From assembly GCF_002777745.1 (NCBI RefSeq), contig NZ_MEIO01000055.1:186001-250000 (forward strand): a DNA stretch of 64,000 nt. The letters are read 5' to 3'. Shown in pieces: positions 1-64,000 of this stretch; position 1 is the first letter of the stretch; every line of letters starts with the position of its first letter. The position numbers and the translations under genes were made by a program. The notes beneath the pieces were generated by a model that was not told the DNA's origin, searched no databases, and worked only from the letters and a program-made list of their open reading frames with translations. The stretch is from Snodgrassella alvi (GTDB lineage Bacteria; Pseudomonadota; Gammaproteobacteria; Burkholderiales; Neisseriaceae).

Positions 1-901
1 ATTCCATTTGGCGTCCAGACTGAGAAAAACCACCTTGCTCCAGCCGCGCTGTACCCGACTGGAAATTGATATGCAATAACATTTCAAACAAAGGACTTAA
101 TATCAACTGAAACAGTAATACCAGTCCGATGGCTGTAGCCAGCATCAGCAGCAAACGGTTCGCCGCGGCACCTGCACGCCAACGCCAGAAAAATAGTGAC
201 AAGCCAATTACCAACACATACACAATAATAGTACGTGAACCAATCAGCCCCATTACACCGGTAAACCAGATTAATAATGGCCATATCAGCCAGTTAGGCA
301 GGCGCCGCTGCTGCCATAAAAAACACAGAGCCAGCACGCCCCACATCAGGTAATGCCCCAGATGATTGCGCTGCGCCAATTGTCCATAAATGTAATGGTT
401 ACCTGGGCCGCGCAATACTCCCGGAATCCAGCTAGTCACACCGGTAAACTGCATCACACAGACCATTGACTGCAACAATACCCCCAGAACCAGAGCCAGC
501 GCCAGAATCGTCACAGCCGGAGTCTGTCCAATGCGAACTACCCAGTCACGTACAGCCCAAGCCAACATAGCAAGCACTGCAAACACCAGTGCCGTCAAGT
601 CAGACTGGCTGGCATAAGGAAGGTGCATTACTCGTGCTTGTAGCATCAGCAAAGCGGCAAGTAATAACAATCCGATACTGGTAGCAGGAAGTGAACATCG
701 CGTTGTGCGTGTCAGCATCGTTAGCCCAAACAGACAGAGTGTAAAAAATAAAGTTCCTGCTTCCAGATAAAAACTCGACAGCGTACCAACACGCCAGCTC
801 GACATAAATGGCACGATACATAGTGTCAGCATCCCCAGCCACCAGACCAGAGTAGATGAACGGTAAATATTTGGACACGAATCAATTTGCAGCTGATTCA
901 T
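1..901 (-). CDS. pglL: PglL-family O-oligosaccharyltransferase (3' end outside window)
   Basis: The ATG is at 901-899, preceded by GGAG, and the frame stays open to the window edge, giving about 300 residues. They are very hydrophobic, with repeated membrane spans, and carry the periplasmic motif GQLAQRNHLGHYLMWG and, near the window edge, SGTARLEQGG followed by RQME. Both are typical of the Wzy_C/PglL_A families. PglL-type enzymes transfer lipid-linked oligosaccharide to Ser/Thr of pilin and other periplasmic proteins at the inner membrane. An O-antigen ligase is the alternative, but the spacing of the QRNH motif favours PglL. The gene lies downstream of tatC, separated by a strong palindromic terminator. 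Confidence 0.8.
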   Translation of the reverse strand, partial: MNQLQIDSCPNIYRSSTLVWWLGMLTLCIVPFMSSWRVGTLSSFYLEAGTLFFTLCLFGLTMLTRTTRCSLPATSIGLLLLAALLMLQARVMHLPYASQSDLTALVFAVLAMLAWAVRDWVVRIGQTPAVTILALALVLGVLLQSMVCVMQFTGVTSWIPGVLRGPGNHYIYGQLAQRNHLGHYLMWGVLALCFLWQQRRLPNWLIWPLLIWFTGVMGLIGSRTIIVYVLVIGLSLFFWRWRAGAAANRLLLMLATAIGLVLLFQLILSPLFEMLLHINFQSGTARLEQGGFSQSGRQME

Positions 902-947
902 ACAATTCTCCAATAAACAATATCGTTAACTGGCTTCGCATTTATTT

Positions 948-987
948 ATAAACAGGCTGCCTGAAAATTTTCAGGCAGCCTGTTTAT
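948..987. terminator. 40-bp perfect palindrome built from two inverted uptake sequences
   Basis: Arms 948-967 and 968-987 are exact reverse complements. Each contains AGGCTGCCTGAA (954-965 on plus, 970-981 on minus). It lies between tatC and pglL, where a tatC terminator is expected. Inverted DNA-uptake-sequence pairs acting as terminators are well known in Neisseriaceae; this dialect is, from memory, the Simonsiella-type one. Confidence 0.85.
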
Positions 988-1010
988 TTCAGTATTAAGT
1001 AATAAAAAAT

Positions 1011-1784
1011 CTATTGTCTCGGCGACTGGACAGATAAGGCTGTCTCTTTTCTATCTCCCCCCAAACAACGACATATCAAAATCCCAACCTCATAAAGAAG
1101 GATCAGCGGAATGGCCAACAAAGTTTGTGACAAAACATCCGGTGGAGTTACCACAGCTGCCACTACGAAAGCCCCTACTACGACATAGGCTCGAGCTTTT
1201 TTCAACTGTATAACTGATACCAGCCCGATTCTGTTGAGCAGAATTACCAGTACCGGTACCTCAAATGTTACGCCAAATGCCACAAACATACCTAGAATAA
1301 AAGACAAATATTTATCAATATCGGTTGCCATGCTGACCCCAACAGGGGTAATACCGGTTAGGAAACGGAAAATAACCGGAAAAACCAGATAGTAGGCAAA
1401 TGCCATTCCTAGAGCAAACAGCAATACACTAGCAATTAACAAAGGTAAAATCAGGCGTTTTTCATGCCTGTATAACCCGGGGGCAACAAAAGCCCAGATT
1501 TGATACAGTGTATGTGGCAACGTGAGCAAAAATGCTGCCATTAATGTCACTTTCAACGGTACAAAAAACGGCGCAATTACCTCGGTAGCAATCATATGCT
1601 GCCCGGCCGGTAAGTTCGCCATTAAAGGTTCAGCCACAAAAGTATAAATTTTCTGCGCGAAAGGCACCATCAGCGCAAAACACAGCAACAGAATACCCAG
1701 AATCCACATCAGACGACGACGCAATTCCAGCAGGTGATCAATTAATGTCAATTCAGTATTTTCATCAACCGGCATCATAATCAC
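1011..1784 (-). CDS. tatC: Sec-independent protein translocase TatC
   Basis: Multispanning inner-membrane receptor of the twin-arginine translocase, which exports folded proteins. The 257-residue product starts with the diagnostic cytoplasmic N-terminus (LIDHLLELRRRLMWIL) and has about six hydrophobic spans and the conserved F-E-V-P segment (FGVTFEVPVLVILL), matching family length. Residue 1 is a GTG at 1784; an in-frame ATG two codons downstream is equally likely because the only GGA lies close to both. It follows tatB by seven bases, so tatABC is one unit continuing from the his genes. Confidence 0.96.
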   Translation of the reverse strand: MIMMPVDENTELTLIDHLLELRRRLMWILGILLLCFALMVPFAQKIYTFVAEPLMANLPAGQHMIATEVIAPFFVPLKVTLMAAFLLTLPHTLYQIWAFVAPGLYRHEKRLILPLLIASVLLFALGMAFAYYLVFPVIFRFLTGITPVGVSMATDIDKYLSFILGMFVAFGVTFEVPVLVILLNRIGLVSVIQLKKARAYVVVGAFVVAAVVTPPDVLSQTLLAIPLILLYEVGILICRCLGGDRKETALSVQSPRQ

Positions 1785-1791
1785 TCATCCA

Positions 1792-2265
1792 TTAATGTCG
1801 GCGAACGCGTAATTTCGGGGTTATGCTACGCCGTGGCCGCATATCCCGTCGGCGCTGTAAAGCCTGCCGGTGTAATGAAACCCGATGCAGCAATGGTGCT
1901 TCCGCTATCTGTGTGCGATAGTCATGCAACGGTTCTAATACAGACATATTGTCTGTATCCTCTTGCGGTTTATCTTGAGTAAGCTGGTGCTTAAGTGCAT
2001 CCGCCTCACCACGAATATTGCGCACATAAGTGTTAACATCACGTTCAAACGAACGGGCGGTCGCCTCAATACTGTCACGTGCCTGCCTGAATTCAGCCAC
2101 ACCGGCCTGTTGGTTCAGTTCCGTTTTAACATTATTAATGAAATTCTGAATGCGCCCAACCCACAGACCAGCACTACGCGCCACCTTGGGTAATCGTTCC
2201 GGCCCAAGTACCACCAGTGCCACTACGGCAATCAGTAAAATTTCACCAAAACCCAAACCAAACAT
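1792..2265 (-). CDS. tatB: Sec-independent protein translocase TatB
   Basis: Single-span Tat component that docks substrates with TatC. The N-terminal segment MFGLGFGEILLIAVVALVVLGPERLP is the classic TatB transmembrane helix, Gly-Pro hinge and amphipathic-helix start. It continues into a long charged helix (FERDVNTYVRNIRGEADALK) and an Arg-rich tail (RRRDMRPRRS). At 157 residues it is normal length. It sits nine bases after tatA, in the order tatA-tatB-tatC. Confidence 0.95.
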   Translation of the reverse strand: MFGLGFGEILLIAVVALVVLGPERLPKVARSAGLWVGRIQNFINNVKTELNQQAGVAEFRQARDSIEATARSFERDVNTYVRNIRGEADALKHQLTQDKPQEDTDNMSVLEPLHDYRTQIAEAPLLHRVSLHRQALQRRRDMRPRRSITPKLRVRRH

Positions 2266-2274
2266 AATCGTCTT

Positions 2275-2475
2275 CTATGCTTTATTGTCATCTTGATTAT
2301 GTTCGATTACAGCATCCTTTTTTGCATTTTCCCGATCACTTTCTTTCAGTCCCTGCTTAAAATCATGTACTGCACCGCCCACATCTTTACCAACATTGCG
2401 TAACTTTTTGGTACCGAAAATCAGTACAACAATCAGCAATACTACAAGCCAATGCCAAATTGAAAAACTGCCCAT
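2275..2475 (-). CDS. tatA: Sec-independent protein translocase TatA
   Basis: Pore-forming Tat subunit, 66 residues. The sequence shows a short N-terminus, one transmembrane helix ([15 protein letters not shown]), the [10 protein letters not shown] hinge typical of TatA/E and an amphipathic helix ([14 protein letters not shown]) ending in a polar tail. It is the first gene of the tat group and lies 93 bases after hisE, as in other Neisseriaceae. Confidence 0.96.
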
Positions 2476-2568
2476 AATACTATCCTTTACTTGAACTGCC
2501 TAAAAAAAACATGCGCCTGCTGTTTATCCACAGCAGCGCATATTTATAATACGTTGTAATTAAAGCGG

Positions 2569-2907
2569 CTAACGACTGGCTTTTTCGGTCAAACCAGAAA
2601 TATGCTGTCGCTGTTGCAACTCCTGTAACACATCCTCAACCCGTATCTGATGATAAGTCAATAACACCATGATATGGAACCAGACATCAGCTACTTCTTT
2701 AACCAAATGCTGCTTGTCACCATCCTTAGATGCCATCAGCACTTCACCTGCCTCTTCTATAACCTTTTTCAGGATTTTATCTTCACCGCTATGCAATAAC
2801 TGTGCAACGTAAGAAGTTTGAGGTGAGGCTTGTCGTCTGGCGTCCAGCACATCAGCCAACTCACTTAATACCATAGCCACATCTGCTGCTTCCGGCGTCT
2901 GTGTCAT
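2569..2907 (-). CDS. hisE: Phosphoribosyl-ATP pyrophosphatase HisE
   Basis: Second step of histidine synthesis: removes pyrophosphate from phosphoribosyl-ATP. The 112-residue all-alpha MazG-like fold is visible from KVIEEAGEVLMASKDGD followed by LVKEVADVWFHIMVLL, whose acidic residues bind magnesium. The start ATG follows GAGGGAACGGG. It begins 12 bases after hisI, which catalyses the next step; the two activities are separate proteins here rather than an enterobacterial HisIE fusion. Confidence 0.96.
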   Translation of the reverse strand: MTQTPEAADVAMVLSELADVLDARRQASPQTSYVAQLLHSGEDKILKKVIEEAGEVLMASKDGDKQHLVKEVADVWFHIMVLLTYHQIRVEDVLQELQQRQHISGLTEKASR

Positions 2908-2919
2908 CCCGTTCCCTCT

Positions 2920-3336
2920 TTAATCATTATGCGTCTGCTTCTGGGCAGAACGGATATAAATTTCATTTTCATCTTTGATAACTGGTTCAACACTTTCCCA
3001 GCCACCATTCTGGTAAATCTGATAAAAGCAACTGGCATGCCCAGTATGACAGGCAATACCGCCATACTGTTCAACCAGCAACACTAAAGCATCACCATCA
3101 CAATCCAGACGCAGTTCATATACTTTTTGCGTATGACCAGACTGCTCACCTTTCATCCACTGCTGCTGACGCGAACGACTATAATAATGAGCGAAGCCCG
3201 TAGTTATAGTCTGGCGCAAGGCTTCTGCATTCATCCATGCTACCATTAACACACGCAAAGTATGTCTGTCCTGCACCACGGCACAAGCCAGACCATTATC
3301 ATCCCACTTTACCGCATCCAGAAGTGTATTCACCAC
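2920..3336 (-). CDS. hisI: Phosphoribosyl-AMP cyclohydrolase HisI
   Basis: Opens the adenine ring of phosphoribosyl-AMP (third histidine step). Key motifs are [22 protein letters not shown] with SGHTQKV, and the metal site [21 protein letters not shown] plus the following SCFY. I chose the GTG at 3336 (product [13 protein letters not shown], about 138 residues) because AAGGA stands eight bases upstream and family members start here; an ATG at 3369 would add an unlikely 11-residue extension. Co-transcribed between hisF and hisE. Confidence 0.94.
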
Positions 3337-3386
3337 AGCAATTGTCCTTATTTTCAGGTAAACATACAACCACCATCAAGCCTGAA

Positions 3387-4154
3387 CTATACACGCATTT
3401 CAATACCTGCATGCTTCATGGCCATTTTGGCATCCTGAATACGTACCTCGCCGAAGTGAAAAATGCTGGCCGCCAGCACAGCATCAGCATGACCTACCTG
3501 CACTCCTTCAATCAGGTGCTCAATATTACCCACACCACCAGATGCAATTACCGGTACGGTAACAGCATCACTTACAGCCCGAGTAAGGAATAAATTGAAA
3601 CCGGCTTTAGTACCATCACGATCCATACTGGTTAACAGAATCTCACCAGCTCCACGCAACGCCATATTCCGTGCCCATTCTACTGCATCCAGACCAGTCT
3701 GCCTGCGTCCGCCATGAGTAAAAACTTCCCAGCACGTATTTTCTGCATCTACAGCCTTGGCATCTACAGCAACAACAATCGCCTGATTGCCAAAAAATGC
3801 ACTGGCTTCGTTAACCAGCTCTGGATTTGTCACTGCGGCCGTATTAATCGATACTTTATCTGCACCCGCATTGAGTAATCGGCGTATATCTTCAATACTG
3901 CGCACCCCACCGCCCACGGTCAGAGGAATAAACACCCGGCTGGCTACTGCCTCAATAACATGTAAAATCGTATCACGATTATCTGAACTGGCTGTAATAT
4001 CCAGAAAAGTAAGCTCGTCTGCGCCTTCATCATTATAACGTTGGGCTATTTCCACAGGATTACCGGCATCACGCAGGGAAACAAAATTAACGCCTTTGAC
4101 TACACGTCCATTATCAACATCCAGACAGGGAATAATACGTTTGGCTAAAGCCAT
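3387..4154 (-). CDS. hisF: Imidazole glycerol phosphate synthase cyclase subunit HisF
   Basis: TIM-barrel half of IGP synthase; takes ammonia from HisH and makes imidazole glycerol phosphate plus AICAR. The 255 residues begin [21 protein letters not shown] with the catalytic Asp of CLDVD, and the second catalytic Asp is in [10 protein letters not shown] (about residue 130). Phosphate-binding glycines are seen in [12 protein letters not shown] and [14 protein letters not shown]. Length and ends match the family. A small membrane-protein gene separates it from hisA. Confidence 0.97.
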
Positions 4155-4188
4155 GATGCTATCTTTCTCAGCTATGCAATAGCGGTAA

Positions 4189-4515
4189 TTATTTCAGCCA
4201 ATGCCCAACCAGAGCAGATACATTCAGCTGTAAATAATAGTAGGCAACACCTACTATTATCGAATAAATCACAGCACTGACGCTACTGAGGCAAACAATA
4301 TCAAATAACCACATGATAATAAAAATATAAATCCACTGAACAATCCATTCCACTAACCAAGCATTGTTCACATTGGGCCATGCATGTTCTATGATGCAAC
4401 TTACCCCCATCATCACGATAATAAATATACTGGCCTCAAAAAAAATCTGCCGTGAGCGATTCATCGTTAACAATAGCCATAACGCCAGCATCAGCGAACC
4501 AAATACACTAATCAT
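4189..4515 (-). CDS. Small membrane protein of unknown function
   Basis: I do not recognise a family. The product of about 108 residues has three or four hydrophobic spans ([59 protein letters not shown]) and almost no soluble part. The start ATG at 4515 has a good GGGAGG site seven bases upstream; a GTG one codon earlier is also possible. The ribosome site and clean frame argue for a real gene. It lies inside the his operon, 34 bases before hisF and 152 bases after hisA, an unusual position; no role in histidine synthesis is implied. Confidence 0.6.
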
Positions 4516-4667
4516 CACACTACCTCCCTAAAATTACTGTACTTATTAAGTAAATAAATCACACTAGCTTTCCGAAAATCCCAGTTATCAAGCATCATCA
4601 TTATTATCAATAATTTTTGCCATAATCAGATTATTAGGAACCTTACCGGATGCATAAAAATCAGAAA

Positions 4668-5408
4668 TTAACATTTATTTTGATCAGCCATGCGCTGTGC
4701 TGCTGCCAGATCAAGTGAGCCTTCATAAATAGCCCGTCCAACAATAGCACCGATAACTCCTTGTTCAGCTACCGCGCATAGCGCTTCCACATCCGCCATA
4801 CTGGTCACACCACCGGATGCAATCACTGGCACAGAAGTTTCCTGAGCCAGCCTCACTGTAGCCTCTACATTAACACCGCTCATCATTCCGTCACGACCAA
4901 TATCAGTATAGATAATGCTATTAACACCATCATCTGCAAACCGTTTAGCCAGTTCGGTCACATGAAAATCAGTCACCGTTGCCCAGCCGTCGACCGCAAC
5001 CATACCATCTTTAGCATCCAGTCCAACAATAATCTTCCCAGGAAAGGCAGCACATGCCTGCTGAACCAATCGTGGATTATTTACCGCCGCCGTGCCGATA
5101 ATGACGTAACTCAGCCCTAGCTGCAAATACTGTTCAATAGTATGCAGATCACGAATACCGCCTCCGATCTGTACCGGCACATTATCCGCCACCTGTTCCA
5201 GTATCGCTTTGATGGAAATCATATTCTCAGGCTTACCGGCAAAAGCACCATCCAGATCCACCAGATGTAAACGGCGGGCTCCCTGTTGACACCAATGCAT
5301 AGCCATCTTTGCCGGTTCATCAGAAAATACCGTGGCTCTGTCCATCAGCCCTTGTTGCAGGCGCACACACTGCCCGCCTTTTAAATCAATCGCAGGAATC
5401 AATAACAT
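4668..5408 (-). CDS. hisA: ProFAR isomerase HisA
   Basis: Amadori isomerase acting on ProFAR, fourth histidine step. The 246-residue TIM barrel starts [20 protein letters not shown] with catalytic Asp8. The second acidic residue is in [17 protein letters not shown] (about 128), and phosphate loops are [12 protein letters not shown] and [14 protein letters not shown]. It is paralogous to HisF. The gene follows hisH by about 50 bases and is presumably on the same transcript. Confidence 0.97.
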
Positions 5409-5459
5409 ATCAAATTCGCATTACATTAACGCGTTAAACACCAATACCATTAAATTAGA

Positions 5460-6107
5460 CTAAAGCGTACCATCCCACCGCAAAAAATTACCCAGCAACT
5501 GCAAACCGGCCATATGACTTTTTTCAGTATGAAACTGGGTAGCAAAAACATTATCCCTACCCACTATACAGGCAAAATCATTGCCATAGTCCGCCTTACC
5601 CATAACAATGGACGAATCGTGCGGTAACAGATAATAGCTATGCACAAAATAGAACCACTCATTCTGTGCAACTCCAGCAAACAAAGGATGATTTTGAGTC
5701 TGATGTACCCGATTCCAGCCCATATGCGGTATTTTCAGTGGCCGTCCATCTGCACCTGAAGTAGACTGAAAACGCAATACAGTTCCCTGAAACCAGCCCA
5801 ATCCGGCAGTATCACCTTCCTCACTGAATTCAAAAAGCAATTGAGCACCAACACAAATACCAAAAAACGGTTTACGCCGTAAACCATCCGTCAGTGCCTC
5901 TGCCAGCCCGCTTTGAAGTAAAGCAGACATACAATCCGGCATTGCTCCTTGACCGGGAAAAATAATTTTATCGGCCGCATACACCTCGTCCGGTTCTGCC
6001 GTCAGAATAATTTCCGCCGGTTTCTGCTGTAACTGATTTGCTGCCTGTACCGAGTGCAGAACCGAGTGCAGATTACCCATACCATAATTGACAATGGCTA
6101 CTTTCAT
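5460..6107 (-). CDS. hisH: Imidazole glycerol phosphate synthase glutaminase subunit HisH
   Basis: Class I glutamine amidotransferase that feeds ammonia to HisF. Motifs: VNYGMGNLHSV at the N-terminus, the oxyanion region PGQGAMPDCM, the nucleophile Cys in FFGICVGAQLLFEFSEEG, and the His-Glu pair in ATQFHTEKSHMAG. I use the ATG at 6107 (MKVAIVNYG, 215 residues); a GTG two codons earlier is the only longer option. It is the first gene of the contiguous hisHAFIE-tat run, with a decayed stretch separating it from hisB. Confidence 0.96.
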   Translation of the reverse strand: MKVAIVNYGMGNLHSVLHSVQAANQLQQKPAEIILTAEPDEVYAADKIIFPGQGAMPDCMSALLQSGLAEALTDGLRRKPFFGICVGAQLLFEFSEEGDTAGLGWFQGTVLRFQSTSGADGRPLKIPHMGWNRVHQTQNHPLFAGVAQNEWFYFVHSYYLLPHDSSIVMGKADYGNDFACIVGRDNVFATQFHTEKSHMAGLQLLGNFLRWDGTL

Positions 6108-7055
6108 CTTCACATCTTTATTAAAATCAACTGAGAATCAAAAACAAATGAATTCTCATTATATCTGGCTATGACTCTGAAAGTGATACAAGCTCACTTA
6201 CCACAGTACCAACCCATCCATTAGTAATGATTCCTGAACCTGTAGGAAACCTATCAGCAAATCTTCTTTTACCTACTTCTACAACGCCTATCAAATATTA
6301 TTACCTGTGACCGCATGCAATACAGTACGCGCCACAGCCACCAGTAATTGCTGGCTACCGTATAATCAGCCAGACAGTAAATGTCTACTCACCCAAAACC
6401 ACCTGTACCAGATAATCCATCATCCTGTTTCGTACTTCTTCACGCACCAGTCGTAACAACCTCAACCAACGTCAAATTATCGATAAAAATAGGGAAACAG
6501 CCCACAAATTTGCATACATGACTACCTGAGTATTTTTCCATCAAGACGCACCTGCGCAGCACAAACACTGCCTTGCCAGTGCTGTTTCATCTCAATTAAA
6601 CATGATTGTGTATCCTACCCGCATTACCTTGGCAAAAAGAATGATATTTAAAATATTCAGGTGAAGATGCCATATTGCCGGCCATGAACAGACTCAACAT
6701 CAAAATTCTATTACATCATCACTCATATGCTTCTCTTGACCTAGATCAGGTATTCAAATTTCTCAATCAGCTTTTCTTATCCAGACCAGTCAGACTGATA
6801 ATGAAGAATATTCATATAGTCATCAAATTTCAAAATTGAACATTATCACAAACAAACAAATAAATACATAAATAAAAATATTATTTATCTATGTTAATCA
6901 TGAATAACTTATTTTTTTTGCAACAATCCGCATATCAGTCATAGCCATACAGACTAAAGTCAACAGCAATATCTACCATGCCATTATCGTCAGTAAAAAT
7001 AAAATTATCCGTTAACGTTTACCTAGTTAACGGATAGTCAATTTACCCTAAAACA
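6108..7055. other. About 950 bp without intact gene; probable decayed coding sequence
   Basis: No open frame of gene size is present. On the minus strand three short protein-like pieces appear in order between about 6620 and 6290: MKQHWQGSVCAAQVRLDGK, then LRLVREEVRNRMMDYLVQVV, then QQLLVAVARTVLHAVTGN. They are separated by stops and frame changes. This suggests a pseudogene between hisB and hisH, but I cannot name its family. The part from about 6700 to 7030 is very AT-rich and may hold the hisH promoter. Confidence 0.4.
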
Positions 7056-7661
7056 TTAAGCAGTCAGCGTACCCTTGGTTGATGGCATCATCCCCGCCAT
7101 ACGTTCATCCACAGCCACGGCCATCCGCAACGCGCGACCAAACGCCTTAAAAACTGTTTCAGCCTGATGATGCGCATTCAACCCACGTAAGTTATCAATA
7201 TGCAGCGTCATCATCGCATGATTCACCAAACCATGAAAAAACTCACTGAACAAATCAACATCAAAGCGTCCGATTAAAGCACGGGTAAACTCAACGTTAT
7301 ACACCAGCCCCGGCCGCCCAGATAAATCTATCACCACCCGGCTTAACGACTCATCTAGCGGTACATAACTATGACCATAACGTGTAATCCCGCATTTATC
7401 GCCCAAAGCTTGTCTCAGCGCCTGCCCCAGCGCAATACCTATATCTTCAACCGTGTGATGGTCATCGATATGCACATCTCCGCGACAGCGGATATCCAGA
7501 TCAATCAGTCCATGGCGAGCAATCTGATCCAGCATATGTTCCAGAAAAGGCACCCCAGTATCAAAATTTCCCACGCCGGTGCCATCCAGATTAATACTTA
7601 TCTGTATCTTTGTTTCACTGGTATTACGTGTAATCTTTGCAGTTCGCATGCCCTTATCCAT
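7056..7661 (-). CDS. hisB: Imidazoleglycerol-phosphate dehydratase HisB
   Basis: Dehydrates imidazole glycerol phosphate to imidazole acetol phosphate. It is the single-domain 201-residue form without the phosphatase domain of enterobacterial HisB. The two manganese-binding repeats are visible: [13 protein letters not shown] with [17 protein letters not shown], and [14 protein letters not shown] with [18 protein letters not shown]. Start at 7661 or the ATG four codons later ([15 protein letters not shown]), which fits the family better; no clear ribosome site decides. It is separated from hisH by the decayed region. Confidence 0.95.
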
Positions 7662-7893
7662 TTACAAAATCATTTACATGCTTATTGGCGTAAACTGCCA
7701 GCAGCATTCCTCTATTTACAGCCACAATCTATACCAACTCATGCCTGCCGACAAGACAGCCCAACCATTTCTCATCATATAGACTTAAAAAAGCACCACA
7801 GCCAGACATAACATAAATCTGAAAATTTACCCTTGCTTTCGACCAGCTTGACTACATAATATCAATATTTATTTAATTTCATTCAACCTAACC

Positions 7894-8853
7894 ATGAACC
7901 AAACCAATCATTATCAGCTAGAACAAATAGACAACACAGCTCTGCAACGCCTATGCGGCGTATTAGATCAGCACATTACCAGTCTGGGTAAAGCTCTGAA
8001 TCTTGAAATTACCCGTCGCTTTGACCATTTCACTCTGACTGGAGAACAAATCAGACAAGGAATCAAAGCACTGGAAAATCTGGCCAGCATAGCACGGGAG
8101 CGGGAGTTGAACGATAACGACATTCAGCTTGCCGCTGTAGAAGCCAGAACCAGCATTCATCAGGATACAGAACATCACGAACCCAAAGTCTGGACGCTGC
8201 GCACTCGCCGCGGCAATATCGGTGGCCGTACGCCACGACAGAACGGCTATATACAGGCACTATTAAAACATGATGTCGTATTCGGTCTGGGTCCTGCCGG
8301 TACTGGTAAAACCTATCTAGCTGTAGCAGCGGCTGTAGATGCTATCGAAAAACATCAAGTGGAACGCATTGTACTGGTACGCCCTGCCGTTGAAGCCGGT
8401 GAAAAACTGGGCTTTCTGCCCGGTGATCTGGCACAGAAAGTCGATCCTTACCTGCGCCCCTTATATGACGCCCTCTACGACCTGATGGGTTTTGACCGCG
8501 TAACCAAGCTGCTGGAAAAAGGGCTGATTGAAATCGCCCCTTTAGCCTATATGCGCGGGCGCACACTTAACGGTGCTTATATCATTCTGGACGAAGCACA
8601 AAATACCACACCAGAGCAAATGAAAATGTTCCTTACCCGTATTGGCTTTGGAGCCAAAGCAGTTATCACCGGAGATACCAGCCAGATTGACTTACCCAAA
8701 AACATCAAAAGCGGCTTGAAAGACGCACGCGAAAAGCTCAACAACATTGATGGCATCTATTTTCACGTTTTCACCAGCGAAGATGTAGTACGTCATCCTT
8801 TGGTGCAGAAAATTGTTGATGCTTATGATACTGCGGCCGAAAAAGAACAATAA
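7894..8853 (+). CDS. ybeZ: PhoH-family ATPase (YbeZ-like)
   Basis: Cytoplasmic P-loop protein of 319 residues. An N-terminal KH-like region (about 1-110) precedes the PhoH ATPase: Walker A GPAGTGKTYLAVAAA at about 133, VRPAVEAGEKLGFLPGDL, Walker B YIILDEAQNTTPEQMK, and sensor segment VITGDTSQIDLP. YbeZ proteins are linked to RNA metabolism and ribosome maturation together with the endonuclease YbeY. Here ybeY is not next to it, unlike the usual arrangement. Divergent from hisB. Confidence 0.9.
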   Translation: MNQTNHYQLEQIDNTALQRLCGVLDQHITSLGKALNLEITRRFDHFTLTGEQIRQGIKALENLASIARERELNDNDIQLAAVEARTSIHQDTEHHEPKVWTLRTRRGNIGGRTPRQNGYIQALLKHDVVFGLGPAGTGKTYLAVAAAVDAIEKHQVERIVLVRPAVEAGEKLGFLPGDLAQKVDPYLRPLYDALYDLMGFDRVTKLLEKGLIEIAPLAYMRGRTLNGAYIILDEAQNTTPEQMKMFLTRIGFGAKAVITGDTSQIDLPKNIKSGLKDAREKLNNIDGIYFHVFTSEDVVRHPLVQKIVDAYDTAAEKEQ

Positions 8854-8928
8854 TTTTAAATATTGTTTATCGAAACAACCCGAATATTTAACCTAAATAA
8901 TTGGATTACTTAATTACCATCCCTCTGA

Positions 8929-9174
8929 GCTTTAAATGGAAATTTAAAAAAACTCAATGGATTTAATGATCTAAAATCCGCAAGCCCAGTAACGACTCAG
9001 CTAGTACAGAGGTAGGTTAATTGCGAATACTATACCGATAAAGCCAATGCATTCAGAGCAATATTTGAACGCTTATATATCTCTTATGATGAAGAAAACA
9101 ACATTTTTATCATTTATAAATATAAACAGGCTATATATATAACCTTAGAAAATACATGCCATCCAGCATGTTAA
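8929..9174 (+). pseudogene. Decayed ORF fragment of unknown family
   Basis: From 8929 one frame runs to the TAA at 9172-9174, interrupted only by a TAG at 9013. It reads ALNGNLKKLNGFNDLKSASP... then VNCEYYTDKANAFRAIFERL and YISYDEENNIFIIYKYKQ. Composition and hydrophobic periodicity look like protein, but there is no start codon or ribosome site. Probably the 3' remnant of a lost gene between ybeZ and the dehydrogenase. The whole 8854-9212 gap holds nothing else that I can identify. Confidence 0.35.
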
Positions 9175-9212
9175 ACTACAACCGCCTAAACGGATCTCAA
9201 TCAGGTACAAAC

Positions 9213-10052
9213 ATGCAAAAAACCATTCTGATTACCGGCTGTTCCAGTGGTATTGGTTATGCCACAGCACAACTTCTGCGACAAGACAACTGGCGTGTCT
9301 ATACAAGCTGCCGGCGAGCAGAAGATGTAGCACGCTTGCGTTCAGAAGGTTTTCATAGTCTGCAATTAGACATCACCAATGATGAACAAATACAGACTGC
9401 TATCAATACCGTAATCACCGAATTTGGTCGATTGGATGCCTTATTCTGCAATGCTGGCTATGGCCAGACTGGTGCCGCAGAAGACATCAGCCGGGAAGCC
9501 TTGCAGGAGCAGTTCAACACCAATGTCTTTGGTACTTGGCAATGCATCAATGCAGCAATGAAAATCTTTCGCCGCCAGCAATATGGCCGCATTCTGGTCA
9601 ACTCCAGCATACTCGGTTATGCAGCCATGCCATGGCGCAGTGCCTACACCAGCAGCAAATTTGCGCTAGAAGGATTATGCGATACCCTGCGGCAAGAAAT
9701 CCATGCCAGCGGTATCCACATCAGTCTGCTCGAACCCGGTCCAATTGCCACCCGCTTCCGCCCCAATGCCCTAGTTAAATTCAAACAGTATATAGATGTT
9801 GAAAACAGCGTACATCGTGCTGCCTATCAGGCACAGCTCAACCGCCTGCAAACTGCTGGTGCTGTAGCACCATTTACCTTAACTGCCGAACAATGTGCCA
9901 GCGTCTGTATGCGCGCCCTGAATGCTCGCAAACCCAAAGCGCGCTATCCCGTTACCGTACCGGCACATCTATTCTGGTATTTAAAAAAACTCTTACCCAT
10001 TAGCTGGCTGGACTGGCTGTGCCGTATTGCCGTAAGCAAGCAGGGAAAATAA
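9213..10052 (+). CDS. Short-chain dehydrogenase/reductase
   Basis: Classical SDR of 279 residues. The Rossmann motif TGCSSGIGYATAQLL is at the N-terminus, NAG at FCNAGYGQTG, catalytic Ser in ILVNSSILGY, and YTSSKFALEGL gives the Tyr-x3-Lys pair. PGPIATRFRPNA follows, as in SDRs acting on retinol- or steroid-like or carbonyl substrates. The start at 9213 (MQKTILITG) places the nucleotide motif as the family expects; an upstream ATG at 9156 would overlap the decayed ORF. The substrate cannot be predicted. It precedes the broken TetR gene. Confidence 0.85.
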   Translation: MQKTILITGCSSGIGYATAQLLRQDNWRVYTSCRRAEDVARLRSEGFHSLQLDITNDEQIQTAINTVITEFGRLDALFCNAGYGQTGAAEDISREALQEQFNTNVFGTWQCINAAMKIFRRQQYGRILVNSSILGYAAMPWRSAYTSSKFALEGLCDTLRQEIHASGIHISLLEPGPIATRFRPNALVKFKQYIDVENSVHRAAYQAQLNRLQTAGAVAPFTLTAEQCASVCMRALNARKPKARYPVTVPAHLFWYLKKLLPISWLDWLCRIAVSKQGK

Positions 10053-10098
10053 CCCAAACTCATTAATCCTCTTACCTATAAACAAAAAACCAAGAGCA

Positions 10099-10284
10099 AT
10101 GACAGAATCACCTGATACACAACACCTATCCCGTAAAGAGCATAACACCAGAATTGCCCTTATCCGCAGCGGTGTAGAAGCAATGACCACACATGGCTAC
10201 ATCAGCGCCAATATTGAAAGCATACTGAAAAAAGTAGGTCCAAAGATTAACTTTTTTTACACCTACAGGCTATCCGACAACTAA
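10099..10284 (+). pseudogene. 5' fragment of a TetR-family repressor gene (acuR-like), disrupted
   Basis: The 61-residue frame contains the first helices of a TetR DNA-binding domain: NTRIALIRSGVEAMTTHGYISANIESILKKVG. The recognition helix should follow as a VPKGSFYYYF-like segment, but here the frame goes to PKINFFYTYRLSDN and stops. The missing part begins at about 12625, about 2.3 kb downstream, in the same orientation. I infer one repressor gene split by an insertion of plasmid-like DNA. Confidence 0.75.
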
Positions 10285-10343
10285 CTCTTTTAACATAAGG
10301 TCTACCTTTTTACGCCGGCAGGCTATCCGGCCAATAGCTTTTT
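10254..10343 (+). repeat. Imperfect direct repeat of about 37 bp
   Basis: 10254-10291 and 10307-10343 share TTTTTAC, CAGGCTATCCG and a closing T-run, with several substitutions and one indel between them. They sit exactly where the 5' TetR fragment ends, so they may mark the insertion edge or a duplication during integration. Confidence 0.55.
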
Positions 10344-10438
10344 CATCAAATTTAGTCAGTCTTTTTATCCATTCCAAGCCATGTTAAAAGCCATGAAAAG
10401 AGAAAACCATAAAAATGATTCTCGAAATATTGGAAAAA

Positions 10439-10603
10439 GGTTGTAGAAAGGTTGTAGAAAGGTTGTAGAAAGGTTGTAGAAAGGTTGTAGAAAGGTTGTA
10501 GAAAGGTTGTAGAAAGGTTGTAGAAAGGTTGTAGAAAGGTTGTAGAAAGGTTGTAGAAAGGTTGTAGAAAGGTTGTAGAAAGGTTGCAGAAAGGTTGCAG
10601 AAA
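10439..10603 (+). repeat. Tandem array of 15 copies of an 11-bp unit
   Basis: Thirteen consecutive exact copies of GGTTGTAGAAA occupy 10439-10581, followed by two copies of GGTTGCAGAAA (10582-10603). The 11-bp period is close to one helical turn. The array lies downstream of the ribbon-helix-helix and ParA genes, so the best guess is a plasmid partition centromere or replication iterons. Open frames through the array are artefacts of the repeat. Confidence 0.9.
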
Positions 10604-10716
10604 GGTCGTCTACAACAACAGCTGTCTGCATAGTTATAATTCTGCAAACAGCTATTAATAAATACTTAAAAACTGCTTTACTCATAAACATATTTACTCA
10701 AAACAGTATTTAAGCA

Positions 10717-10932
10717 TTAGTCCGGTAATGTAACAATATAATCGGTCAATAATTCCTTCACGCTCTTTCCGGTCTTTGCTGAATAAACTTTCAGCTTTGC
10801 ATGTAATTCAGCAGATATCTGAAAATTTACTCGTTTCATGTCTGGCGCATCATCTGAAAGCTGAGCAAAAGTCAGGGCTTTATTTCGCTCGCTTGGCCTA
10901 CCTGCACTTAACTTATTTCTGTTTTTATTCAA
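10717..10932 (-). CDS. Ribbon-helix-helix DNA-binding protein, plasmid partition type
   Basis: The 71-residue product has a basic flexible N-terminus (NKNRNKLSAGRPSERNKA) and a C-terminal RHH domain: MKRVNFQISAELHAKLKVYS followed by KTGKSVKELLTDYI. This is the layout of ParG/StbB-type centromere-binding partners of ParA ATPases. The only long in-frame start is a TTG at 10932, 13 bases after the ParA stop; an internal ATG before KRVNFQ would leave just the RHH domain. It likely bound the neighbouring 11-bp array. It may no longer function, since ParA is broken. Confidence 0.7.
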   Translation of the reverse strand: MNKNRNKLSAGRPSERNKALTFAQLSDDAPDMKRVNFQISAELHAKLKVYSAKTGKSVKELLTDYIVTLPD

Positions 10933-10944
10933 ATACTCATTTAC

Positions 10945-11574
10945 TCAAATAAATTTCTTTTTTATTTCATTGACTAGGTTGCGTATCTCGGTAGCTGCTT
11001 CGCCTGACGGTTCTGATTCAAGAACCGTTGTGCCTGATGCTGCACTGCCTGGATAACCAACACGTTGGGTAATACGGGTTTCCAGAATGGGCAAATCATA
11101 ACCGGCCAATGCCTCTACAACCTCCTCACTGATTCTGGTTCCTTTGATTATTCTAGATACCACAAAAGCGGCTTATAAACGACCATCAGTTATTTCTTAT
11201 CTGGTCTTTACTAGTTCGACCAGATCAGATGTCGCCCAAATGTCATAAGGTGAGGGTTGTACCGGAATTAATATAATATCCGCTGTTTTAATCGCAGAGA
11301 CCGCCAAATCAGCAGCTTGAGGCGCACCATCAATCACCACAAAATCCATCTTGGCCACCAGATTTTTTATATCCCTGTCTATCGTTGGCCGGTCAATGCC
11401 GACCACCACCACCGTCAACGGATGGTCTTCCCTGACCGCTGCCCAGTCTCTGGCACGGCCCTACGGGTCAGAATCCACCAGCAAAACCTGATGACCCTCT
11501 AATTGCAGCACTCGTGCTAAATATGTGGCAATGGTTGTCTTGCCACTGCCACCCTTCTGATTCAATACAGCAAT
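10945..11574 (-). pseudogene. ParA/ParF-type partition ATPase, inactivated by three in-frame stops
   Basis: A single frame covers a full-length (about 210 codons) Walker-type ParA. It has IAVLNQKGGSGKTTIATYLA, VLLVDSDP, then FVVIDGAPQAADLAVSA and IILIPVQPSPYDIWA, and finally the C-terminal part starting FVVSRIIKGTRI. It is interrupted by TAG at 11463-11461 (where Gln follows DSDP in homologues) and by TAA at 11199-11197 and at 11175-11173. No frameshift is present. The expected ATG before IAVLNQ is absent; AAGGAG is followed by AAAAAGATATTG. The ATPase would have segregated a plasmid with the adjacent RHH protein. Confidence 0.85.
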
Positions 11575-11941
11575 ATCTTTTTGCTCCTTCCACAGCAGAG
11601 GGTAAATGAATACTGAATGATGGTCTAAGGTAAAGATATTTACCGCTTACCCTCCCTACATTACTGCCTCTTTGGTAAAGATTCGCCAGAAACCACCCTA
11701 CCACCCCATAGTGACAACCAATTGAATAAATTACATTTCAGTTATTATAATTCCCTGGTTGAGCCAGAATAACTGGCCTGATACGCACTTATGTCACTCC
11801 ATTGAATACGTAGTGTCATATTAAATTTTGGATGCTTTGATCTGCATGGCCGACTAACCGTATAGGTTATTCTGATATCGATATTATACTAATCAGGCTC
11901 TAAAATAGACTCCCTACCATCATTCATAAAGAATAATCAAA

Positions 11942-12334
11942 ATGCAAAGTATTAAGCAAACAGTCATTGCAGCATTACAAACACTAATCACCGATCCCTT
12001 ACATGACGAAAGTAAAATTGCACTATTTTTTGCTCCTGATTATCAACAAAGGGTGGATGGTAAGCAATTAGACTACAATGGGTTTGTCAGGCATATGAAG
12101 GCCATTAAATCGCATACTAAACGAATGAGCATTTCTATTAAAAGTGTCGTATCCGAAAATGATACGGTGTTCACTCATCACTATGTGAATGTGGAAAAAA
12201 ATCAGGAGGAGAAGAGTAAGTTTGAAGTTTTTGCCTGCTTTACTTTGTCATCTGAAAAAATTATCTGCTGTGAAGAACTCACAAGAATGATTACAGGGCC
12301 ATCTGAAGACAGCGATCTGGGTAGCAAAAGTTAA
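11942..12334 (+). CDS. NTF2-like / SnoaL-like domain protein
   Basis: The 130-residue product has the cone-fold pattern: an N-terminal helix (TVIAALQTLITDP), FFAPDYQQRVDGKQLDYNGF with a helix (VRHMKAIKSHT), then alternating beta strands (SISIKSVVSENDTVFTHHYV and KFEVFACFTLSSEKIICCEE). This matches nuclear transport factor 2-like proteins of the SnoaL/ester-cyclase type, often small-molecule binding. No catalytic assignment is possible. The ATG is preceded by AAAGAATAATCAAA. It lies inside the segment that splits the TetR gene, so it was probably carried in with it. Confidence 0.6.
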   Translation: MQSIKQTVIAALQTLITDPLHDESKIALFFAPDYQQRVDGKQLDYNGFVRHMKAIKSHTKRMSISIKSVVSENDTVFTHHYVNVEKNQEEKSKFEVFACFTLSSEKIICCEELTRMITGPSEDSDLGSKS

Positions 12335-12422
12335 CTTTTCTCAGTCTATAGTACGTGGCCGGAGATATTCCTGTTTTTTCCGCCACTTTTTTATAAAAAA
12401 GTCCTTTGCTGTATATCCGAAC
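12335..12422 (-). pseudogene. Remnant helix-turn-helix fragment, recombinase- or transposase-like
   Basis: The minus strand reads VRIYSKGLFYKKVAEKTGIS followed by PATYYRLRK, a clear helix-turn-helix of the kind that ends serine recombinases or begins transposases. There is no start codon and the frame cannot be extended upstream. It fits the picture of mobile-element debris in this insertion. An AraC-type HTH is an alternative. Confidence 0.35.
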
Positions 12423-12592
12423 CTAGCACAGTTATGAATGTCGTGATCTGCTGTTTGATTTTGCCACAGCATGGCTACTTCAGCACAAGGTATTGTTGGC
12501 CCCCACTTACATCCTAATTAGAATCATGGGTAAAATCTGTGAAAAGAAAAATTGGTGAGTTTATTTGAGGCATCAAGGCAACGGGTATCGTT

Positions 12593-13102
12593 ATGGAACA
12601 GCTGCACAAAATCCCATTTGACTATCTAAAACGTTCCTTTTACTACTACTTCAAAAGCAAAGAAGAATTCGGTAAAACCATACTCGAATACTACAACCAT
12701 TTTTTTACAGAAAAACCAAAACAACACCTATCAAACGAAAATATCTCCTCAGCATTAGAGAGAATCCATGCATTCTGTACAGAAGCCAAAACCAACATGG
12801 CCAAATACAATTTCAACAGAGGCTGTCTGGTTGGCAAACTAATGCAGAATGAATCACACCTACCCCCTGATTATCCCTCACTACTCAACAACATCTTACA
12901 CCACTGGCAAAACCAGATAGCTAACTGTTTACAACAAGCACAACAGCAGCACGAAATAAATCCACAACTAGACTGCGCAAAACTAGCCAACTTCTTCTGG
13001 CTTGGTTGGAAGGGTGCAGTAAGTCATGCCAAATTAATCAAAAACTCAGCGCCGCTGGATACGTTCACCGAACAAATTTTTAGCTTAATAAAACCCAGTT
13101 AA
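12593..13102 (+). pseudogene. 3' fragment of the TetR-family repressor gene (acuR-like)
   Basis: From about residue 13 this frame continues where the 5' TetR fragment breaks off: RSFYYYFKSKEEFGKTILEY is the end of the HTH domain. It is followed by an intact ligand-binding domain including RGCLVGKLMQNESHLPPDY, a signature of the AcuR-like TetR C-terminal family. The first residues (MEQLHKIPFDYLK) are not TetR-like and probably come from the inserted DNA. A truncated protein without helices 1-3 cannot bind an operator. It lies 170 bases before the acuI-like gene it would have controlled. Confidence 0.75.
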
Positions 13103-13205
13103 ATAAGTCTTACTACAGTTTACAGACCAGCATAACCTCTCAACTTCTCTCCTCCTTTAAATTTAGCTAAACTCTATCTAAACAGCTATTTAGCTTTCTA
13201 TTAAC

Positions 13206-13230
13206 TACAACTAGACAACCAGTCTATACT
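13206..13230 (+). promoter_or_regulatory. Probable acuI promoter -10 box between the operators
   Basis: TATACT at 13225-13230 is a good -10 element; a weak -35 (TTAACT, 13201-13206) stands 18 bases upstream. The -10 overlaps the end of the first operator and transcription would start in the second. Confidence 0.5.
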
Positions 13231-13251
13231 AAAAATTAGACTGTCCGTCTA
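13212..13251 (+). promoter_or_regulatory. Two TetR-type operators
   Basis: TAGAC-N5-GTCTA occurs twice, at 13212-13226 and 13237-13251, with centres 25 bp apart, directly upstream of the reductase gene. Such short interrupted palindromes are typical of TetR-family sites. They flank the -10 box, so binding would block RNA polymerase. Confidence 0.75.
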
Positions 13252-13275
13252 GTTATTAACAACAGGAATACAACC

Positions 13276-14268
13276 ATGTTATCCAGAGCCATATTATTAG
13301 AAAAAAACCAAACCGGATTTTCCTGTAGCATCCAGAACATCACAGAAGAAGATCTGTTACAACAAACAGGTGATACCCTAATTCAGATACAGTATTCCAG
13401 TTTAAACTACAAAGATGCACTGGCCATCACCAATACCGGCCCTGTAGTGCGACAGTGGCCGATGGTACCCGGCATAGACGGCGTTGGGACGGTTATTCAC
13501 AGTAACAGCCAACAATATCAAATTGGTGACAACGTTATTTTGAATGGCTGGGGCTGCGGCGAAACACATTGGGGCTGCCTGAGCCAGTATACCCACCTCA
13601 AGTCAGAATGGCTCATCCCTTTACCGACAGGTATCAGCACCCTACAGGCTATGACTATCGGCACCGCCGGCTATACAGCCGCCCTATGTGTTCAACGCAT
13701 AATCGAACATGGTATCACCCCAGAACAGGGCAACATCCTCATCACCGGTGCAACCGGCGGCGTGGGTTCAGTCGCCATCATGTTACTCACCCAACTTGGT
13801 TACACCATTACCGCGGCCACCAGCAAAACCAACAATACAGATTACCTGCAACAACTAGGCGTACAGCATTTCATCGACAGCAAAACGCTGGCCAGCGCAG
13901 GCAAACCATTGCAAAAAGAACAATGGGCAGCAGCCATAGATGTACTCGGTTCACACAGTCTGGCTAATATTTGTGCTCAAATCCAGTACGGCGGCATTGT
14001 CACTGCCTGTGGTCTAGCACAAGGTATGGACTTTCCGGCAACAGTTGCCCCCTTTATCCTCAGAGGCATCACACTGGCTGGTATCGACAGCGTTATGGCT
14101 GCATATCCAAAACGCATAGCCGCATGGAATTTTCTGGCGAAGCATCTGAACACCAACCAACTACAACACATTGCTCAAACCATTTCCCTGAATGAGTGTC
14201 CTGAAATTGCACAAGAAATCATCAAGGGGAAAATCAAAGGCCGATTTATTGTCGACGTTAATCGTTAA
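13276..14268 (+). CDS. acuI: Acrylyl-CoA reductase AcuI / YhdH-type quinone oxidoreductase
   Basis: Zinc-independent medium-chain dehydrogenase of 330 residues. The N-terminal GroES-like domain has VQ-type strands and SSLNYKDALAITNTGPVV, then PGIDGVGTVIHS. The NADPH-binding domain carries VTGATGGVGSVAIMLL-like glycine motif (ILITGATGGVGSVAI) at about 155. Both segments are diagnostic of the YhdH/AcuI family, which reduces acryloyl-CoA to propionyl-CoA and so removes a toxic electrophile. The adjacent AcuR-like repressor and paired operators support this. With the repressor gene broken, expression is probably constitutive. Confidence 0.85.
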   Translation: MLSRAILLEKNQTGFSCSIQNITEEDLLQQTGDTLIQIQYSSLNYKDALAITNTGPVVRQWPMVPGIDGVGTVIHSNSQQYQIGDNVILNGWGCGETHWGCLSQYTHLKSEWLIPLPTGISTLQAMTIGTAGYTAALCVQRIIEHGITPEQGNILITGATGGVGSVAIMLLTQLGYTITAATSKTNNTDYLQQLGVQHFIDSKTLASAGKPLQKEQWAAAIDVLGSHSLANICAQIQYGGIVTACGLAQGMDFPATVAPFILRGITLAGIDSVMAAYPKRIAAWNFLAKHLNTNQLQHIAQTISLNECPEIAQEIIKGKIKGRFIVDVNR

Positions 14269-14408
14269 CCTAACAACATATATACCAATACAGCAAACAT
14301 AAAATGCCTACCGCAACCCATTATCAATAGAAAACAACATAACTTAAAGTAATGTTAAAATAACCATAGCAAGCCCCCAACAACACACAATTATCCGCAC
14401 CATAATCC

Positions 14409-15014
14409 ATGAATCCGCCAACCATCTATCTGGCCTCAGGCAGCCCACGCCGACATGAAATCCTCACCAATCTTGGCTACCATGTCCTGCGCTTACCCGC
14501 AGAGATTGATGAAACACCCTATCCGGACGAGAACGCAACAGATTACGTTCAGCGCATGGCACGCATGAAAAACAGCGCGGCACTTACCACATGGCAACAA
14601 ACCCAACAGCAGCCACCAGAATTTCCCCTTATCAGCGCCGACACTACTGTCAGCCTGAATAACCTGATTCTGGGCAAACCAGCCAGTACCAACGATGCAT
14701 TCCGTATGCTCAAACTACTTTCAGGCCGCCAGCATCAGGTTCACACCGCAGTTTGCATTTACTGGCACAACCAAACCAGACATACCCTGCAAACCAGCAC
14801 CGTTCAATTTGCCCCCTTACAAAATGAACAGATTGCCGCCTACATTGCCACTGGCGAACCACTGGATAAAGCAGGAGCCTATGGCATTCAGGGACTGGGT
14901 GGAATGTTAGTCGAACACATCAGCGGCAGCTTTACCGGCATCATGGGTTTGCCCGTATATGAAACCACCCAACTGCTCAGCCAGTGCAACTGTACACCAC
15001 TCAAGCAAACATAA
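14409..15014 (+). CDS. maf: Maf nucleotide pyrophosphatase, YhdE type (dTTP/UTP)
   Basis: House-cleaning nucleoside triphosphate pyrophosphatase of 201 residues. Motifs: YLASGSPRRHEILTNLG, EIDETPYPDENATDYVQRMA, ISADTTVSLNNLILGKP, and GEPLDKAGAYGIQGLGG before the C-terminal SFTGIMGLPVYET. The GxGxx-rich AYGIQG segment and the EIDE signature match dTTPase/UTPase members rather than the m7GTP-specific YceF group, which is represented by the partial gene at the window end. Followed closely by a small lipoprotein gene. Confidence 0.92.
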   Translation: MNPPTIYLASGSPRRHEILTNLGYHVLRLPAEIDETPYPDENATDYVQRMARMKNSAALTTWQQTQQQPPEFPLISADTTVSLNNLILGKPASTNDAFRMLKLLSGRQHQVHTAVCIYWHNQTRHTLQTSTVQFAPLQNEQIAAYIATGEPLDKAGAYGIQGLGGMLVEHISGSFTGIMGLPVYETTQLLSQCNCTPLKQT

Positions 15015-15050
15015 TAAAATAATAAATCAGCCCCATAACAGCACAAAATC

Positions 15051-15290
15051 ATGAAAATCTCATCTTTACTGCCTGTTTTCATCACCTGCATAGCCGCCTG
15101 CTCACATCACGAAAATCATCTCAGTGCCAGTGAAGCCGCAGCCATCACCGCTTCAGACATACAAAAAGCCCATCTGGAAGCCACCACTACCCTCGACCAG
15201 ATTGCGGATCACATAGCCTCGGCCAACAGCACACCAGCTTCACACAGCCATTCAGCCCAACCTGCTTCTTCAGCACACCTGCAACAGTAG
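15051..15290 (+). CDS. Small putative lipoprotein
   Basis: The 79-residue product begins with a signal peptide and lipobox: MKISSLLPVFITCIAAC, where Cys17 would be lipidated after cleavage. The mature part is short and low complexity (SEAAAITASDIQKAHLEATT, then Ser/Ala/His-rich), predicted partly helical. No family is recognised. It starts 36 bases after maf and may be co-transcribed. Surface or periplasmic location is inferred from the lipobox only. Confidence 0.6.
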   Translation: MKISSLLPVFITCIAACSHHENHLSASEAAAITASDIQKAHLEATTTLDQIADHIASANSTPASHSHSAQPASSAHLQQ

Positions 15291-15514
15291 TAAGCCCATT
15301 ATCTGGAATATTAATTTATCAGCAACAAATTATTCTTGCATAAATAATAAATACACAGCTTAACCACACCCTGCCTACATAACAACAATAAATAACAATT
15401 ATTTAAAATAAACAATTAATTACAGAATAAGTTAACTTGCATCAACACAAGTAATATCTAACGGCATAAAGCACAAAAAAACAAACCATTACCAGCCATC
15501 CACAGCCAGCATAA

Positions 15515-15568
15515 TTGACGCAGCAAAATCAAAATCCTACCATTCTTGATTAAATAACTTAATCAAGA
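15515..15568 (+). promoter_or_regulatory. Promoter plus 25-bp operator-like palindrome at the umuD start codon
   Basis: TTGACG (15515-15520) and TACCAT (15538-15543) are spaced 17 bp. Immediately after the -10 lies TCTTGATTAA-N5-TTAATCAAGA (15544-15568), a perfect 10-bp inverted repeat whose last base is the A of the umuD ATG. The mRNA would start inside it, with a leader under 20 bases and no ribosome site. It does not resemble the enterobacterial LexA box (CTGT-N8-ACAG). Confidence 0.6.
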
Positions 15569-16191
15569 TGAGCATACTAGTGGTTGATACAGCAGCAAAA
15601 TCCAGCGGACACGGTGGTGCCAGAGCTGGTGCCGGTCGCAAAGCCAAAATTGCCGGACCGAAAATAGTCAAACGCATACCCGTAAGCCTGATACCCGCAG
15701 TAGAACACCTGATCAGCCAGCTAGCTAATACCCCGCTGCGCCCTGCACAAAATCTGCCTGCCGATTGCTGGAAAATAGCCGACAATCTCAGCCAGCTAAA
15801 CATCCCCTTAGCTATAGAAACCATTCCCGCTGGTTTTCCCAGCCCGGCAGAGCCCTACATCAGCGACTATCTGGATTTCAACCAGTATCTGATAAAAAAT
15901 CAGGCAGCCACCATTGCCGTACGCTGCGGCGGAGATTCCATGCACGACGCGGGAATCAGCCGCAACGACCTGCTCATCATTGACCGCTCACTTATCCCCA
16001 AACACCGTGACATCGTTATGGCTGATTTAGGGAATGAATTCACCATCAAACGCCTGCATAAACTGGATAACCACCGTATCGAACTGCATTCCGAAAACAG
16101 CAGCCAGTCCTATCCCAATTTCAGCTTTAAAGAAGGCGACACCCTCGCCATCGTTGGCGTAGTAACCTACGTGATCAAACACATCCGCTAA
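15568..16191 (+). CDS. umuD: UmuD-like S24 self-cleaving mutagenesis protein with N-terminal extension
   Basis: The C-terminal 130 residues are a LexA/UmuD-type S24 domain. The cleavage site Ala-Gly is in IPAGFPSPAEPYIS, the catalytic Ser in VRCGGDSMHDAGI and the catalytic Lys in FTIKRL. UmuD is trimmed during the SOS response and partners UmuC. At 207 residues it is about 70 longer than E. coli UmuD: the extra N-terminus has the glycine/arginine segment HGGARAGAGRKAK, a motif I associate with phage and plasmid DNA-binding proteins. It could therefore also act as a repressor of its own operon. First gene of the repair operon. Confidence 0.88.
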   Translation: MSILVVDTAAKSSGHGGARAGAGRKAKIAGPKIVKRIPVSLIPAVEHLISQLANTPLRPAQNLPADCWKIADNLSQLNIPLAIETIPAGFPSPAEPYISDYLDFNQYLIKNQAATIAVRCGGDSMHDAGISRNDLLIIDRSLIPKHRDIVMADLGNEFTIKRLHKLDNHRIELHSENSSQSYPNFSFKEGDTLAIVGVVTYVIKHIR

Positions 16192-16201
16192 CCCAGAAAT
16201 C

Positions 16202-17599
16202 ATGTTCTCAGACCAGCAACTTGCCTTTATCGATATCGAAACCACCGGTGGCCGCGCCACCGTTGACCGCATTACCGAAATCGCCGTAGTCTACACCGAG
16301 GCCGGCCAGCAACAACCACAGGTTTTCCATACCCTACTTAACCCCGATACCAGCATTCCCCCTTTCATTCAGGCACTCACCGGTATCAGCAATCAGATGG
16401 TAGAACAGGCACCGTATTTCAACGACGAAATTGCCGACCAGCTCAGCGCTATTTTCAAAGAGCGTATTTTCATTGCCCACAACGTACGCTTTGATTATGG
16501 TTTCATCAAAGCCGCCTTCAAACGTCTGGGCAGAACATTCAACCCACAACAGCTATGCACCGTCAAACTATCACGCCAGCTCTATCCTGAGCACAAACAC
16601 CACGGACTGGACAAAATCATCGCCCGTCACCACATCGACATGCACAACCGCCACAGAGCCTTTGCCGATGCACGTGCCATCTACGATTTTTGGCAGCAAC
16701 TTAAACACAACTTTCCAGCCGACACCCTGCATCATGCCTGCAAAACCATCATGCAACGCCCCAGCCTGCCTGCCCATCTCAATAACGATGCCCTGAAAAA
16801 CATCAACGATGATTATGGCGTGTACCTTATATACGGCGATAATGACCTTCCTCTGTATATCGGCAAAAGCAAACAAGTCAAAACCCGTCTGCTGAGCCAT
16901 TTCGGTCAGGATGTACACAACAGCAAAGAAATGAGCCTGTCGCAACAAGCCAAAAAAATCGACGTAATCCCCTGTAGCGGCGAACTGGATGCCCTGCTCA
17001 CCGAATCCGCACAAATCAAACAGCGCCAGCCTATCCTTAACCGCCGCCTGCGCCGTCAGAAAGACTTGTTCAGCTTCCAGCTCAGTACCAATACACACGG
17101 CTACGACACCCTGAATATCGTGCCCATGCGCCATGTCCAGTTCAATCAGCAACAGCGCTACTACGGCCTGTTTCACAGCAAAAGCGATGCCCAGAAAGCC
17201 ATCAAAAACACCATCAATAATACTGATTTATGCCTGCAAACTCTCGGTATCGAAAAAGGCAGCAGCAACCGCCCCTGCTTCCGCCACCAGCTACACCAGT
17301 GCAGCGGTGCCTGCATCAACAAAATCACCGCCGCCACCCACAACCTGAAACTAGCACTGGCATTACAAAAAATCAAACTGGCTGCATGGCCATTTAACAG
17401 CTATGCCTACGTCAAAGAACGGCAAAAATACCACATCTTCCACCATTGGATTTATCTGGGCAGCGCCAGTAACAGCGATGAACTGCACACCATCCTCAGC
17501 CAGCCACAAGGCCAACTGGATCGCGATGTCTACCAAATCATCCAGCAACACAAACACCAACTACAAGCCCTGAACCCTGCCCATGTTTGCCCTGATTGA
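16202..17599 (+). CDS. DEDDh exonuclease fused to a GIY-YIG (UvrC/Cho-like) nuclease
   Basis: The 465-residue product has two nuclease domains. Residues about 1-175 form a DnaQ-like 3'-5' exonuclease: FIDIETTGG, FIAHNVRFDYGFIK, and HRAFADARAIYDFW supply the DEDDh set. From about 202 a GIY-YIG domain follows: DDYGVYLIYGDNDLPLYIGK, then KTRLLSHF, and the Glu in LLTESAQIKQRQPILN. The C-terminal third includes a cysteine-bearing segment (RPCFRHQLHQCSGACINK) as in UvrC homologues. Such fusions are known and resemble Cho plus epsilon. Its place between umuD (10 bases) and umuC (17-base overlap) suggests a damage-processing partner of the translesion polymerase. Confidence 0.88.
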   Translation: MFSDQQLAFIDIETTGGRATVDRITEIAVVYTEAGQQQPQVFHTLLNPDTSIPPFIQALTGISNQMVEQAPYFNDEIADQLSAIFKERIFIAHNVRFDYGFIKAAFKRLGRTFNPQQLCTVKLSRQLYPEHKHHGLDKIIARHHIDMHNRHRAFADARAIYDFWQQLKHNFPADTLHHACKTIMQRPSLPAHLNNDALKNINDDYGVYLIYGDNDLPLYIGKSKQVKTRLLSHFGQDVHNSKEMSLSQQAKKIDVIPCSGELDALLTESAQIKQRQPILNRRLRRQKDLFSFQLSTNTHGYDTLNIVPMRHVQFNQQQRYYGLFHSKSDAQKAIKNTINNTDLCLQTLGIEKGSSNRPCFRHQLHQCSGACINKITAATHNLKLALALQKIKLAAWPFNSYAYVKERQKYHIFHHWIYLGSASNSDELHTILSQPQGQLDRDVYQIIQQHKHQLQALNPAHVCPD

Positions 17600-18845
17600 C
17601 GGCAATAACTTCTATTGCTCCTGTGAAAGAGTGTATCGCCCTGAACTCAAACAGCAGCCCATCATCGTCCTGAGTAACAATGATGGCTGCGTCATCTCCC
17701 GTTCCAGTGAAGCCAAAGATATCGGTATCAAAATGGGTGTCCCCTATTTCCAGATTCAGCATTTCGTTCAACAGGGCAAATTAACCGTTTTTTCCTCCAA
17801 TTACGAACTGTATGCCGACCTGTCACGACGTATGATGAACACCATCGCTTCCCTCGTGCCCGCCATCGAAATCTACTCCATCGACGAATGCTTTGCCGAC
17901 CTGCACGGCCTGAATAACCTGCACCCACTCGGCCATAACATCCGCAACCGCATTCAGCAATGGGTAGGCATCCCCACCTGCGTCGGCATCGCTCCCACCC
18001 GCACCCTAGCCAAATTCTGCAACCATCTGGCCAAACGCCACCGCCACCACTTTAATGGCGTCGTTGTCTGGACAAACTGGAACCGTAACATCCAGCAACG
18101 CGCCCTGGCCAGCTCACCCATAACCGACATCTGGGGTATCGGCCGCAGAATCGGCCAGAAACTCGCTGCTCAGGGCATCCGCACCGCCCTTGACTTCACC
18201 AACGCCCATACCCCCACCCTAAGAAAACAGTTCGGCGTTGTACTCGAACGCACCCAACGCGAAATGCAGGGCATCCCCTGTAGCGAACTCATCATCAACG
18301 AAGCCAGCCGCCAGCACATCGTGCGCAGCCGCAGCTTTGGCAACATAATTACCAGTCTCGATGGCCTGCAAGCCGCCATCAGCCACCACATCACCTCTGG
18401 TGCAGCCAAACTGCGCGACCAAAACAGCCACGCGCATATCCTTGGTGTTTTTATCTACACCAACCGCTTTCGTCACGACCAATCCCAATATAACGGCTAC
18501 CAGTTTATCAAACTGCCACAGCCCAGTGCCGACACCCTCACCCTTAACCATATCGCCCAGAATCTGCTACGCAGCATCTACCGCTCAGGCTATGAATACA
18601 AAAAATGTGGCATCGAACTAAGCGGCATCGAACCAGCACAGACTTTCCAGCAACCGGACTTACTCTGCCCCAGCGAACGCAACCACCGCCCCGAACTCAT
18701 GAATGCATGGGACAACATCACCAGCCGTTACGGCCGCAACAGCATCCAGCTTGGCAGCGAACTGCAATCCAGCCACTGGCACATGACCCGTACCCAGCTC
18801 AGCCCGTGCTATACCACCCAATGGCCAGAACTATTAACCATCTAA
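17583..18845 (+). CDS. umuC: Translesion DNA polymerase UmuC (Y family)
   Basis: Catalytic subunit of Pol V, 420 residues. The palm motifs are complete: MFALIDGNNFYCSCERVYRP (metal Asp), VLSNNDGCVISRS, and EIYSIDECFADLHGL with the SIDE metal site. Then come the helix-hairpin-helix region (DIWGIGRRIGQKLAAQGI) and a little-finger domain. Its ATG overlaps the end of the exonuclease/GIY-YIG gene by 17 bases, indicating translational coupling. C-terminal residues include the UmuC-specific region (ERNHRPELMNAWDNI, SRYGRNSIQLGSEL). Confidence 0.96.
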   Translation: MFALIDGNNFYCSCERVYRPELKQQPIIVLSNNDGCVISRSSEAKDIGIKMGVPYFQIQHFVQQGKLTVFSSNYELYADLSRRMMNTIASLVPAIEIYSIDECFADLHGLNNLHPLGHNIRNRIQQWVGIPTCVGIAPTRTLAKFCNHLAKRHRHHFNGVVVWTNWNRNIQQRALASSPITDIWGIGRRIGQKLAAQGIRTALDFTNAHTPTLRKQFGVVLERTQREMQGIPCSELIINEASRQHIVRSRSFGNIITSLDGLQAAISHHITSGAAKLRDQNSHAHILGVFIYTNRFRHDQSQYNGYQFIKLPQPSADTLTLNHIAQNLLRSIYRSGYEYKKCGIELSGIEPAQTFQQPDLLCPSERNHRPELMNAWDNITSRYGRNSIQLGSELQSSHWHMTRTQLSPCYTTQWPELLTI

Positions 18846-19349
18846 CTACTTAACCATAAAATACTGCTTTAAAAATCAAATCGCCCTGAAACACCAGAAA
18901 AATTCAGCAATTAACGATAAGGCATCTTTAGCATACTGAATACTCTAATCAGTCAGACGAAGCTATGTCATACATACACACAAACATACATATATAATTG
19001 GCTTAAATAAAAAATATTTTCAAATTTTATTTCCCACCCAAAGAGCCTTTAAATTTGCTTCAGCAAGACTAAAAAAATCTCGCTTAGCGATAAATTTAGC
19101 CTCCTTGCCTATTAAAATCTAAGTAGTTATAACGAAATAAATAACCACATATATTTAAAAACATAGTCTATACTTATAGTTATCCGGTATTGATCCCTAA
19201 AGCTCAATTTTCATCTGAAACCTTTAAATAGCTCTTAGTACATGGCTCTGAATAATAAGCAATGAATTAAAGCTAAAATATAAACAAATTATTCAACAAA
19301 TTAAAACTTAATTAAGATCAAACTACCAAAACTACTTTGTGGATGGAAT
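18846..19349. other. Intergenic region, about 500 bp, no gene seen
   Basis: AT-rich sequence with stops in all frames. I see no convincing terminator, RNA or remnant here, only a possible weak GGA ribosome site at 19341 before the next gene. Confidence 0.6.
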
Positions 19350-19895
19350 ATGAAAGCACTAATTTCAATTGATTACACCAATGACTTTATCGCCACAGAT
19401 GGTGCGCTAACAACCGGATCAGCCGGACAATTAATTGAGCAAGAAATAGTGAATGTGGCCAGAACATTTATTGAACAAGGCGATTTTGTGGTATTTGCCA
19501 TTGATGCACATGAACCAGATGATAAATACCATCCAGAAAATAAATTATTTCCATCACATAATGTCATCGGCACAGAGGGGCAGGATTTATATGGTTCACT
19601 GAAACAACTGTACACAATAAATCAAACTAATCCACAGGTTTACTGGCTAAATAAACGGCATTATTCAGCATTCAGCGGTACTGATCTGGATTTACGCCTG
19701 CGTGAAAGAAACATCACAGAACTACATTTGACCGGTGTATGTACCGACATTTGTATATTACATACCGCAGTGGATGCCTATAACCTGAGTTACAAAATTG
19801 TTATCCACCAAAAAGCAGTAGCTAGCTTTGATCCGGTTGGACATAAATGGGCTTTAAATCATTTTCAAAATACATTAGGGGCAACCATAATCTGA
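19350..19895 (+). CDS. Isochorismatase-family cysteine hydrolase (nicotinamidase-like)
   Basis: The 181-residue product shows the full Asp-Lys-Cys triad of this superfamily: Asp in ISIDYTNDFI, Lys in NKRHYSAFSGTDLDL, and Cys in LTGVCTDICILHTA followed by the usual cis-peptide region. FAIDAHEPDDKYHPE resembles the metal-binding segment of pyrazinamidase/nicotinamidase relatives. Members hydrolyse nicotinamide, isochorismate or small amides; the substrate is uncertain. It stands alone, with a ribosome site in GTGGATGGA. Confidence 0.85.
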   Translation: MKALISIDYTNDFIATDGALTTGSAGQLIEQEIVNVARTFIEQGDFVVFAIDAHEPDDKYHPENKLFPSHNVIGTEGQDLYGSLKQLYTINQTNPQVYWLNKRHYSAFSGTDLDLRLRERNITELHLTGVCTDICILHTAVDAYNLSYKIVIHQKAVASFDPVGHKWALNHFQNTLGATII

Positions 19896-19969
19896 TAGTT
19901 CTGATTAGCTCATCAAATACTATAAAACAACAAACAGCCAGATTATTTAAGATTAGTGCAGATACAAAA

Positions 19970-19991
19970 AAACCTCACCAATGTGAGGTTT
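19970..19991 (-). terminator. Terminator of the tRNA-Lys/tRNA-Asn transcript
   Basis: Stem AAACCTCAC / GTGAGGTTT with a CAAT loop (19970-19991) is followed on the minus strand by a T-run (complement of 19964-19970). It lies 32 bases after the 3' end of tRNA-Lys. Confidence 0.85.
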
Positions 19992-20022
19992 AATTCACCT
20001 TACCATAAAAAGTAAGGATTTT

Positions 20023-20098
20023 TGGTGGGTCGTGAGCGATTCGAACGCTCGACCAACGGATTAAAAGTCCGCTGCTCTACCGACTGAGCTAACGACCC
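20023..20098 (-). tRNA. tRNA-Lys (anticodon TTT)
   Basis: The minus strand reads a 76-base cloverleaf beginning GGGTCGTTAGCTCAGTCGG, with anticodon stem-loop GGACTTTTAATCC (TTT), T-loop GTTCGAATC and encoded CCA end. Acceptor arms GGGTCGT/ACGACCC pair fully. Confidence 0.97.
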
Positions 20099-20100
20099 TT

Positions 20101-20176
20101 TGGCTCCCCGACCAGGGCTCGAACCTGGGACCTGCGGATTAACAGTCCGTCGCTCTACCGACTGAGCTATCAGGGA
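20101..20176 (-). tRNA. tRNA-Asn (anticodon GTT)
   Basis: The minus strand gives a 76-base tRNA beginning TCCCTGATAGCTCAGTCGG, anticodon loop CTGTTAA (GTT), T-loop GTTCGAGCC, discriminator G and encoded CCA. It precedes tRNA-Lys by two bases, so both come from one precursor. Confidence 0.97.
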
Positions 20177-20290
20177 AAGGAAGAGCGCATTATAGGGAGC
20201 ATTATTAAACTCGTCAAGCATTTTTGGCTACTTCTATGCTAAAACAGGCCATAAATAATGCAAATATTTGGTAGTTATAGATATTTAATT

Positions 20291-20464
20291 TCAATTATTG
20301 CTTTGCTTTATTAATTGCACGGCTGGATATATCGTATTTGCCCTATTATCTGCTTCTGCTGCTGTGCCCGTTTGCTGCCAGTCTGGAACCATACTGCCCG
20401 ATTCATTAACCTCAAGTGCATAGTGGATGGGTTTATTCAGATTAACAGCAATGCTTTTCAGTAA
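20291..20464 (-). pseudogene. 3' remnant of an unidentified gene
   Basis: Minus-strand frame ending at a TGA at 20291 reads LLKSIAVNLNKPIHYALEVN then ESGSMVPDWQQTGTAAEADN and ANTIYPAVQLIKQSNN. A TAG precedes it directly; upstream protein-like sequence (LSELYRLL) is in another frame. No start codon or ribosome site. I do not recognise the family. The remainder of 20177-20710 holds the ato regulatory sites and AT-rich sequence. Confidence 0.4.
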
Positions 20465-20591
20465 CTATAAAAATGATTAATAGCCGATACAGCTCAGACA
20501 GCAAAATATTTTATTTTGCTTCTTAGAATGGCGGGCTATGGCTACCGCACTTATTCATCAATGATTGATAATTATTATCTTGTTTTCTTTA

Positions 20592-20629
20592 TGCAATTTT
20601 TTTTGCGCTCAAGTGCAGATTTCTGCACT
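20592..20629 (+). promoter_or_regulatory. Candidate AtoC enhancer sites upstream of atoD
   Basis: A perfect 18-bp palindrome, AGTGCAGATTTCTGCACT (20612-20629), is preceded by a related weaker one, TGCAA-N6-TTGCG (20592-20607). Centres are 21 bp, two helical turns, apart, and lie about 85-120 bp upstream of the sigma-54 promoter, the usual place for an NtrC-family activator. Confidence 0.6.
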
Positions 20630-20710
20630 ATCTACAGAACAAATCTATTTAACAGATTAAATTTATATTTAAAAATCAATATACTATATTTTTATTTTTA
20701 TAAAAAAAAC

Positions 20711-20726
20711 TGGTACATGAATTGCA
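20711..20726 (+). promoter_or_regulatory. Sigma-54 (-24/-12) promoter of atoDAEB
   Basis: TGGTAC-N5-TTGCA at 20711-20726 matches the sigma-54 consensus TGGCAC-N5-TTGCA with one difference and exact spacing. It stands 60 bases before the atoD start, and the downstream atoC encodes a sigma-54 activator. Confidence 0.8.
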
Positions 20727-20786
20727 ATAGTAAAGCAGCTTACTTTTAAGTAAAGATGAATTTTTAACATGTAACCAGGAGTCGTT

Positions 20787-21443
20787 ATGCAAAAAAAATT
20801 AATCACTACCGATAAAATCCGGGATTTTCTTAAAGACAGTATGACGATTATGTTTGGCGGCTTTATGGGGTGTGGTACGCCGTCAAAAATTGTTAATGCG
20901 ATTCTGGAATCAGGTATTAAAGACATAACACTTATCGGTAACGATACAGCTTTTGTTGATACTGGTGTTGGCCCGCTGATTACTAATAATCAAGTGAAGA
21001 AAGTGATTACTTCCCATATTGGCACCAATCGTGAAACAGGCAGAAAAATGATTGCCGGAGAGATTGAGGTTGAGCTGGTACCTCAAGGTACGCTGGCTGA
21101 ACGCATTCGTTGCGGCGGTGCCGGATTGGGTGGTGTTTTAACACCTACCGGTGTCGGTACGATTGTTGCTGAAGGTAAGCAAGTTTTATCGGTTAATGGA
21201 CGTGAATATTTGCTTGAGCTGCCGCTGCGGGCTGATTTAGCCATCATACATGCTCATCAGGCTGATTATAACGGTAATCTGGTTTATCAATATGCCGCCC
21301 GTAATTTCAACCCCCTGATTGCTACTGCTGCCGATACCGTGATTGCTCAGGTTGATGAGCTGGTAGAAATTGGTCAGATTCATCCTGATGCCGTGATGAC
21401 ACCAGCAGCATTAGTTGATTTTATGGTTAGCACTAACGATTAA
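20787..21443 (+). CDS. atoD: Acetate/acetoacetate CoA-transferase alpha subunit AtoD
   Basis: With AtoA it transfers CoA from acetyl-CoA to acetoacetate or other short-chain acids. The 218-residue protein shows the family-I CoA-transferase alpha fold: [20 protein letters not shown], the CoA-site [35 protein letters not shown], and [25 protein letters not shown] lies seven bases before the ATG. First gene of the ato operon, 11 bases before atoA. Confidence 0.96.
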
Positions 21444-21454
21444 GGGAAAAGACA

Positions 21455-22120
21455 ATGGATAAAAAAGAATTAATTGCTCGCCGTGTTGCTCAGGAACTGC
21501 GTGATGGTGATGTTGTTAATCTGGGGATTGGTCTGCCAACACAGGTGGTTAACTATTTGCCAGAAGGTATCAATATTACGCTGCAATCAGAAAATGGCTT
21601 TCTCGGGTTAGGGCCGAAAACCGTGGATGAACCCAATATTGTCAATGCGGGTGGACAGCCATGTGGTGTTGTTCCCGGCGCAGCCATGTTTGATAGTGCA
21701 TTTTCTTTTGCGCTGATTCGGGGCGGACATGTGGATGCCTGCGTACTCGGGGGACTGGAAGTTGATCAGCATGCCAATCTGGCAAACTGGATGGTACCGG
21801 GCAAAATGGTACCGGGCATGGGCGGCGCAATGGATCTGGTTACGGGGGCAAAAAAGGTCATTATTGCCATGGAACATTGCACTAAAACCGGCGAGCCTAA
21901 AATCTTACCTGAATGCAGTTTGCCGCTTACGGCTAAAGGTAAAGTGAGCATGATTATTACTGAGTTAGCAGTATTTGAATTCAGAAATCAGCAACTGTAT
22001 CTGATTGAAACAGCTGAAGAAGTGGATGTTGATACAGTGAAAGCACATACCACAGCAGAATTTATTGTCGCGGATGATCTGCAAACGATGTCCATTGCAA
22101 CAGAGGCACAGACTTTATGA
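21455..22120 (+). CDS. atoA: Acetate/acetoacetate CoA-transferase beta subunit AtoA
   Basis: Catalytic beta subunit of 221 residues. The nucleophilic Glu is in ITLQSENGFLGLG; GLPTQVVNYLP and the glycine-rich MVPGKMVPGMGGAMDLVTGA are typical, as is the MEHCTKTGEPKILPECSLPLT region. The stop overlaps the atoE start (ATGA), so the two are translationally coupled. Confidence 0.97.
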   Translation: MDKKELIARRVAQELRDGDVVNLGIGLPTQVVNYLPEGINITLQSENGFLGLGPKTVDEPNIVNAGGQPCGVVPGAAMFDSAFSFALIRGGHVDACVLGGLEVDQHANLANWMVPGKMVPGMGGAMDLVTGAKKVIIAMEHCTKTGEPKILPECSLPLTAKGKVSMIITELAVFEFRNQQLYLIETAEEVDVDTVKAHTTAEFIVADDLQTMSIATEAQTL

Positions 22121-23463
22121 TTTCACGTTTATCCAGACATACTACCAATCTGGTGAGTAAATACCTGCCCGATCCTTTGATTTTTGCTTTACTGCTTACC
22201 TTTATCATTTTTTTTATGGCCTGGGGTTTAACCGATTCACAACCGCTCGGTCTGGTAAAAATGTGGGGGGATGGCTTCTGGAACTTATTGGCCTTTGGCA
22301 TGCAGATGGCGTTGATTGTGGTTACCGGCCATGCTTTAGCCAGCTCACCACCAGTTAAATCTGTTTTGGTTTCTATTGCCTCACTAGCCAAAACACCTAC
22401 TCAGGCAGCGATGCTGGTAACTTTTGTGGGTTGTATTGCCTGTATTCTAAACTGGGGCTTCGGGCTGGTTGTAGGCGCGATGCTGGCCAAGGAAGTCGCC
22501 CGACAGGTTAAAAATGTTGATTATGGCTTACTGATTGCCTGCGCTTATATTGCCTTTATGACATGGGGTGGTGGTTTGTCCGGTTCAATGCCTTTAATGG
22601 CTGCAACTCCCGGCAATCCGGTTGCACACCTTATGGTTAGTGAGTCTAATCCACAGGGCATTGTGCCGATTTCACAAACGATGTTTTCTGCCAGTAATAT
22701 TTTTATTACCACCATGCTGATTATCTGCTTACCTCTGCTGGTGCGTTTTATGGTCAGAACCGATGGTAAAGTAAATGTGGTTGATCCTGAGTTACTGGCA
22801 CCAGAACCTGATTTTCAACGTAAACTTGACCGGAAAACGGCCACCGTAGCTGAAAAGCTGGAAGAAAGTAAACTGCTCTCTTTACTGGTAGGTGCATTGG
22901 GTATCAGTTATCTGCTGATTTACTTCTATCACAGTGGTTTTAATATTACGATTAATACCGTTAATCTGATTTTCCTGACTGCTGGTGTTTTATTGCATCG
23001 TACGCCCATGGCCTATATGCGTGCCGTATCCAATGCAGCCAGAAGCACAGCCGGTATTATTATTCAGTTCCCGTTTTATGCGGGCATTCAATTAATGATG
23101 GAGCATTCCGGTCTGGGTGGTCTGATTACTGAATTCTTTATCAATATTGCCAGTAAAGATACTTTCCCTATCTGGACATTCTTCAGCTCCGGCATTATCA
23201 ACTTTGCCGTACCTTCAGGCGGCGGTCACTGGGTTATTCAAGGACCCTTTGTCATTCCTGCTGCGCAGGCTCTGGGTGCTGATTTAGGTAAATCCACAAT
23301 GGCAATTGCCTATGGCGAGCAGTGGATGAATATGTTGCAGCCATTCTGGGCATTACCTGCACTGGCCATTGCTGGGCTCGGGGTGCGGGACATTATGGGT
23401 TATTGCATGACGGCATTAATTTTCACTACGCCCATATTCCTGATTGGCCTGTACTTTTTCTAA
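22117..23463 (+). CDS. atoE: Short-chain fatty acid transporter AtoE
   Basis: Inner-membrane permease of 448 residues with about ten or more hydrophobic spans. Typical AtoE segments: KYLPDPLIFALLLTFIIFFM near the N-terminus, LNWGFGLVVGAMLAKEVARQ, FMTWGGGLSGSMPLMAATPG, and FAVPSGGGHWVIQGPFVIPA. It brings acetoacetate or other short-chain acids into the cell for AtoDA. It begins inside the atoA stop codon and is followed after 15 bases by atoB. Confidence 0.95.
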   Translation: MISRLSRHTTNLVSKYLPDPLIFALLLTFIIFFMAWGLTDSQPLGLVKMWGDGFWNLLAFGMQMALIVVTGHALASSPPVKSVLVSIASLAKTPTQAAMLVTFVGCIACILNWGFGLVVGAMLAKEVARQVKNVDYGLLIACAYIAFMTWGGGLSGSMPLMAATPGNPVAHLMVSESNPQGIVPISQTMFSASNIFITTMLIICLPLLVRFMVRTDGKVNVVDPELLAPEPDFQRKLDRKTATVAEKLEESKLLSLLVGALGISYLLIYFYHSGFNITINTVNLIFLTAGVLLHRTPMAYMRAVSNAARSTAGIIIQFPFYAGIQLMMEHSGLGGLITEFFINIASKDTFPIWTFFSSGIINFAVPSGGGHWVIQGPFVIPAAQALGADLGKSTMAIAYGEQWMNMLQPFWALPALAIAGLGVRDIMGYCMTALIFTTPIFLIGLYFF

Positions 23464-23478
23464 ATAAAAAGGGAGTTT

Positions 23479-24663
23479 ATGATGACAAAAACCGTAATAG
23501 TTAGTGCTGCCCGCACAGCCATCGGCAATTTTAATGGTGCACTTGCCACGGTGAGTGCGATTGATTTAGGCAAAACCGTTATTGATGAAGCATTGAAACG
23601 TGCGGCACTTGATGCCGGTTTGGTGAATGAAGTTATTATGGGTAATGTGCTACAGGCCGGACTGGGGCAGAGCCCTGCCCGTCAGGCTGCCCTAGGTGCA
23701 GGTATTCCCAGTACAGTACCCGCATTTACCATTAATAAGGTATGTGGTAGTGGCCTTAAATCCGTTGTACTGGCCACACAAAGCATTTTAACTGGCGATA
23801 ATGATATTGTTGTGGCCGGTGGAATGGAAAACATGTCTCAGGCTCCCTATCTGCTTGGCAGCAAAGCACGGTGGGGACTGAAAATGGGGAATGCAGAATT
23901 ATATGACACAATGGTGAATGATGGTTTAACTTGTGCCACCAATCATTATCATATGGGAATTACGGCGGAAAATATTGCCGAACAGTATGCTATCAGCCGG
24001 CAGGAACAGGATGAGCTGGCACTGCGTTCCCAGCAGCTTGCCACTCAGGCCATTAATAATGGCGAATTCATCGAAGAAATTGTGCCGGTGACCATCAGTT
24101 CACGTAAGGGCGATATTATCTTTAAACAGGACGAATATCCTAAAGCAGATACCAGTCTGGAAGGTCTGACCAAACTTCGACCTGCCTTTAAAAAAGATGG
24201 CACAGTCACAGCCGGTAATTCTTCAGGCATTAATGATGGTGCAGCAGCTATAGTACTGATGTCGGAAACCAAAGCCAAAGAGTTAGGCTTAAAACCACTG
24301 GCGTATATTCGCAGCTATGCCTCAGGTGGTGTAGATCCGAGCGTAATGGGGCTGGGACCGGTACCGGCAACCCGACTGGCTTTGCAAAAAGCAGCACTGG
24401 AATTGCCTGATATTGATTTAATTGAAGCAAATGAGGCTTTTGCTGCTCAGTTTATCGGTGTCGGGCGCGAACTGAATTTTGATATGGACAAAACCAATAT
24501 TCATGGCGGAGCCATTGCATTGGGTCACCCTATTGGAGCCAGCGGCACGCGTATTCTGGTTACCCTGCTTTATTCCATGCTTCATCGTGATAAACAACTG
24601 GGACTGGCAACATTATGTATCGGTGGCGGACAAGGTACAACAGTAATTCTAGAACGCTGTTAA
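23479..24663 (+). CDS. atoB: Acetyl-CoA acetyltransferase (thiolase) AtoB
   Basis: Cleaves acetoacetyl-CoA to two acetyl-CoA. The 394-residue thiolase has the acyl-carrying Cys in [15 protein letters not shown] (about 90), [15 protein letters not shown], the second half NEAFAAQF, the His in [16 protein letters not shown], and the second Cys in [21 protein letters not shown] ribosome site precedes. Last structural gene of the ato operon; 213 bases then separate it from atoS. Confidence 0.97.
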
Positions 24664-24876
24664 CACTCACCCAATAATATTAATTGTTATATTTAATTAT
24701 CGGGTATGTTATTAGGTTGTACAGTCAGGCGGTATTAGATTTGTCTGATATTGCCTGCCTTGTTAATCTGCATATCTTACCCGATTATTCAAAATAATTC
24801 AGATAGATATTCTGGCTGATAACGGAACTTATGTCACAACATTAGTTTATTGATAATTATGGATATCTGAGCACTT

Positions 24877-26697
24877 ATGAACGCCCGTTTTCTTCAGCGC
24901 CTATATCCAGACAGGATCAGTGCCCGTATTTTCTTGCTGGTAACATTTCTGTCCTGTTTTTCAATTTGTGTATGTGCTGTATTAATTGATAAAGAAGGAC
25001 GTGAACTACTCAGGCAGGAAAAAAGCCAAAAACTTTACGCTATTACCAAAACACTGGATTTGCTGTTAGGAGATGCCTATCAGCAAGTTGATGAAAATTT
25101 GTCCAGAACACAGCAGATCGCACAACTCAATCAGTATCTGTCTCCCAGAATTGAACCGTTACTTAAGGATATGCCGGATATTGCTGCTGGTTATTATCAT
25201 AAAAAATTAGATGCTATCGTAGTCTATGCGCCACAATCTGCCTATGGTGTGAATGTGGGTAAATCGATTGCAGCCACACACAAAGGGCATGAAGTGATGC
25301 ATAGCGGCCGGCACATGATTGATACTGGTGAACAGGTCAGAGGCAATATCATGAATGCTATGATTCCCATTGTGCGCAATAACCAGATACTTGGTTATAT
25401 CTGGGCTAATGAAACACTGGATGATATTGAAAAGCAGGCATTTGTATTTGACAAAAATGTCATAATCATCAGCCTGATCTGTATGCTGAGCTGTATCTGC
25501 ATTGCTTCTTTTTTATCCAGAAAACTGAATACTGATATTAATATAATCAAGCAGGGTCTGGAAAAGCTACCCTATTCGCTTGACTTTCGTCTGCCACTGA
25601 TTCGCGGAGAACTGAATGAAATTGTGAATGGAATTAACAGTCTGGCTGAAAAGCTCAGAAAAACCAAAACCATGAACGAATTGATTTTGGAAAATACCCT
25701 GGATGGTGTTATTACTGTAGATAATAATGGCTCCATAACCATGTTAAATCCGGCAGCAGAAAAAATAACCGGTTATCAACTTGAACAAATCCTTGGTCAG
25801 CCTTATTCAACAATCGTAGATGATAAAAATTTTCATAGTCCGTTACTGGATACCTTATACAATGGTATCGATCATGTCGGGGTTGAAGTAGATTTTCCGG
25901 TTACCGGACGGATTATCAGAATCTCTGCGAGCACCAGCCACCTGAAAAATCATCAAGGCCAGATAATTGGTGCAGTTGTTATTTTTAAAGATATCACTGA
26001 ACGCAAAGAAGTAGAAAAGTTAATCCAGCAGACAGAACGTCTGGTTGCACTGGGTGAGCTGATGGCTGGCATAGCACATGAAATCCGCAACCCTCTGGCA
26101 GCGGTACGCGGTTTTGTCCAGTACCTGCAAAATGATTTACCACACACAGAACAGAACGAATATATTGAAATTATTCTAAAAGAAGTGGATTCAATCAATC
26201 AGGTTATCCAGCAGCTCCTGGACTTTTCGGTACCCTCCAAAAACTACTATGTTTCTGTGGAGCTAAATACTCTGATTGAAGAAGTACTGGTATTGATTAA
26301 CTCATCTCACCGGTCAAATAATATTAGCCTGATTCTTGCATTGGCCAGCCAATTGCCACCATTGTATCTGGATAAAGAGCTAATCAAACAAGCATTACTG
26401 AATTTACTAATCAATGCTATTCAGGCAATCAGCGATCACGGCAAAATTGAAATATCTACATCATTGTCAGCAAACCAGAAGTATCAGTTAATTCGGATAA
26501 AAGATAATGGTGAAGGTATCAAAAAGGAACTAATGGATAAAATCTTCACACCATTTTTTACTACTAAAATTTCTGGTACAGGTCTTGGACTAGCAATGGT
26601 ACAGAAAATAGTTTCTTCCCATAAAGGGCAAATCAGCATTAAAAATAATGAGTACAGCAGCGGTGTTACGGTTGAAATAGCACTTCCTGTCAACTGA
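24877..26697 (+). CDS. atoS: Sensor histidine kinase AtoS
   Basis: Membrane sensor kinase of 606 residues: transmembrane helix at about 18-36, an extracytoplasmic sensing domain of about 150 residues, a second helix at about 188-208 (IISLICMLSCICIASFL), HAMP-like linker, and a PAS domain (about 265-380). The HisKA motif IAHEIRNPLAAVRGFVQYL has its His near 400. The ATPase domain shows LLINAIQAIS, DNGEGIKKEL and GTGLGLAMV. In E. coli AtoS responds to acetoacetate and phosphorylates AtoC. It is 18 bases before atoC, so both form one unit. Confidence 0.93.
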   Translation: MNARFLQRLYPDRISARIFLLVTFLSCFSICVCAVLIDKEGRELLRQEKSQKLYAITKTLDLLLGDAYQQVDENLSRTQQIAQLNQYLSPRIEPLLKDMPDIAAGYYHKKLDAIVVYAPQSAYGVNVGKSIAATHKGHEVMHSGRHMIDTGEQVRGNIMNAMIPIVRNNQILGYIWANETLDDIEKQAFVFDKNVIIISLICMLSCICIASFLSRKLNTDINIIKQGLEKLPYSLDFRLPLIRGELNEIVNGINSLAEKLRKTKTMNELILENTLDGVITVDNNGSITMLNPAAEKITGYQLEQILGQPYSTIVDDKNFHSPLLDTLYNGIDHVGVEVDFPVTGRIIRISASTSHLKNHQGQIIGAVVIFKDITERKEVEKLIQQTERLVALGELMAGIAHEIRNPLAAVRGFVQYLQNDLPHTEQNEYIEIILKEVDSINQVIQQLLDFSVPSKNYYVSVELNTLIEEVLVLINSSHRSNNISLILALASQLPPLYLDKELIKQALLNLLINAIQAISDHGKIEISTSLSANQKYQLIRIKDNGEGIKKELMDKIFTPFFTTKISGTGLGLAMVQKIVSSHKGQISIKNNEYSSGVTVEIALPVN

Positions 26698-26715
26698 ACA
26701 AATAATCGGGGACTT

Positions 26716-28110
26716 ATGTCGGAAAAAATCTTAATTGTCGAAGATGAATTAAATCTGCGCAAATTATTATCCATTTTTTTAACCCAACAACAGTATCAGA
26801 TTATTGCTGTTGATAATGCGGAAGAAGCTATTGAACTATTAGCGCAGCAGCCCATTGATTTAATTTTAATGGATAACCGTTTGCCACAGATGACAGGGCT
26901 GGAAGCACTGAAAATAATTAAAGAAATTCATCCAGAGATGTTTATCATACTGATGACAGCTTATGCTGGTGTTGATACAGCTGTTGAAGCATTAAAACTG
27001 GGGGCTATTGATTACATTGTTAAACCCTTTGATCTCAATGAACTTAAAGCACTGATAAAACGCACATTAGAGCTAAGCAAAGCGAAAAAACAAGGAATTG
27101 ATTTGTCTCCCAAAATTCAATTATCGAATTCTGATAATCAAGGGCATATTCTCACTAACAGCCCGAACATGATGGAACTGTGCCGCAATATCGCCAAAAT
27201 CTCACAAACCAAAACCACCGTATTAATCACGGGTGAAAGCGGTACCGGTAAAGAATTAGTGGCGAAAACCATTCATTACTACAGTACCCGCTCAACCGGC
27301 CCCTTTATCAAAGTAAATTGTGGTGCACTACCGGAAACCTTACTGGAAAGTACGCTATTTGGACATGAAAAAGGATCATTTACCGGCGCTTATCAACGCC
27401 AGATTGGCTTATTTGAACGTGCACATCGGGGCACACTTTTTCTGGATGAAGTAGCAGAAATGTCGACTAACCTGCAAGTAAAACTTCTGCGGGTAATTCA
27501 GGAAAGAGAATTTGAACCACTCGGTGGTAGCAGATTAATCAAAACCGATTTCAGATTGATTGCTGCCACCAATCGTAGCCTGCAAGATATGATCAGTACT
27601 GGTGAATTCCGGGAAGATTTATTTTACCGTCTTAATGTGATGGAACTAAGCTTACCACCACTACGTAACAGAAAAAATGACGTAATGCTGCTGGCTCGCT
27701 ATTTTGCTAATCAGTTTTGTCATGAAAATAATAAGGAATTACTCGATTTCAGTATCAGTGCCGTAGAAGTACTTAACCAATATGCATGGCCGGGCAATGT
27801 ACGTGAGTTATCCAATGCTATTGAGCATGCCGTGGTGATGTCCAATGGACTGTTTATTTATCCACAAGATTTGCCTGCGCATATTGTTGCCCATAAAAAA
27901 ACACCTGATTTCAATCCCGGTTTTGACGAAGATGAGCAGCATGGTGCTACTCTAAAGGAAAAGGTCAAATTTTATGAAAAAGAACTAATTATTAATGAAT
28001 TAAAAATCAACCACGGACATCGGGAAAATACCGCCCGTTCACTCGGCATCAGTAAAAGAACATTATTATATAAAATGCAGGAATACGAAATTGTAGAAAC
28101 CATTAATTAA
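26716..28110 (+). CDS. atoC: Sigma-54-dependent response regulator AtoC
   Basis: NtrC-type activator of 464 residues. The receiver domain (1-120) has phosphoacceptor Asp53 in LILMDNRLPQ and Lys in YIVKPFDL. The AAA+ domain has Walker A ITGESGTGKELVAK (about 172), the sigma-54 contact loop as GSFTGAYQRQ (GAFTGA with Ala to Ser), and Walker B FLDEVAEM. A Fis-type HTH ends it (HRENTARSLGISKRTLLYKM). Together with the sigma-54 promoter of atoD this completes the regulatory loop. A normal GGGGAC ribosome site is present. Confidence 0.94.
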   Translation: MSEKILIVEDELNLRKLLSIFLTQQQYQIIAVDNAEEAIELLAQQPIDLILMDNRLPQMTGLEALKIIKEIHPEMFIILMTAYAGVDTAVEALKLGAIDYIVKPFDLNELKALIKRTLELSKAKKQGIDLSPKIQLSNSDNQGHILTNSPNMMELCRNIAKISQTKTTVLITGESGTGKELVAKTIHYYSTRSTGPFIKVNCGALPETLLESTLFGHEKGSFTGAYQRQIGLFERAHRGTLFLDEVAEMSTNLQVKLLRVIQEREFEPLGGSRLIKTDFRLIAATNRSLQDMISTGEFREDLFYRLNVMELSLPPLRNRKNDVMLLARYFANQFCHENNKELLDFSISAVEVLNQYAWPGNVRELSNAIEHAVVMSNGLFIYPQDLPAHIVAHKKTPDFNPGFDEDEQHGATLKEKVKFYEKELIINELKINHGHRENTARSLGISKRTLLYKMQEYEIVETIN

Positions 28111-28286
28111 ACACAATAAAACCAACGGCAAGAAAATATCTTTACCGATCTGATAACGTATGACAGATTTACTTGCCAGTTTGCTTTATCTCAGCTACCA
28201 GAAATAAAGCAAAGGCTCCCAACTGTAACGCGCATACAATGCCTCAGCCACTAATCGATAATCTGAGTTAATCGTCATATACGCGT

Positions 28287-28322
28287 GTGGTGCTAAAGAG
28301 CAGGCCTACCTGCAAGCACCAC
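28287..28322. terminator. Stem-loop between convergent atoC and exonuclease III genes
   Basis: Outer stem GTGGTGCT / AGCACCAC (28287-28294, 28315-28322) encloses an inner stem GCAGG-CCTA-CCTGC (28300-28313). No clear T-run follows on either strand, so termination is only probable. Confidence 0.4.
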
Positions 28323-28340
28323 CTTATAACTTATCAAAAG

Positions 28341-29111
28341 TTATGCATAAGCATAATCAACAATTAAAGGGGCATGATCAGAAAATTTTTCATCCTTATA
28401 GATAGATGCGGTTTGTGCGCAGGCGGCAAGATCAGGTGTTGCCAGTTGATAATCAATGCGCCAGCCTACATCTTTTGTATAAGCCTGCCCGCGATTACTC
28501 CACCATGTATAACCAGGTATTTCCGGATACAAGGTACGCCAAATATCCACCCAACCCAGTTCATCAATTACCTGACTTAGCCACTGTCGTTCTTCGGGCA
28601 AAAAACCGGAATTTTTCAGATTACCGCGCCAGTTTTTCAAATCAATATTCTGGTGAGCGATATTCCAGTCACCACAAATCACCACATCCCGCTGCAATGC
28701 CTGCAACTCACGTAACACTGGCAGAAATTTGTCCAGAAAACAAAACTTGGCCTGCTGCCGCTCTTCCGAGCTGCTACCCGATGGTAGATATACTGAAATA
28801 ACCGTCAGCTTATCAAAATCAGCACGCACATAGCGCCCTTCATGATCAAAATCTTCCCAGCCCAGCCCAATCTGAATAGCATCGGGCTGTCGTTTACTGT
28901 ATATTGCCACGCCACTGTAGCCACGTTTAACTGCTGTATGCCACACACCATACATGCCCTGCGGACGCTTCATCTCATCAGTCATATCAGCTTCCTGAGC
29001 TTTTAATTCCTGTACACATACAATATCAGCCTGTGCCTGTGCCAGATAATCAATAAAACCCTTACTGGTGGCTGAACGTATACCATTTACATTGGCTGAG
29101 ATAATGCGCAT
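28341..29111 (-). CDS. xth: Exodeoxyribonuclease III (AP endonuclease family)
   Basis: Base-excision-repair nuclease of the exonuclease III/ExoA family, 256 residues. Motifs: ISANVNGIRSATSKGF, VCVQELKAQEADM (metal Glu), GYSGVAIYSKRQPD, VVICGDWNIAHQNIDLKNW (catalytic Asp-x-Asn), and WRIDYQLATPDL with SDHAPLIVDY at the end. I use the ATG at 29111, seven bases after AAGGA; an ATG two codons upstream lies too close. Divergent from pyrE. Confidence 0.94.
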   Translation of the reverse strand: MRIISANVNGIRSATSKGFIDYLAQAQADIVCVQELKAQEADMTDEMKRPQGMYGVWHTAVKRGYSGVAIYSKRQPDAIQIGLGWEDFDHEGRYVRADFDKLTVISVYLPSGSSSEERQQAKFCFLDKFLPVLRELQALQRDVVICGDWNIAHQNIDLKNWRGNLKNSGFLPEERQWLSQVIDELGWVDIWRTLYPEIPGYTWWSNRGQAYTKDVGWRIDYQLATPDLAACAQTASIYKDEKFSDHAPLIVDYAYA

Positions 29112-29187
29112 CCGCATGTCCTTTCGTTTAATGATAAAATTTAAAGCTTAATTTCTTTAACACTTCATTTTATCATCAAGGATATTT

Positions 29188-29826
29188 ATGTCTGATTTTC
29201 GTCAGGACTTTCTCCAATTTGCCCTGCAACAGAAGGTTTTAAAGTTTGGTCAGTTCACCACTAAAGCTGGCAGACAATCGCCCTATTTCTTTAATGCCGG
29301 CTTGTTTAATGACGGCTACAGTATTCTACAGCTGGCCCGCTTCTATGCCCGTTCCATTCTGGCCAGCAATATAGAATTTGATATGCTGTTCGGACCTGCC
29401 TACAAAGGTATTATTCTGGCCGCTGCCACGGCAATGATGCTGGCCGAAGAAGGACATAATGTGCCATACGCCTACAATCGTAAAGAAGCAAAAGATCATG
29501 GTGAAGGTGGAGTACTGGTGGGTGCACCTCTACAAGGACGTGTATTGATTATTGATGATGTCATTTCAGCCGGTACTTCTGTGCAGGAATCAGTATCCAT
29601 TATTCAGCGAGAAGGCGCGATTACTGCGGGTGTGGCCATTGCGCTTGACCGCATGGAAAAAGGTCAGGGAACACAATCAGCAGTACAGGAAGTGCAACAG
29701 CAATATCACATACCAGTAACCGCAATAGCCACACTAGAGGATTTACTGCGCCTGCTGGAAAATGATCCGACACTGGCCAGCTATCATCAACCGGTAGCAG
29801 ATTATCGCCAGCAATATGGTGTGTAA
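29188..29826 (+). CDS. pyrE: Orotate phosphoribosyltransferase PyrE
   Basis: Makes orotidine monophosphate from orotate and PRPP in pyrimidine synthesis. The 212 residues include FGQFTTKAGRQSPYFFNAG, the flexible-loop lysines in YNRKEAKDHGEGG, and the PRPP loop RVLIIDDVISAGTSVQES. Length and ends agree with proteobacterial PyrE. The pairing of exonuclease III and pyrE is common in Neisseriaceae. Confidence 0.97.
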   Translation: MSDFRQDFLQFALQQKVLKFGQFTTKAGRQSPYFFNAGLFNDGYSILQLARFYARSILASNIEFDMLFGPAYKGIILAAATAMMLAEEGHNVPYAYNRKEAKDHGEGGVLVGAPLQGRVLIIDDVISAGTSVQESVSIIQREGAITAGVAIALDRMEKGQGTQSAVQEVQQQYHIPVTAIATLEDLLRLLENDPTLASYHQPVADYRQQYGV

Positions 29827-29907
29827 AGTTTGTCCGGTTCTGGCAAAAATGATTGCCTTAATGCTTCAGGTAATCTTATGTTTATGAATTAATTACCTTT
29901 ACCTAGT

Positions 29908-30480
29908 ATGCACCAGATGGATATTGAACAGCTACTTAATCACTATGGCTATCTGGCCATCTTTATCGGCAGTATTTTAGAAGGCGAAACCATCCTCACT
30001 CTGGCTGGTTTTTTTGTGCATAAAGGCTATCTGCTATTTATCCCATCCATTCTGTGTGCTGCTGTTGGCGGAATGTTTGGTGATCAGGTCTGTTTTTTTC
30101 TTGGTCGTTACTATGGTACACGCCTGTTGCAACATTTTCCCAAACTGGATCCGCTGGTAGAAAAAACCGACCGCTTACTGTGCAGGCATAGCTCAATCAT
30201 TATTATTGGTGTGCGCTTTATGTATGGTCTGCGGATTGCTGGTCCTATTGCCATCGGTATGAGTAAAGTAACCTTCCCGCGTTTTCTTGTGCTGAACACT
30301 CTGGGCGCTTTATTCTGGGCCACCATCATTATTAGTTTTGGCTACTTGTTCGGACAATCGGCGCAATGGTTGTTTGCACAGTTTCAACAATATACAAAAC
30401 TACTTTTTGTCATTCTTCTGCTGATAGCTGTGATTACATTGTCCATATACTGGTATATCAAACACCGCCGTAACAGATAA
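29908..30480 (+). CDS. DedA-family membrane protein
   Basis: Integral inner-membrane protein of 190 residues of the DedA/SNARE-associated group, linked to lipid-carrier flipping and membrane homeostasis. Signatures: YLAIFIGSILEGETILTLAG with the conserved acidic residue, GGMFGDQVCFFLGRYYG, and RFMYGLRIAGPIAIGMSKV containing the conserved arginine and glycine pair. Spans precede a basic tail (IKHRRNR). A terminator follows, shared with the porin on the opposite strand. Confidence 0.88.
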   Translation: MHQMDIEQLLNHYGYLAIFIGSILEGETILTLAGFFVHKGYLLFIPSILCAAVGGMFGDQVCFFLGRYYGTRLLQHFPKLDPLVEKTDRLLCRHSSIIIIGVRFMYGLRIAGPIAIGMSKVTFPRFLVLNTLGALFWATIIISFGYLFGQSAQWLFAQFQQYTKLLFVILLLIAVITLSIYWYIKHRRNR

Positions 30481-30621
30481 AATGAAAAGCTTGCCCTGAT
30501 CAATATCTGTGATTAATTAATTGCCAATACCTGAATTGATTTTTTAGAGCAAAACAGAAATATTTGTTTTTAATAAATGCGGTAACTTCAATAATAGTCT
30601 GATTTGTTTTACAAACAGACA

Positions 30622-30659
30622 AAAACAATAAATCCCGCCAAAGCGGGATTTATTGTTTT
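30622..30659. terminator. Bidirectional terminator between dedA and porin
   Basis: Perfect 17-bp arms, 30622-30638 and 30643-30659, with a CAAA loop. The GC-rich core CCCGC/GCGGG is flanked by A- and T-rich ends, so it can act on both strands. It lies 25 bases beyond the porin stop. Confidence 0.92.
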
Positions 30660-30683
30660 CTAAAATCAGCTAACTTAACCTGA

Positions 30684-31817
30684 TCAGAAACTATGTTTCA
30701 AACCAACACCAAAGGCAGTAGTTTTGTTTTTACCTTTGCTTTGATTCAGTTCATCATAGCCATTACCTTCACGCAACCAGCCCGCCTGTATATTAGCAGT
30801 AGTGTGTTTAGAGAAATCGTAATCTGTACCTAATACAACCTGATCATATTTGGTATTTTGCTCTTTGGTACCGTTAATTTTTACATTCCAGCCATGAGCA
30901 TAAGAGATTTTCGGGAAAATATTGTTGAAGTGGTAGCCAAGAGTCAAAGCAGCTTCCTGTCCCTGATTATCCCAGGTCACATTATGATCACCAACATTCA
31001 TGGTACCCTGCTCGCCTACGGAAATTGATGCACCTTTCAGTCCACGGAAATAGGAGCTGGTATTTTTGCTATATTGATAGCCCACACCTACAAACAGGTT
31101 ATTGGCATCATAGCCACCTTCAAGACGATGTACCTGACCATCTTTAAGTTTAGTATAACCAGATTCAGAAATCATGGCAGCTGAATTTTTCAGGTAATCA
31201 AAGCCATATTTTGCATAATAACCGGCATTATGGTAATTCAGACCAACGCTATACTTGTCGCCAGCACCCATACCATAATCATACTCACTATTACGATTGC
31301 CACCATTTACATTATCACGTGGAGAGTACAGCGCATTAAATTTGAAACCTGCCCATTCTGGTGAATCATAGGCAATACCTACATAACGCTCACCAGTACG
31401 GGTAAATTTACCTAAACCCAAAACTTCATTGTTGTATTCCCATGGATCAACAACGTCCATATTGGCTTTCATGGCATTGCTGATGCGACCAGCACGAATC
31501 GTACCGAAATCAGTTTGCAAACCGATAAAAGAATCACGGTTAGCCCAACCATCTGCCTTACCATTACTGTTGCCGAGATGAATGGCAGATTCTACCTGCC
31601 AGATGGCTTTCAGACCGTTACCCAAATCTTCAGAACCTTTAAAACCAATCCGCGAACCATAATCAGCTATACCATTCTGGTACGGACCATGGCTATCACC
31701 ACTGGTTTTAGTAGAAGATACTTCATAGCCTGCTTTCATTTGGCCGTATAAGATAACCTCTGCCATAGCAGCAACTGGCAAAGTAGTCAAAGCCAAAGCA
31801 ATCAGGGTTTTTTTCAT
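30684..31817 (-). CDS. Trimeric outer-membrane porin, copy 1
   Basis: General diffusion porin of the beta-proteobacterial (neisserial PorB-like) family, 377 residues. The ATG at 31817 starts a signal peptide MKKTLIALALTTLPVAAMA, with mature protein from EVILYGQMKAGYEV. DYGSRIGFKGSEDLGNGLKA and AIWQVES are family hallmarks, the many alternating strands follow, and the C-terminus FGVGLKHSF ends in Phe as required for BAM insertion. It is closely related to the second porin downstream in the window, and they share their leader. The longer frame to 31865 is upstream noise. Confidence 0.95.
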   Translation of the reverse strand: MKKTLIALALTTLPVAAMAEVILYGQMKAGYEVSSTKTSGDSHGPYQNGIADYGSRIGFKGSEDLGNGLKAIWQVESAIHLGNSNGKADGWANRDSFIGLQTDFGTIRAGRISNAMKANMDVVDPWEYNNEVLGLGKFTRTGERYVGIAYDSPEWAGFKFNALYSPRDNVNGGNRNSEYDYGMGAGDKYSVGLNYHNAGYYAKYGFDYLKNSAAMISESGYTKLKDGQVHRLEGGYDANNLFVGVGYQYSKNTSSYFRGLKGASISVGEQGTMNVGDHNVTWDNQGQEAALTLGYHFNNIFPKISYAHGWNVKINGTKEQNTKYDQVVLGTDYDFSKHTTANIQAGWLREGNGYDELNQSKGKNKTTAFGVGLKHSF

Positions 31818-31850
31818 TACAGTATTCCTAGTTTCAACATCAAAAATACA

Positions 31851-31884
31851 AACTTCAAAAACCAAATGAAGAGCTTTTGAAGTT
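31851..31884 (-). promoter_or_regulatory. Leader hairpin of porin copy 1
   Basis: AACTTCAAAA / TTTTGAAGTT pair across a 14-base loop (31851-31860 and 31875-31884), about 35 bases before the start codon. The same structure precedes porin copy 2 with a G-U-compatible change, suggesting a conserved 5' UTR element. Confidence 0.55.
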
Positions 31885-32563
31885 TTACATCAATCGCCAT
31901 CACGACGAGCCTGCGGAATATACTGGTCGGGTTATAAAAAAGCAAACCACTGATTATGAATATCAGATTTTTATAATTTCTGATGTTAAAGAACAAGTTA
32001 AATAAACATCAGAAATGTATTCAAAAGACGAAAAAAGTCACTTTTTTTATCGTTAGACTGGCTTTTTGCCACAGTATTTTCACATTAACCACTATTAGAA
32101 ATACATTTTTATATATAGGCAAAATATTATTCAGAATGGTCGTATACAACAACCAAGACAAGAATATTTCCAAAAAATAAAAATTTTCATGCAACTGTGT
32201 TGTCAATATATAAATCAATAACACCAAAACCATCTTCAAATAATGATTATAGATGCTGTCTGTGCCTATGATGTTGCTTGTTTATATGGTTTTCAACTAT
32301 CGATAAAATAATTGTATTAATAAATATCAAATAGATATATTTAGTAGGTTATTAAACATGCTTTCTTACTTGTAATCTGTTTCGTCATTTTTCAATGATT
32401 CTGACTAATCTATTTTCCAGTACAGGTCAGCTTTTAAAGCTGAATTTATAATAATAGAAAATATGTTTATAAGTAATAATATTTATGTTCTTACTGTTAT
32501 GTGCAGGGTTCTCTGTCTCAAAGATTTTATTAATATAATTCAATGATATTCGCAATATAAAGC
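31885..32563. other. AT-rich intergenic stretch between the two porins, about 680 bp
   Basis: No gene is seen; short frames here are composed of Lys/Asn/Phe/Ile codons and lack ribosome sites. It must contain the promoter of porin copy 1. Confidence 0.55.
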
Positions 32564-32608
32564 AATCCCAGCCTGAAGAATAGGCTAGCTATTCTTCAGG
32601 CTGGGATT
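32564..32608 (-). terminator. Terminator of porin copy 2
   Basis: Perfect 20-bp arms (32564-32583 and 32589-32608) around a GCTAG loop, located 37 bases past the porin stop codon. Poly-T is short, but the stem is very stable. Confidence 0.85.
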
Positions 32609-32644
32609 AGTTTCTAATACTAATTAGTAATGATTAAACACTAA

Positions 32645-33781
32645 TTAGAAAGTGTGTTTCAAGCCAACACCAAAGGCAGTGGTTTTAATTTTACCATTGT
32701 CTTCGCCTAAGCCTTCACGCAACCAGCCAGCTTGTACGTTAGCAGTAGTGCGTTTAGAGAAGTCATAGTCAGCACCTAACACAACCTGATCGTATTTGGT
32801 GTTTTTCTCTTTGGTACCTTCAATTTTTACATCCCAGCCATGAGCATAGGAAATTTTCGGGAAGATGTTACCAAAGTGGTAGCCAACAGTCAGCGCAGCT
32901 TCCTGACCTTGGTTATCCAAAGTCAAGCTGTGATCGCCCACACCAGCATCACCAAAGTGGTTCAAAACTGCACCAGCATAATCATTTGCTGCACGGTTAT
33001 AAGAAGAGGTATTTTTGGTGTATTGATAACCCACACCTACAAACAGGTTGTTAGCATCGTAGCCACCTTCAACACGATGTACTTGACCATCTTTATGATC
33101 TTTGGTCACAACACCCAAGTTATTAACATCATATTTGATAGCAGAGTTTTTCAGGTAATCAAAACCGTATTTAGCATAGAAGCCAGAATTATGGTAGTTC
33201 AGACCAACACTGTATTTGTCGCCAGCACCGATACCACGATTGTATTCACCCTCACGATCAAGACCGTTCACGTTATCACGTGGAGAGTACAATACGTTGA
33301 AATTGAAACCAGCCCATTCTGGAGAGTCATAGGCAACACCTACATAACGAGCGTCGGTACGGGTGAATTTACCCAGACCCAATGTTTCGCTGCTGTATTC
33401 CCAAGCATCAACAACGTCCATGTTAGCATTGATAGCATTGCTGATACGACCGGCACGTACGGTACCGAATTGGTCATGCTGTAAACCGATGAATGAATCA
33501 CGATCAGCCCAACCATCAGATCCACCATTGCTGTGACCCAAATGAATACGAGATTCAACCTGCCAAATAGCTTTCAGGCCATTACCTAAGTCTTCAGAAC
33601 CTTTGAAACCGATACGAGAACCATAATCAGCAATACCGTTTAAGTATGGAGAACGATCATCGCCAGTAACTTTTGATGAATTAACTTCATAGCCTGCTTT
33701 CATTTGGCCATACAAAACAACCTCAGCCATAGCGGCAACCGGCAAAGTGGTCAAAGCCAAAGCAATCAGGGTTTTTTTCAT
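32645..33781 (-). CDS. Trimeric outer-membrane porin, copy 2
   Basis: Paralogue of the preceding porin, 378 residues, with an identical signal peptide MKKTLIALALTTLPVAAMA and mature start EVVLYGQMKAGYEV. Differences concentrate in presumed surface loops (for example AANDYAGAVLNHFGDAG versus LKGASISVGEQGT), while strands and the ending FGVGLKHTF are conserved. Codon use here is more strongly biased than in copy 1 (many GTA/GGT/AAC), suggesting this is the more highly expressed copy. Both genes likely arose by tandem duplication including the leader. Confidence 0.95.
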   Translation of the reverse strand: MKKTLIALALTTLPVAAMAEVVLYGQMKAGYEVNSSKVTGDDRSPYLNGIADYGSRIGFKGSEDLGNGLKAIWQVESRIHLGHSNGGSDGWADRDSFIGLQHDQFGTVRAGRISNAINANMDVVDAWEYSSETLGLGKFTRTDARYVGVAYDSPEWAGFNFNVLYSPRDNVNGLDREGEYNRGIGAGDKYSVGLNYHNSGFYAKYGFDYLKNSAIKYDVNNLGVVTKDHKDGQVHRVEGGYDANNLFVGVGYQYTKNTSSYNRAANDYAGAVLNHFGDAGVGDHSLTLDNQGQEAALTVGYHFGNIFPKISYAHGWDVKIEGTKEKNTKYDQVVLGADYDFSKRTTANVQAGWLREGLGEDNGKIKTTAFGVGLKHTF

Positions 33782-33812
33782 TGCTGTATTCCTTTTCTAT
33801 GTCGAAAAAACA

Positions 33813-33846
33813 AACTTCAAAAACCTAATGAAGAGCTTTTAAAGTT
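33813..33846 (-). promoter_or_regulatory. Leader hairpin of porin copy 2
   Basis: AACTTCAAAA (33813-33822) pairs with TTTTAAAGTT (33837-33846), one position becoming G-U in RNA. Loop and flanks resemble those of copy 1, including AATGAAGAGC in the loop. Confidence 0.5.
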
Positions 33847-34309
33847 TTGCATTAATCGCCGCATTAGCGATTTCATGGCTGTTAATATAATGCTTTAGTT
33901 GCAAAAAAACAAATTCATTTGCAAACACACAACACTTTTGACAAACCCCACTATAACAAACAACAGCCAAAAAACAATATTAATCAATAAACTCAATGCA
34001 TTATATAAAAAATAATACATTAAAATAAAATATTTTCAGTATTTAAAAGTGTTGTAGTTTTTCAACACAATAACTGAATTAAATAATTATATTGAGCAGT
34101 TACTGCAATATGGTTACTACACATCTACTATACAAGGTGCAATTAATAATTTTGTATATTATTACCATACATATGTCGTTTTGCAATAGTAATGAGTAAT
34201 TCGTAAATATCCTCTTTAATTCAGCACTCTGCCTGTATCAGAAATAAAGATTTCACGGATATGGGCAGAGTGCTGACAATGAAAATATTAACTAATAGAA
34301 TAGATATTT
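33847..34309. other. AT-rich region upstream of porin copy 2
   Basis: About 460 bp with no gene. It presumably carries the strong porin promoter and the end of the rne transcript. A repeat of GCAGAGTGCTGA (34262-34274) and its complement near 34222 (TCAGCACTCTGC) gives a possible rne terminator stem with a long loop. Confidence 0.45.
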
Positions 34310-37057
34310 CTATATTCTTGTTTCCACTTGTTCCATTGCTGCTGGCGCTACTATTGCACTAGCTGGTTGGATAGATACTTTATCCTTGCGCCGCAATTTA
34401 GGTTGCTCTGGTACAACCTCAGTAGTATCACTGCTTGATACTGTTTTATCTGCATTGGTTTCAACCAATATCATTCCACCTTGCTCAGCTATATGGCACA
34501 GATTGGCACCTGCTGCTGTATCCGTCGTTACTGATTCTACCTGAGTGACAACCATCGGTTGAGTTTGTACTGTCGTTTCAGGGTTAATTGCAACCGGTTT
34601 ATCACCAGTCGATATCTGCTGATTATGCTCTGACTGTCCCAGAACATGGGTAATGACAATTTGTGCCTGCATTACTGCATGCTGCACTATGTCATCATGA
34701 GTTGCATTTAACTGGGTAGTATTAACACAGTTGATGTTCTGTATCGGATTGAGTACATGTTCAGTAGTCCGCTGTACCTGTGTGGCAATAGCGTGGATAT
34801 CAATATTCCGACTGATCTTTCTGGCAGATATAATGTAATTACGCTTTTTCTTGCCATTTTGGCGACGGTTGTTTTTATCATGTCGATTTTTATGGCGCTC
34901 ATTTTTTCCTTCACCACCAGACAAAGTAATAATCAGTGGATCACCAGCCTGAGTTTCTTCAATCGAGTTGATAAAGTCTGTCTGCTGTACTGGCATCTCA
35001 TTTCTGTCTGATGCCCGTTGACGGCGACGACGAGTCGCATTTTGTTCTTGTTTGAGGCTGCCTTGCTCCTGACTGGTATCGGTTGCTGTATCTGTTTGTG
35101 CAGCCGCATATTTGTCGGTACGTTTTTCTTCACGCCGGTTACGTTGCTCATTTACCGGCCGGATGGCCATTGCAGCATCAGCTGGTGCTTTATTTTCAGT
35201 AACTTCACCTTTTTTAGCAAAATCGGCATTTTTAGCCAACCGGTTAGCACGCGATTGACGTCGTTCGTGTGTTTGGGTTTTCTGATTTTTTTTCTGCGGT
35301 ACGGTTTTAACTGCCTTTTCCGGTATGGCGGTGCTTTCTATAGCAGATTCGACAGTTTTACTACCTAACAGGTTACCCAGCCAGCCAGCCAGTTTTTTCC
35401 ATATACTTGGCGCTGGTTCAGTTTTGCCTGTGGATAACTTTTCAATTACAGGAGCAGGTTGGGTATGATGAATACCTTTAACTGCCGCTTCAGGCTTAAC
35501 AGGTTTGTTCTGACCAATAGAAAATGGTAATTCGCCAATATTTTCAGGTTCCTGTACTTGATGGTAGCTGGGAACAGTTTTTTCTTCTACATTATCTGTA
35601 CGTACACGGGTAACGCTATAATGTGGATTTTCCAAATGAATATTGGGAATCAGCAATACACAAACATCCAGCCGCTCTTCCAGCCCGAACAATTCGGCAC
35701 GCTTCTCATTCAATAGAAAAGTGGCAACATCTACAGGCACTTGCACCTTCACTTCAGCAGTATTGTCTTTCATCGATTCTTCCTGAATGATGCGCAAGAT
35801 ATGTAATGCCGTTGATTCAATGCTGCGAATAAAACCGGTGCCTGCACAACGCGGGCAAATAGTATGGCTGCTTTCTCCAAGGGATGGCTTCAGGCGCTGT
35901 CTCGACAACTCCATTAAACCGAATCGGGACAGTTTGGCCATTTGTACCCGTGCACGGTCTTTTTTCAAGGCTTCACGCAAAGTGGTTTCAACATCGCGCT
36001 GATTTTTGCTGTTCTCCATATCAATGAAGTCAATAACTACCAGTCCGCCCAGATCACGCACACGCATCTGTCGCGCAACTTCCTCAGCAGCTTCCATATT
36101 GGTTTTGAATGCAGTATCTTCGATATCTGCTCCACGCGTTGCCCGGGCTGAGTTAACGTCAATAGATACCAGTGCTTCAGTGTGATCGATGACGATAGCA
36201 CCACCGGATGGCAAGGCAACTTCACGGGAAAAGGCAGATTCAATCTGTTGCTCAATCTGGAAACGGGAAAAAAGCGGAGTATGGTCAGTATAATGCCGCA
36301 AGCGATTGATATAGGCCGGCATAACATAAGACATGAATTCGCGGATTTGATTATAAACTTCCTGCGAATCAATCAGAATTTCTCCAATATCTGGCTGAAA
36401 ATAGTCACGAATGGCACGAATAAGCAGCGAACTTTCCATAAACAGCAGATAAGGTTCATTGTGCTGGTGTGCCGCCTGCTCAATTGCGCGCCATAGCTGT
36501 ACCAGATAATTCAGATCCCATTGCAATTCTTCTGTACTGCGACCAATGCCGGCAGTACGTGCAATCAAGCTCATTCCACGTGGTGTATCAAGCTCACTCA
36601 TGGCCTGCTTGAGCTCCTGCCGGTCCTCACCCTCAATACGGCGGGAAACACCTCCGCCACGGGGGTTGTTCGGCATCAGTACCAGATAGCGCCCGGCCAG
36701 ACTGATAAAAGTGGTTAGGGCTGCACCCTTGTTACCACGTTCATCTTTTTCCACCTGCACAATGACTTCTATGCCTTCTGAAAGTACATCCTGAATACGT
36801 ACACGACCACCTTCATAATTCTGAAAATAACTGCGGGATATTTCCTTAAATGGCAAGAAACCATGGCGATCAGTACCATAGTCAACAAAACACGCTTCCA
36901 GTGAAGGCTCGATGCGGGTAATAACACCTTTATAGATGTTACCTTTGCGCTGTTCTTTACCCAGTGTTTCGATGTCTAGGTCGAGCAGACTTTGTCCATC
37001 CACAATTGCCACGCGCAATTCTTCCGCCTGCGTGGCATTGAATAACATTCGTTTCAT
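34310..37057 (-). CDS. rne: Ribonuclease E
   Basis: Essential endoribonuclease for mRNA decay and rRNA/tRNA processing, 915 residues. The catalytic half has the S1 domain ([31 protein letters not shown]), DNase-I-like region with metal Asp in [13 protein letters not shown] and [18 protein letters not shown], and the Zn-link [13 protein letters not shown]. After about residue 500 comes a long low-complexity tail rich in Lys, Arg, Glu, Thr and Gln ([30 protein letters not shown]). This is the RNA-binding degradosome scaffold. Divergent from rluC with a 566-bp gap, as in many proteobacteria. Confidence 0.96.
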
Positions 37058-37623
37058 GAAAACCTCGTTATATGCACTGACGAGGCGTTGTAATTAGTAT
37101 TTGACACCCGCAGCCTTGCCAGATTGAATTATTCACGGCAAATTAAGCAGGCTTTCATCATAAAGAAGGTGTAAAGATCATATTCGCTATTCAGCATCGC
37201 AATGTCTGCTGAATAACGTGTGCTCCATCTCTGATATAAAGACAATCACAGCACTTAATTGGGGTAGCCATTCTTCTGTATTCTGTCAGGTGCTTGGGCT
37301 CAGTTGCGGCTGCGTTATCCGGTTTTGTCTTGCCAGATCACGTCTGAAGCCGTGGCTTGCCACCTGATGGAGTCAAACTTAATCACTAACCCTTGCTGTT
37401 GACGGCCGGTCAACAACATGGGGAAATACGCCTGCAACAGTGCGTTTTTCCAGTAAATACGTTAACATTTCATTATTTGCAGCTAAAATGCGCTTTCAGG
37501 CGCTTCTTCAGCTCCGGGCAAAATGCGCCCTTTTTCGGTTCAGTATCCTCTGCCACTATTGCTTCTGGCTATGATAACTGATGACTTCTATTTATTTATA
37601 AAAGCTTACGGATTATAAGCAAT
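37058..37623. other. Divergent rne-rluC leader region
   Basis: 566 bp without a gene. RNase E mRNAs often have a long autoregulatory 5' UTR, so part of this region may be rne leader. A short hairpin GTTGAC-GGCCG-GTCAAC lies at about 37397-37413. No further element was resolved. Confidence 0.4.
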
Positions 37624-38631
37624 ATGACGGTTTTAAGCAAAGATTCAGTGCAGTTTTTATCTGTCTGCGCGGAAAGTGCCGGTCAACGACTGGATAATTA
37701 TCTGATACGAGAGTTGAAAGGGGTGCCAAAAAGTCATATTCAGCGCATTATCCGTAGTGGAGAAGTACGTCTGAACAAGAAACGCTGTAAAGGAACAGAC
37801 CGTATTGCAGTCAATGACCAGATTCGTTTACCGCCCATTCGTGTTGCCACTAAACATGCATCTGCAACTACTCCAGTCATTCCTGCGCAGGAATTTGCTG
37901 TTGTATATGAGGACGATGTATTACTGGTGATTAACAAGCCATCAGGTGTCGCAGTCCATGGTGGCAGTGGTGTCAGTTTCGGTGTTATTGAACAGTTGCG
38001 TCGTGCCCGTCCTGAAGCACGTTATCTGGAACTGGTGCACCGGCTGGATAAAGACACCAGCGGTTTGCTTATGATTGCCAAAAAACGCAGTGCTTTGGTT
38101 AAACTGCATGAATCAATTCGCCAGAATCATCCACACAAAGTGTATCTGGCTCTGGCCGTTGGCACATGGCCGGAAAAAGTACATCAAGTTAAGCTGCCAC
38201 TATTGAAATATACTGGTACTCAGGGAGAAAAAATGGTACGCATTGCCAGTAATGCTCAGGAAGGACAACGAGCACATACACAGTTTCGAGTACTGCAACA
38301 GTATGCAGGTGATCGGTTACACGCAGCAGGCATAAAAGCATTAACCCTGATAGAAGCTACACTTAAAACAGGCCGTACTCACCAGATACGCGTGCACATG
38401 CAATCACAGCTATGTCCGATTGCTGGAGATGAACGTTATGGTGATTACAAGATAAACAGGCGCCTGCACAAAAACGGTTTGAAACGAATGTTTTTACATG
38501 CAGCAGAATTAACATTACCGCATCCGGTTAGTGGCGATATTTTACAGCTTACCGCCCCTTTACCGGATGAATTACAGCAGTTTCTACATAATTTGCCGGT
38601 TATGGCAGACAATTCTTCACAACAGAATTAA
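37624..38631 (+). CDS. rluC: 23S rRNA pseudouridine synthase RluC
   Basis: Modifies U955, U2504 and U2580 in E. coli numbering. The 335-residue protein has an N-terminal S4 RNA-binding domain (QRLDNYLIRELKGVPKSHIQ, SGEVRLNKKR). The catalytic domain shows the Asp motif LVHRLDKDTSGLLMIAK, plus KTGRTHQIRVHMQ and PIAGDERYGD. Position opposite rne supports RluC rather than RluD. Convergent with galU, only 25 bases between stops. Confidence 0.93.
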   Translation: MTVLSKDSVQFLSVCAESAGQRLDNYLIRELKGVPKSHIQRIIRSGEVRLNKKRCKGTDRIAVNDQIRLPPIRVATKHASATTPVIPAQEFAVVYEDDVLLVINKPSGVAVHGGSGVSFGVIEQLRRARPEARYLELVHRLDKDTSGLLMIAKKRSALVKLHESIRQNHPHKVYLALAVGTWPEKVHQVKLPLLKYTGTQGEKMVRIASNAQEGQRAHTQFRVLQQYAGDRLHAAGIKALTLIEATLKTGRTHQIRVHMQSQLCPIAGDERYGDYKINRRLHKNGLKRMFLHAAELTLPHPVSGDILQLTAPLPDELQQFLHNLPVMADNSSQQN

Positions 38632-38655
38632 ATCTGAATGCAGTTGGACTCAAAA

Positions 38656-39537
38656 TTAAAACGATTGTTGCTGTAGCCATTGTTTGAGCTGAGCGCCACA
38701 TTTATCATGACGCAGGCTATATTCAATAAAGGTTTTCATATAACCTAGTTTATCTCCACAATCATGTGAATAGCCCTGAATAACAAAAGCATCTACGGCT
38801 TCCTGTTGCATCAGTGCCCCAATGGCATCTGTAAGCTGAATCTCCCCCCCCGCACCGGGCGATGTTTTCTCCAGCAGAGGCCAGATACTGGCTGAAAGCA
38901 CATATCGACCAACTACCGCCATATCTGATGGTGCTTGTTCCAGCTGAGGCTTTTCAACAATAGCGCGGATGGCAATACTGCTGCCTGAAATAGCTTGCTG
39001 ATTATTACAGTCTACAATGCCGTACTTATTGACTTCACTCATCGGCACGCGTTCAACCATAATTTGACTACGCTGTGTTTTTTCAAAATACCTCAACATT
39101 GCTGCCAGATTATCTGTAGCCAGACTACAGGTACTGTCATCTATCAATACATCTGGTAGCAGGACGGCAAATGGTTCATCACCGATCACAGAATGTGCGC
39201 ATAGCATTGCATGCCCCAGCCCCTTAGCTTCGCTTTGGCGTACTTGAATAATTTTCATTTCAGGTGGTAAAACAGCACGAGTATCAGCGAGCAAATCAAT
39301 TTTGCCCTTGTTCATTAACTGTGCTTCCAGTTCAAATGCGGTATCAAAATGGTTTTCTATCGCCGTTTTAGAAGCATGGTTAACCAGAACAATTTCATTA
39401 ATACCTGCTGCTGCACACTCCTGCACGATGTACTGAATGAGTGGTTTATCGGCAACAGTTAACATTTCTTTAGGGATAGCTTTTGTTGCCGGCAACATAC
39501 GTGTACCAAAACCAGCTACAGGAATAACAGCTTTCAT
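38656..39537 (-). CDS. galU: UTP-glucose-1-phosphate uridylyltransferase GalU
   Basis: Makes UDP-glucose for envelope glycans. The 293-residue nucleotidyltransferase begins [20 protein letters not shown] with the nucleotide loop, followed by [18 protein letters not shown], the metal region LLPDVLIDD, and [18 protein letters not shown]. It is of normal length. Alone on its transcript between rluC and the kinase gene. Confidence 0.96.
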
Positions 39538-39702
39538 TTAATTTGTTTCGTTCCGATAAAATGATTATTCAAGCACCCATATGATTTATATATAAATACA
39601 ATATCAAAACAAATCATAGCTCAATTCAACATATGCCTTATCAGGCATAGCTATTTCTTTCTACTGAATGATGAAAATTTTATTTAACAACATCAGACAA
39701 AC

Positions 39703-41361
39703 TTAATCTGCCTGCTTATTTTCCAGTCTGCTCAATGCGGCGAATACCTCAGCGACAGCAACTGCTCCCGGATCAGCTACTCCAGCCAGATTGTGTTCAT
39801 TGATATACGATGATCTCCCTGCTCCGGCTTTATGCATAGTGGCCGTTTTTTCTGCACCTTCTCTGGCTGCGATTGCCATAGCCTGAATCCCCTGTTTCTG
39901 CCATGCATGCAATGCCGGTTGCAAAGCGTCAATCAGAGTACGGTCACCCAAATCAGCACCACCATAATGCTTCATTTGCGCCAGCCCATTTAACAAAGCC
40001 TCCACCAGAGTAGTTTCTCCTGCCTGCAACTTCTGGCCTGCCGCAGTAAAGAAAATCGACATCAGTACACCACTTGAACCTCCCATCACAACAGCCAGCC
40101 GCTCTCCAATACACAGTAATAACTGCGGCAGATCATTCAGAGGCAACTGCTGCTGTGCCAGTTGCTGAGCAACAGCATGAGCTCCATGAGCAAAAGTGGT
40201 ACCGGTATCACCATCACCCACTTTTGCATCCAGCGCATTCAGGCGACTTTCCTGCGCCATAAGGGTATTTGTTATAGCGGTAATATAAGCAGCCACCTGA
40301 GAATTTTCAGATGGAACGTAATCTGACTGTTTTTGTATAAGTTTACAGGCAAGTGTTTTTAATGGTTTTAATGCTACCGGTCTCTGCCATCCCTGTGTTT
40401 CGACTGGAGCATTAAGCGCCTGTTCGAAATAGTCATTCAGCTTAAGTAATGACAGTGAAAAGCCTTTCATATCCAGCGATGTAACTAACGGTGCAGGACC
40501 AATCAGCCATTCAATCTGCTTACTTAAGGCAGAATATGCCAATTCACGGGTTAATAAAGCCATTTCCAATGCAGAAACACCACCGAGGTTATTAATCAGA
40601 ACAGCAAAACAACCTTCCCCGGCTGACTGTTGCAATGTATTAACCAGAGTATCAATAAGTATCTTGCTATTTTGCGTACTCACTACCGAAGCACCGGGCT
40701 CACCATGAATACCCAAACCCAGCTCTACCTGCCCATCTTTAATACGCTTTTCTTCCTCATAGTCAGGCAAATTACAGGTTTGCATGGCTACGCCCAAGCT
40801 CCACAGATTATCACACGCCTGCTGCGCCAGATCACGTACCTGAATCAATGATTTGCCTTCTTCAGCAGCATAACCGGCTATTTTGTGCACCAGCACTGTA
40901 CCAGCAATACCACGAGGTTGTCGGTTATCTGGCAGCGCAATATCGTCTGCAACTATAACCATTTCAACATTCAGACCATGACTTTTTGCCTTTTCTGCTG
41001 CCAGTCCAAAATTAAGCCTGTCTCCAGTGTAATTCTTAACAATCAACAAACAGCCATGCTCTCCAGTCACCGCAACAATAGCGTTAAATACCGCATCAAC
41101 ACTAGGTGAAGCAAACAAGTCTCCGCATACGGCCGCAGTTAGCATGCCTTTACCTACAAAACCTGCATGTGCAGGCTCATGCCCAGAACCACCACCAGAA
41201 ATAATTGCTACCCGGCCTTTATCCCAATCACTACGTACAACTACTCGTATCGCTGGGTCAGTATCTAGTTTAACAAGATTACCCTGAGGCGCAGAAATCA
41301 CTAAACCTTCAATAGCTTCATTAACCAATTGCTTACGGTCATTAAAAAAGAATCTGGACAT
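39703..41361 (-). CDS. ATP-dependent dihydroxyacetone kinase (DhaK-DhaL fusion)
   Basis: Phosphorylates dihydroxyacetone or glyceraldehyde. The 552-residue protein joins a DhaK domain (about 1-335) and a DhaL ATP-binding domain (about 360-548). The DhaK part contains IISGGGSGHEPAHAGFVGKG, and the covalent substrate His lies in LGLGIHGEPGASVV. The DhaL part has DAKVGDGDTGTTFAHG for metal-ATP and GRSSYINEHNLAGVADPGAVA near the end. No DhaM partner is nearby, fitting the ATP-using form found in Citrobacter rather than the PTS form. Confidence 0.92.
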   Translation of the reverse strand: MSRFFFNDRKQLVNEAIEGLVISAPQGNLVKLDTDPAIRVVVRSDWDKGRVAIISGGGSGHEPAHAGFVGKGMLTAAVCGDLFASPSVDAVFNAIVAVTGEHGCLLIVKNYTGDRLNFGLAAEKAKSHGLNVEMVIVADDIALPDNRQPRGIAGTVLVHKIAGYAAEEGKSLIQVRDLAQQACDNLWSLGVAMQTCNLPDYEEEKRIKDGQVELGLGIHGEPGASVVSTQNSKILIDTLVNTLQQSAGEGCFAVLINNLGGVSALEMALLTRELAYSALSKQIEWLIGPAPLVTSLDMKGFSLSLLKLNDYFEQALNAPVETQGWQRPVALKPLKTLACKLIQKQSDYVPSENSQVAAYITAITNTLMAQESRLNALDAKVGDGDTGTTFAHGAHAVAQQLAQQQLPLNDLPQLLLCIGERLAVVMGGSSGVLMSIFFTAAGQKLQAGETTLVEALLNGLAQMKHYGGADLGDRTLIDALQPALHAWQKQGIQAMAIAAREGAEKTATMHKAGAGRSSYINEHNLAGVADPGAVAVAEVFAALSRLENKQAD

Positions 41362-41744
41362 GATTTTCCAAAGTTATAATTAATACAAAAGATTATGTAT
41401 ACATCACTAGCTAAACATTACAGCAGAAACAGCCTGTTCTTCAGTACTCAACATAGGCTGTAATACATTAATAATTCCCGTTATCTGATATTATTTTTTA
41501 CATCCGGCCAGCCTGATTGGCTTGCGCTAGCAAGGTGATAACAGCACTATTATAATGTAGACACCAAAGTGGATAAAGTTTGACTAGAAATTTCACCACA
41601 ATAACAGCTACATCAATATAATCAAATTCAGATATAATTTTAAGCATGACTGACTTATTTTGCTGATAAAATTCAGCTAAACAGATTTGCCTGATAAGTC
41701 AGCTAATACATAAATATCAACACTAAAACCAGAGAATAAACCAG
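41362..41744. other. Intergenic region between divergent kinase and S49 peptidase genes
   Basis: 383 bp, AT-rich, no gene. It should hold both divergent promoters; I could not identify them with confidence. Confidence 0.5.
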
Positions 41745-42704
41745 ATGAAAATGAAAATTAAAGGATCAGGCCTGACAGATGGCAGTTCTGGGGAACACAA
41801 CAACTGGGAACGCAATATGTTGGAAAAGCTGTTATTTGAAGTCTATCGCGAGCAACGGCGCAATCGAATCTGGCGCTGGTTTAGGCGGCTGTTCTGGCTT
41901 TTGATTATTATCATCGCCTTTACCTCTCTTAACAGCACAAAACCAAGCGGTGCCCACACTGCGGTTATAGATCTGAATGGTGTTATCAGTAGTGACGACA
42001 ATCAGGCAGATTTATTACGCAAGAGCCTGAAGGAAGCCTATAAAAACAGCGACGTCAAGGGTATTATTATTCGTGCCAATAGTCCCGGAGGATCGCCTGT
42101 CATTTCCAGTATCGCTTATGAAGAAATCCGCCACCTGAAAGCAAAGCATCCACGTATACCACTGTATGTTGTTACCGAAGATATGTGCGCTTCTGGCTGC
42201 TATTACATTGCCAGTGCCGCTGATAAAATTTATGCAGATCCGTCCAGTCTTGTTGGCAGTATTGGCGTTATTGGCAGCAGCTTTGATTTTACCGGGCTGA
42301 TAGACAAACTGGGCATTAAGCGCCGGGTAAAAATTGCTGGCAGTAATAAAGATATGGGCGATCCGTTTGTACCAGAAACACCGGAACAGGCAGAAATCTG
42401 GCAACAAATGTTAAGCAGTATTCACAAGCAGTTTATTCAGGCAGTACAACAGGGACGTGGCAAGCGTTTGAAAATTGCGGACAATCCTGACATCTTTAGC
42501 GGTCGTGCCTATACAGGTGAAGAAGCCAAGGCAGTTGGTTTAATAGATGATTTTGGTAATATCTACACTGTTGCACGCGATGTTATTGGTGCACCGGAGC
42601 TGGTGGATTACACCGCCGAAACCGGCTGGGGTAAACGCCTTGGCAAAAGTATTGGCAGTACATTGCAACAAAATATTCAGGGCATAGCAAGCAAGCCTTG
42701 GTAA
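41745..42704 (+). CDS. sppA: S49 family signal peptide peptidase (SppA-like)
   Basis: Membrane-bound serine protease that degrades signal peptides, 319 residues, short (36K) type. A basic segment (YREQRRNRIWRWFRRL) precedes one transmembrane helix (FWLLIIIIAFTSL). The Ser-Lys dyad region follows: ANSPGGSPVISSIAYEEI, then the nucleophile in MCASGCYYIASAADKIYADP, where the common ASGGYY is ASGCYY, and SLVGSIGVIG. It stands alone before a 300-bp gap. Confidence 0.9.
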   Translation: MKMKIKGSGLTDGSSGEHNNWERNMLEKLLFEVYREQRRNRIWRWFRRLFWLLIIIIAFTSLNSTKPSGAHTAVIDLNGVISSDDNQADLLRKSLKEAYKNSDVKGIIIRANSPGGSPVISSIAYEEIRHLKAKHPRIPLYVVTEDMCASGCYYIASAADKIYADPSSLVGSIGVIGSSFDFTGLIDKLGIKRRVKIAGSNKDMGDPFVPETPEQAEIWQQMLSSIHKQFIQAVQQGRGKRLKIADNPDIFSGRAYTGEEAKAVGLIDDFGNIYTVARDVIGAPELVDYTAETGWGKRLGKSIGSTLQQNIQGIASKPW

Positions 42705-43000
42705 CTTCCGGTCTTGCCTACAATCATCAACCTGATTTTCTGACTATTATGCCCATTTATCTATCCACAATCTGTTGCGGATTAAAAATGGGCATATTGC
42801 TATATACTTCAGTATCACTACTCGCGCAAAATTAAATATGCTTTTCTGCCTGCATTACTGAGCTGCAAGAATTTATCAAAGCTATCTTGCCTTTACTCAA
42901 ATGATTTATTTCACCAACACATACTGAATTTAATTGTTTTTCCATTCGATTTGATAAATTTGTTGGTTATAATATTTCCTCCTCATCCAGCCTCAATATC

Positions 43001-44059
43001 ATGTATCCAATCATTAAACCATTGTTATTCAAACTGGATCCAGAAACTACCCATCATCTGGCATTAAAATGTTTGCAGTTACTGCATCGCTATCATTGCG
43101 GTTTTTTACTTAAAGGCAAACACAATCATGCCAGTACTCAGTCTGAAAGTGACAGCAGCCGTACAATATCGCTGATGGGGCTGACTTTACCCAACCCAGT
43201 TGGTTTAGCCGCAGGGCTGGATAAAAACGGTGAATATATTGATGCACTAGCCATGCTTGGTTTTGGTTTTATAGAAGTAGGAACCGTAACCCCCTTACCA
43301 CAAGCTGGCAACCCAAAACCACGTTTATTCAGATTACCGGCACAACAGGCAATTATTAATCGTATGGGTTTTAATAACTATGGTATTGATACCCTGATTA
43401 ACAATATCACCAACAGCCAGTATCGTGGGATACTCGGTATTAATATTGGCAAAAATGCTGCCACTCCAATGGAAAAAGCAGTAGATGACTATCTGATTTG
43501 CTTGGAAAAAGCCTATCCTTATGCCAGTTACATCACTATCAACATTTCCTCACCGAATACGCGTAATTTACGCAGTTTGCAAAGTGCCAGTGAACTGGAC
43601 AGATTATTAAATCATCTGAAGAACCGACAGGCGCAGCTGGCAACCCAGCAAAGCCGTTATGTACCGATTGCCATTAAAATTGCACCTGATTTGCACGAAG
43701 AGCAAATTGCAGCTATTGCTGATGTCGCCCTGAATACACAGATAGACGGAATTATTGCCACAAATACCACCATTGATAAAACTGTTCTGGGTAACCATAA
43801 ATTGGCACAGGAAGTCGGCGGGCTATCTGGTTTACCAGTACAGACACAAAGTAACCATGTACTGCACCAACTATCTACCCTCCTTAATTCGCAGATTCCA
43901 CTTATTGGTGTTGGCGGAATTACGTCTGGCACTGATGCTGCCGAAAAAATTCGCCTTGGTGCCACTGCAATTCAACTGTATTCAGGTCTGATCTTTCGCG
44001 GTCCTCAGTTAATTAAAGAGTGCATCAACAGCTGTAGCCAACTCAAACAACATCCTTAA
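43001..44059 (+). CDS. pyrD: Dihydroorotate dehydrogenase (quinone) PyrD
   Basis: Class 2 membrane-associated enzyme of pyrimidine synthesis, 352 residues. The N-terminal amphipathic helices (YPIIKPLLFKLDPETTHHLA) bind membrane and quinone. FMN barrel motifs: NPVGLAAGLDKNGE, VGTVTPLPQAGNPKPRLFRL, NRMGFNNYG, catalytic Ser in NISSPNTRNLRSLQ, and GVGGITSGTDAAEKI. Like pyrE elsewhere in the window it is monocistronic. The 296 bases before it and 297 after it contain no recognisable gene. Confidence 0.96.
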   Translation: MYPIIKPLLFKLDPETTHHLALKCLQLLHRYHCGFLLKGKHNHASTQSESDSSRTISLMGLTLPNPVGLAAGLDKNGEYIDALAMLGFGFIEVGTVTPLPQAGNPKPRLFRLPAQQAIINRMGFNNYGIDTLINNITNSQYRGILGINIGKNAATPMEKAVDDYLICLEKAYPYASYITINISSPNTRNLRSLQSASELDRLLNHLKNRQAQLATQQSRYVPIAIKIAPDLHEEQIAAIADVALNTQIDGIIATNTTIDKTVLGNHKLAQEVGGLSGLPVQTQSNHVLHQLSTLLNSQIPLIGVGGITSGTDAAEKIRLGATAIQLYSGLIFRGPQLIKECINSCSQLKQHP

Positions 44060-44356
44060 ATAATAAATAAATATCAACAATTTACAGCAAAATTATTGTA
44101 TTCTTACTAATCATACATCATCCTGACTCAGTACAAAATTTGACAACTTTCTCCGTTACTATCAGTTAATTTTGCCAGTTTTCCTACTTTCCATTTTCTG
44201 GTGTACAACTTTATGCGAATGCGTTTGGCAGTAAGCTCACGCCTGCGCTATGATATCAGTCATCATATAAATATCTGCCCAGATTACTTTGTTCAGTTTT
44301 TTATATGTACAAACAAAAACTACACAAAGTAATTTGATTAAATTGAAAGCCACATC

Positions 44357-45853
44357 ATGCATAACAGCGACATATCGCTGCCGAAGGATATTCAGCGGCC
44401 AGCAGAAACGGTATTAATAAATATTACCCCGCAAGAAACCAGAGTGGCCGTGATGGAAGAAAACAGGCTGTGTGAAATTCACATAGAACGCAACAGCGGC
44501 CATGGTCTGGTAGGTAATATTTATCTGGGTGTTGTCCGGCGTGTACTGCCCGGCATGCAAAGCGCCTTTATTGATATTGGTCTGGAACGTGCTGCTTTTC
44601 TGCATATAGTGGATGTTATGGAGCAGCGTCAGAAACCCGAGCACCCTCTGCGTATTGAACACATGTTGCATGAAGGGCAATCAATTGTTGTACAGGTGGT
44701 TAAAGACCCGATCAACACCAAGGGAGCGCGTCTGTCTACACAGATATCACTGGCAGGCCGCTTTCTGGTACATCTGCCACAGGATAACCATATTGGTATT
44801 TCACAACGTATTGAAGATGAAGAGGAACGCAACCAATTACGTGAACGACTGGAAAAGCTATTACCAGCTGATGCAGGTCATGGCTATATTATCCGCACCA
44901 GTGCAGAAAATGCGACGGATGAAGAATTACAGTCTGACATCAACTATTTAACAAAACGATGGCAACATATTCAACAGTTATCCAAGATCAGCCCGCCGGA
45001 AACACTACTGTATCAAGATTTACCTTTGAGTCTGCGCGTATTGCGTGACATGTACAGTGACAATATTGACCATATCATCGTAGATTCATCAGCCAATTAT
45101 GAAAGCATGCGTGAATTTGCCATGAACTACTCGCAGGGCGTATTGGATAAACTGCAATTATTCCAGAAAGACTGCCCGCTATTTGAAGAACACAATATCG
45201 AAACCAGAATCACCCAATCCCTTCAGCCACGAGTAAATCTGGACTTTGGTGGTTACATTATTATAGAACCGACAGAAGCTATGACCACCATCGATGTCAA
45301 TACTGGTGGGTTCGTAGGTGCGCGCAACTTTGAAGAAACCATCTTTAAAACCAATCTGGAAGCATGCCATGTGATTGCACGTGAGCTGCGCTTACGCAAT
45401 CTGGGTGGCATCATTATTATTGATTTTATTGATATGGCCAACGCAGCACACCAAGAAGAAATTCTGACTGAACTGGCACAAGCACTGGCTTACGACCGCA
45501 CACGTGTAACCCTTAACGGCTTCACCAGTCTGGGACTGGTCGAGCTAACACGTAAACGCACACGCGAAAACCTCTCGCAAATCCTGTGCGAATCCTGCCC
45601 AACCTGTCAGGGACGGGGTCGTCTGAAAACCGCGCAAACCATATGCTATGAGATTCAGCGTGAAATCGTGCGTGAATCACACCGTCCAGATGTACGTGAA
45701 TTTCGCATACTCGCTTCACCAAGTGTTATTGATTTATTTCTGGATGAAGAAGCTAACTCTCTACATATGTTAAGTAAATTTATCGGTAAACCGATTGCTC
45801 TGACAGTAGAAGCTACCTACAATCAGGAACAATATGATATTGTTCTTTTATAA
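44357..45853 (+). CDS. rng: Ribonuclease G (CafA)
   Basis: RNase E/G family without the scaffold tail, 498 residues; processes the 5' end of 16S rRNA and some mRNAs. S1 region: VGNIYLGVVRRVLPGMQSAF and DIGLERAAFLHIV. Metal Asp pair: TTIDVNTGGFVGARN and IIIDFIDMANAAHQEE. Zn-link: CESCPTCQGRGRL. Presence of both E and G paralogues in one window shows they have separate roles. Followed after 30 bases by cysE, perhaps co-transcribed. Confidence 0.96.
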   Translation: MHNSDISLPKDIQRPAETVLINITPQETRVAVMEENRLCEIHIERNSGHGLVGNIYLGVVRRVLPGMQSAFIDIGLERAAFLHIVDVMEQRQKPEHPLRIEHMLHEGQSIVVQVVKDPINTKGARLSTQISLAGRFLVHLPQDNHIGISQRIEDEEERNQLRERLEKLLPADAGHGYIIRTSAENATDEELQSDINYLTKRWQHIQQLSKISPPETLLYQDLPLSLRVLRDMYSDNIDHIIVDSSANYESMREFAMNYSQGVLDKLQLFQKDCPLFEEHNIETRITQSLQPRVNLDFGGYIIIEPTEAMTTIDVNTGGFVGARNFEETIFKTNLEACHVIARELRLRNLGGIIIIDFIDMANAAHQEEILTELAQALAYDRTRVTLNGFTSLGLVELTRKRTRENLSQILCESCPTCQGRGRLKTAQTICYEIQREIVRESHRPDVREFRILASPSVIDLFLDEEANSLHMLSKFIGKPIALTVEATYNQEQYDIVLL

Positions 45854-45883
45854 ATTTTATTCGGCAAAAGAGAAACTGGACAT

Positions 45884-46678
45884 ATGAACTTACCTGATGC
45901 TACTCAAGCAGAAAACCTGTGGCAAACCATTCGCCATGAAACTGAAAATGCGGTACGTAACGAACCAATACTGGCCAGCTTTCTGCATCTGAGCGTATTA
46001 CGCCATAAAGACTTTGCCCGTATGCTTGCCTTTCACCTGTCTACCAAAATGTCCAGTGCAGTAATGGATGCGCGGGCATTATTTGAGATTTATCTGGAGG
46101 CACTACATCAAGATCCGGCAATTATTCACGCTGCGCTGGCAGATATAGTTGCCTACTATGAACGTGATCCGGCGTGTGATACTTACTGCCTACCATTACT
46201 GTATTACAAAGGGTTCCATGCTATACAGACTCATCGGATTAATCATTGGCTGTGGCAGCAGAATCGTCCTACTCTGGCCTATTTCCTGCAAAACCGTGCT
46301 TCAGAAGTATTAGGGGTTGATATTCACCCTGCTGCCTCAATGGGATATGGCATCATGATTGATCATGGTACCGGAGTAGTCATTGGCGAAACGGCAGTAC
46401 TGGGCAACAATATTTCTCTGCTGCACGGAGTCACTCTGGGAGGTTCCGGCAAACAGAGTGGAGACCGACACCCGAAAATCAGTGACGGGGTTATGATTGG
46501 TGCTAATGCTTCCGTATTAGGTAACATTCGGGTACATACCTGTGCCAAAGTGGGAGCCGGTAGCGTAGTGGTTAGTGATGTTCCAGAATATTCTACGGTA
46601 GTGGGTGTACCAGCTCGGGTTATTAGCAAAACAGATAAACACGAAAGTCCGGCACAGGAAATGGATCAACGTATTTAG
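45884..46678 (+). CDS. cysE: Serine O-acetyltransferase CysE
   Basis: First step of cysteine synthesis, 264 residues. An N-terminal helical domain (ENLWQTIRHETENAVRNEPI) carries the serine acetyltransferase signature and precedes left-handed beta-helix hexapeptide repeats: DIHPAASMGYGIMIDHGTGV, VIGETAVLGNNISLLHGVTL and GGSGKQSGDRHPKI. The C-terminal tail is VVGVPARVISKTDKHES..., then a variable end lacking the classic terminal Ile, though it does end in RI. Likely responsive to the CysB-type regulator further along the window. Confidence 0.94.
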   Translation: MNLPDATQAENLWQTIRHETENAVRNEPILASFLHLSVLRHKDFARMLAFHLSTKMSSAVMDARALFEIYLEALHQDPAIIHAALADIVAYYERDPACDTYCLPLLYYKGFHAIQTHRINHWLWQQNRPTLAYFLQNRASEVLGVDIHPAASMGYGIMIDHGTGVVIGETAVLGNNISLLHGVTLGGSGKQSGDRHPKISDGVMIGANASVLGNIRVHTCAKVGAGSVVVSDVPEYSTVVGVPARVISKTDKHESPAQEMDQRI

Positions 46679-47013
46679 AAGTATAGATTGTTCAAACACT
46701 TTCAAAATACAGATACTCCCAACTATTAGCCGGAAAATGCAGGCATAAATCTCTCTCCGGTGTGGCGAATATTTTATAAATCACACTAAAGTTTGCCTAC
46801 AGATTAATGCAACCAGCCAATCTAAATAAATCACCTATATTCAATTATGATTAATAACTTATTGACTAATAACACTGACTATCTGAACTGAATTTAATCC
46901 AGATTGAACACCACATTAGCTATCCTTATGTTTAATCAATGGCTTTAGAATAATAGCTGACTAATTGATTAAACAGAAAATACCCCAAAATCATAAAGAA
47001 AGGCATAAAAAAA
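46679..47013. other. Intergenic region after cysE, no gene seen
   Basis: About 335 bp of AT-rich sequence with frequent stops. No terminator for cysE was identified apart from the structure belonging to the tRNA on the other strand. Confidence 0.5.
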
Positions 47014-47037
47014 CGCAAATTCTAATCAGAATTTGCG
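47007..47037 (-). terminator. Terminator of tRNA-Met
   Basis: Stem CGCAAATTCT / AGAATTTGCG with AATC loop (47014-47037), followed on the minus strand by seven Ts. It begins eight bases after the CCA end. Confidence 0.92.
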
Positions 47038-47044
47038 ATTTATG

Positions 47045-47121
47045 TGGTGGCGAATCAGGGATTCGAACCCCGGACACAAGGATTATGATTCCTCTGCTCT
47101 AACCGACTGAGCTAATTCGCC
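47045..47121 (-). tRNA. tRNA-Met, elongator (anticodon CAT)
   Basis: The minus strand encodes a 77-base cloverleaf starting GGCGAATTAGCTCAGTCGG, anticodon loop ATCATAA, T-loop GTTCGAATC and encoded CCA. The GAGGAATCATAATCC anticodon arm resembles beta-proteobacterial elongator tRNA-Met; a tRNA-Ile2 modified to lysidine is less likely. Confidence 0.93.
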
Positions 47122-47382
47122 GTATCTCGTTTTCAAGAGAGACGCAATTATACGATATTTTTTCGCATATGCAAGCACCAATTAAGCAAAAAATAATCAT
47201 ATTATTGTTTTAAAAAATAATTTAATTTCACCAACCCTAATTTAATTTTATCGATGAAGTAAACTGTATAAATTCACATTTTCGGCAAACTACACAATAC
47301 TTCGCTGGTTCAGCACAGGTATCACTATGCTTTATGATACAATTCAGCCATTTTTATATATCGCCTATTTCCAAGGAATATC

Positions 47383-48474
47383 ATGAGTTTGAAATGTGGC
47401 ATTGTGGGTTTACCCAATGTGGGCAAATCTACCCTGTTTAACGCCCTAACCCAGTCAGGCATTGAAGCTGCCAATTATCCTTTCTGTACTATCGAGCCGA
47501 ATGTCGGCATTGTCGAAGTGCCAGATGAACGCATGGCTGAACTAGCCAAAATTGTTAACCCAAAACGAACTCAGCCAGCCATAGTTGAATTTGTCGATAT
47601 CGCTGGCTTGGTAGCGGGTGCCAGCAAAGGTGAAGGTCTAGGTAACCAGTTTCTCGCTAATATCCGAGAAACAGATGCCATCGTTAATGTAGTACGCTGT
47701 TTTGATGACGACAATATCGTCCATGTTGCCGGCAAAGTAGATCCGATTTCCGATATTGAAGTGATTGGCACCGAGCTGGCTCTGGCAGATTTAGCCAGTG
47801 TGGAAAAAACCATTGTACGTGAAAGTAAACGAGCCAAATCCGGTGACAAGGAAGCACAAAAACTGGTGGCTATTTTGGAACGCTTACAGCAACATCTGCT
47901 GGAGGGCAAACCAATTCGCGCAGCAGGTCTGGATCAGGACGAACTGGCACTGATTAAACCCTTATGCCTGCTGACTGTTAAACCTGCTATGTATGTTGCC
48001 AACGTTGCTGAAAATGGCTTCGATAACAACCCTCATCTGCAACGCCTGCAACAACTGGCTGCACAGGAAAATGCGCCTGTTGTTGCCCTGTGCGCTGCGA
48101 TGGAAAGTGAGATTGCGGATCTGGATGAAGCAGATAAAGCAGAATTTTTAGCAGAAATGGGGTTAAAAGAGCCGGGATTAAATCGCCTGATTCGTGCCGG
48201 TTACGATCTACTTGGCCTGCAAACCTATTTCACTGCCGGTGTACAGGAAGTCAGAGCATGGACCATCCATAAAGGCGATACCGCGCCGCAGGCTGCGGGA
48301 GTAATACATACCGATTTTGAACGTGGCTTTATCCGCGCACAGGTAATTGCCTACGCCGATTTCATTGCCTGTGGCGGCGAAACCAAAGCCAAAGAAGCCG
48401 GTAAAATGCGAGCCGAAGGCAAAGAATATGTGGTTAACGACGGCGATGTTATCCACTTCTTGTTTAACGTTTAA
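47383..48474 (+). CDS. ychF: Ribosome-binding ATPase YchF
   Basis: Obg-related ATPase of 363 residues that binds ribosomes and is redox regulated. Motifs: [20 protein letters not shown] (P-loop), [40 protein letters not shown], and a C-terminal TGS domain ending [20 protein letters not shown] and [13 protein letters not shown]. An AAGGAAT ribosome site precedes the ATG. A strong terminator follows. Confidence 0.97.
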
Positions 48475-48494
48475 CCGATAGCAATAATTAGCCA

Positions 48495-48526
48495 GCAACA
48501 GCCGGGCTAAGGCTGTTGCTTTTTTA
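48495..48526 (+). terminator. Terminator of ychF
   Basis: Stem GCAACAGCC (48495-48503) and GGCTGTTGC (48511-48519) with a seven-base loop, followed directly by TTTTTT. Confidence 0.95.
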
Positions 48527-48993
48527 TGCGTTTCAGCTCACATCATTTAGTTGCATAAGCTGAAAACCTACACATCAGATAGCAAAAATTAAACTGCCCT
48601 GATTTCAGTCAGACACAGATTTTCCTGTTTCTGTATGACAGAACAGCAGCGCACACACCATACATGATTAGCTTAATTATTGATTTTAAAAAATAATGCA
48701 TTAAAAATAAAAATACACATATGAACAGCCTGAATACTGGCAAAAGCAGACAAACCTTTTCTTGTTACAGCCAAACTCATGATGTATCAGTTTTTTGCAA
48801 CCAAAAATGCAGTAATAAACAAATCGTGTAAAATAATGCATCATTATTAATTACCTAACTGGAAACAGGCTAACTGGCCAGAATCAGCCAAAACACATTA
48901 TGATATTGGCTATTGTGTTTTTTATGCAGCCAGAAACCAGCGTAATCCAGTTTCACGCCATTTTAATTTAATTTGAAAGTATAAAATCTTACT
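48527..48993 (+). promoter_or_regulatory. tyrS upstream region with a possible leader hairpin
   Basis: 467 bp without a gene. AAAACACA (48890-48897) can pair with TGTGTTTT (48914-48921), which continues as a T-run, giving a terminator-like structure about 70 bases before tyrS. It could be an attenuator or simply end an upstream transcript; the rest is AT-rich with nothing recognisable. Confidence 0.35.
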
Positions 48994-50259
48994 ATGACCA
49001 GTGTTGTTCACGATTTACAGCAACGTGGCCTGATTGCCCAAACCACCGATGCTCAGGCTCTTGATACCTTATTAAACGAACAGAAAATCACCCTTTATTG
49101 CGGTTTTGATCCCACTGCTGACAGCCTACATATCGGACATTTATTACCTATTCTGGTATTGCGTCGTTTTCAGCTGGCCGGACATACTCCAATTGCCCTC
49201 GTAGGTGGTGCCACCGGCATGATTGGTGACCCCAGTTTCAAGGCACAGGAACGCTCACTCAATACACTGGAAACAGTACAGCAATGGGTAGCCAAAATAC
49301 GTGCCCAATTACAGCCATTTCTTAGCTTTAGTGGTGAAAACGCTGCCATTATGGCTAATAACTACGACTGGTTCGGCAACATGAACTGTCTTGATTTTCT
49401 GCGCGACATCGGCAAGCACTTCTCAGTGAACGCCATGCTGAATAAAGAATCTGTAAAACAGCGTTTAAGCCGTGATGATGTGGGTATTTCCTTTACTGAA
49501 TTCGCTTATGCTCTGCTTCAAGGTTATGATTTTGCCGAACTGTATCGCCGTCACGGTGCCGTATTGCAAATCGGAGGTTCAGACCAATGGGGCAATATCA
49601 CCGGTGGCATTGACCTGTCCCGCCGCCTGCATCAGGCTACCGTATATGGCTTAACCTTGCCATTGGTAACCAAAGCCGATGGCACCAAATTTGGTAAAAC
49701 CGAAGGCGGCGCAGTGTGGCTAAGTGCAGAGAAGACCTCCCCTTATCAGTTCTATCAGTTCTGGTTAAAAGTTGCTGATGCCGATGTATACAAATTCCTC
49801 AAATACTTTACCTTCCTCAGCGTTACCGATATAGATGCTATCGAAGCACATGATCAGGCCAGTGGCACCAAGCCGCAAGCACAGCGTATTCTGGCTGAAG
49901 AAATGACTAAGCTGATTCATGGTGAAGAAGCACTGGCGGCTGCACAGCGCATTTCTGCCAGCCTGTTTGCTGAAGATCAGAGTGCCCTTACTGAAAGCGA
50001 TTTCCAGCAATTATCTCTGGACGGACTACCCGCTTTTCCTATGACCGAATCCACTAACATCGTACAGGCATTAACTACAGCGGCACTGGCCAAATCCAAC
50101 AATGAAGCACGCGGCTTTATCAGTCAGGGTGCAGTCATGGTTAACGGACAGAAAATTGACAGTGCTGACTACATATTCAGCGACCATGACAAACGTTTCG
50201 GCCGATATACCATCGTGCGTCGCGGCAAACGTAATCATGCCTTACTGGTATGGCAATAA
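48994..50259 (+). CDS. tyrS: Tyrosyl-tRNA synthetase
   Basis: Class I synthetase, 421 residues. The HIGH motif is in [18 protein letters not shown], the tyrosine site in [10 protein letters not shown] and [13 protein letters not shown], and the KMSKS equivalent is [17 protein letters not shown]. The C-terminal S4 RNA-binding domain reads [19 protein letters not shown]. This is the TyrRS form of E. coli type (KFGKT). Followed by argG after 42 bases. Confidence 0.97.
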
Positions 50260-50277
50260 TCTTTTCAATTTCTATAA

Positions 50278-51654
<1,377 letters not shown>

Positions 51655-51666
51655 AATCTTTAATTT

Positions 51667-51706
51667 AAAAAAACTGGATGGTGCCTATTTGCCATCCAGT
51701 TTTTTT
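51667..51706 (+). terminator. Terminator of argG
   Basis: 15-base arms 51667-51681 and 51692-51706 (core CTGGATGG/CCATCCAG) around a 10-base loop, with a seven-T run at the 3' side. Confidence 0.96.
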
Positions 51707-51748
51707 AAATATAATATAATTTGCCACTACAAATAAATATTAAATCAT

Positions 51749-51967
51749 TCACTCGAAACACACAACGGATCTCTCATTGCACCAGCCAAACCAGAATTTG
51801 CATATGCCTAATAATCGTCTGGCAGCAGTATCGATGCTTTCAGCAATACTACCTTCCACTTTGGCATAATATGAACTGTGCTCCTCACAATTATTTTTTC
51901 CAAAATATAAGTTTACTCTGCTACCGTCCTCTTATCGGGAATAATTTCTATCTAGCCAGCAAACTTT
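51749..51967 (-). pseudogene. Decayed ORF fragment of unknown family
   Basis: One minus-strand frame ending TGA at 51749 reads EDGSRVNLYFGKNNCEEHSS, YYAKVEGSIAESIDTAARRL and LGICKFWFGWCNERSVVCFE, preceded by a TAA (51934-51932) and then KVCWLDRNYSR in the same frame. The segment is strongly protein-like but lacks a start and ribosome site. It lies just downstream of the J-domain-like membrane gene on the same strand and may once have been its partner. The opposite-strand 87-codon frame here looks spurious. Confidence 0.45.
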
Positions 51968-52086
51968 TTATGGTGCCATATTAAGGTATATTTATACTGC
52001 TTGGAATTTTAATTTCTTCAACATCGTCCTGAATACTTTTTCACCCACTGTATTCTTGTAGTATTTCTGACCAGAACAGTTACTTC

Positions 52087-52899
52087 TCAACCCAAAAAGA
52101 ATCTAACCAAATTTTTACCTATAGTAAGTAAAATTATGGCTATTGGGAATAAAACAAATAACCTAAACAGATTTTCAAAAAACCCAACCTTAATTTGGTT
52201 GACTTTGACATTATTGACTGTGTTAGCTGAATTTAGTTCCATTTTTAAAATTTTGGCGGCGCGACTATTTTGTTTCTGTGTGCCACAAAATTTAAATCCT
52301 TGTTTAAGCAAATACTTTGTATACTGATTACAGTAACAAAAACACATAAGCGCAATATATAGCAGTATTCCCAATATCGGAGAATCAATTAGATCACCAA
52401 GACAGGAAATGATTAGATACAAGATAAACCAGTAAACTGAACCTCGCACATCTTTAACCAATAATGGAGTGAAGAAAAGAATAAATAAAGGCACAATGGA
52501 AAACCCTGTATATGCTATTTTAAATTCATACGTATCAGGATTAAACATCGGTGTTAGCTTCCTTTTTAAGGCCAGAAAAGGAATTTTTATTGTAAATGAG
52601 TATATTGGCTGATAATCTTGTTCGTTATACACTCTGCTTTCTTCACACTTCTTTATTCTGGCTTCAGCAGGTTTAAGTGATAACGGAATTACCTTCTGCC
52701 CCAATTGTGGATTTTCTGCAAGCAGTTTAGCATTGTATCTCGCCCGTAAATCAGGATTAAGCAATACTTTGCGGCAGGTTTGCCATTTTTCCCACTCTAA
52801 AAGCTGTTCATCTGCGGCTTTTTTTAATGCAGAACGGATTTCATCGTCAGTAGCCGATAGCTCAATCTTTAAAAGAGCATATAAATTAATCACTGCCAT
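52087..52899 (-). CDS. Membrane protein with divergent J-domain-like N-terminus
   Basis: The first 65 of 270 residues resemble a DnaJ J domain: INLYALLKIELSATDDEIRS matches helix I and II, and CRKVLLNPDLRARYNAKL matches helix IV. The loop between has no His-Pro-Asp tripeptide, so Hsp70 stimulation is unlikely. The rest contains about four hydrophobic spans (FSIVPLFILFFTPLLV, YWFILYLIISCLGDLI, ILGILLYIALMCFCYC, LFRLFVLFPIAIILLTI). J-like domains fused to membrane segments occur in accessory islands; function is unknown. AT-rich codon use suggests later acquisition. Confidence 0.6.
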   Translation of the reverse strand: MAVINLYALLKIELSATDDEIRSALKKAADEQLLEWEKWQTCRKVLLNPDLRARYNAKLLAENPQLGQKVIPLSLKPAEARIKKCEESRVYNEQDYQPIYSFTIKIPFLALKRKLTPMFNPDTYEFKIAYTGFSIVPLFILFFTPLLVKDVRGSVYWFILYLIISCLGDLIDSPILGILLYIALMCFCYCNQYTKYLLKQGFKFCGTQKQNSRAAKILKMELNSANTVNNVKVNQIKVGFFENLFRLFVLFPIAIILLTIGKNLVRFFLG

Positions 52900-53043
52900 A
52901 TTTTCACTTAATTATTTCAGAAAACAAATATTAATTTCTAGCCGAGAGTATTTAATTTTCACTCTATATATAATGTAATTACTGATAGATATTTATTTTG
53001 AGAGTAAATTATTTTATCATTGATTCAAATAAAATTTTATAAA

Positions 53044-53727
53044 ATGTACATGTACACAAAAGATTATTTCGAACAAAATGGCTATATTGTAATTAATGCA
53101 TTAATTACACCACAGCAACTAACAGAAATAGAACAACAGCTAGAACAGGTTAATTTAACTACTGCTGGCAGCCGTGAATTACTTACACTGCCATGGTGCC
53201 AGTTACTTGCCAACAATTTAAAAAATAACGTGCTGCTAACTGCTCTGCTTCCGGAAAAACCGGTGGCAATTCAATGCACCTTATTCAAAAAGTCAGCAGA
53301 TAAAAACTGGCTGGTACCGCTACATCAGGATTTAAGTATAGCAGTCAGACACCGGTTCTCTGACAAACGTTTTACAGGCTGGTCTCACAAACAGAATATA
53401 TTATTTGTACAGCCACCCGTTCAATATACGCAGCAACTTGTGGCAGTAAGATTACACGTAGACGACTGCTTGCATGAGCATGGTCCGCTCAAAGTGGTTG
53501 CGGGTACACATCAGCACGGCAGAATTGCTGAATCAGAACTGCGGCAGCTCCGTGATCAACAAGGAGAGCTGGAATGTATTTTATCCAAAGGTGGTGCGGT
53601 TATTATGCGTCCGCTTATTGTGCACTCATCTTCTAAAGCTATCCAGACAAATGGCAGACGGGTATTACACTTTCTGTATGCACCTGCGGCACTGGCTGAA
53701 ATTATTCCCTTTCAATTCTGTATCTGA
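53044..53727 (+). CDS. Phytanoyl-CoA dioxygenase (PhyH)-family protein
   Basis: Fe(II)/2-oxoglutarate-dependent oxygenase fold of about 227 residues. The N-terminus YTKDYFEQNGYIVINALITP is the classic PhyH opening. The iron site is His-x-Asp in VPLHQDLSIAVR, and the distal His is in IMRPLIVHSSSKA with the oxoglutarate Arg in NGRRVLHFLYA. An insertion of unknown role (WSHKQNILFVQPPVQYTQQL) separates them. Bacterial members hydroxylate varied small molecules; the substrate cannot be read. Start at 53044 or the ATG two codons later; an upstream TTG is unlikely. Confidence 0.8.
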   Translation: MYMYTKDYFEQNGYIVINALITPQQLTEIEQQLEQVNLTTAGSRELLTLPWCQLLANNLKNNVLLTALLPEKPVAIQCTLFKKSADKNWLVPLHQDLSIAVRHRFSDKRFTGWSHKQNILFVQPPVQYTQQLVAVRLHVDDCLHEHGPLKVVAGTHQHGRIAESELRQLRDQQGELECILSKGGAVIMRPLIVHSSSKAIQTNGRRVLHFLYAPAALAEIIPFQFCI

Positions 53728-53926
53728 ATTTACCAGTTAACATTCGGCAACCAGAGATAATCGTGCCCATGAACCAGATATAGTTGACGATTTATAGTTG
53801 AATTAATATCTTTTCAGGTCAAATAAAGGATTTCCTGAGTCTACCTCAGTGAAAAAAATGATCCTATTTAACCAGATTATTGATAATCATTTTCCTGAAA
53901 TACGCTTACTGAATTAAATGAAATAT

Positions 53927-54727
53927 TCAGATATCTGCCAAAGTACAACTGCGTTGCCATAAGGATGTTTTACAGCGCAAATGACCAACATATTGTAATG
54001 GATAAACTGGCACCACAGAAGGAATATCATCGTCACGCATATGCAATAAATCACCAGGTGCAACCCATTCTGCCGGTGTTTTAGTTAAAGGTAATCCGGC
54101 ATAATCATAGGCGGCCACTACCAGTTGCGAGCAGAAATAGCGATCAGAAGAGAAAGGTGTCACCTGTACTAATGCCATTGTATTCAGACACAGATGGCGA
54201 AAAGCGCGCGGAATTACTGGTAATTCGCATACTTTACGGGTAAAAGTATAAGGGGTCTGCTTAAGGATACCCAGATAATTGTATTTTCCCCCAGCCTCAG
54301 CCATGGCAAATTCCCGAATTTTTTCAGCATGTAAATTATTTAAATGCGGATGACGGTAAACCGCTAGTAGCTGGCTTTCATCAATGCTTTCTGCCAGTGA
54401 CATAATATGCACGCCACTGCCAACAGCCTCGGCAATTTCACCATCTCCCAGATACAGAAATGCATGGCTGACCGATGTATTACCAAACAACCGTAAAATG
54501 CGTGAATTAAGATTGGATTCAGCAGAAAATAAAATATCACCGCCTTGTAAGTCCATTGGTTTAACCAATACTACACCCGTTTGCGGAGCAGTATTTTGTC
54601 GCTGAAATTTTACGACAACATGTTTTTTCTCTCCGGTAGTATCAGGAACTCGATGAAACTGGGCAGTACAGGCAACACATAAATAACAGCATAAAATTAA
54701 AAACAGCAATCTTGAATGTTTCATCAT
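53927..54727 (-). CDS. YiiX/YebB-type NlpC/P60-superfamily lipoprotein
   Basis: The 266-residue product starts with a lipoprotein signal (MMKHSRLLFLILCCYLCVAC), Cys at the lipobox. The domain resembles permuted papain-like amidases of the YiiX family (peptidase C92): LQGGDILFSAESNLNSRILR, the His in TSVSHAFLYLGDGEIAEAVG, and the Cys in RYFCSQLVVAAYDYAG. These enzymes are thought to act on lipids or peptidoglycan-like substrates at the envelope. I use the ATG at 54727, which starts the signal peptide; an ATG 13 codons upstream would spoil it. Confidence 0.75.
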   Translation of the reverse strand: MMKHSRLLFLILCCYLCVACTAQFHRVPDTTGEKKHVVVKFQRQNTAPQTGVVLVKPMDLQGGDILFSAESNLNSRILRLFGNTSVSHAFLYLGDGEIAEAVGSGVHIMSLAESIDESQLLAVYRHPHLNNLHAEKIREFAMAEAGGKYNYLGILKQTPYTFTRKVCELPVIPRAFRHLCLNTMALVQVTPFSSDRYFCSQLVVAAYDYAGLPLTKTPAEWVAPGDLLHMRDDDIPSVVPVYPLQYVGHLRCKTSLWQRSCTLADI

Positions 54728-55087
54728 TGAAACGATATTAAATTGAGTTTTATAAAAATTTATCATTATTCAGAGCTTGATTTCTTTTGAAAAACAATAG
54801 ATAAGAATTTAATCAACATTCTTGTGTTTACTTGATTAATAATTGCATATACCGAAAGCAGTTTTAAAAATTCTCAGTAAAAAATTAAAACATAACAATA
54901 TTATATTTACACTTAAAAACAATTAATCTTCTTATAATAACATATATTAACTATTATAATTAAGCAAATAATCAAAATACAACAATAACATATTGAATAT
55001 CGGAGATAGTTAACGGCTAAAACAAATTACCATTTGTATTAATAGCATTAATATTAACAAGAAGTACTCTGAAGCTGCCAGAATTTC
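54728..55087. other. Very AT-rich intergenic region
   Basis: About 360 bp with dense AT tracts and no gene. It contains CTTGATTAA at 54832, the same half-site as the umuD palindrome but unpaired, so probably chance. Confidence 0.5.
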
Positions 55088-55134
55088 ATTGATATAAAAA
55101 AACCCTGCTCTAAGCAGGGTTTTTTTATATCAAT
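55088..55134 (-). terminator. Terminator of rmpM
   Basis: Perfect 22-bp arms (55088-55109, 55113-55134) with a three-base CTA loop; core ACCCTGCT/AGCAGGGT flanked by seven A/T on each side. It lies 12 bases beyond the rmpM stop. Confidence 0.96.
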
Positions 55135-55145
55135 AAAGTAGAAGA

Positions 55146-55880
55146 TTATCTAACTTTTTTAGCTACCATAGTGCGGATTTTAACGTCTACACGGCGATCA
55201 GGTGCGATACATTCAATCAAAGCAGCACGTTTCTTAGCAGCTGAAACTTTTTTGCCCAGTTTAGCAACTTCAGCCTGACAAGATTCGGTCATGCGTGCTT
55301 CAGATTTACCCAAGCCAACAGCAGAGATTTTCTCAGCAGGAACACCTTTAGAAACCAGATATTCAGCAACAGCATGAGCACGATGATCAGACAGAGTCTG
55401 GTTATAAGCTTCAGAACCTTTAAAGTCGGTATGACCTTCAACACGTACAGTTTGTACGCTGCTGTCAGCCAGACGGGCAGCTAATTGATTCAGAGTATCG
55501 ATTGCTTCTGGACGCAAGGTGTATTTATCAAAGCCAAACAGGAAGTTAGCAGATAAAGACACAGTTTCATCAACAAATTTAGGCGCTTGAGGAGCAGCCT
55601 GAGCAACTACTACTGGGTGACCACAGTTATTACCCAGAGTAGGTTCATTATCTTTGTTAAAACGGTTTTTCACACATTCAGGTGTACCATCAGCACCATT
55701 TTCACGGGTGACAAGAATTTCACCAGTTCCTTTTTCAGGAGCAGAACTAGTAGTATAGCCATTGTAAGCACCAGCAGGTTCACCGGTCCAGTCGGCACCC
55801 GGTACAACACCATTGGCAAAAGCGGCAGTTGAAGCAGCCATAGCAACGATCAATGCGCTCAATTTTAGCTGTTTGGTCAT
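55146..55880 (-). CDS. rmpM: RmpM-like OmpA-family outer-membrane protein
   Basis: The 244-residue protein has a signal peptide ([22 protein letters not shown]), an N-terminal segment [16 protein letters not shown] like that of neisserial class 4 protein, a pair of cysteines ([14 protein letters not shown]), and a C-terminal OmpA peptidoglycan-binding domain ([31 protein letters not shown]). RmpM anchors porins and TonB receptors to peptidoglycan, consistent with the two porins in this window. An AGGGAATAAC ribosome site, good promoter and strong terminator imply high expression. Confidence 0.93.
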
Positions 55881-56001
55881 GTTATTCCCTCATCAAAAAA
55901 TTTGTTATGTGTTGATTCAGCCTGAAATTCGCCTGATCAAAACACAAATACCATTTACAGGCCGCTCAAACCGGGCGGGTAGCTTGGTAAATCAGGTCTA
56001 T
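55881..56001 (-). other. rmpM 5' leader
   Basis: About 115 bases between the predicted transcription start and the rmpM ATG. No specific structure was resolved. Confidence 0.4.
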
Positions 56002-56031
56002 ACTATAAAAAACCGCAGCATAAACTGTCAA
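56002..56031 (-). promoter_or_regulatory. Sigma-70 promoter of rmpM
   Basis: On the minus strand TTGACA (56031-56026) and TATAGT (56007-56002) are separated by 18 bp, close to consensus in both boxes. Confidence 0.75.
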
Positions 56032-56346
56032 TATGCAAACTACCAAGGCGAAGCTGCTAGACGACCCGCTTCCTAACTGTGCATCATGCCTAAAAAATAG
56101 CTTTGTGTCACTTATTTACAACTAAATTCACGCGTTCACCTTAATTAAGTTGCTTTAAAACAACACGCAAGCTTCTATTAGCCTGATCGCTCGCAGCGGG
56201 CTGATTAGCTTGTAAATTTGTTCAGCTTCAAGTAAAAGTATCTCATGTCAGAACGGGTAAATTGCGTTATGATGCAGATAAAGAAGCTTTTTTGTTGTAT
56301 TTGAGCGACAATAAATCAACTCCAAACTTAAAGGGGCTGAAGCAAT
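56032..56346. other. Intergenic region between divergent rmpM and cysB
   Basis: About 315 bp, no gene. It should contain the cysB promoter; a GGGGCTGAAGC ribosome site lies just before the cysB ATG. Confidence 0.5.
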
Positions 56347-57297
56347 ATGAAGCTGCAACAGTTACGCTATGCAGTTGAAGTTTATCGTCAGAATCTGAAT
56401 GTCTCGGAAGCAGCGGAAGTGCTGTTTACTTCACAGCCGGGTATTTCCAAGCAGATTCGCATGCTGGAAGAAGAATTAGGGGTGCCACTGTTTATCCGCC
56501 ACGGCAAACGTATGGTTGCAGTTACGGCACCGGGCAAAATTGTACTGGAAACTGCTGAACGTGTTTTACGTGAGGTACAGAATATCAAGCGCATTGGCAC
56601 AGAATTTGCCGACCAGAATATTGGTTCTCTGACTATTGCTACTACTCATACACTGGCGCGTTATCGTTTACCGGAAGTTGTATCTGCTTTTATTGAACGC
56701 TATCCTCAGGTTCAGTTAAGCATTCATACAGCCAGCCCTAAAGCCATCAGCCACATGGTATTAGATGGAGAAGTAGACTTTGCCATTGGTATGGAAATAG
56801 AGATTGAACACCCTGAATTGCGTAAACTGAGCTGTGAAGCATGGAATCGCAGTGTTATTGTTCCCGATAATCATCCACTCCTGAGCCTGAACCGACCGTT
56901 ACGGCTAGAGGACATTGCTGCTTATCCACTTATTTCCTATGATATTGCTTTTAGTGAACAATCCAAAATCGCCCGTGCTTTTGCTCAGGAAGGTTGCAGT
57001 TTACCCAGAGTGGTGCTAGCTTCAGCGGATACAGATGTCATAAAGACTTATGTAAAACAAGAATTGGGGATTGGACTACTGGCCAGTATGGCTTTTGACC
57101 CAAAGCAGGATCAGGGTTTACAACTGATTAGCGCAGAACATTTATTTGAACCTTCGTTTTCACAGATAATACTTAGACAGGATGTTTATCTGCGTGGTTT
57201 TGGCTATGAATTTCTGGCATTATTCGCTCCAAGACTAACCCGTGCCCAGATTGAGTCTGCACTATATTCTTCTTTCGAAGAAGATTTTTCAATTTAG
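56347..57297 (+). CDS. cysB: CysB-type LysR-family transcriptional regulator
   Basis: LysR regulator of 316 residues. N-terminal winged HTH: MKLQQLRYAVEVYRQNLNVS, EAAEVLFTSQPGISKQIRML, EEELGVPLFIRHGKRMVAVT. The CysB-specific effector domain follows: TIATTHTLARYRLPEVVSAF, VDFAIGMEIEIEHPEL, and ADTDVIKTYVKQELGIGLLA. CysB/Cbl proteins sense O-acetylserine or sulfate and control sulfur assimilation and cysteine genes; cysE in this window makes O-acetylserine. Convergent with fabG. Confidence 0.92.
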   Translation: MKLQQLRYAVEVYRQNLNVSEAAEVLFTSQPGISKQIRMLEEELGVPLFIRHGKRMVAVTAPGKIVLETAERVLREVQNIKRIGTEFADQNIGSLTIATTHTLARYRLPEVVSAFIERYPQVQLSIHTASPKAISHMVLDGEVDFAIGMEIEIEHPELRKLSCEAWNRSVIVPDNHPLLSLNRPLRLEDIAAYPLISYDIAFSEQSKIARAFAQEGCSLPRVVLASADTDVIKTYVKQELGIGLLASMAFDPKQDQGLQLISAEHLFEPSFSQIILRQDVYLRGFGYEFLALFAPRLTRAQIESALYSSFEEDFSI

Positions 57298-57312
57298 CTA
57301 TTTATTTATACT

Positions 57313-57347
57313 ATAGCCATTTTGTACATATTATACAAAATGGCTAT
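57313..57347. terminator. Stem-loop between convergent cysB and fabG
   Basis: Perfect 14-bp arms 57313-57326 and 57334-57347 (ATAGCCATTTTGTA and its complement) with a seven-base loop, 15-20 bases beyond both stop codons. It has no long T-run but is well placed to end both transcripts. Confidence 0.65.
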
Positions 57348-57367
57348 GCAAGTATTTTAAATCGATA

Positions 57368-58111
57368 TCAGGGCATCAGCATTCCACCGTTAACGTGCAA
57401 TGTTTGCCCCGTGATATAACGAGCCTCTTCGCTGGCCAGAAACAATACAGCTGCGGCCACATCTTCCACAGTACCAAAATGATTCAATGCGGTTTGTGCT
57501 GCAAAGAAATCACGTTGCTCCTGTGGCAAAGCCTGTGTCATATCGGTTTCAATAAACCCAGGTGCAACACAGTTTACAGTAATACCACGTGAACCTACTT
57601 CGCGCGCCATTGATTTGCTGAATCCAACCAGTCCGGCCTTAGCAGCGGCATAATTAGTCTGTCCAGCATTACCAGTAAAGCCAATTACGGAAGTTACATT
57701 GATAATTCGACCCCAGCGTGCTTTCATCATGCTGCGTGTTACCGCTTTGCTAGCACGAAAGGCGGATTTCAAGTTGATTTGCATGATTTCATCCCACTCC
57801 GCTTCTTTCATGCGCATCAGTAAGTTATCACGGGTAATACCAGCATTATTTACCAGGATTGCAATATTTCCGATATTACTTTCAATATCCGCAATCAGAT
57901 TTTCAATACTGTTTTCTTCAGCAATGCGTAACTCCCGCCCTTCACCGCCAACATCAGCCAGTGCCTGATTAATACTAGTTACTCCGTTAGCAGAAGTTGC
58001 CGTACCGATTACCTTAGCTCCTTTTTCTGCTAGAAACCGGGCAATAGCCGCACCAATTCCTCGAGTTGCACCAGTTACCAGAGCGATCTTACCTGTTAAA
58101 TCCTGATTCAT
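57368..58111 (-). CDS. fabG: 3-oxoacyl-[ACP] reductase FabG
   Basis: NADPH-dependent reductase of fatty-acid elongation, 247 residues. SDR motifs: ALVTGATRGIGAAIARFLAE, LVNNAGITRDNLLMRM (typical FabG), Ser in NVTSVIGFTGNAGQTNYAAA with the Tyr-x3-Lys, and ITVNCVAPGFIETDMTQALP. It follows fabD by 11 bases. acpP, normally next, is not in this position; the neighbour is the convergent cysB gene. Confidence 0.97.
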   Translation of the reverse strand: MNQDLTGKIALVTGATRGIGAAIARFLAEKGAKVIGTATSANGVTSINQALADVGGEGRELRIAEENSIENLIADIESNIGNIAILVNNAGITRDNLLMRMKEAEWDEIMQINLKSAFRASKAVTRSMMKARWGRIINVTSVIGFTGNAGQTNYAAAKAGLVGFSKSMAREVGSRGITVNCVAPGFIETDMTQALPQEQRDFFAAQTALNHFGTVEDVAAAVLFLASEEARYITGQTLHVNGGMLMP

Positions 58112-58122
58112 AATTCTTTCCT

Positions 58123-59067
58123 TTAGCTGGCAGAATGCGCAGCAATAAAACTTTCTATGGTTTCCACACTAGTTAACGCAGCACAACTGGCACTTTTATC
58201 AATCCGCTTGGCCAGCCCAGCCAGCACTTTACCTGGACCACACTCAGCAAACTCAGTAATACCTTCTGCCACCAGCTTGCTCACTGTTTCTGTCCAGCGT
58301 ACAGGTGAATACAGCTGCTGTACCAGTGCCTGTTTAATCGTTTCCGACTCTGAATGCATAGCAACATCTACATTATGTAATACTGGAATCTGCGGTGTTG
58401 CAACATTAATCTGTGCCAGAGCTACCTCCAGTTTGGCAGCAGCCGGTTTCATCAGGCAACAGTGAGAAGGGACGGATACGGGTAAAGGCAGGGCGCGTTT
58501 GGCACCAGCTGCTTTAGCCAATTCACAGGCACGGGCAATAGCTTCAGTATTTCCAGCTATCACAATCTGACCGGGTGAATTATAGTTTACTGCTTCGGCA
58601 ACTGTACCAGACAATTCGTTTTCTGCCTGCAAACAAACCTGACGCACACTATCATCATCCAGTCCAAGTATTGCTGCCATCGCACCCTGACCGGCCGGTA
58701 CAGCTTCCTGCATCAGCTGGGCACGCAGACGAACCAGTTTAACAGCATCATTAAAGGCCAGGCTACCGGCAGCTACCAGAGCAGTGTATTCACCCAGACT
58801 ATGCCCTGCCAGCACCACCGGCATCTGGCCGTTCAGTTGCTGATAAACACGCCAGCTAGCAATGCCAGCAGTCAACATTAATGGCTGGGTATTAACAGTT
58901 TCGTTCAGGGCAGTACTATCCTCACCATTCATCAGTGCCCATAAATCCTGATCAAGCGCTGACGAGGCTTGTTTGAATGTTTCTTTAACAACGGCCATAT
59001 CGTTGAAACCAGCCATCATATTGAGACTTTGTGACCCCTGACCGGGAAAGAAAAAAGCAATACTCAT
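58123..59067 (-). CDS. fabD: Malonyl-CoA:ACP transacylase FabD
   Basis: Loads malonate onto ACP, 314 residues. Start MSIAFFFPGQGSQSLNMMAG, active-site Ser in VLAGHSLGEYTALVAAG, Arg in VRLRAQLMQEAVPAGQGAMA, and His in PVSVPSHCCLMKPAA. Normal length. It is separated from fabH by a glycosyltransferase-like gene. Confidence 0.97.
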   Translation of the reverse strand: MSIAFFFPGQGSQSLNMMAGFNDMAVVKETFKQASSALDQDLWALMNGEDSTALNETVNTQPLMLTAGIASWRVYQQLNGQMPVVLAGHSLGEYTALVAAGSLAFNDAVKLVRLRAQLMQEAVPAGQGAMAAILGLDDDSVRQVCLQAENELSGTVAEAVNYNSPGQIVIAGNTEAIARACELAKAAGAKRALPLPVSVPSHCCLMKPAAAKLEVALAQINVATPQIPVLHNVDVAMHSESETIKQALVQQLYSPVRWTETVSKLVAEGITEFAECGPGKVLAGLAKRIDKSASCAALTSVETIESFIAAHSAS

Positions 59068-59105
59068 AGTCTTCCTTGATTTGAATAGAACTAACGTCCA
59101 GATGA

Positions 59106-59969
59106 TTATTTTGATGGAGGCTGATCTGCCTGTAAGGGCTGATTGTAGTGCAGAAACATTCTGGCACCAGTTGGAGCGCCTATTGCATAGGCCAGATTGA
59201 CTTCCAGTGACTGGGCAAATGGCCCCTGATAGATTTTATTACCCATATGAGTTAGATTCGAGCGCGCATCAATATAAACTTTACCGCCCAGCAGATTCCA
59301 TAAACGGCAAAAACTAAAATCCTCAGACAAATAACGTTTAGTTACCGGATCGATTAAACAGTCATAAAAACGATAATGATAGCCCTGATCGGCAACCCCA
59401 AGTGAATCGGGCTGATATTGAAGTTCAGGATAAGCTTCCATCAGACGGGTAAAGACCTGACGCTTAATAACCATGAAACCGGTTGGCGCCTCTGGAAGCT
59501 CGATAAATCCTTCATCATCAACTTGTACATGTACTTCATTATTGGCATCTGTCCGACTGATGTTGATGGTATAGCGGGTATAAGTAGCATTGAACTGCTG
59601 CTGGGTCATATGCGCATCAATACCTTCAGCCGGCCATGATTCACGCTTGAGCGGATATACACCGGCAACAATATCGCGATCAGCCAGTAGTAAACGCTGA
59701 AATGCTTCTGATGAAAAACCGATATCAGTATCAATCCAGCACAAATGTGTCCATTCAGGATGCGCCAGAAACTCAGCTACACAATTATTGCGCGCTCTGG
59801 TAATCAGACTTTCACCCTGATGCATGAATACCTGTATTGGAAAACCAGCACTAGTATGCTCGGCCACTAAAGCCAGCAATGACTGCACATAATTACCAAA
59901 GTAACGGCCATCATGACTGGGTGACATGATAACCGGATACATACTGGCTAAAGCAGATTGAGGTAGCAT
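59106..59969 (-). CDS. Glycosyltransferase-like (GT-A fold) protein inside the fab cluster
   Basis: The 287-residue protein resembles GT-A nucleotide-sugar enzymes: PVIMSPSHDGRYFGNYVQSL start, HQGESLITRARNNCVAEFL, the acidic metal motif in HLCWIDTDIGFSSEAFQRLL, DRDIVAGVYPLKRESW, and LSEDFSFCRLWNLLGGKVYI near the end. There is no membrane segment. It is homologous in layout to uncharacterised proteins annotated as hypothetical glycosyltransferases; the acceptor is unknown. It lies 24 bases after fabH and 38 before fabD, so it is probably transcribed with them. Confidence 0.65.
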   Translation of the reverse strand: MLPQSALASMYPVIMSPSHDGRYFGNYVQSLLALVAEHTSAGFPIQVFMHQGESLITRARNNCVAEFLAHPEWTHLCWIDTDIGFSSEAFQRLLLADRDIVAGVYPLKRESWPAEGIDAHMTQQQFNATYTRYTINISRTDANNEVHVQVDDEGFIELPEAPTGFMVIKRQVFTRLMEAYPELQYQPDSLGVADQGYHYRFYDCLIDPVTKRYLSEDFSFCRLWNLLGGKVYIDARSNLTHMGNKIYQGPFAQSLEVNLAYAIGAPTGARMFLHYNQPLQADQPPSK

Positions 59970-59993
59970 AATCTGACTCTGATAAGAACAATA

Positions 59994-60956
59994 TTAGTAT
60001 TTCAGGGTAATTGCACCCCAGGCAAAGCCACCACCAATACCTTCGAGCAATAAAGTTTGGCCACGCTGAATGCGGCCAGTTTTAATTCCTTCATCCAGAG
60101 CCAATGGGATAGAAGCAGCAGAAGTATTTCCTTGTTCTGCCAGTGTAACAATTACTTTTTCCATCGGTACGCCTAGATGGCGGGCAGTGGATTCGATAAT
60201 ACGTAGATTGGCCTGATGTGGAATAATCCAGTCTATATCGACTGGCTGCAAACCAGATTCTTCAATAACTTCTTTAGCAATATTAGCCAGTGCCTTGACA
60301 GCAAATTTATATACTGCCTGACCATCCATATAAAGATAGGGCGACCCTTCAATGGCACCGGCAGCAATTTTTCCCGGTGTTTGCAGGATATGGCTATAGC
60401 TGCCATCTGCCCGTAATCTGGTTTTAATAATACCACCCTCTTGTTCGGAGGCTCCCAGAATTATGGCACCGGCACCATCGCCAAACAACACACAGGTACG
60501 CCGGTCATTCCAATCTAACAGACGGCTGAAAGTTTCGGCACCAATAACCAGTGCTCTGCTCGCCATACCGCTTTTAATATAGGCATTAGCCGTAGCTACT
60601 GCATACATGAATCCGGCACAGACTGCCTGAACATCAAATGCCGGACAACCGGAAATACCAAGTTTGTTCTGTACAATACAGGCAGTAGCAGGGAAAGTCA
60701 TGTCTGGTGTTGATGTAGCGACAATAATCAGATCGATGTCTTCTGCAGCTATAGCAGCATCAGTCAGTGCGGCCTGTGCCGCAGCAACAGCCAGATCACT
60801 AGTCTGTTCAGTTTCAGCAGCAATATGGCGCGCTTTGATACCGGTGCGCGTGGCAATCCACTCATCAGAGGTATCTACGATTTTGCTCAGGTCATCATTG
60901 GACATACGGCGTGCAGGCAGATAACTGCCTGTGCCTAGAATATGAGCATTTAGCAT
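59994..60956 (-). CDS. fabH: 3-oxoacyl-[ACP] synthase III FabH
   Basis: Initiates fatty-acid synthesis by condensing acetyl-CoA with malonyl-ACP, 320 residues. Catalytic Cys in [20 protein letters not shown], His in [20 protein letters not shown], Asn in [17 protein letters not shown]. Start motif [18 protein letters not shown]. It follows plsX as in E. coli. Confidence 0.97.
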
Positions 60957-61033
60957 GGCATAGTCTTTATTTACGACAAAGGCCTCATTTTAAACAAAGT
61001 CATTTAACTTGTCTGCCTTTGTAACAGGGTGAT

Positions 61034-62059
61034 TTATTCTTCCAGTGCAGCCAGTTGCTGTGCCACACCAGCCTGAATTTTCGTGATTGAATCTGCCTTG
61101 ATGGCCTTATAAGCCTCCTGCAATGCAAAGCAGAAACCCGTAGCATCGGTGCCGCCATGGCTTTTGACTACCACACCACGCAGGCCAAGAAAGATAGCAC
61201 CATTGAAACGTCGTGGGTCCAGACGCCGTTTAAAGCCTTTTAATGTTGGTAACGCAATTAAAGCAGCCAGTTTATTAAACCAGCTGCGGGTAAACTCTTC
61301 TTTAACAACTGTACCAACGAATTTGACAGCACCCTCAATACTTTTCAGCATGGCATTGCCAGTAAAACCATCAACTACGAGTACATCAACTTCGGCGGTA
61401 AAAATAGCATTACCTTCAACATTACCGATAAAATTCAGATCACTGCGCCGTAAAAGCTGATGGGCTTCCTTGGTAACTGCATTACCTTTGATATCTTCGG
61501 TGCCCACATTGAGCAACCCTACCCGCGGGCGGATATTTTCAGGCGATAAAGCCGCCACCTGTTGGCTGCCAGCAATAGCAAACTGTAAAAGCTGAGTACT
61601 ACTGCAATCAACATTAGCACCAAGATCAAGTACCAGTGTTACATGATTATTTCGACCGGGTAAAAACTTAGCAATGGCTGGACGGTCAATACCGGTAATG
61701 GTTTTCAACACAAAGCGTGCGGTAGCCATCAGAGCACCAGTATTACCGGCCGATACAGCAGCCTGTGCCTGACCTTCCTTTATCTGGTTGATAGCCACAC
61801 GCATTGAAGAATCTTTTTTATTCTTGAGTGCTGATGTTGGTTCTTCATCCATGCCTACCACTTCACTGGCCGCACAGATGGTAATCCGTTCCATGGAGGC
61901 ATTGGCTTTGGTTAATGCAGTTCTGATTTTAGTCTCATCACCAACAAGAATCAGTGCTGCATCTGGTTGCTGCTGTAAAAATGTCAGCGCTCCCGGAATG
62001 GTTACATCCAGTCCAAAATCGCCCCCCATTGCATCAACTGCGATGGTTTTCAAGGTCAT
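61034..62059 (-). CDS. plsX: Phosphate acyltransferase PlsX
   Basis: Makes acyl-phosphate from acyl-ACP for phospholipid synthesis, 341 residues. Signatures: KTIAVDAMGGDFGLDVTIPG, SAGNTGALMATARFVLKT, ALLNVG-type segment GLLNVGTEDIKGN, VEGNAIFTAEVDVLVVDGFT-GN, and GLRGVVVKSHGGTDA. Start three bases past the stop of the phosphoribosyltransferase gene, implying coupling. The C-terminus ends in an alanine/glutamate tail. Confidence 0.97.
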   Translation of the reverse strand: MTLKTIAVDAMGGDFGLDVTIPGALTFLQQQPDAALILVGDETKIRTALTKANASMERITICAASEVVGMDEEPTSALKNKKDSSMRVAINQIKEGQAQAAVSAGNTGALMATARFVLKTITGIDRPAIAKFLPGRNNHVTLVLDLGANVDCSSTQLLQFAIAGSQQVAALSPENIRPRVGLLNVGTEDIKGNAVTKEAHQLLRRSDLNFIGNVEGNAIFTAEVDVLVVDGFTGNAMLKSIEGAVKFVGTVVKEEFTRSWFNKLAALIALPTLKGFKRRLDPRRFNGAIFLGLRGVVVKSHGGTDATGFCFALQEAYKAIKADSITKIQAGVAQQLAALEE

Positions 62060-62062
62060 ATG

Positions 62063-62590
62063 TCATGCCTCAGGTGTAGTTTGGGCTGCAACACTTTCAT
62101 AGTGCTCATCAATATCAAGTGCATCCCAAGGATAATTAATCCACCAGTCATCAACTTGTATTGCACTATAGAAAGGTAAATCTGCAGGCAGCACCCCTTT
62201 TTTGGGTTTACGTTTCTCGTGCAATACGGCAACTCCTAACTGCTGGAAACCTTCGTGCTGCAATTCGCGAATACAGTATTCGAGTGTGGCCCGACTATCG
62301 TCCACCTCGTCAACAATCAGCAGTTTCTTGTCTTTCATTTTTTCATCAAAACCATTAGTCCACTGGATTTTCTGTGGACAGTCAGTCGGACGGTCGTTGA
62401 TATCATAATAAGACAAAGTAACAGTATATACAGGAATATTCAGAAAACTACGCAATATACGAGCCGGAATAAATCCACCGCCACCGATAGCAATCATTGC
62501 ATCAAATGAATGTCCTGATTTCTGGATTTTTTCTGCCAACTCTTTGATGGCACGATGTATATCTTCGTAGTTATACCAGATTTTTTTCAT
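62063..62590 (-). CDS. Phosphoribosyltransferase of the purine-salvage type
   Basis: The 175-residue type I PRTase has the PRPP loop in KLLIVDEVDDSRATLEYCI and a glycine-rich loop AMIAIGGGGFIPARILRSFL. KKIWYNYEDIHRAIKELAEK starts it, and DDWWINYPWDALDI is typical of xanthine/guanine or hypoxanthine PRTases near the C-terminus. Exact base preference is uncertain. It replaces nothing in the classical rpmF-plsX order but is inserted between them and, by its three-base spacing, tied to plsX. A terminator separates it from rpmF. Confidence 0.8.
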   Translation of the reverse strand: MKKIWYNYEDIHRAIKELAEKIQKSGHSFDAMIAIGGGGFIPARILRSFLNIPVYTVTLSYYDINDRPTDCPQKIQWTNGFDEKMKDKKLLIVDEVDDSRATLEYCIRELQHEGFQQLGVAVLHEKRKPKKGVLPADLPFYSAIQVDDWWINYPWDALDIDEHYESVAAQTTPEA

Positions 62591-62691
62591 GGGAAACCCG
62601 GGTCAATATAAAGAGCAGACCACTGATGGCTGCTGGAAAAGTGGAAATATAATATCTGATCAGGATGAGTCATCCTGCTGACAGTGGATAC

Positions 62692-62728
62692 AAAAAAGCC
62701 AGTGATTGCTGATGCAATGTCTGGCTTT
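62692..62728 (-). terminator. Terminator after rpmF
   Basis: Stem AAAGCCAG..ATTGC / GCAAT..CTGGCTTT (62695-62728) with a TGAT loop and a two-base internal mismatch, followed on the minus strand by six Ts. It would partially or fully separate yceD-rpmF from the plsX genes. Confidence 0.8.
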
Positions 62729-62757
62729 CATACGCATTGAATAATCACAGGTGTGAA

Positions 62758-62937
62758 TTATTCACCTTTAACTTTGATCACCTTGCGTCCACGGTACATA
62801 CCGTTTGGAGAAATGTGGTGACGCAGATGTACTTCACCAGTATTGGTGTCAGTAGAAACCTGTACAGCGGTCAGACCGTCATGTGAACGGTGCATACCAC
62901 GTTTTGAAGGGGATTTTTTGTTTTGTTGTACTGCCAT
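62758..62937 (-). CDS. rpmF: 50S ribosomal protein L32
   Basis: A 59-residue basic ribosomal protein: [20 protein letters not shown] at the start and [18 protein letters not shown] near the end, the usual L32 layout; the zinc cysteines found in some L32 proteins are absent. It is too short for the long-ORF list and was read directly. GGAGC precedes the ATG by eight bases. It follows yceD by 32 bases, the conserved neighbour. Confidence 0.97.
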
Positions 62938-62969
62938 GTTAAAGCTCCTGGGTAATTTAAGTTAATTCG

Positions 62970-63473
62970 TTAGTGGCCGCTTTTCAGTCCTGCCAATCTG
63001 GCAAAAGGATTGCCAGAGTCTTGATTGGTTTGGGTTGCCAGAGTGTGATCACAATCTTCATGGCGCGGAGCAACCGGAATCGCCATTAAAATCTGGTCTT
63101 CCAGCAGTGCAGTAAGATTATATTCTGCACTCCATACTGCGCCTTCAAGTGATTCATCAGCGGCCATGGCCTCGTCCAGCAATTGTTCGCTGGTAAACAG
63201 CACCACATGCGACTGATCATTCAGCGCCCAGGAAACTGCCTGTAAACAGCGCTGACACACCAGCTGCAATTCGCCCTCTATACTGATATCGATAAAAGGA
63301 CGCTGCCAGCGGTCAATACCACCGCTGACTTTATACTGGATAATGCCTTCGCGTTGCGCCAAAAGTTCATGTGACCAAACCCGCCGGTCAAGCGCCTGAA
63401 GCTGCAATTGACCGCCGCGTTGCTGTTGTTCACGTGTGAACGTGGCTGTATCAATCAAAATAGGGTCTAACAT
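62970..63473 (-). CDS. yceD: YceD/DUF177 family protein, 23S rRNA accumulation
   Basis: Conserved partner of rpmF, 167 residues, needed for normal 23S rRNA levels in E. coli. Hallmarks: FIDISIEGELQLVCQRCLQA with the Cys-x2-Cys pair, ESLEGAVWSAEYNLTALLED, QILMAIPVAPRHEDC, and NPFARLAGLKSGH at the end. I use the ATG at 63473 (MLDPILIDTATF); a longer frame reaching 63596 would run into the divergent maf gene. Confidence 0.92.
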   Translation of the reverse strand: MLDPILIDTATFTREQQQRGGQLQLQALDRRVWSHELLAQREGIIQYKVSGGIDRWQRPFIDISIEGELQLVCQRCLQAVSWALNDQSHVVLFTSEQLLDEAMAADESLEGAVWSAEYNLTALLEDQILMAIPVAPRHEDCDHTLATQTNQDSGNPFARLAGLKSGH

Positions 63474-63524
63474 AAACGGCGGATGATATAATTTAACCTT
63501 TATAATGTCAATGAGTTCGCACTT

Positions 63525-64000
63525 ATGCCGATTGAGAAAAAGCTGATTTTGGCTTCCAGTTCGCGTTTTCGCCAACAGCAGCTTCAGCAATTGCACATCC
63601 CTTTTGAGGCGGTTAGCCCTGATTTTGATGAAACACCGCTACCCGCTGAAACCGCACCGCAGACTGCCTTGCGTCTGGCCAGTGGTAAAGCATATTCCCT
63701 GGCCAGTCATTACCCGGATGCTTTGATTATAGGCTGCGATCAGGTAGCTTGGTGTTGCGAACAGCAATTAGGTAAGCCGCTAACCGTGGCAAAAGCACAA
63801 CAGATGTTACACTATTTAAGTGGTCAGGAAGTGGTATTTTACAGTGCATTGACTGTACTGAATGTTGCTGAAAACCGTCTGCACCAGCACGTTGATGAAA
63901 CGCGCGTTATGATGCGTACTCTAACAGATGCCCAGATTAATCATTATCTAACACTGGAGCCTGATGCAATACATTGTGCCGGTGCCGCCAAAAGTGAGGG
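63525..64000 (+). CDS. yceF: Maf nucleotide pyrophosphatase, YceF type (3' end outside window)
   Basis: Partial gene, about 158 residues visible. MPIEKKLILASSSRFRQQQL, SPDFDETPLPAETAPQTALR, IIGCDQVAWCCEQQLGKPLT, and EPDAIHCAGAAKSEG at the edge mark the m7GTP-specific Maf subgroup, distinct from the YhdE-type Maf at 14409. Conserved divergent neighbour of yceD. A house-cleaning enzyme for modified nucleotides. Confidence 0.93.
   Translation, partial: MPIEKKLILASSSRFRQQQLQQLHIPFEAVSPDFDETPLPAETAPQTALRLASGKAYSLASHYPDALIIGCDQVAWCCEQQLGKPLTVAKAQQMLHYLSGQEVVFYSALTVLNVAENRLHQHVDETRVMMRTLTDAQINHYLTLEPDAIHCAGAAKSE

Follow-up and report, generated by a model that had tools for sequence, protein, structure and literature searches.

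A nuclease of an already published kind, in which an N-terminal exonuclease precedes a Cho-like endonuclease, is joined to the genes of DNA polymerase V (Pol V) in a conserved operon of Snodgrassella alvi, behind a candidate operator similar to that of Acinetobacter UmuDAb; it is this combination that appears to be new. In the window (the whole stretch of 64,000 nucleotides that was analysed), ORF calls place three genes on the forward strand, umuD (207 aa), the exonuclease-Cho fusion gene (465 aa) and umuC (420 aa), preceded by two putative regulatory elements:

15515..15543, + strand: promoter-like TTGACG-17-TACCAT upstream of umuD, 9/12 matches
15544..15568, no strand assigned: perfect palindrome TCTTGATTAA-ATAAC-TTAATCAAGA, candidate operator; its last base is the A that opens the umuD start codon
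15568..16191, + strand: umuD, S24 autoprotease with Ala88-Gly89, Ser124 and Lys161 and an N-terminal extension of ~85 residues (GGARAGAGRK...RIPVS)
16202..17599, + strand: exonuclease-Cho fusion gene (ORF, Pfam, NCBIfam), with an ortholog in 12/14 genomes of the genus
16226..16684, + strand: DEDDh exonuclease domain of the fusion, residues 9-161 (D11, E13, D98, H151, D156)
16814..16936, + strand: GIY-YIG nuclease core of UvrC/Cho type, residues 205-245 (Y208, Y219-G221, R229; then E268)
17231..17314, + strand: four-cysteine stretch of the fusion (C344, C359, C367, C371), invariant in the alignment (21/21)
17583..18845, + strand: umuC (ORF, Pfam, NCBIfam), with a 17-base overlap with the nuclease gene

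ORFs and Pfam domains agree with the initial annotation in placing a two-nuclease protein between umuD and umuC, and the 10-base gap between umuD and the fusion gene and the 17-base overlap of the latter with umuC are both exact in the ORF coordinates. The three activities that it had combined in one unit (incision, 3'-end trimming and translesion synthesis) are all predicted from intact motifs. The start of the unit at 15515 is less secure: a promoter-like match is located there, but such sites are no commoner in the region (six) than in shuffled sequences (mean 6.0), and the match is weak on its own.

Pol V proteins and repair genes of the host

UmuD contains the Pfam domain Peptidase_S24 and passes the NCBIfam model NF007621 (129.3 vs a cut-off of 110), and its Ala88-Gly89, Ser124 and Lys161 are invariant in an alignment of 19 sequences (A1); the model of its N-terminal extension has a pLDDT under 50 for residues 1-38. 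UmuC contains IMS, IMS_C and DUF4113, the first two above their Pfam cut-offs, and scores 405.9 against NF002955, below the cut-off of 431. A UmuD with an S24 autoprotease site, paired with a UmuC, identifies the flanking genes as those of Pol V (umuDC). UvrB and a UvrC-like frame are present in the genome. The LexA DNA-binding domain (PF01726) was not detected in this genome, rated 100% complete, where the best match reached 16.5 bits vs a cut-off of 23.7 in a search for which the E. coli control was positive; judged by this PF01726 score, the host is without LexA, as in UmuDAb-type systems.

A fusion nuclease of a published kind

The window nuclease is, from its domains, an exonuclease-Cho fusion of a kind already published: one chain carries an N-terminal DEDDh exonuclease and a C-terminal GIY-YIG nuclease of the Cho/UvrC-N type, and the catalytic residues of both are intact in it, as an alignment of 21 sequences (A2) shows. 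Pfam matches RNase_T and GIY-YIG, the latter at 22.8 bits vs a cut-off of 22.6, and TIGR00573 (epsilon-like exonuclease domain) is the sole NCBIfam family passed among 25 of 37 matches listed. Residues 189-450 match excinuclease Cho (NF007833) with 215.3 bits, below the curated cut-off of 367, and the best score against the PRK07883 group of DEDD exonucleases is 232.9 vs a cut-off of 495 (NF005906). Identification as UvrC was rejected, Pfam finding neither a UVR domain nor a C-terminal RNase H-like nuclease at E 0.01 and TIGR00194 scoring 94 vs a cut-off of 285. The fusion showed no recognizable UvrB-binding element. The four-cysteine stretch presumably resembles the [4Fe-4S] region of UvrC. 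The exonuclease half of the structure model is good and much of the remainder weak, and Foldseek/VIA rows for this model span residues 1-241 only. The role of the DEDDh domain might be that of epsilon in Pol III, here as an external 3'-to-5' proofreader of Pol V, with the GIY-YIG half mainly recruiting it to damage; this is improbable, given that the GIY-YIG residues are conserved in every row of A2 except the paralogue L178.

As the initial annotation had stated, exonuclease-GIY-YIG fusions are known. Passages of two papers (PMC518961, 2004; PMC1839093, 2007), which refer to Van Houten and others 2002, describe epsilon-like exonuclease-Cho proteins ('Fusion Cho-polIII') of beta-proteobacteria and Mycobacterium, identical to the window nuclease in domain content and order, and already propose sequential or coordinated action of the endonuclease and the exonuclease. 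These passages make no mention of umuDC, whereas the window gene is located inside it. Among the matches listed from openly licensed PMC papers, none reports an exonuclease-Cho fusion inside umuDC, and an experiment on such a fusion was not found in the openly licensed PMC literature searched. Of the system that the initial annotation had called under-described, the placement within umuDC is unreported in that search, and the fusion itself and the idea of cutting and trimming are already published. E. coli Cho resembles the GIY-YIG half and the region following it, and the window fusion is like it without a Pfam UVR match; unlike the fusion, E. coli Cho has no exonuclease domain.

Conservation within Snodgrassella

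The nuclease is present in 12 of 14 Snodgrassella genomes and in nine loci of named records (Snodgrassella or uncultured Neisseriaceae), in both cases with 87-100% identity. The order umuD, nuclease, umuC is kept in all 12 Snodgrassella loci, as is the 17-base overlap of the nuclease stop codon and the umuC ATG; the 10-base gap between umuD and the nuclease gene is found in 11 of the 12, and is 5 bases in the other (L012). Compared with four relatives, dN/dS is 0.049-0.067 for the nuclease gene, 0.070-0.085 for umuD and 0.072-0.125 for umuC; the nuclease gene is under purifying selection.

In one genome of the genus, G011, UmuC was not matched at E 1e-30. Another, G012, retains umuD-umuC remnants (UmuC at 67% and a broken second copy, with UmuD alongside), and no nuclease match was found in the stretches around umuDC, of which L113 ends at the contig end. 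Recognition of an empty site in these two genomes was rejected, the best match of the downstream gene there being only 52% and 24% identical.

Linkage to umuDC outside the genus

Coupling of the nuclease with Pol V does occur but is rare, and outside Snodgrassella it was found in one genus only. A class-level sample of 369 genomes, in which UmuC was called at E 1e-50, contained 22 genomes with the nuclease, 41 with UmuC and six with both (G000, G086, G113, G232, G332 and G424). The survey of co-occurrence that the initial annotation had suggested gave a divided answer: linkage recurs in a second genus, but most genomes with either gene are unlinked, the two adjoining only in the window's own genome (G000) and G113 (2/22 nuclease genomes and 2/41 UmuC genomes). 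An exonuclease-GIY-YIG gene was found near none of the 44 other UmuC places (of 46) within flanks of ~4 kb, some shortened by contig ends; an exonuclease-only frame is located near UmuC in L159. In genomes of 1.9-5 Mb, a randomly chosen place would be expected to have a neighbour within 2 kb in about 0.1-0.2% of cases.

In the family of G113, nuclease matches occur in 18 of 62 genomes (L096 and L097 being matches of the GIY-YIG half only), and the five linked genomes all belong to one genus, the second genus referred to above. The order is umuC-exonuclease-umuD in three of them (G113, G478, G485) and exonuclease-umuC-umuD in two (G480, G484); the nuclease of G480 has one stop in the matched span according to the homology search, yet the ORF list gives an open frame of 479 aa. 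Among 72 loci of the nuclease, UmuC or UmuD lies within the 1.5-kb flanks in six rows, representing five places, all of the second genus, and 19 phylum-level genomes contained no linkage besides the window's own. The lack of conserved linkage that the initial annotation had named as counting against its proposal is contradicted by 12 of 14 Snodgrassella genomes and by the second genus with its other gene orders.

The Snodgrassella group and the two second-genus groups are separate, each 100% supported, in a tree of 65 rows. Unlinked relatives are found beside each second-genus group on starred branches, and the branch uniting Snodgrassella with its unlinked neighbours is not starred (89/94). 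The simplest reading is that linkage was gained independently three times; the alternative would be one old linkage with many losses.

Photolyase-type genes, sought with proteins from four of the same 72 nuclease loci as queries, are located within 1.5 kb of 14 of these loci, including L099, which is among the closest tree relatives of the Snodgrassella branch. Such neighbours of unlinked relatives would tie the nuclease to UV damage and not to Pol V alone, pointing to UV lesions as its target. They also lend some weight to an explanation by co-regulation only, in which a general back-up repair enzyme joins any damage-responsive operon, shares the Pol V promoter and acts separately. Most homologues of the nuclease are unlinked to umuDC, and E. 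coli cho is LexA-regulated, according to a passage of PMC3820734, yet not adjacent to umuDC. This explanation is quite possible but on balance doubtful: two lineages have the nuclease gene flanked by umuC and umuD, their gene orders being opposite, with a 17-base overlap or abutting ends, an arrangement that exceeds what shared regulation needs.

Carriage as mobile-element cargo was rejected as the main reading. Searches with tblastn matched the nuclease in 312 plasmid records, eight of which covered at least 80% of it, and in 93 phage records, none of which covered 80%. Among the eight plasmid neighbourhoods inspected, umuDC was not annotated beside the full-length fusion in Legionella and Acidithiobacillus, and phmmer searches of the stretches from Legionella, Acidithiobacillus and Cupriavidus (the last unannotated) were negative for UmuC and UmuD. 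In two Arsenophonus plasmids, umuC adjoins a Cho-like gene that is not a fusion. None of ten viral-contig loci of the nuclease had UmuC.

Putative regulatory elements

The palindrome at 15544-15568 is perfect (10+5+10), and with up to 3 mismatches allowed the genome contains no other copy. Of the 12 Snodgrassella loci, 11 share the inner 21-mer unchanged, L013 having an altered form. Conservation in the upstream region is highest in this block (0.99), an effect to which proximity to the start codon may contribute. An E. coli-type LexA box was rejected, the best score at the operon (6/8) being equalled in 45% of shuffles. The operator consensus of UmuDAb is TTGA(N4)GTWAC(N4)TCAA (passage in PMC11332147), and the window palindrome, TTGA-TTAA-ATAAC-TTAA-TCAA, matches it at 12 of 13 specified positions, the first base of the core (GTWAC vs ATAAC) being the one that differs; the palindrome is a candidate operator. 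The likeness to UmuDAb extends to an enlarged UmuD (the N-terminal extension of UmuDAb is 59 residues according to a passage of PMC4807011), to the lack of a detected LexA and to a 21-bp TTGA-N13-TCAA palindrome. Unlike the UmuDAb gene, the window umuD is the first gene of a Pol V operon that includes a nuclease. The similarity suggests that UmuDAb-like self-regulation may operate in a bee symbiont without detected LexA.

The association of operator class with the UmuD extension was considered in 44 umuD upstream regions; places with only a short upstream sequence had been left out, and in five of the rows another gene precedes umuD in the operon. The GGxRxGAGR extension is common, being found in 24 of the 44 UmuD rows. 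A 22-bp UmuDAb-like template, composed after these upstream sequences had been viewed, scored at least 10/12 in nine of the 24 upstream regions of umuD with the extension and in none of the 20 without (Fisher 0.002); the other 15 extension-bearing rows are below that score. A full CTGT-N8-ACAG is present in none of the 24 and in six of the 20 (Fisher 0.005). The apparent association is taken as a lead only. UmuDAb-like boxes are also present upstream of extension-type umuD in one Acinetobacter plasmid and one viral contig, and a UmuDAb-type box precedes an Acinetobacter umuD without the extension (L182), so that the neighbouring UmuD is not necessarily the protein that binds such a box.

In the second genus, TTGAAAAGTGTTAC is located in front of umuC in all five linked places. 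In two of these, G480 and G484, the element separates the upstream nuclease gene from umuC, and the nuclease gene need not be under its control there. The pattern CTG-N10-CAG is sporadic upstream of other genes for the nuclease (5/48 loci scanned).

A possible repair pathway

Co-expression of the three genes is likely and well supported, and a coupled repair pathway is plausible. The reading that we prefer, which we put at a little under even, is a damage-inducible, self-regulated, error-prone repair operon that combines a Cho-like 3' cut, 3'-to-5' trimming and filling by Pol V. In the undamaged cell, the N-terminal extension of UmuD would keep the operon off at the palindrome. Upon damage, a RecA filament would promote cleavage of UmuD at Ala88-Gly89, as expected from the UmuD, LexA and UmuDAb families, freeing the promoter and supplying UmuD' for Pol V. 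The GIY-YIG domain would cut in the manner of Cho on the 3' side of the lesion, probably with UvrA and UvrB, the DEDDh domain would trim 3'-to-5' from that cut in the direction of the lesion or beyond it, and the gap would be filled, or damage within it bypassed, by UmuD'2C. The order of cutting and trimming follows from polarity, because a Cho-type 3' cut, judging from the family, would leave on the lesion strand a 3' end that is a substrate for DEDDh exonucleases.

The proposed operon is favoured by the intact motifs, the kept gene order, the low dN/dS, the linkage in a second genus, the palindrome, the lack of a LexA domain and the presence of UvrB, and also by the photolyase neighbours and by two published findings: a GIY-YIG exonuclease is predicted to be SOS-regulated in Bacteroidetes (passage in PMC8565304), and in NER-induced mutagenesis of E. 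coli, as described in a passage of PMC5521853, an exonuclease not yet identified widens the gaps made by nucleotide excision repair (NER), and Pol V fills them. The steps are the same in principle (incision, exonucleolytic widening of the gap, filling); incision in E. coli is by UvrC, and the window operon has a Cho-like fusion instead. Simple transfer from E. coli is opposed by the epistasis of uvrC, not cho, in NER-induced mutagenesis (same passage of PMC5521853) and by the lack of an effect of cho when NER removes Pol V-inserted ribonucleotides (PMC3820734). The latter process raises another explanation, that the nuclease cleans up Pol V products by removing ribonucleotides or mismatched ends; this is very improbable, since E. 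coli NER does perform such removal but the same work gave cho no role in it.

Evidence against the preferred reading includes the rarity of the linkage, the umuDC of G012 without a nuclease match, the position of the element in G480 and G484, the low-confidence model of the UmuD extension, the box of L182 and the lack of an identified UvrB-binding element. The dedicated incise-trim-bypass machine envisaged by the initial annotation has in its favour a conserved unit, intact motifs and linkage in the second genus, but the linkage is rare and the nuclease gene of G480 and G484 is upstream of the element. A stronger version of the preferred reading, which we consider rather unlikely, is a LexA-independent nick-trim-bypass cassette, assembled more than once, in which UmuD would act as a repressor that senses damage as well as a subunit of the polymerase, and one nuclease chain would nick on the 3' side, chew back and pass the gap to Pol V.

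A role for exonuclease-Cho fusions was proposed over twenty years ago, and their placement inside umuDC, differently ordered across lineages, suggests which polymerase may be the partner of the fusion. Incision, enlargement and filling would all be provided by the one operon, whereas the E. coli model is without an identified gap-enlarging exonuclease. If the nick-trim-bypass cassette exists, removal of lesions and mutagenic refilling would be one genetically encoded pathway.

Related nuclease genes and their neighbourhoods

The genome of the window (G000) encodes a paralogue of the fusion nuclease, which has kept the exonuclease motifs and the cysteines but no longer has the GIY-YIG motif; similar proteins of about 480 amino acids are present in further genomes of the family.

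L178:3245-4594 (contig C49 of G000), - strand, second exonuclease/UvrC-N-like protein

Plasmids carry other arrangements of such genes. In those of Arsenophonus apicola, which came from honey bees, a Cho-like GIY-YIG gene adjoins umuC in opposite orientation, and this is a further Pol V/Cho neighbourhood from a bee-associated bacterium.

L042:1987-4656, Legionella israelensis plasmid, three consecutive genes: 3'-5' exonuclease, small GIY-YIG nuclease, full exonuclease-Cho fusion
L045:4455-6786 and L049:3391-5717, A. apicola plasmids, adjoining, divergent umuC and Cho-like GIY-YIG genes

Broken umuD-umuC copies occur in a Snodgrassella-genus genome (G012, loci L113 and L114); the sequence retrieved around them, which at L113 stops at a contig end, gave no match to the nuclease.

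In the umuD upstream regions compared (L133-L177), umuD genes encoding a GGxRxGAGR N-terminal extension tend to be preceded by TTGA...GTAC...TCAA palindromes, and those without it by E. coli-type LexA boxes; extension and upstream box type possibly divide umuD genes into two regulatory classes.

At L083, L084, L087, L088, L099, L132 and other loci, exonuclease-Cho genes lie next to genes for photolyases or related proteins and for DUF2805 and DUF3429 proteins, a grouping that may constitute a UV-repair cluster.
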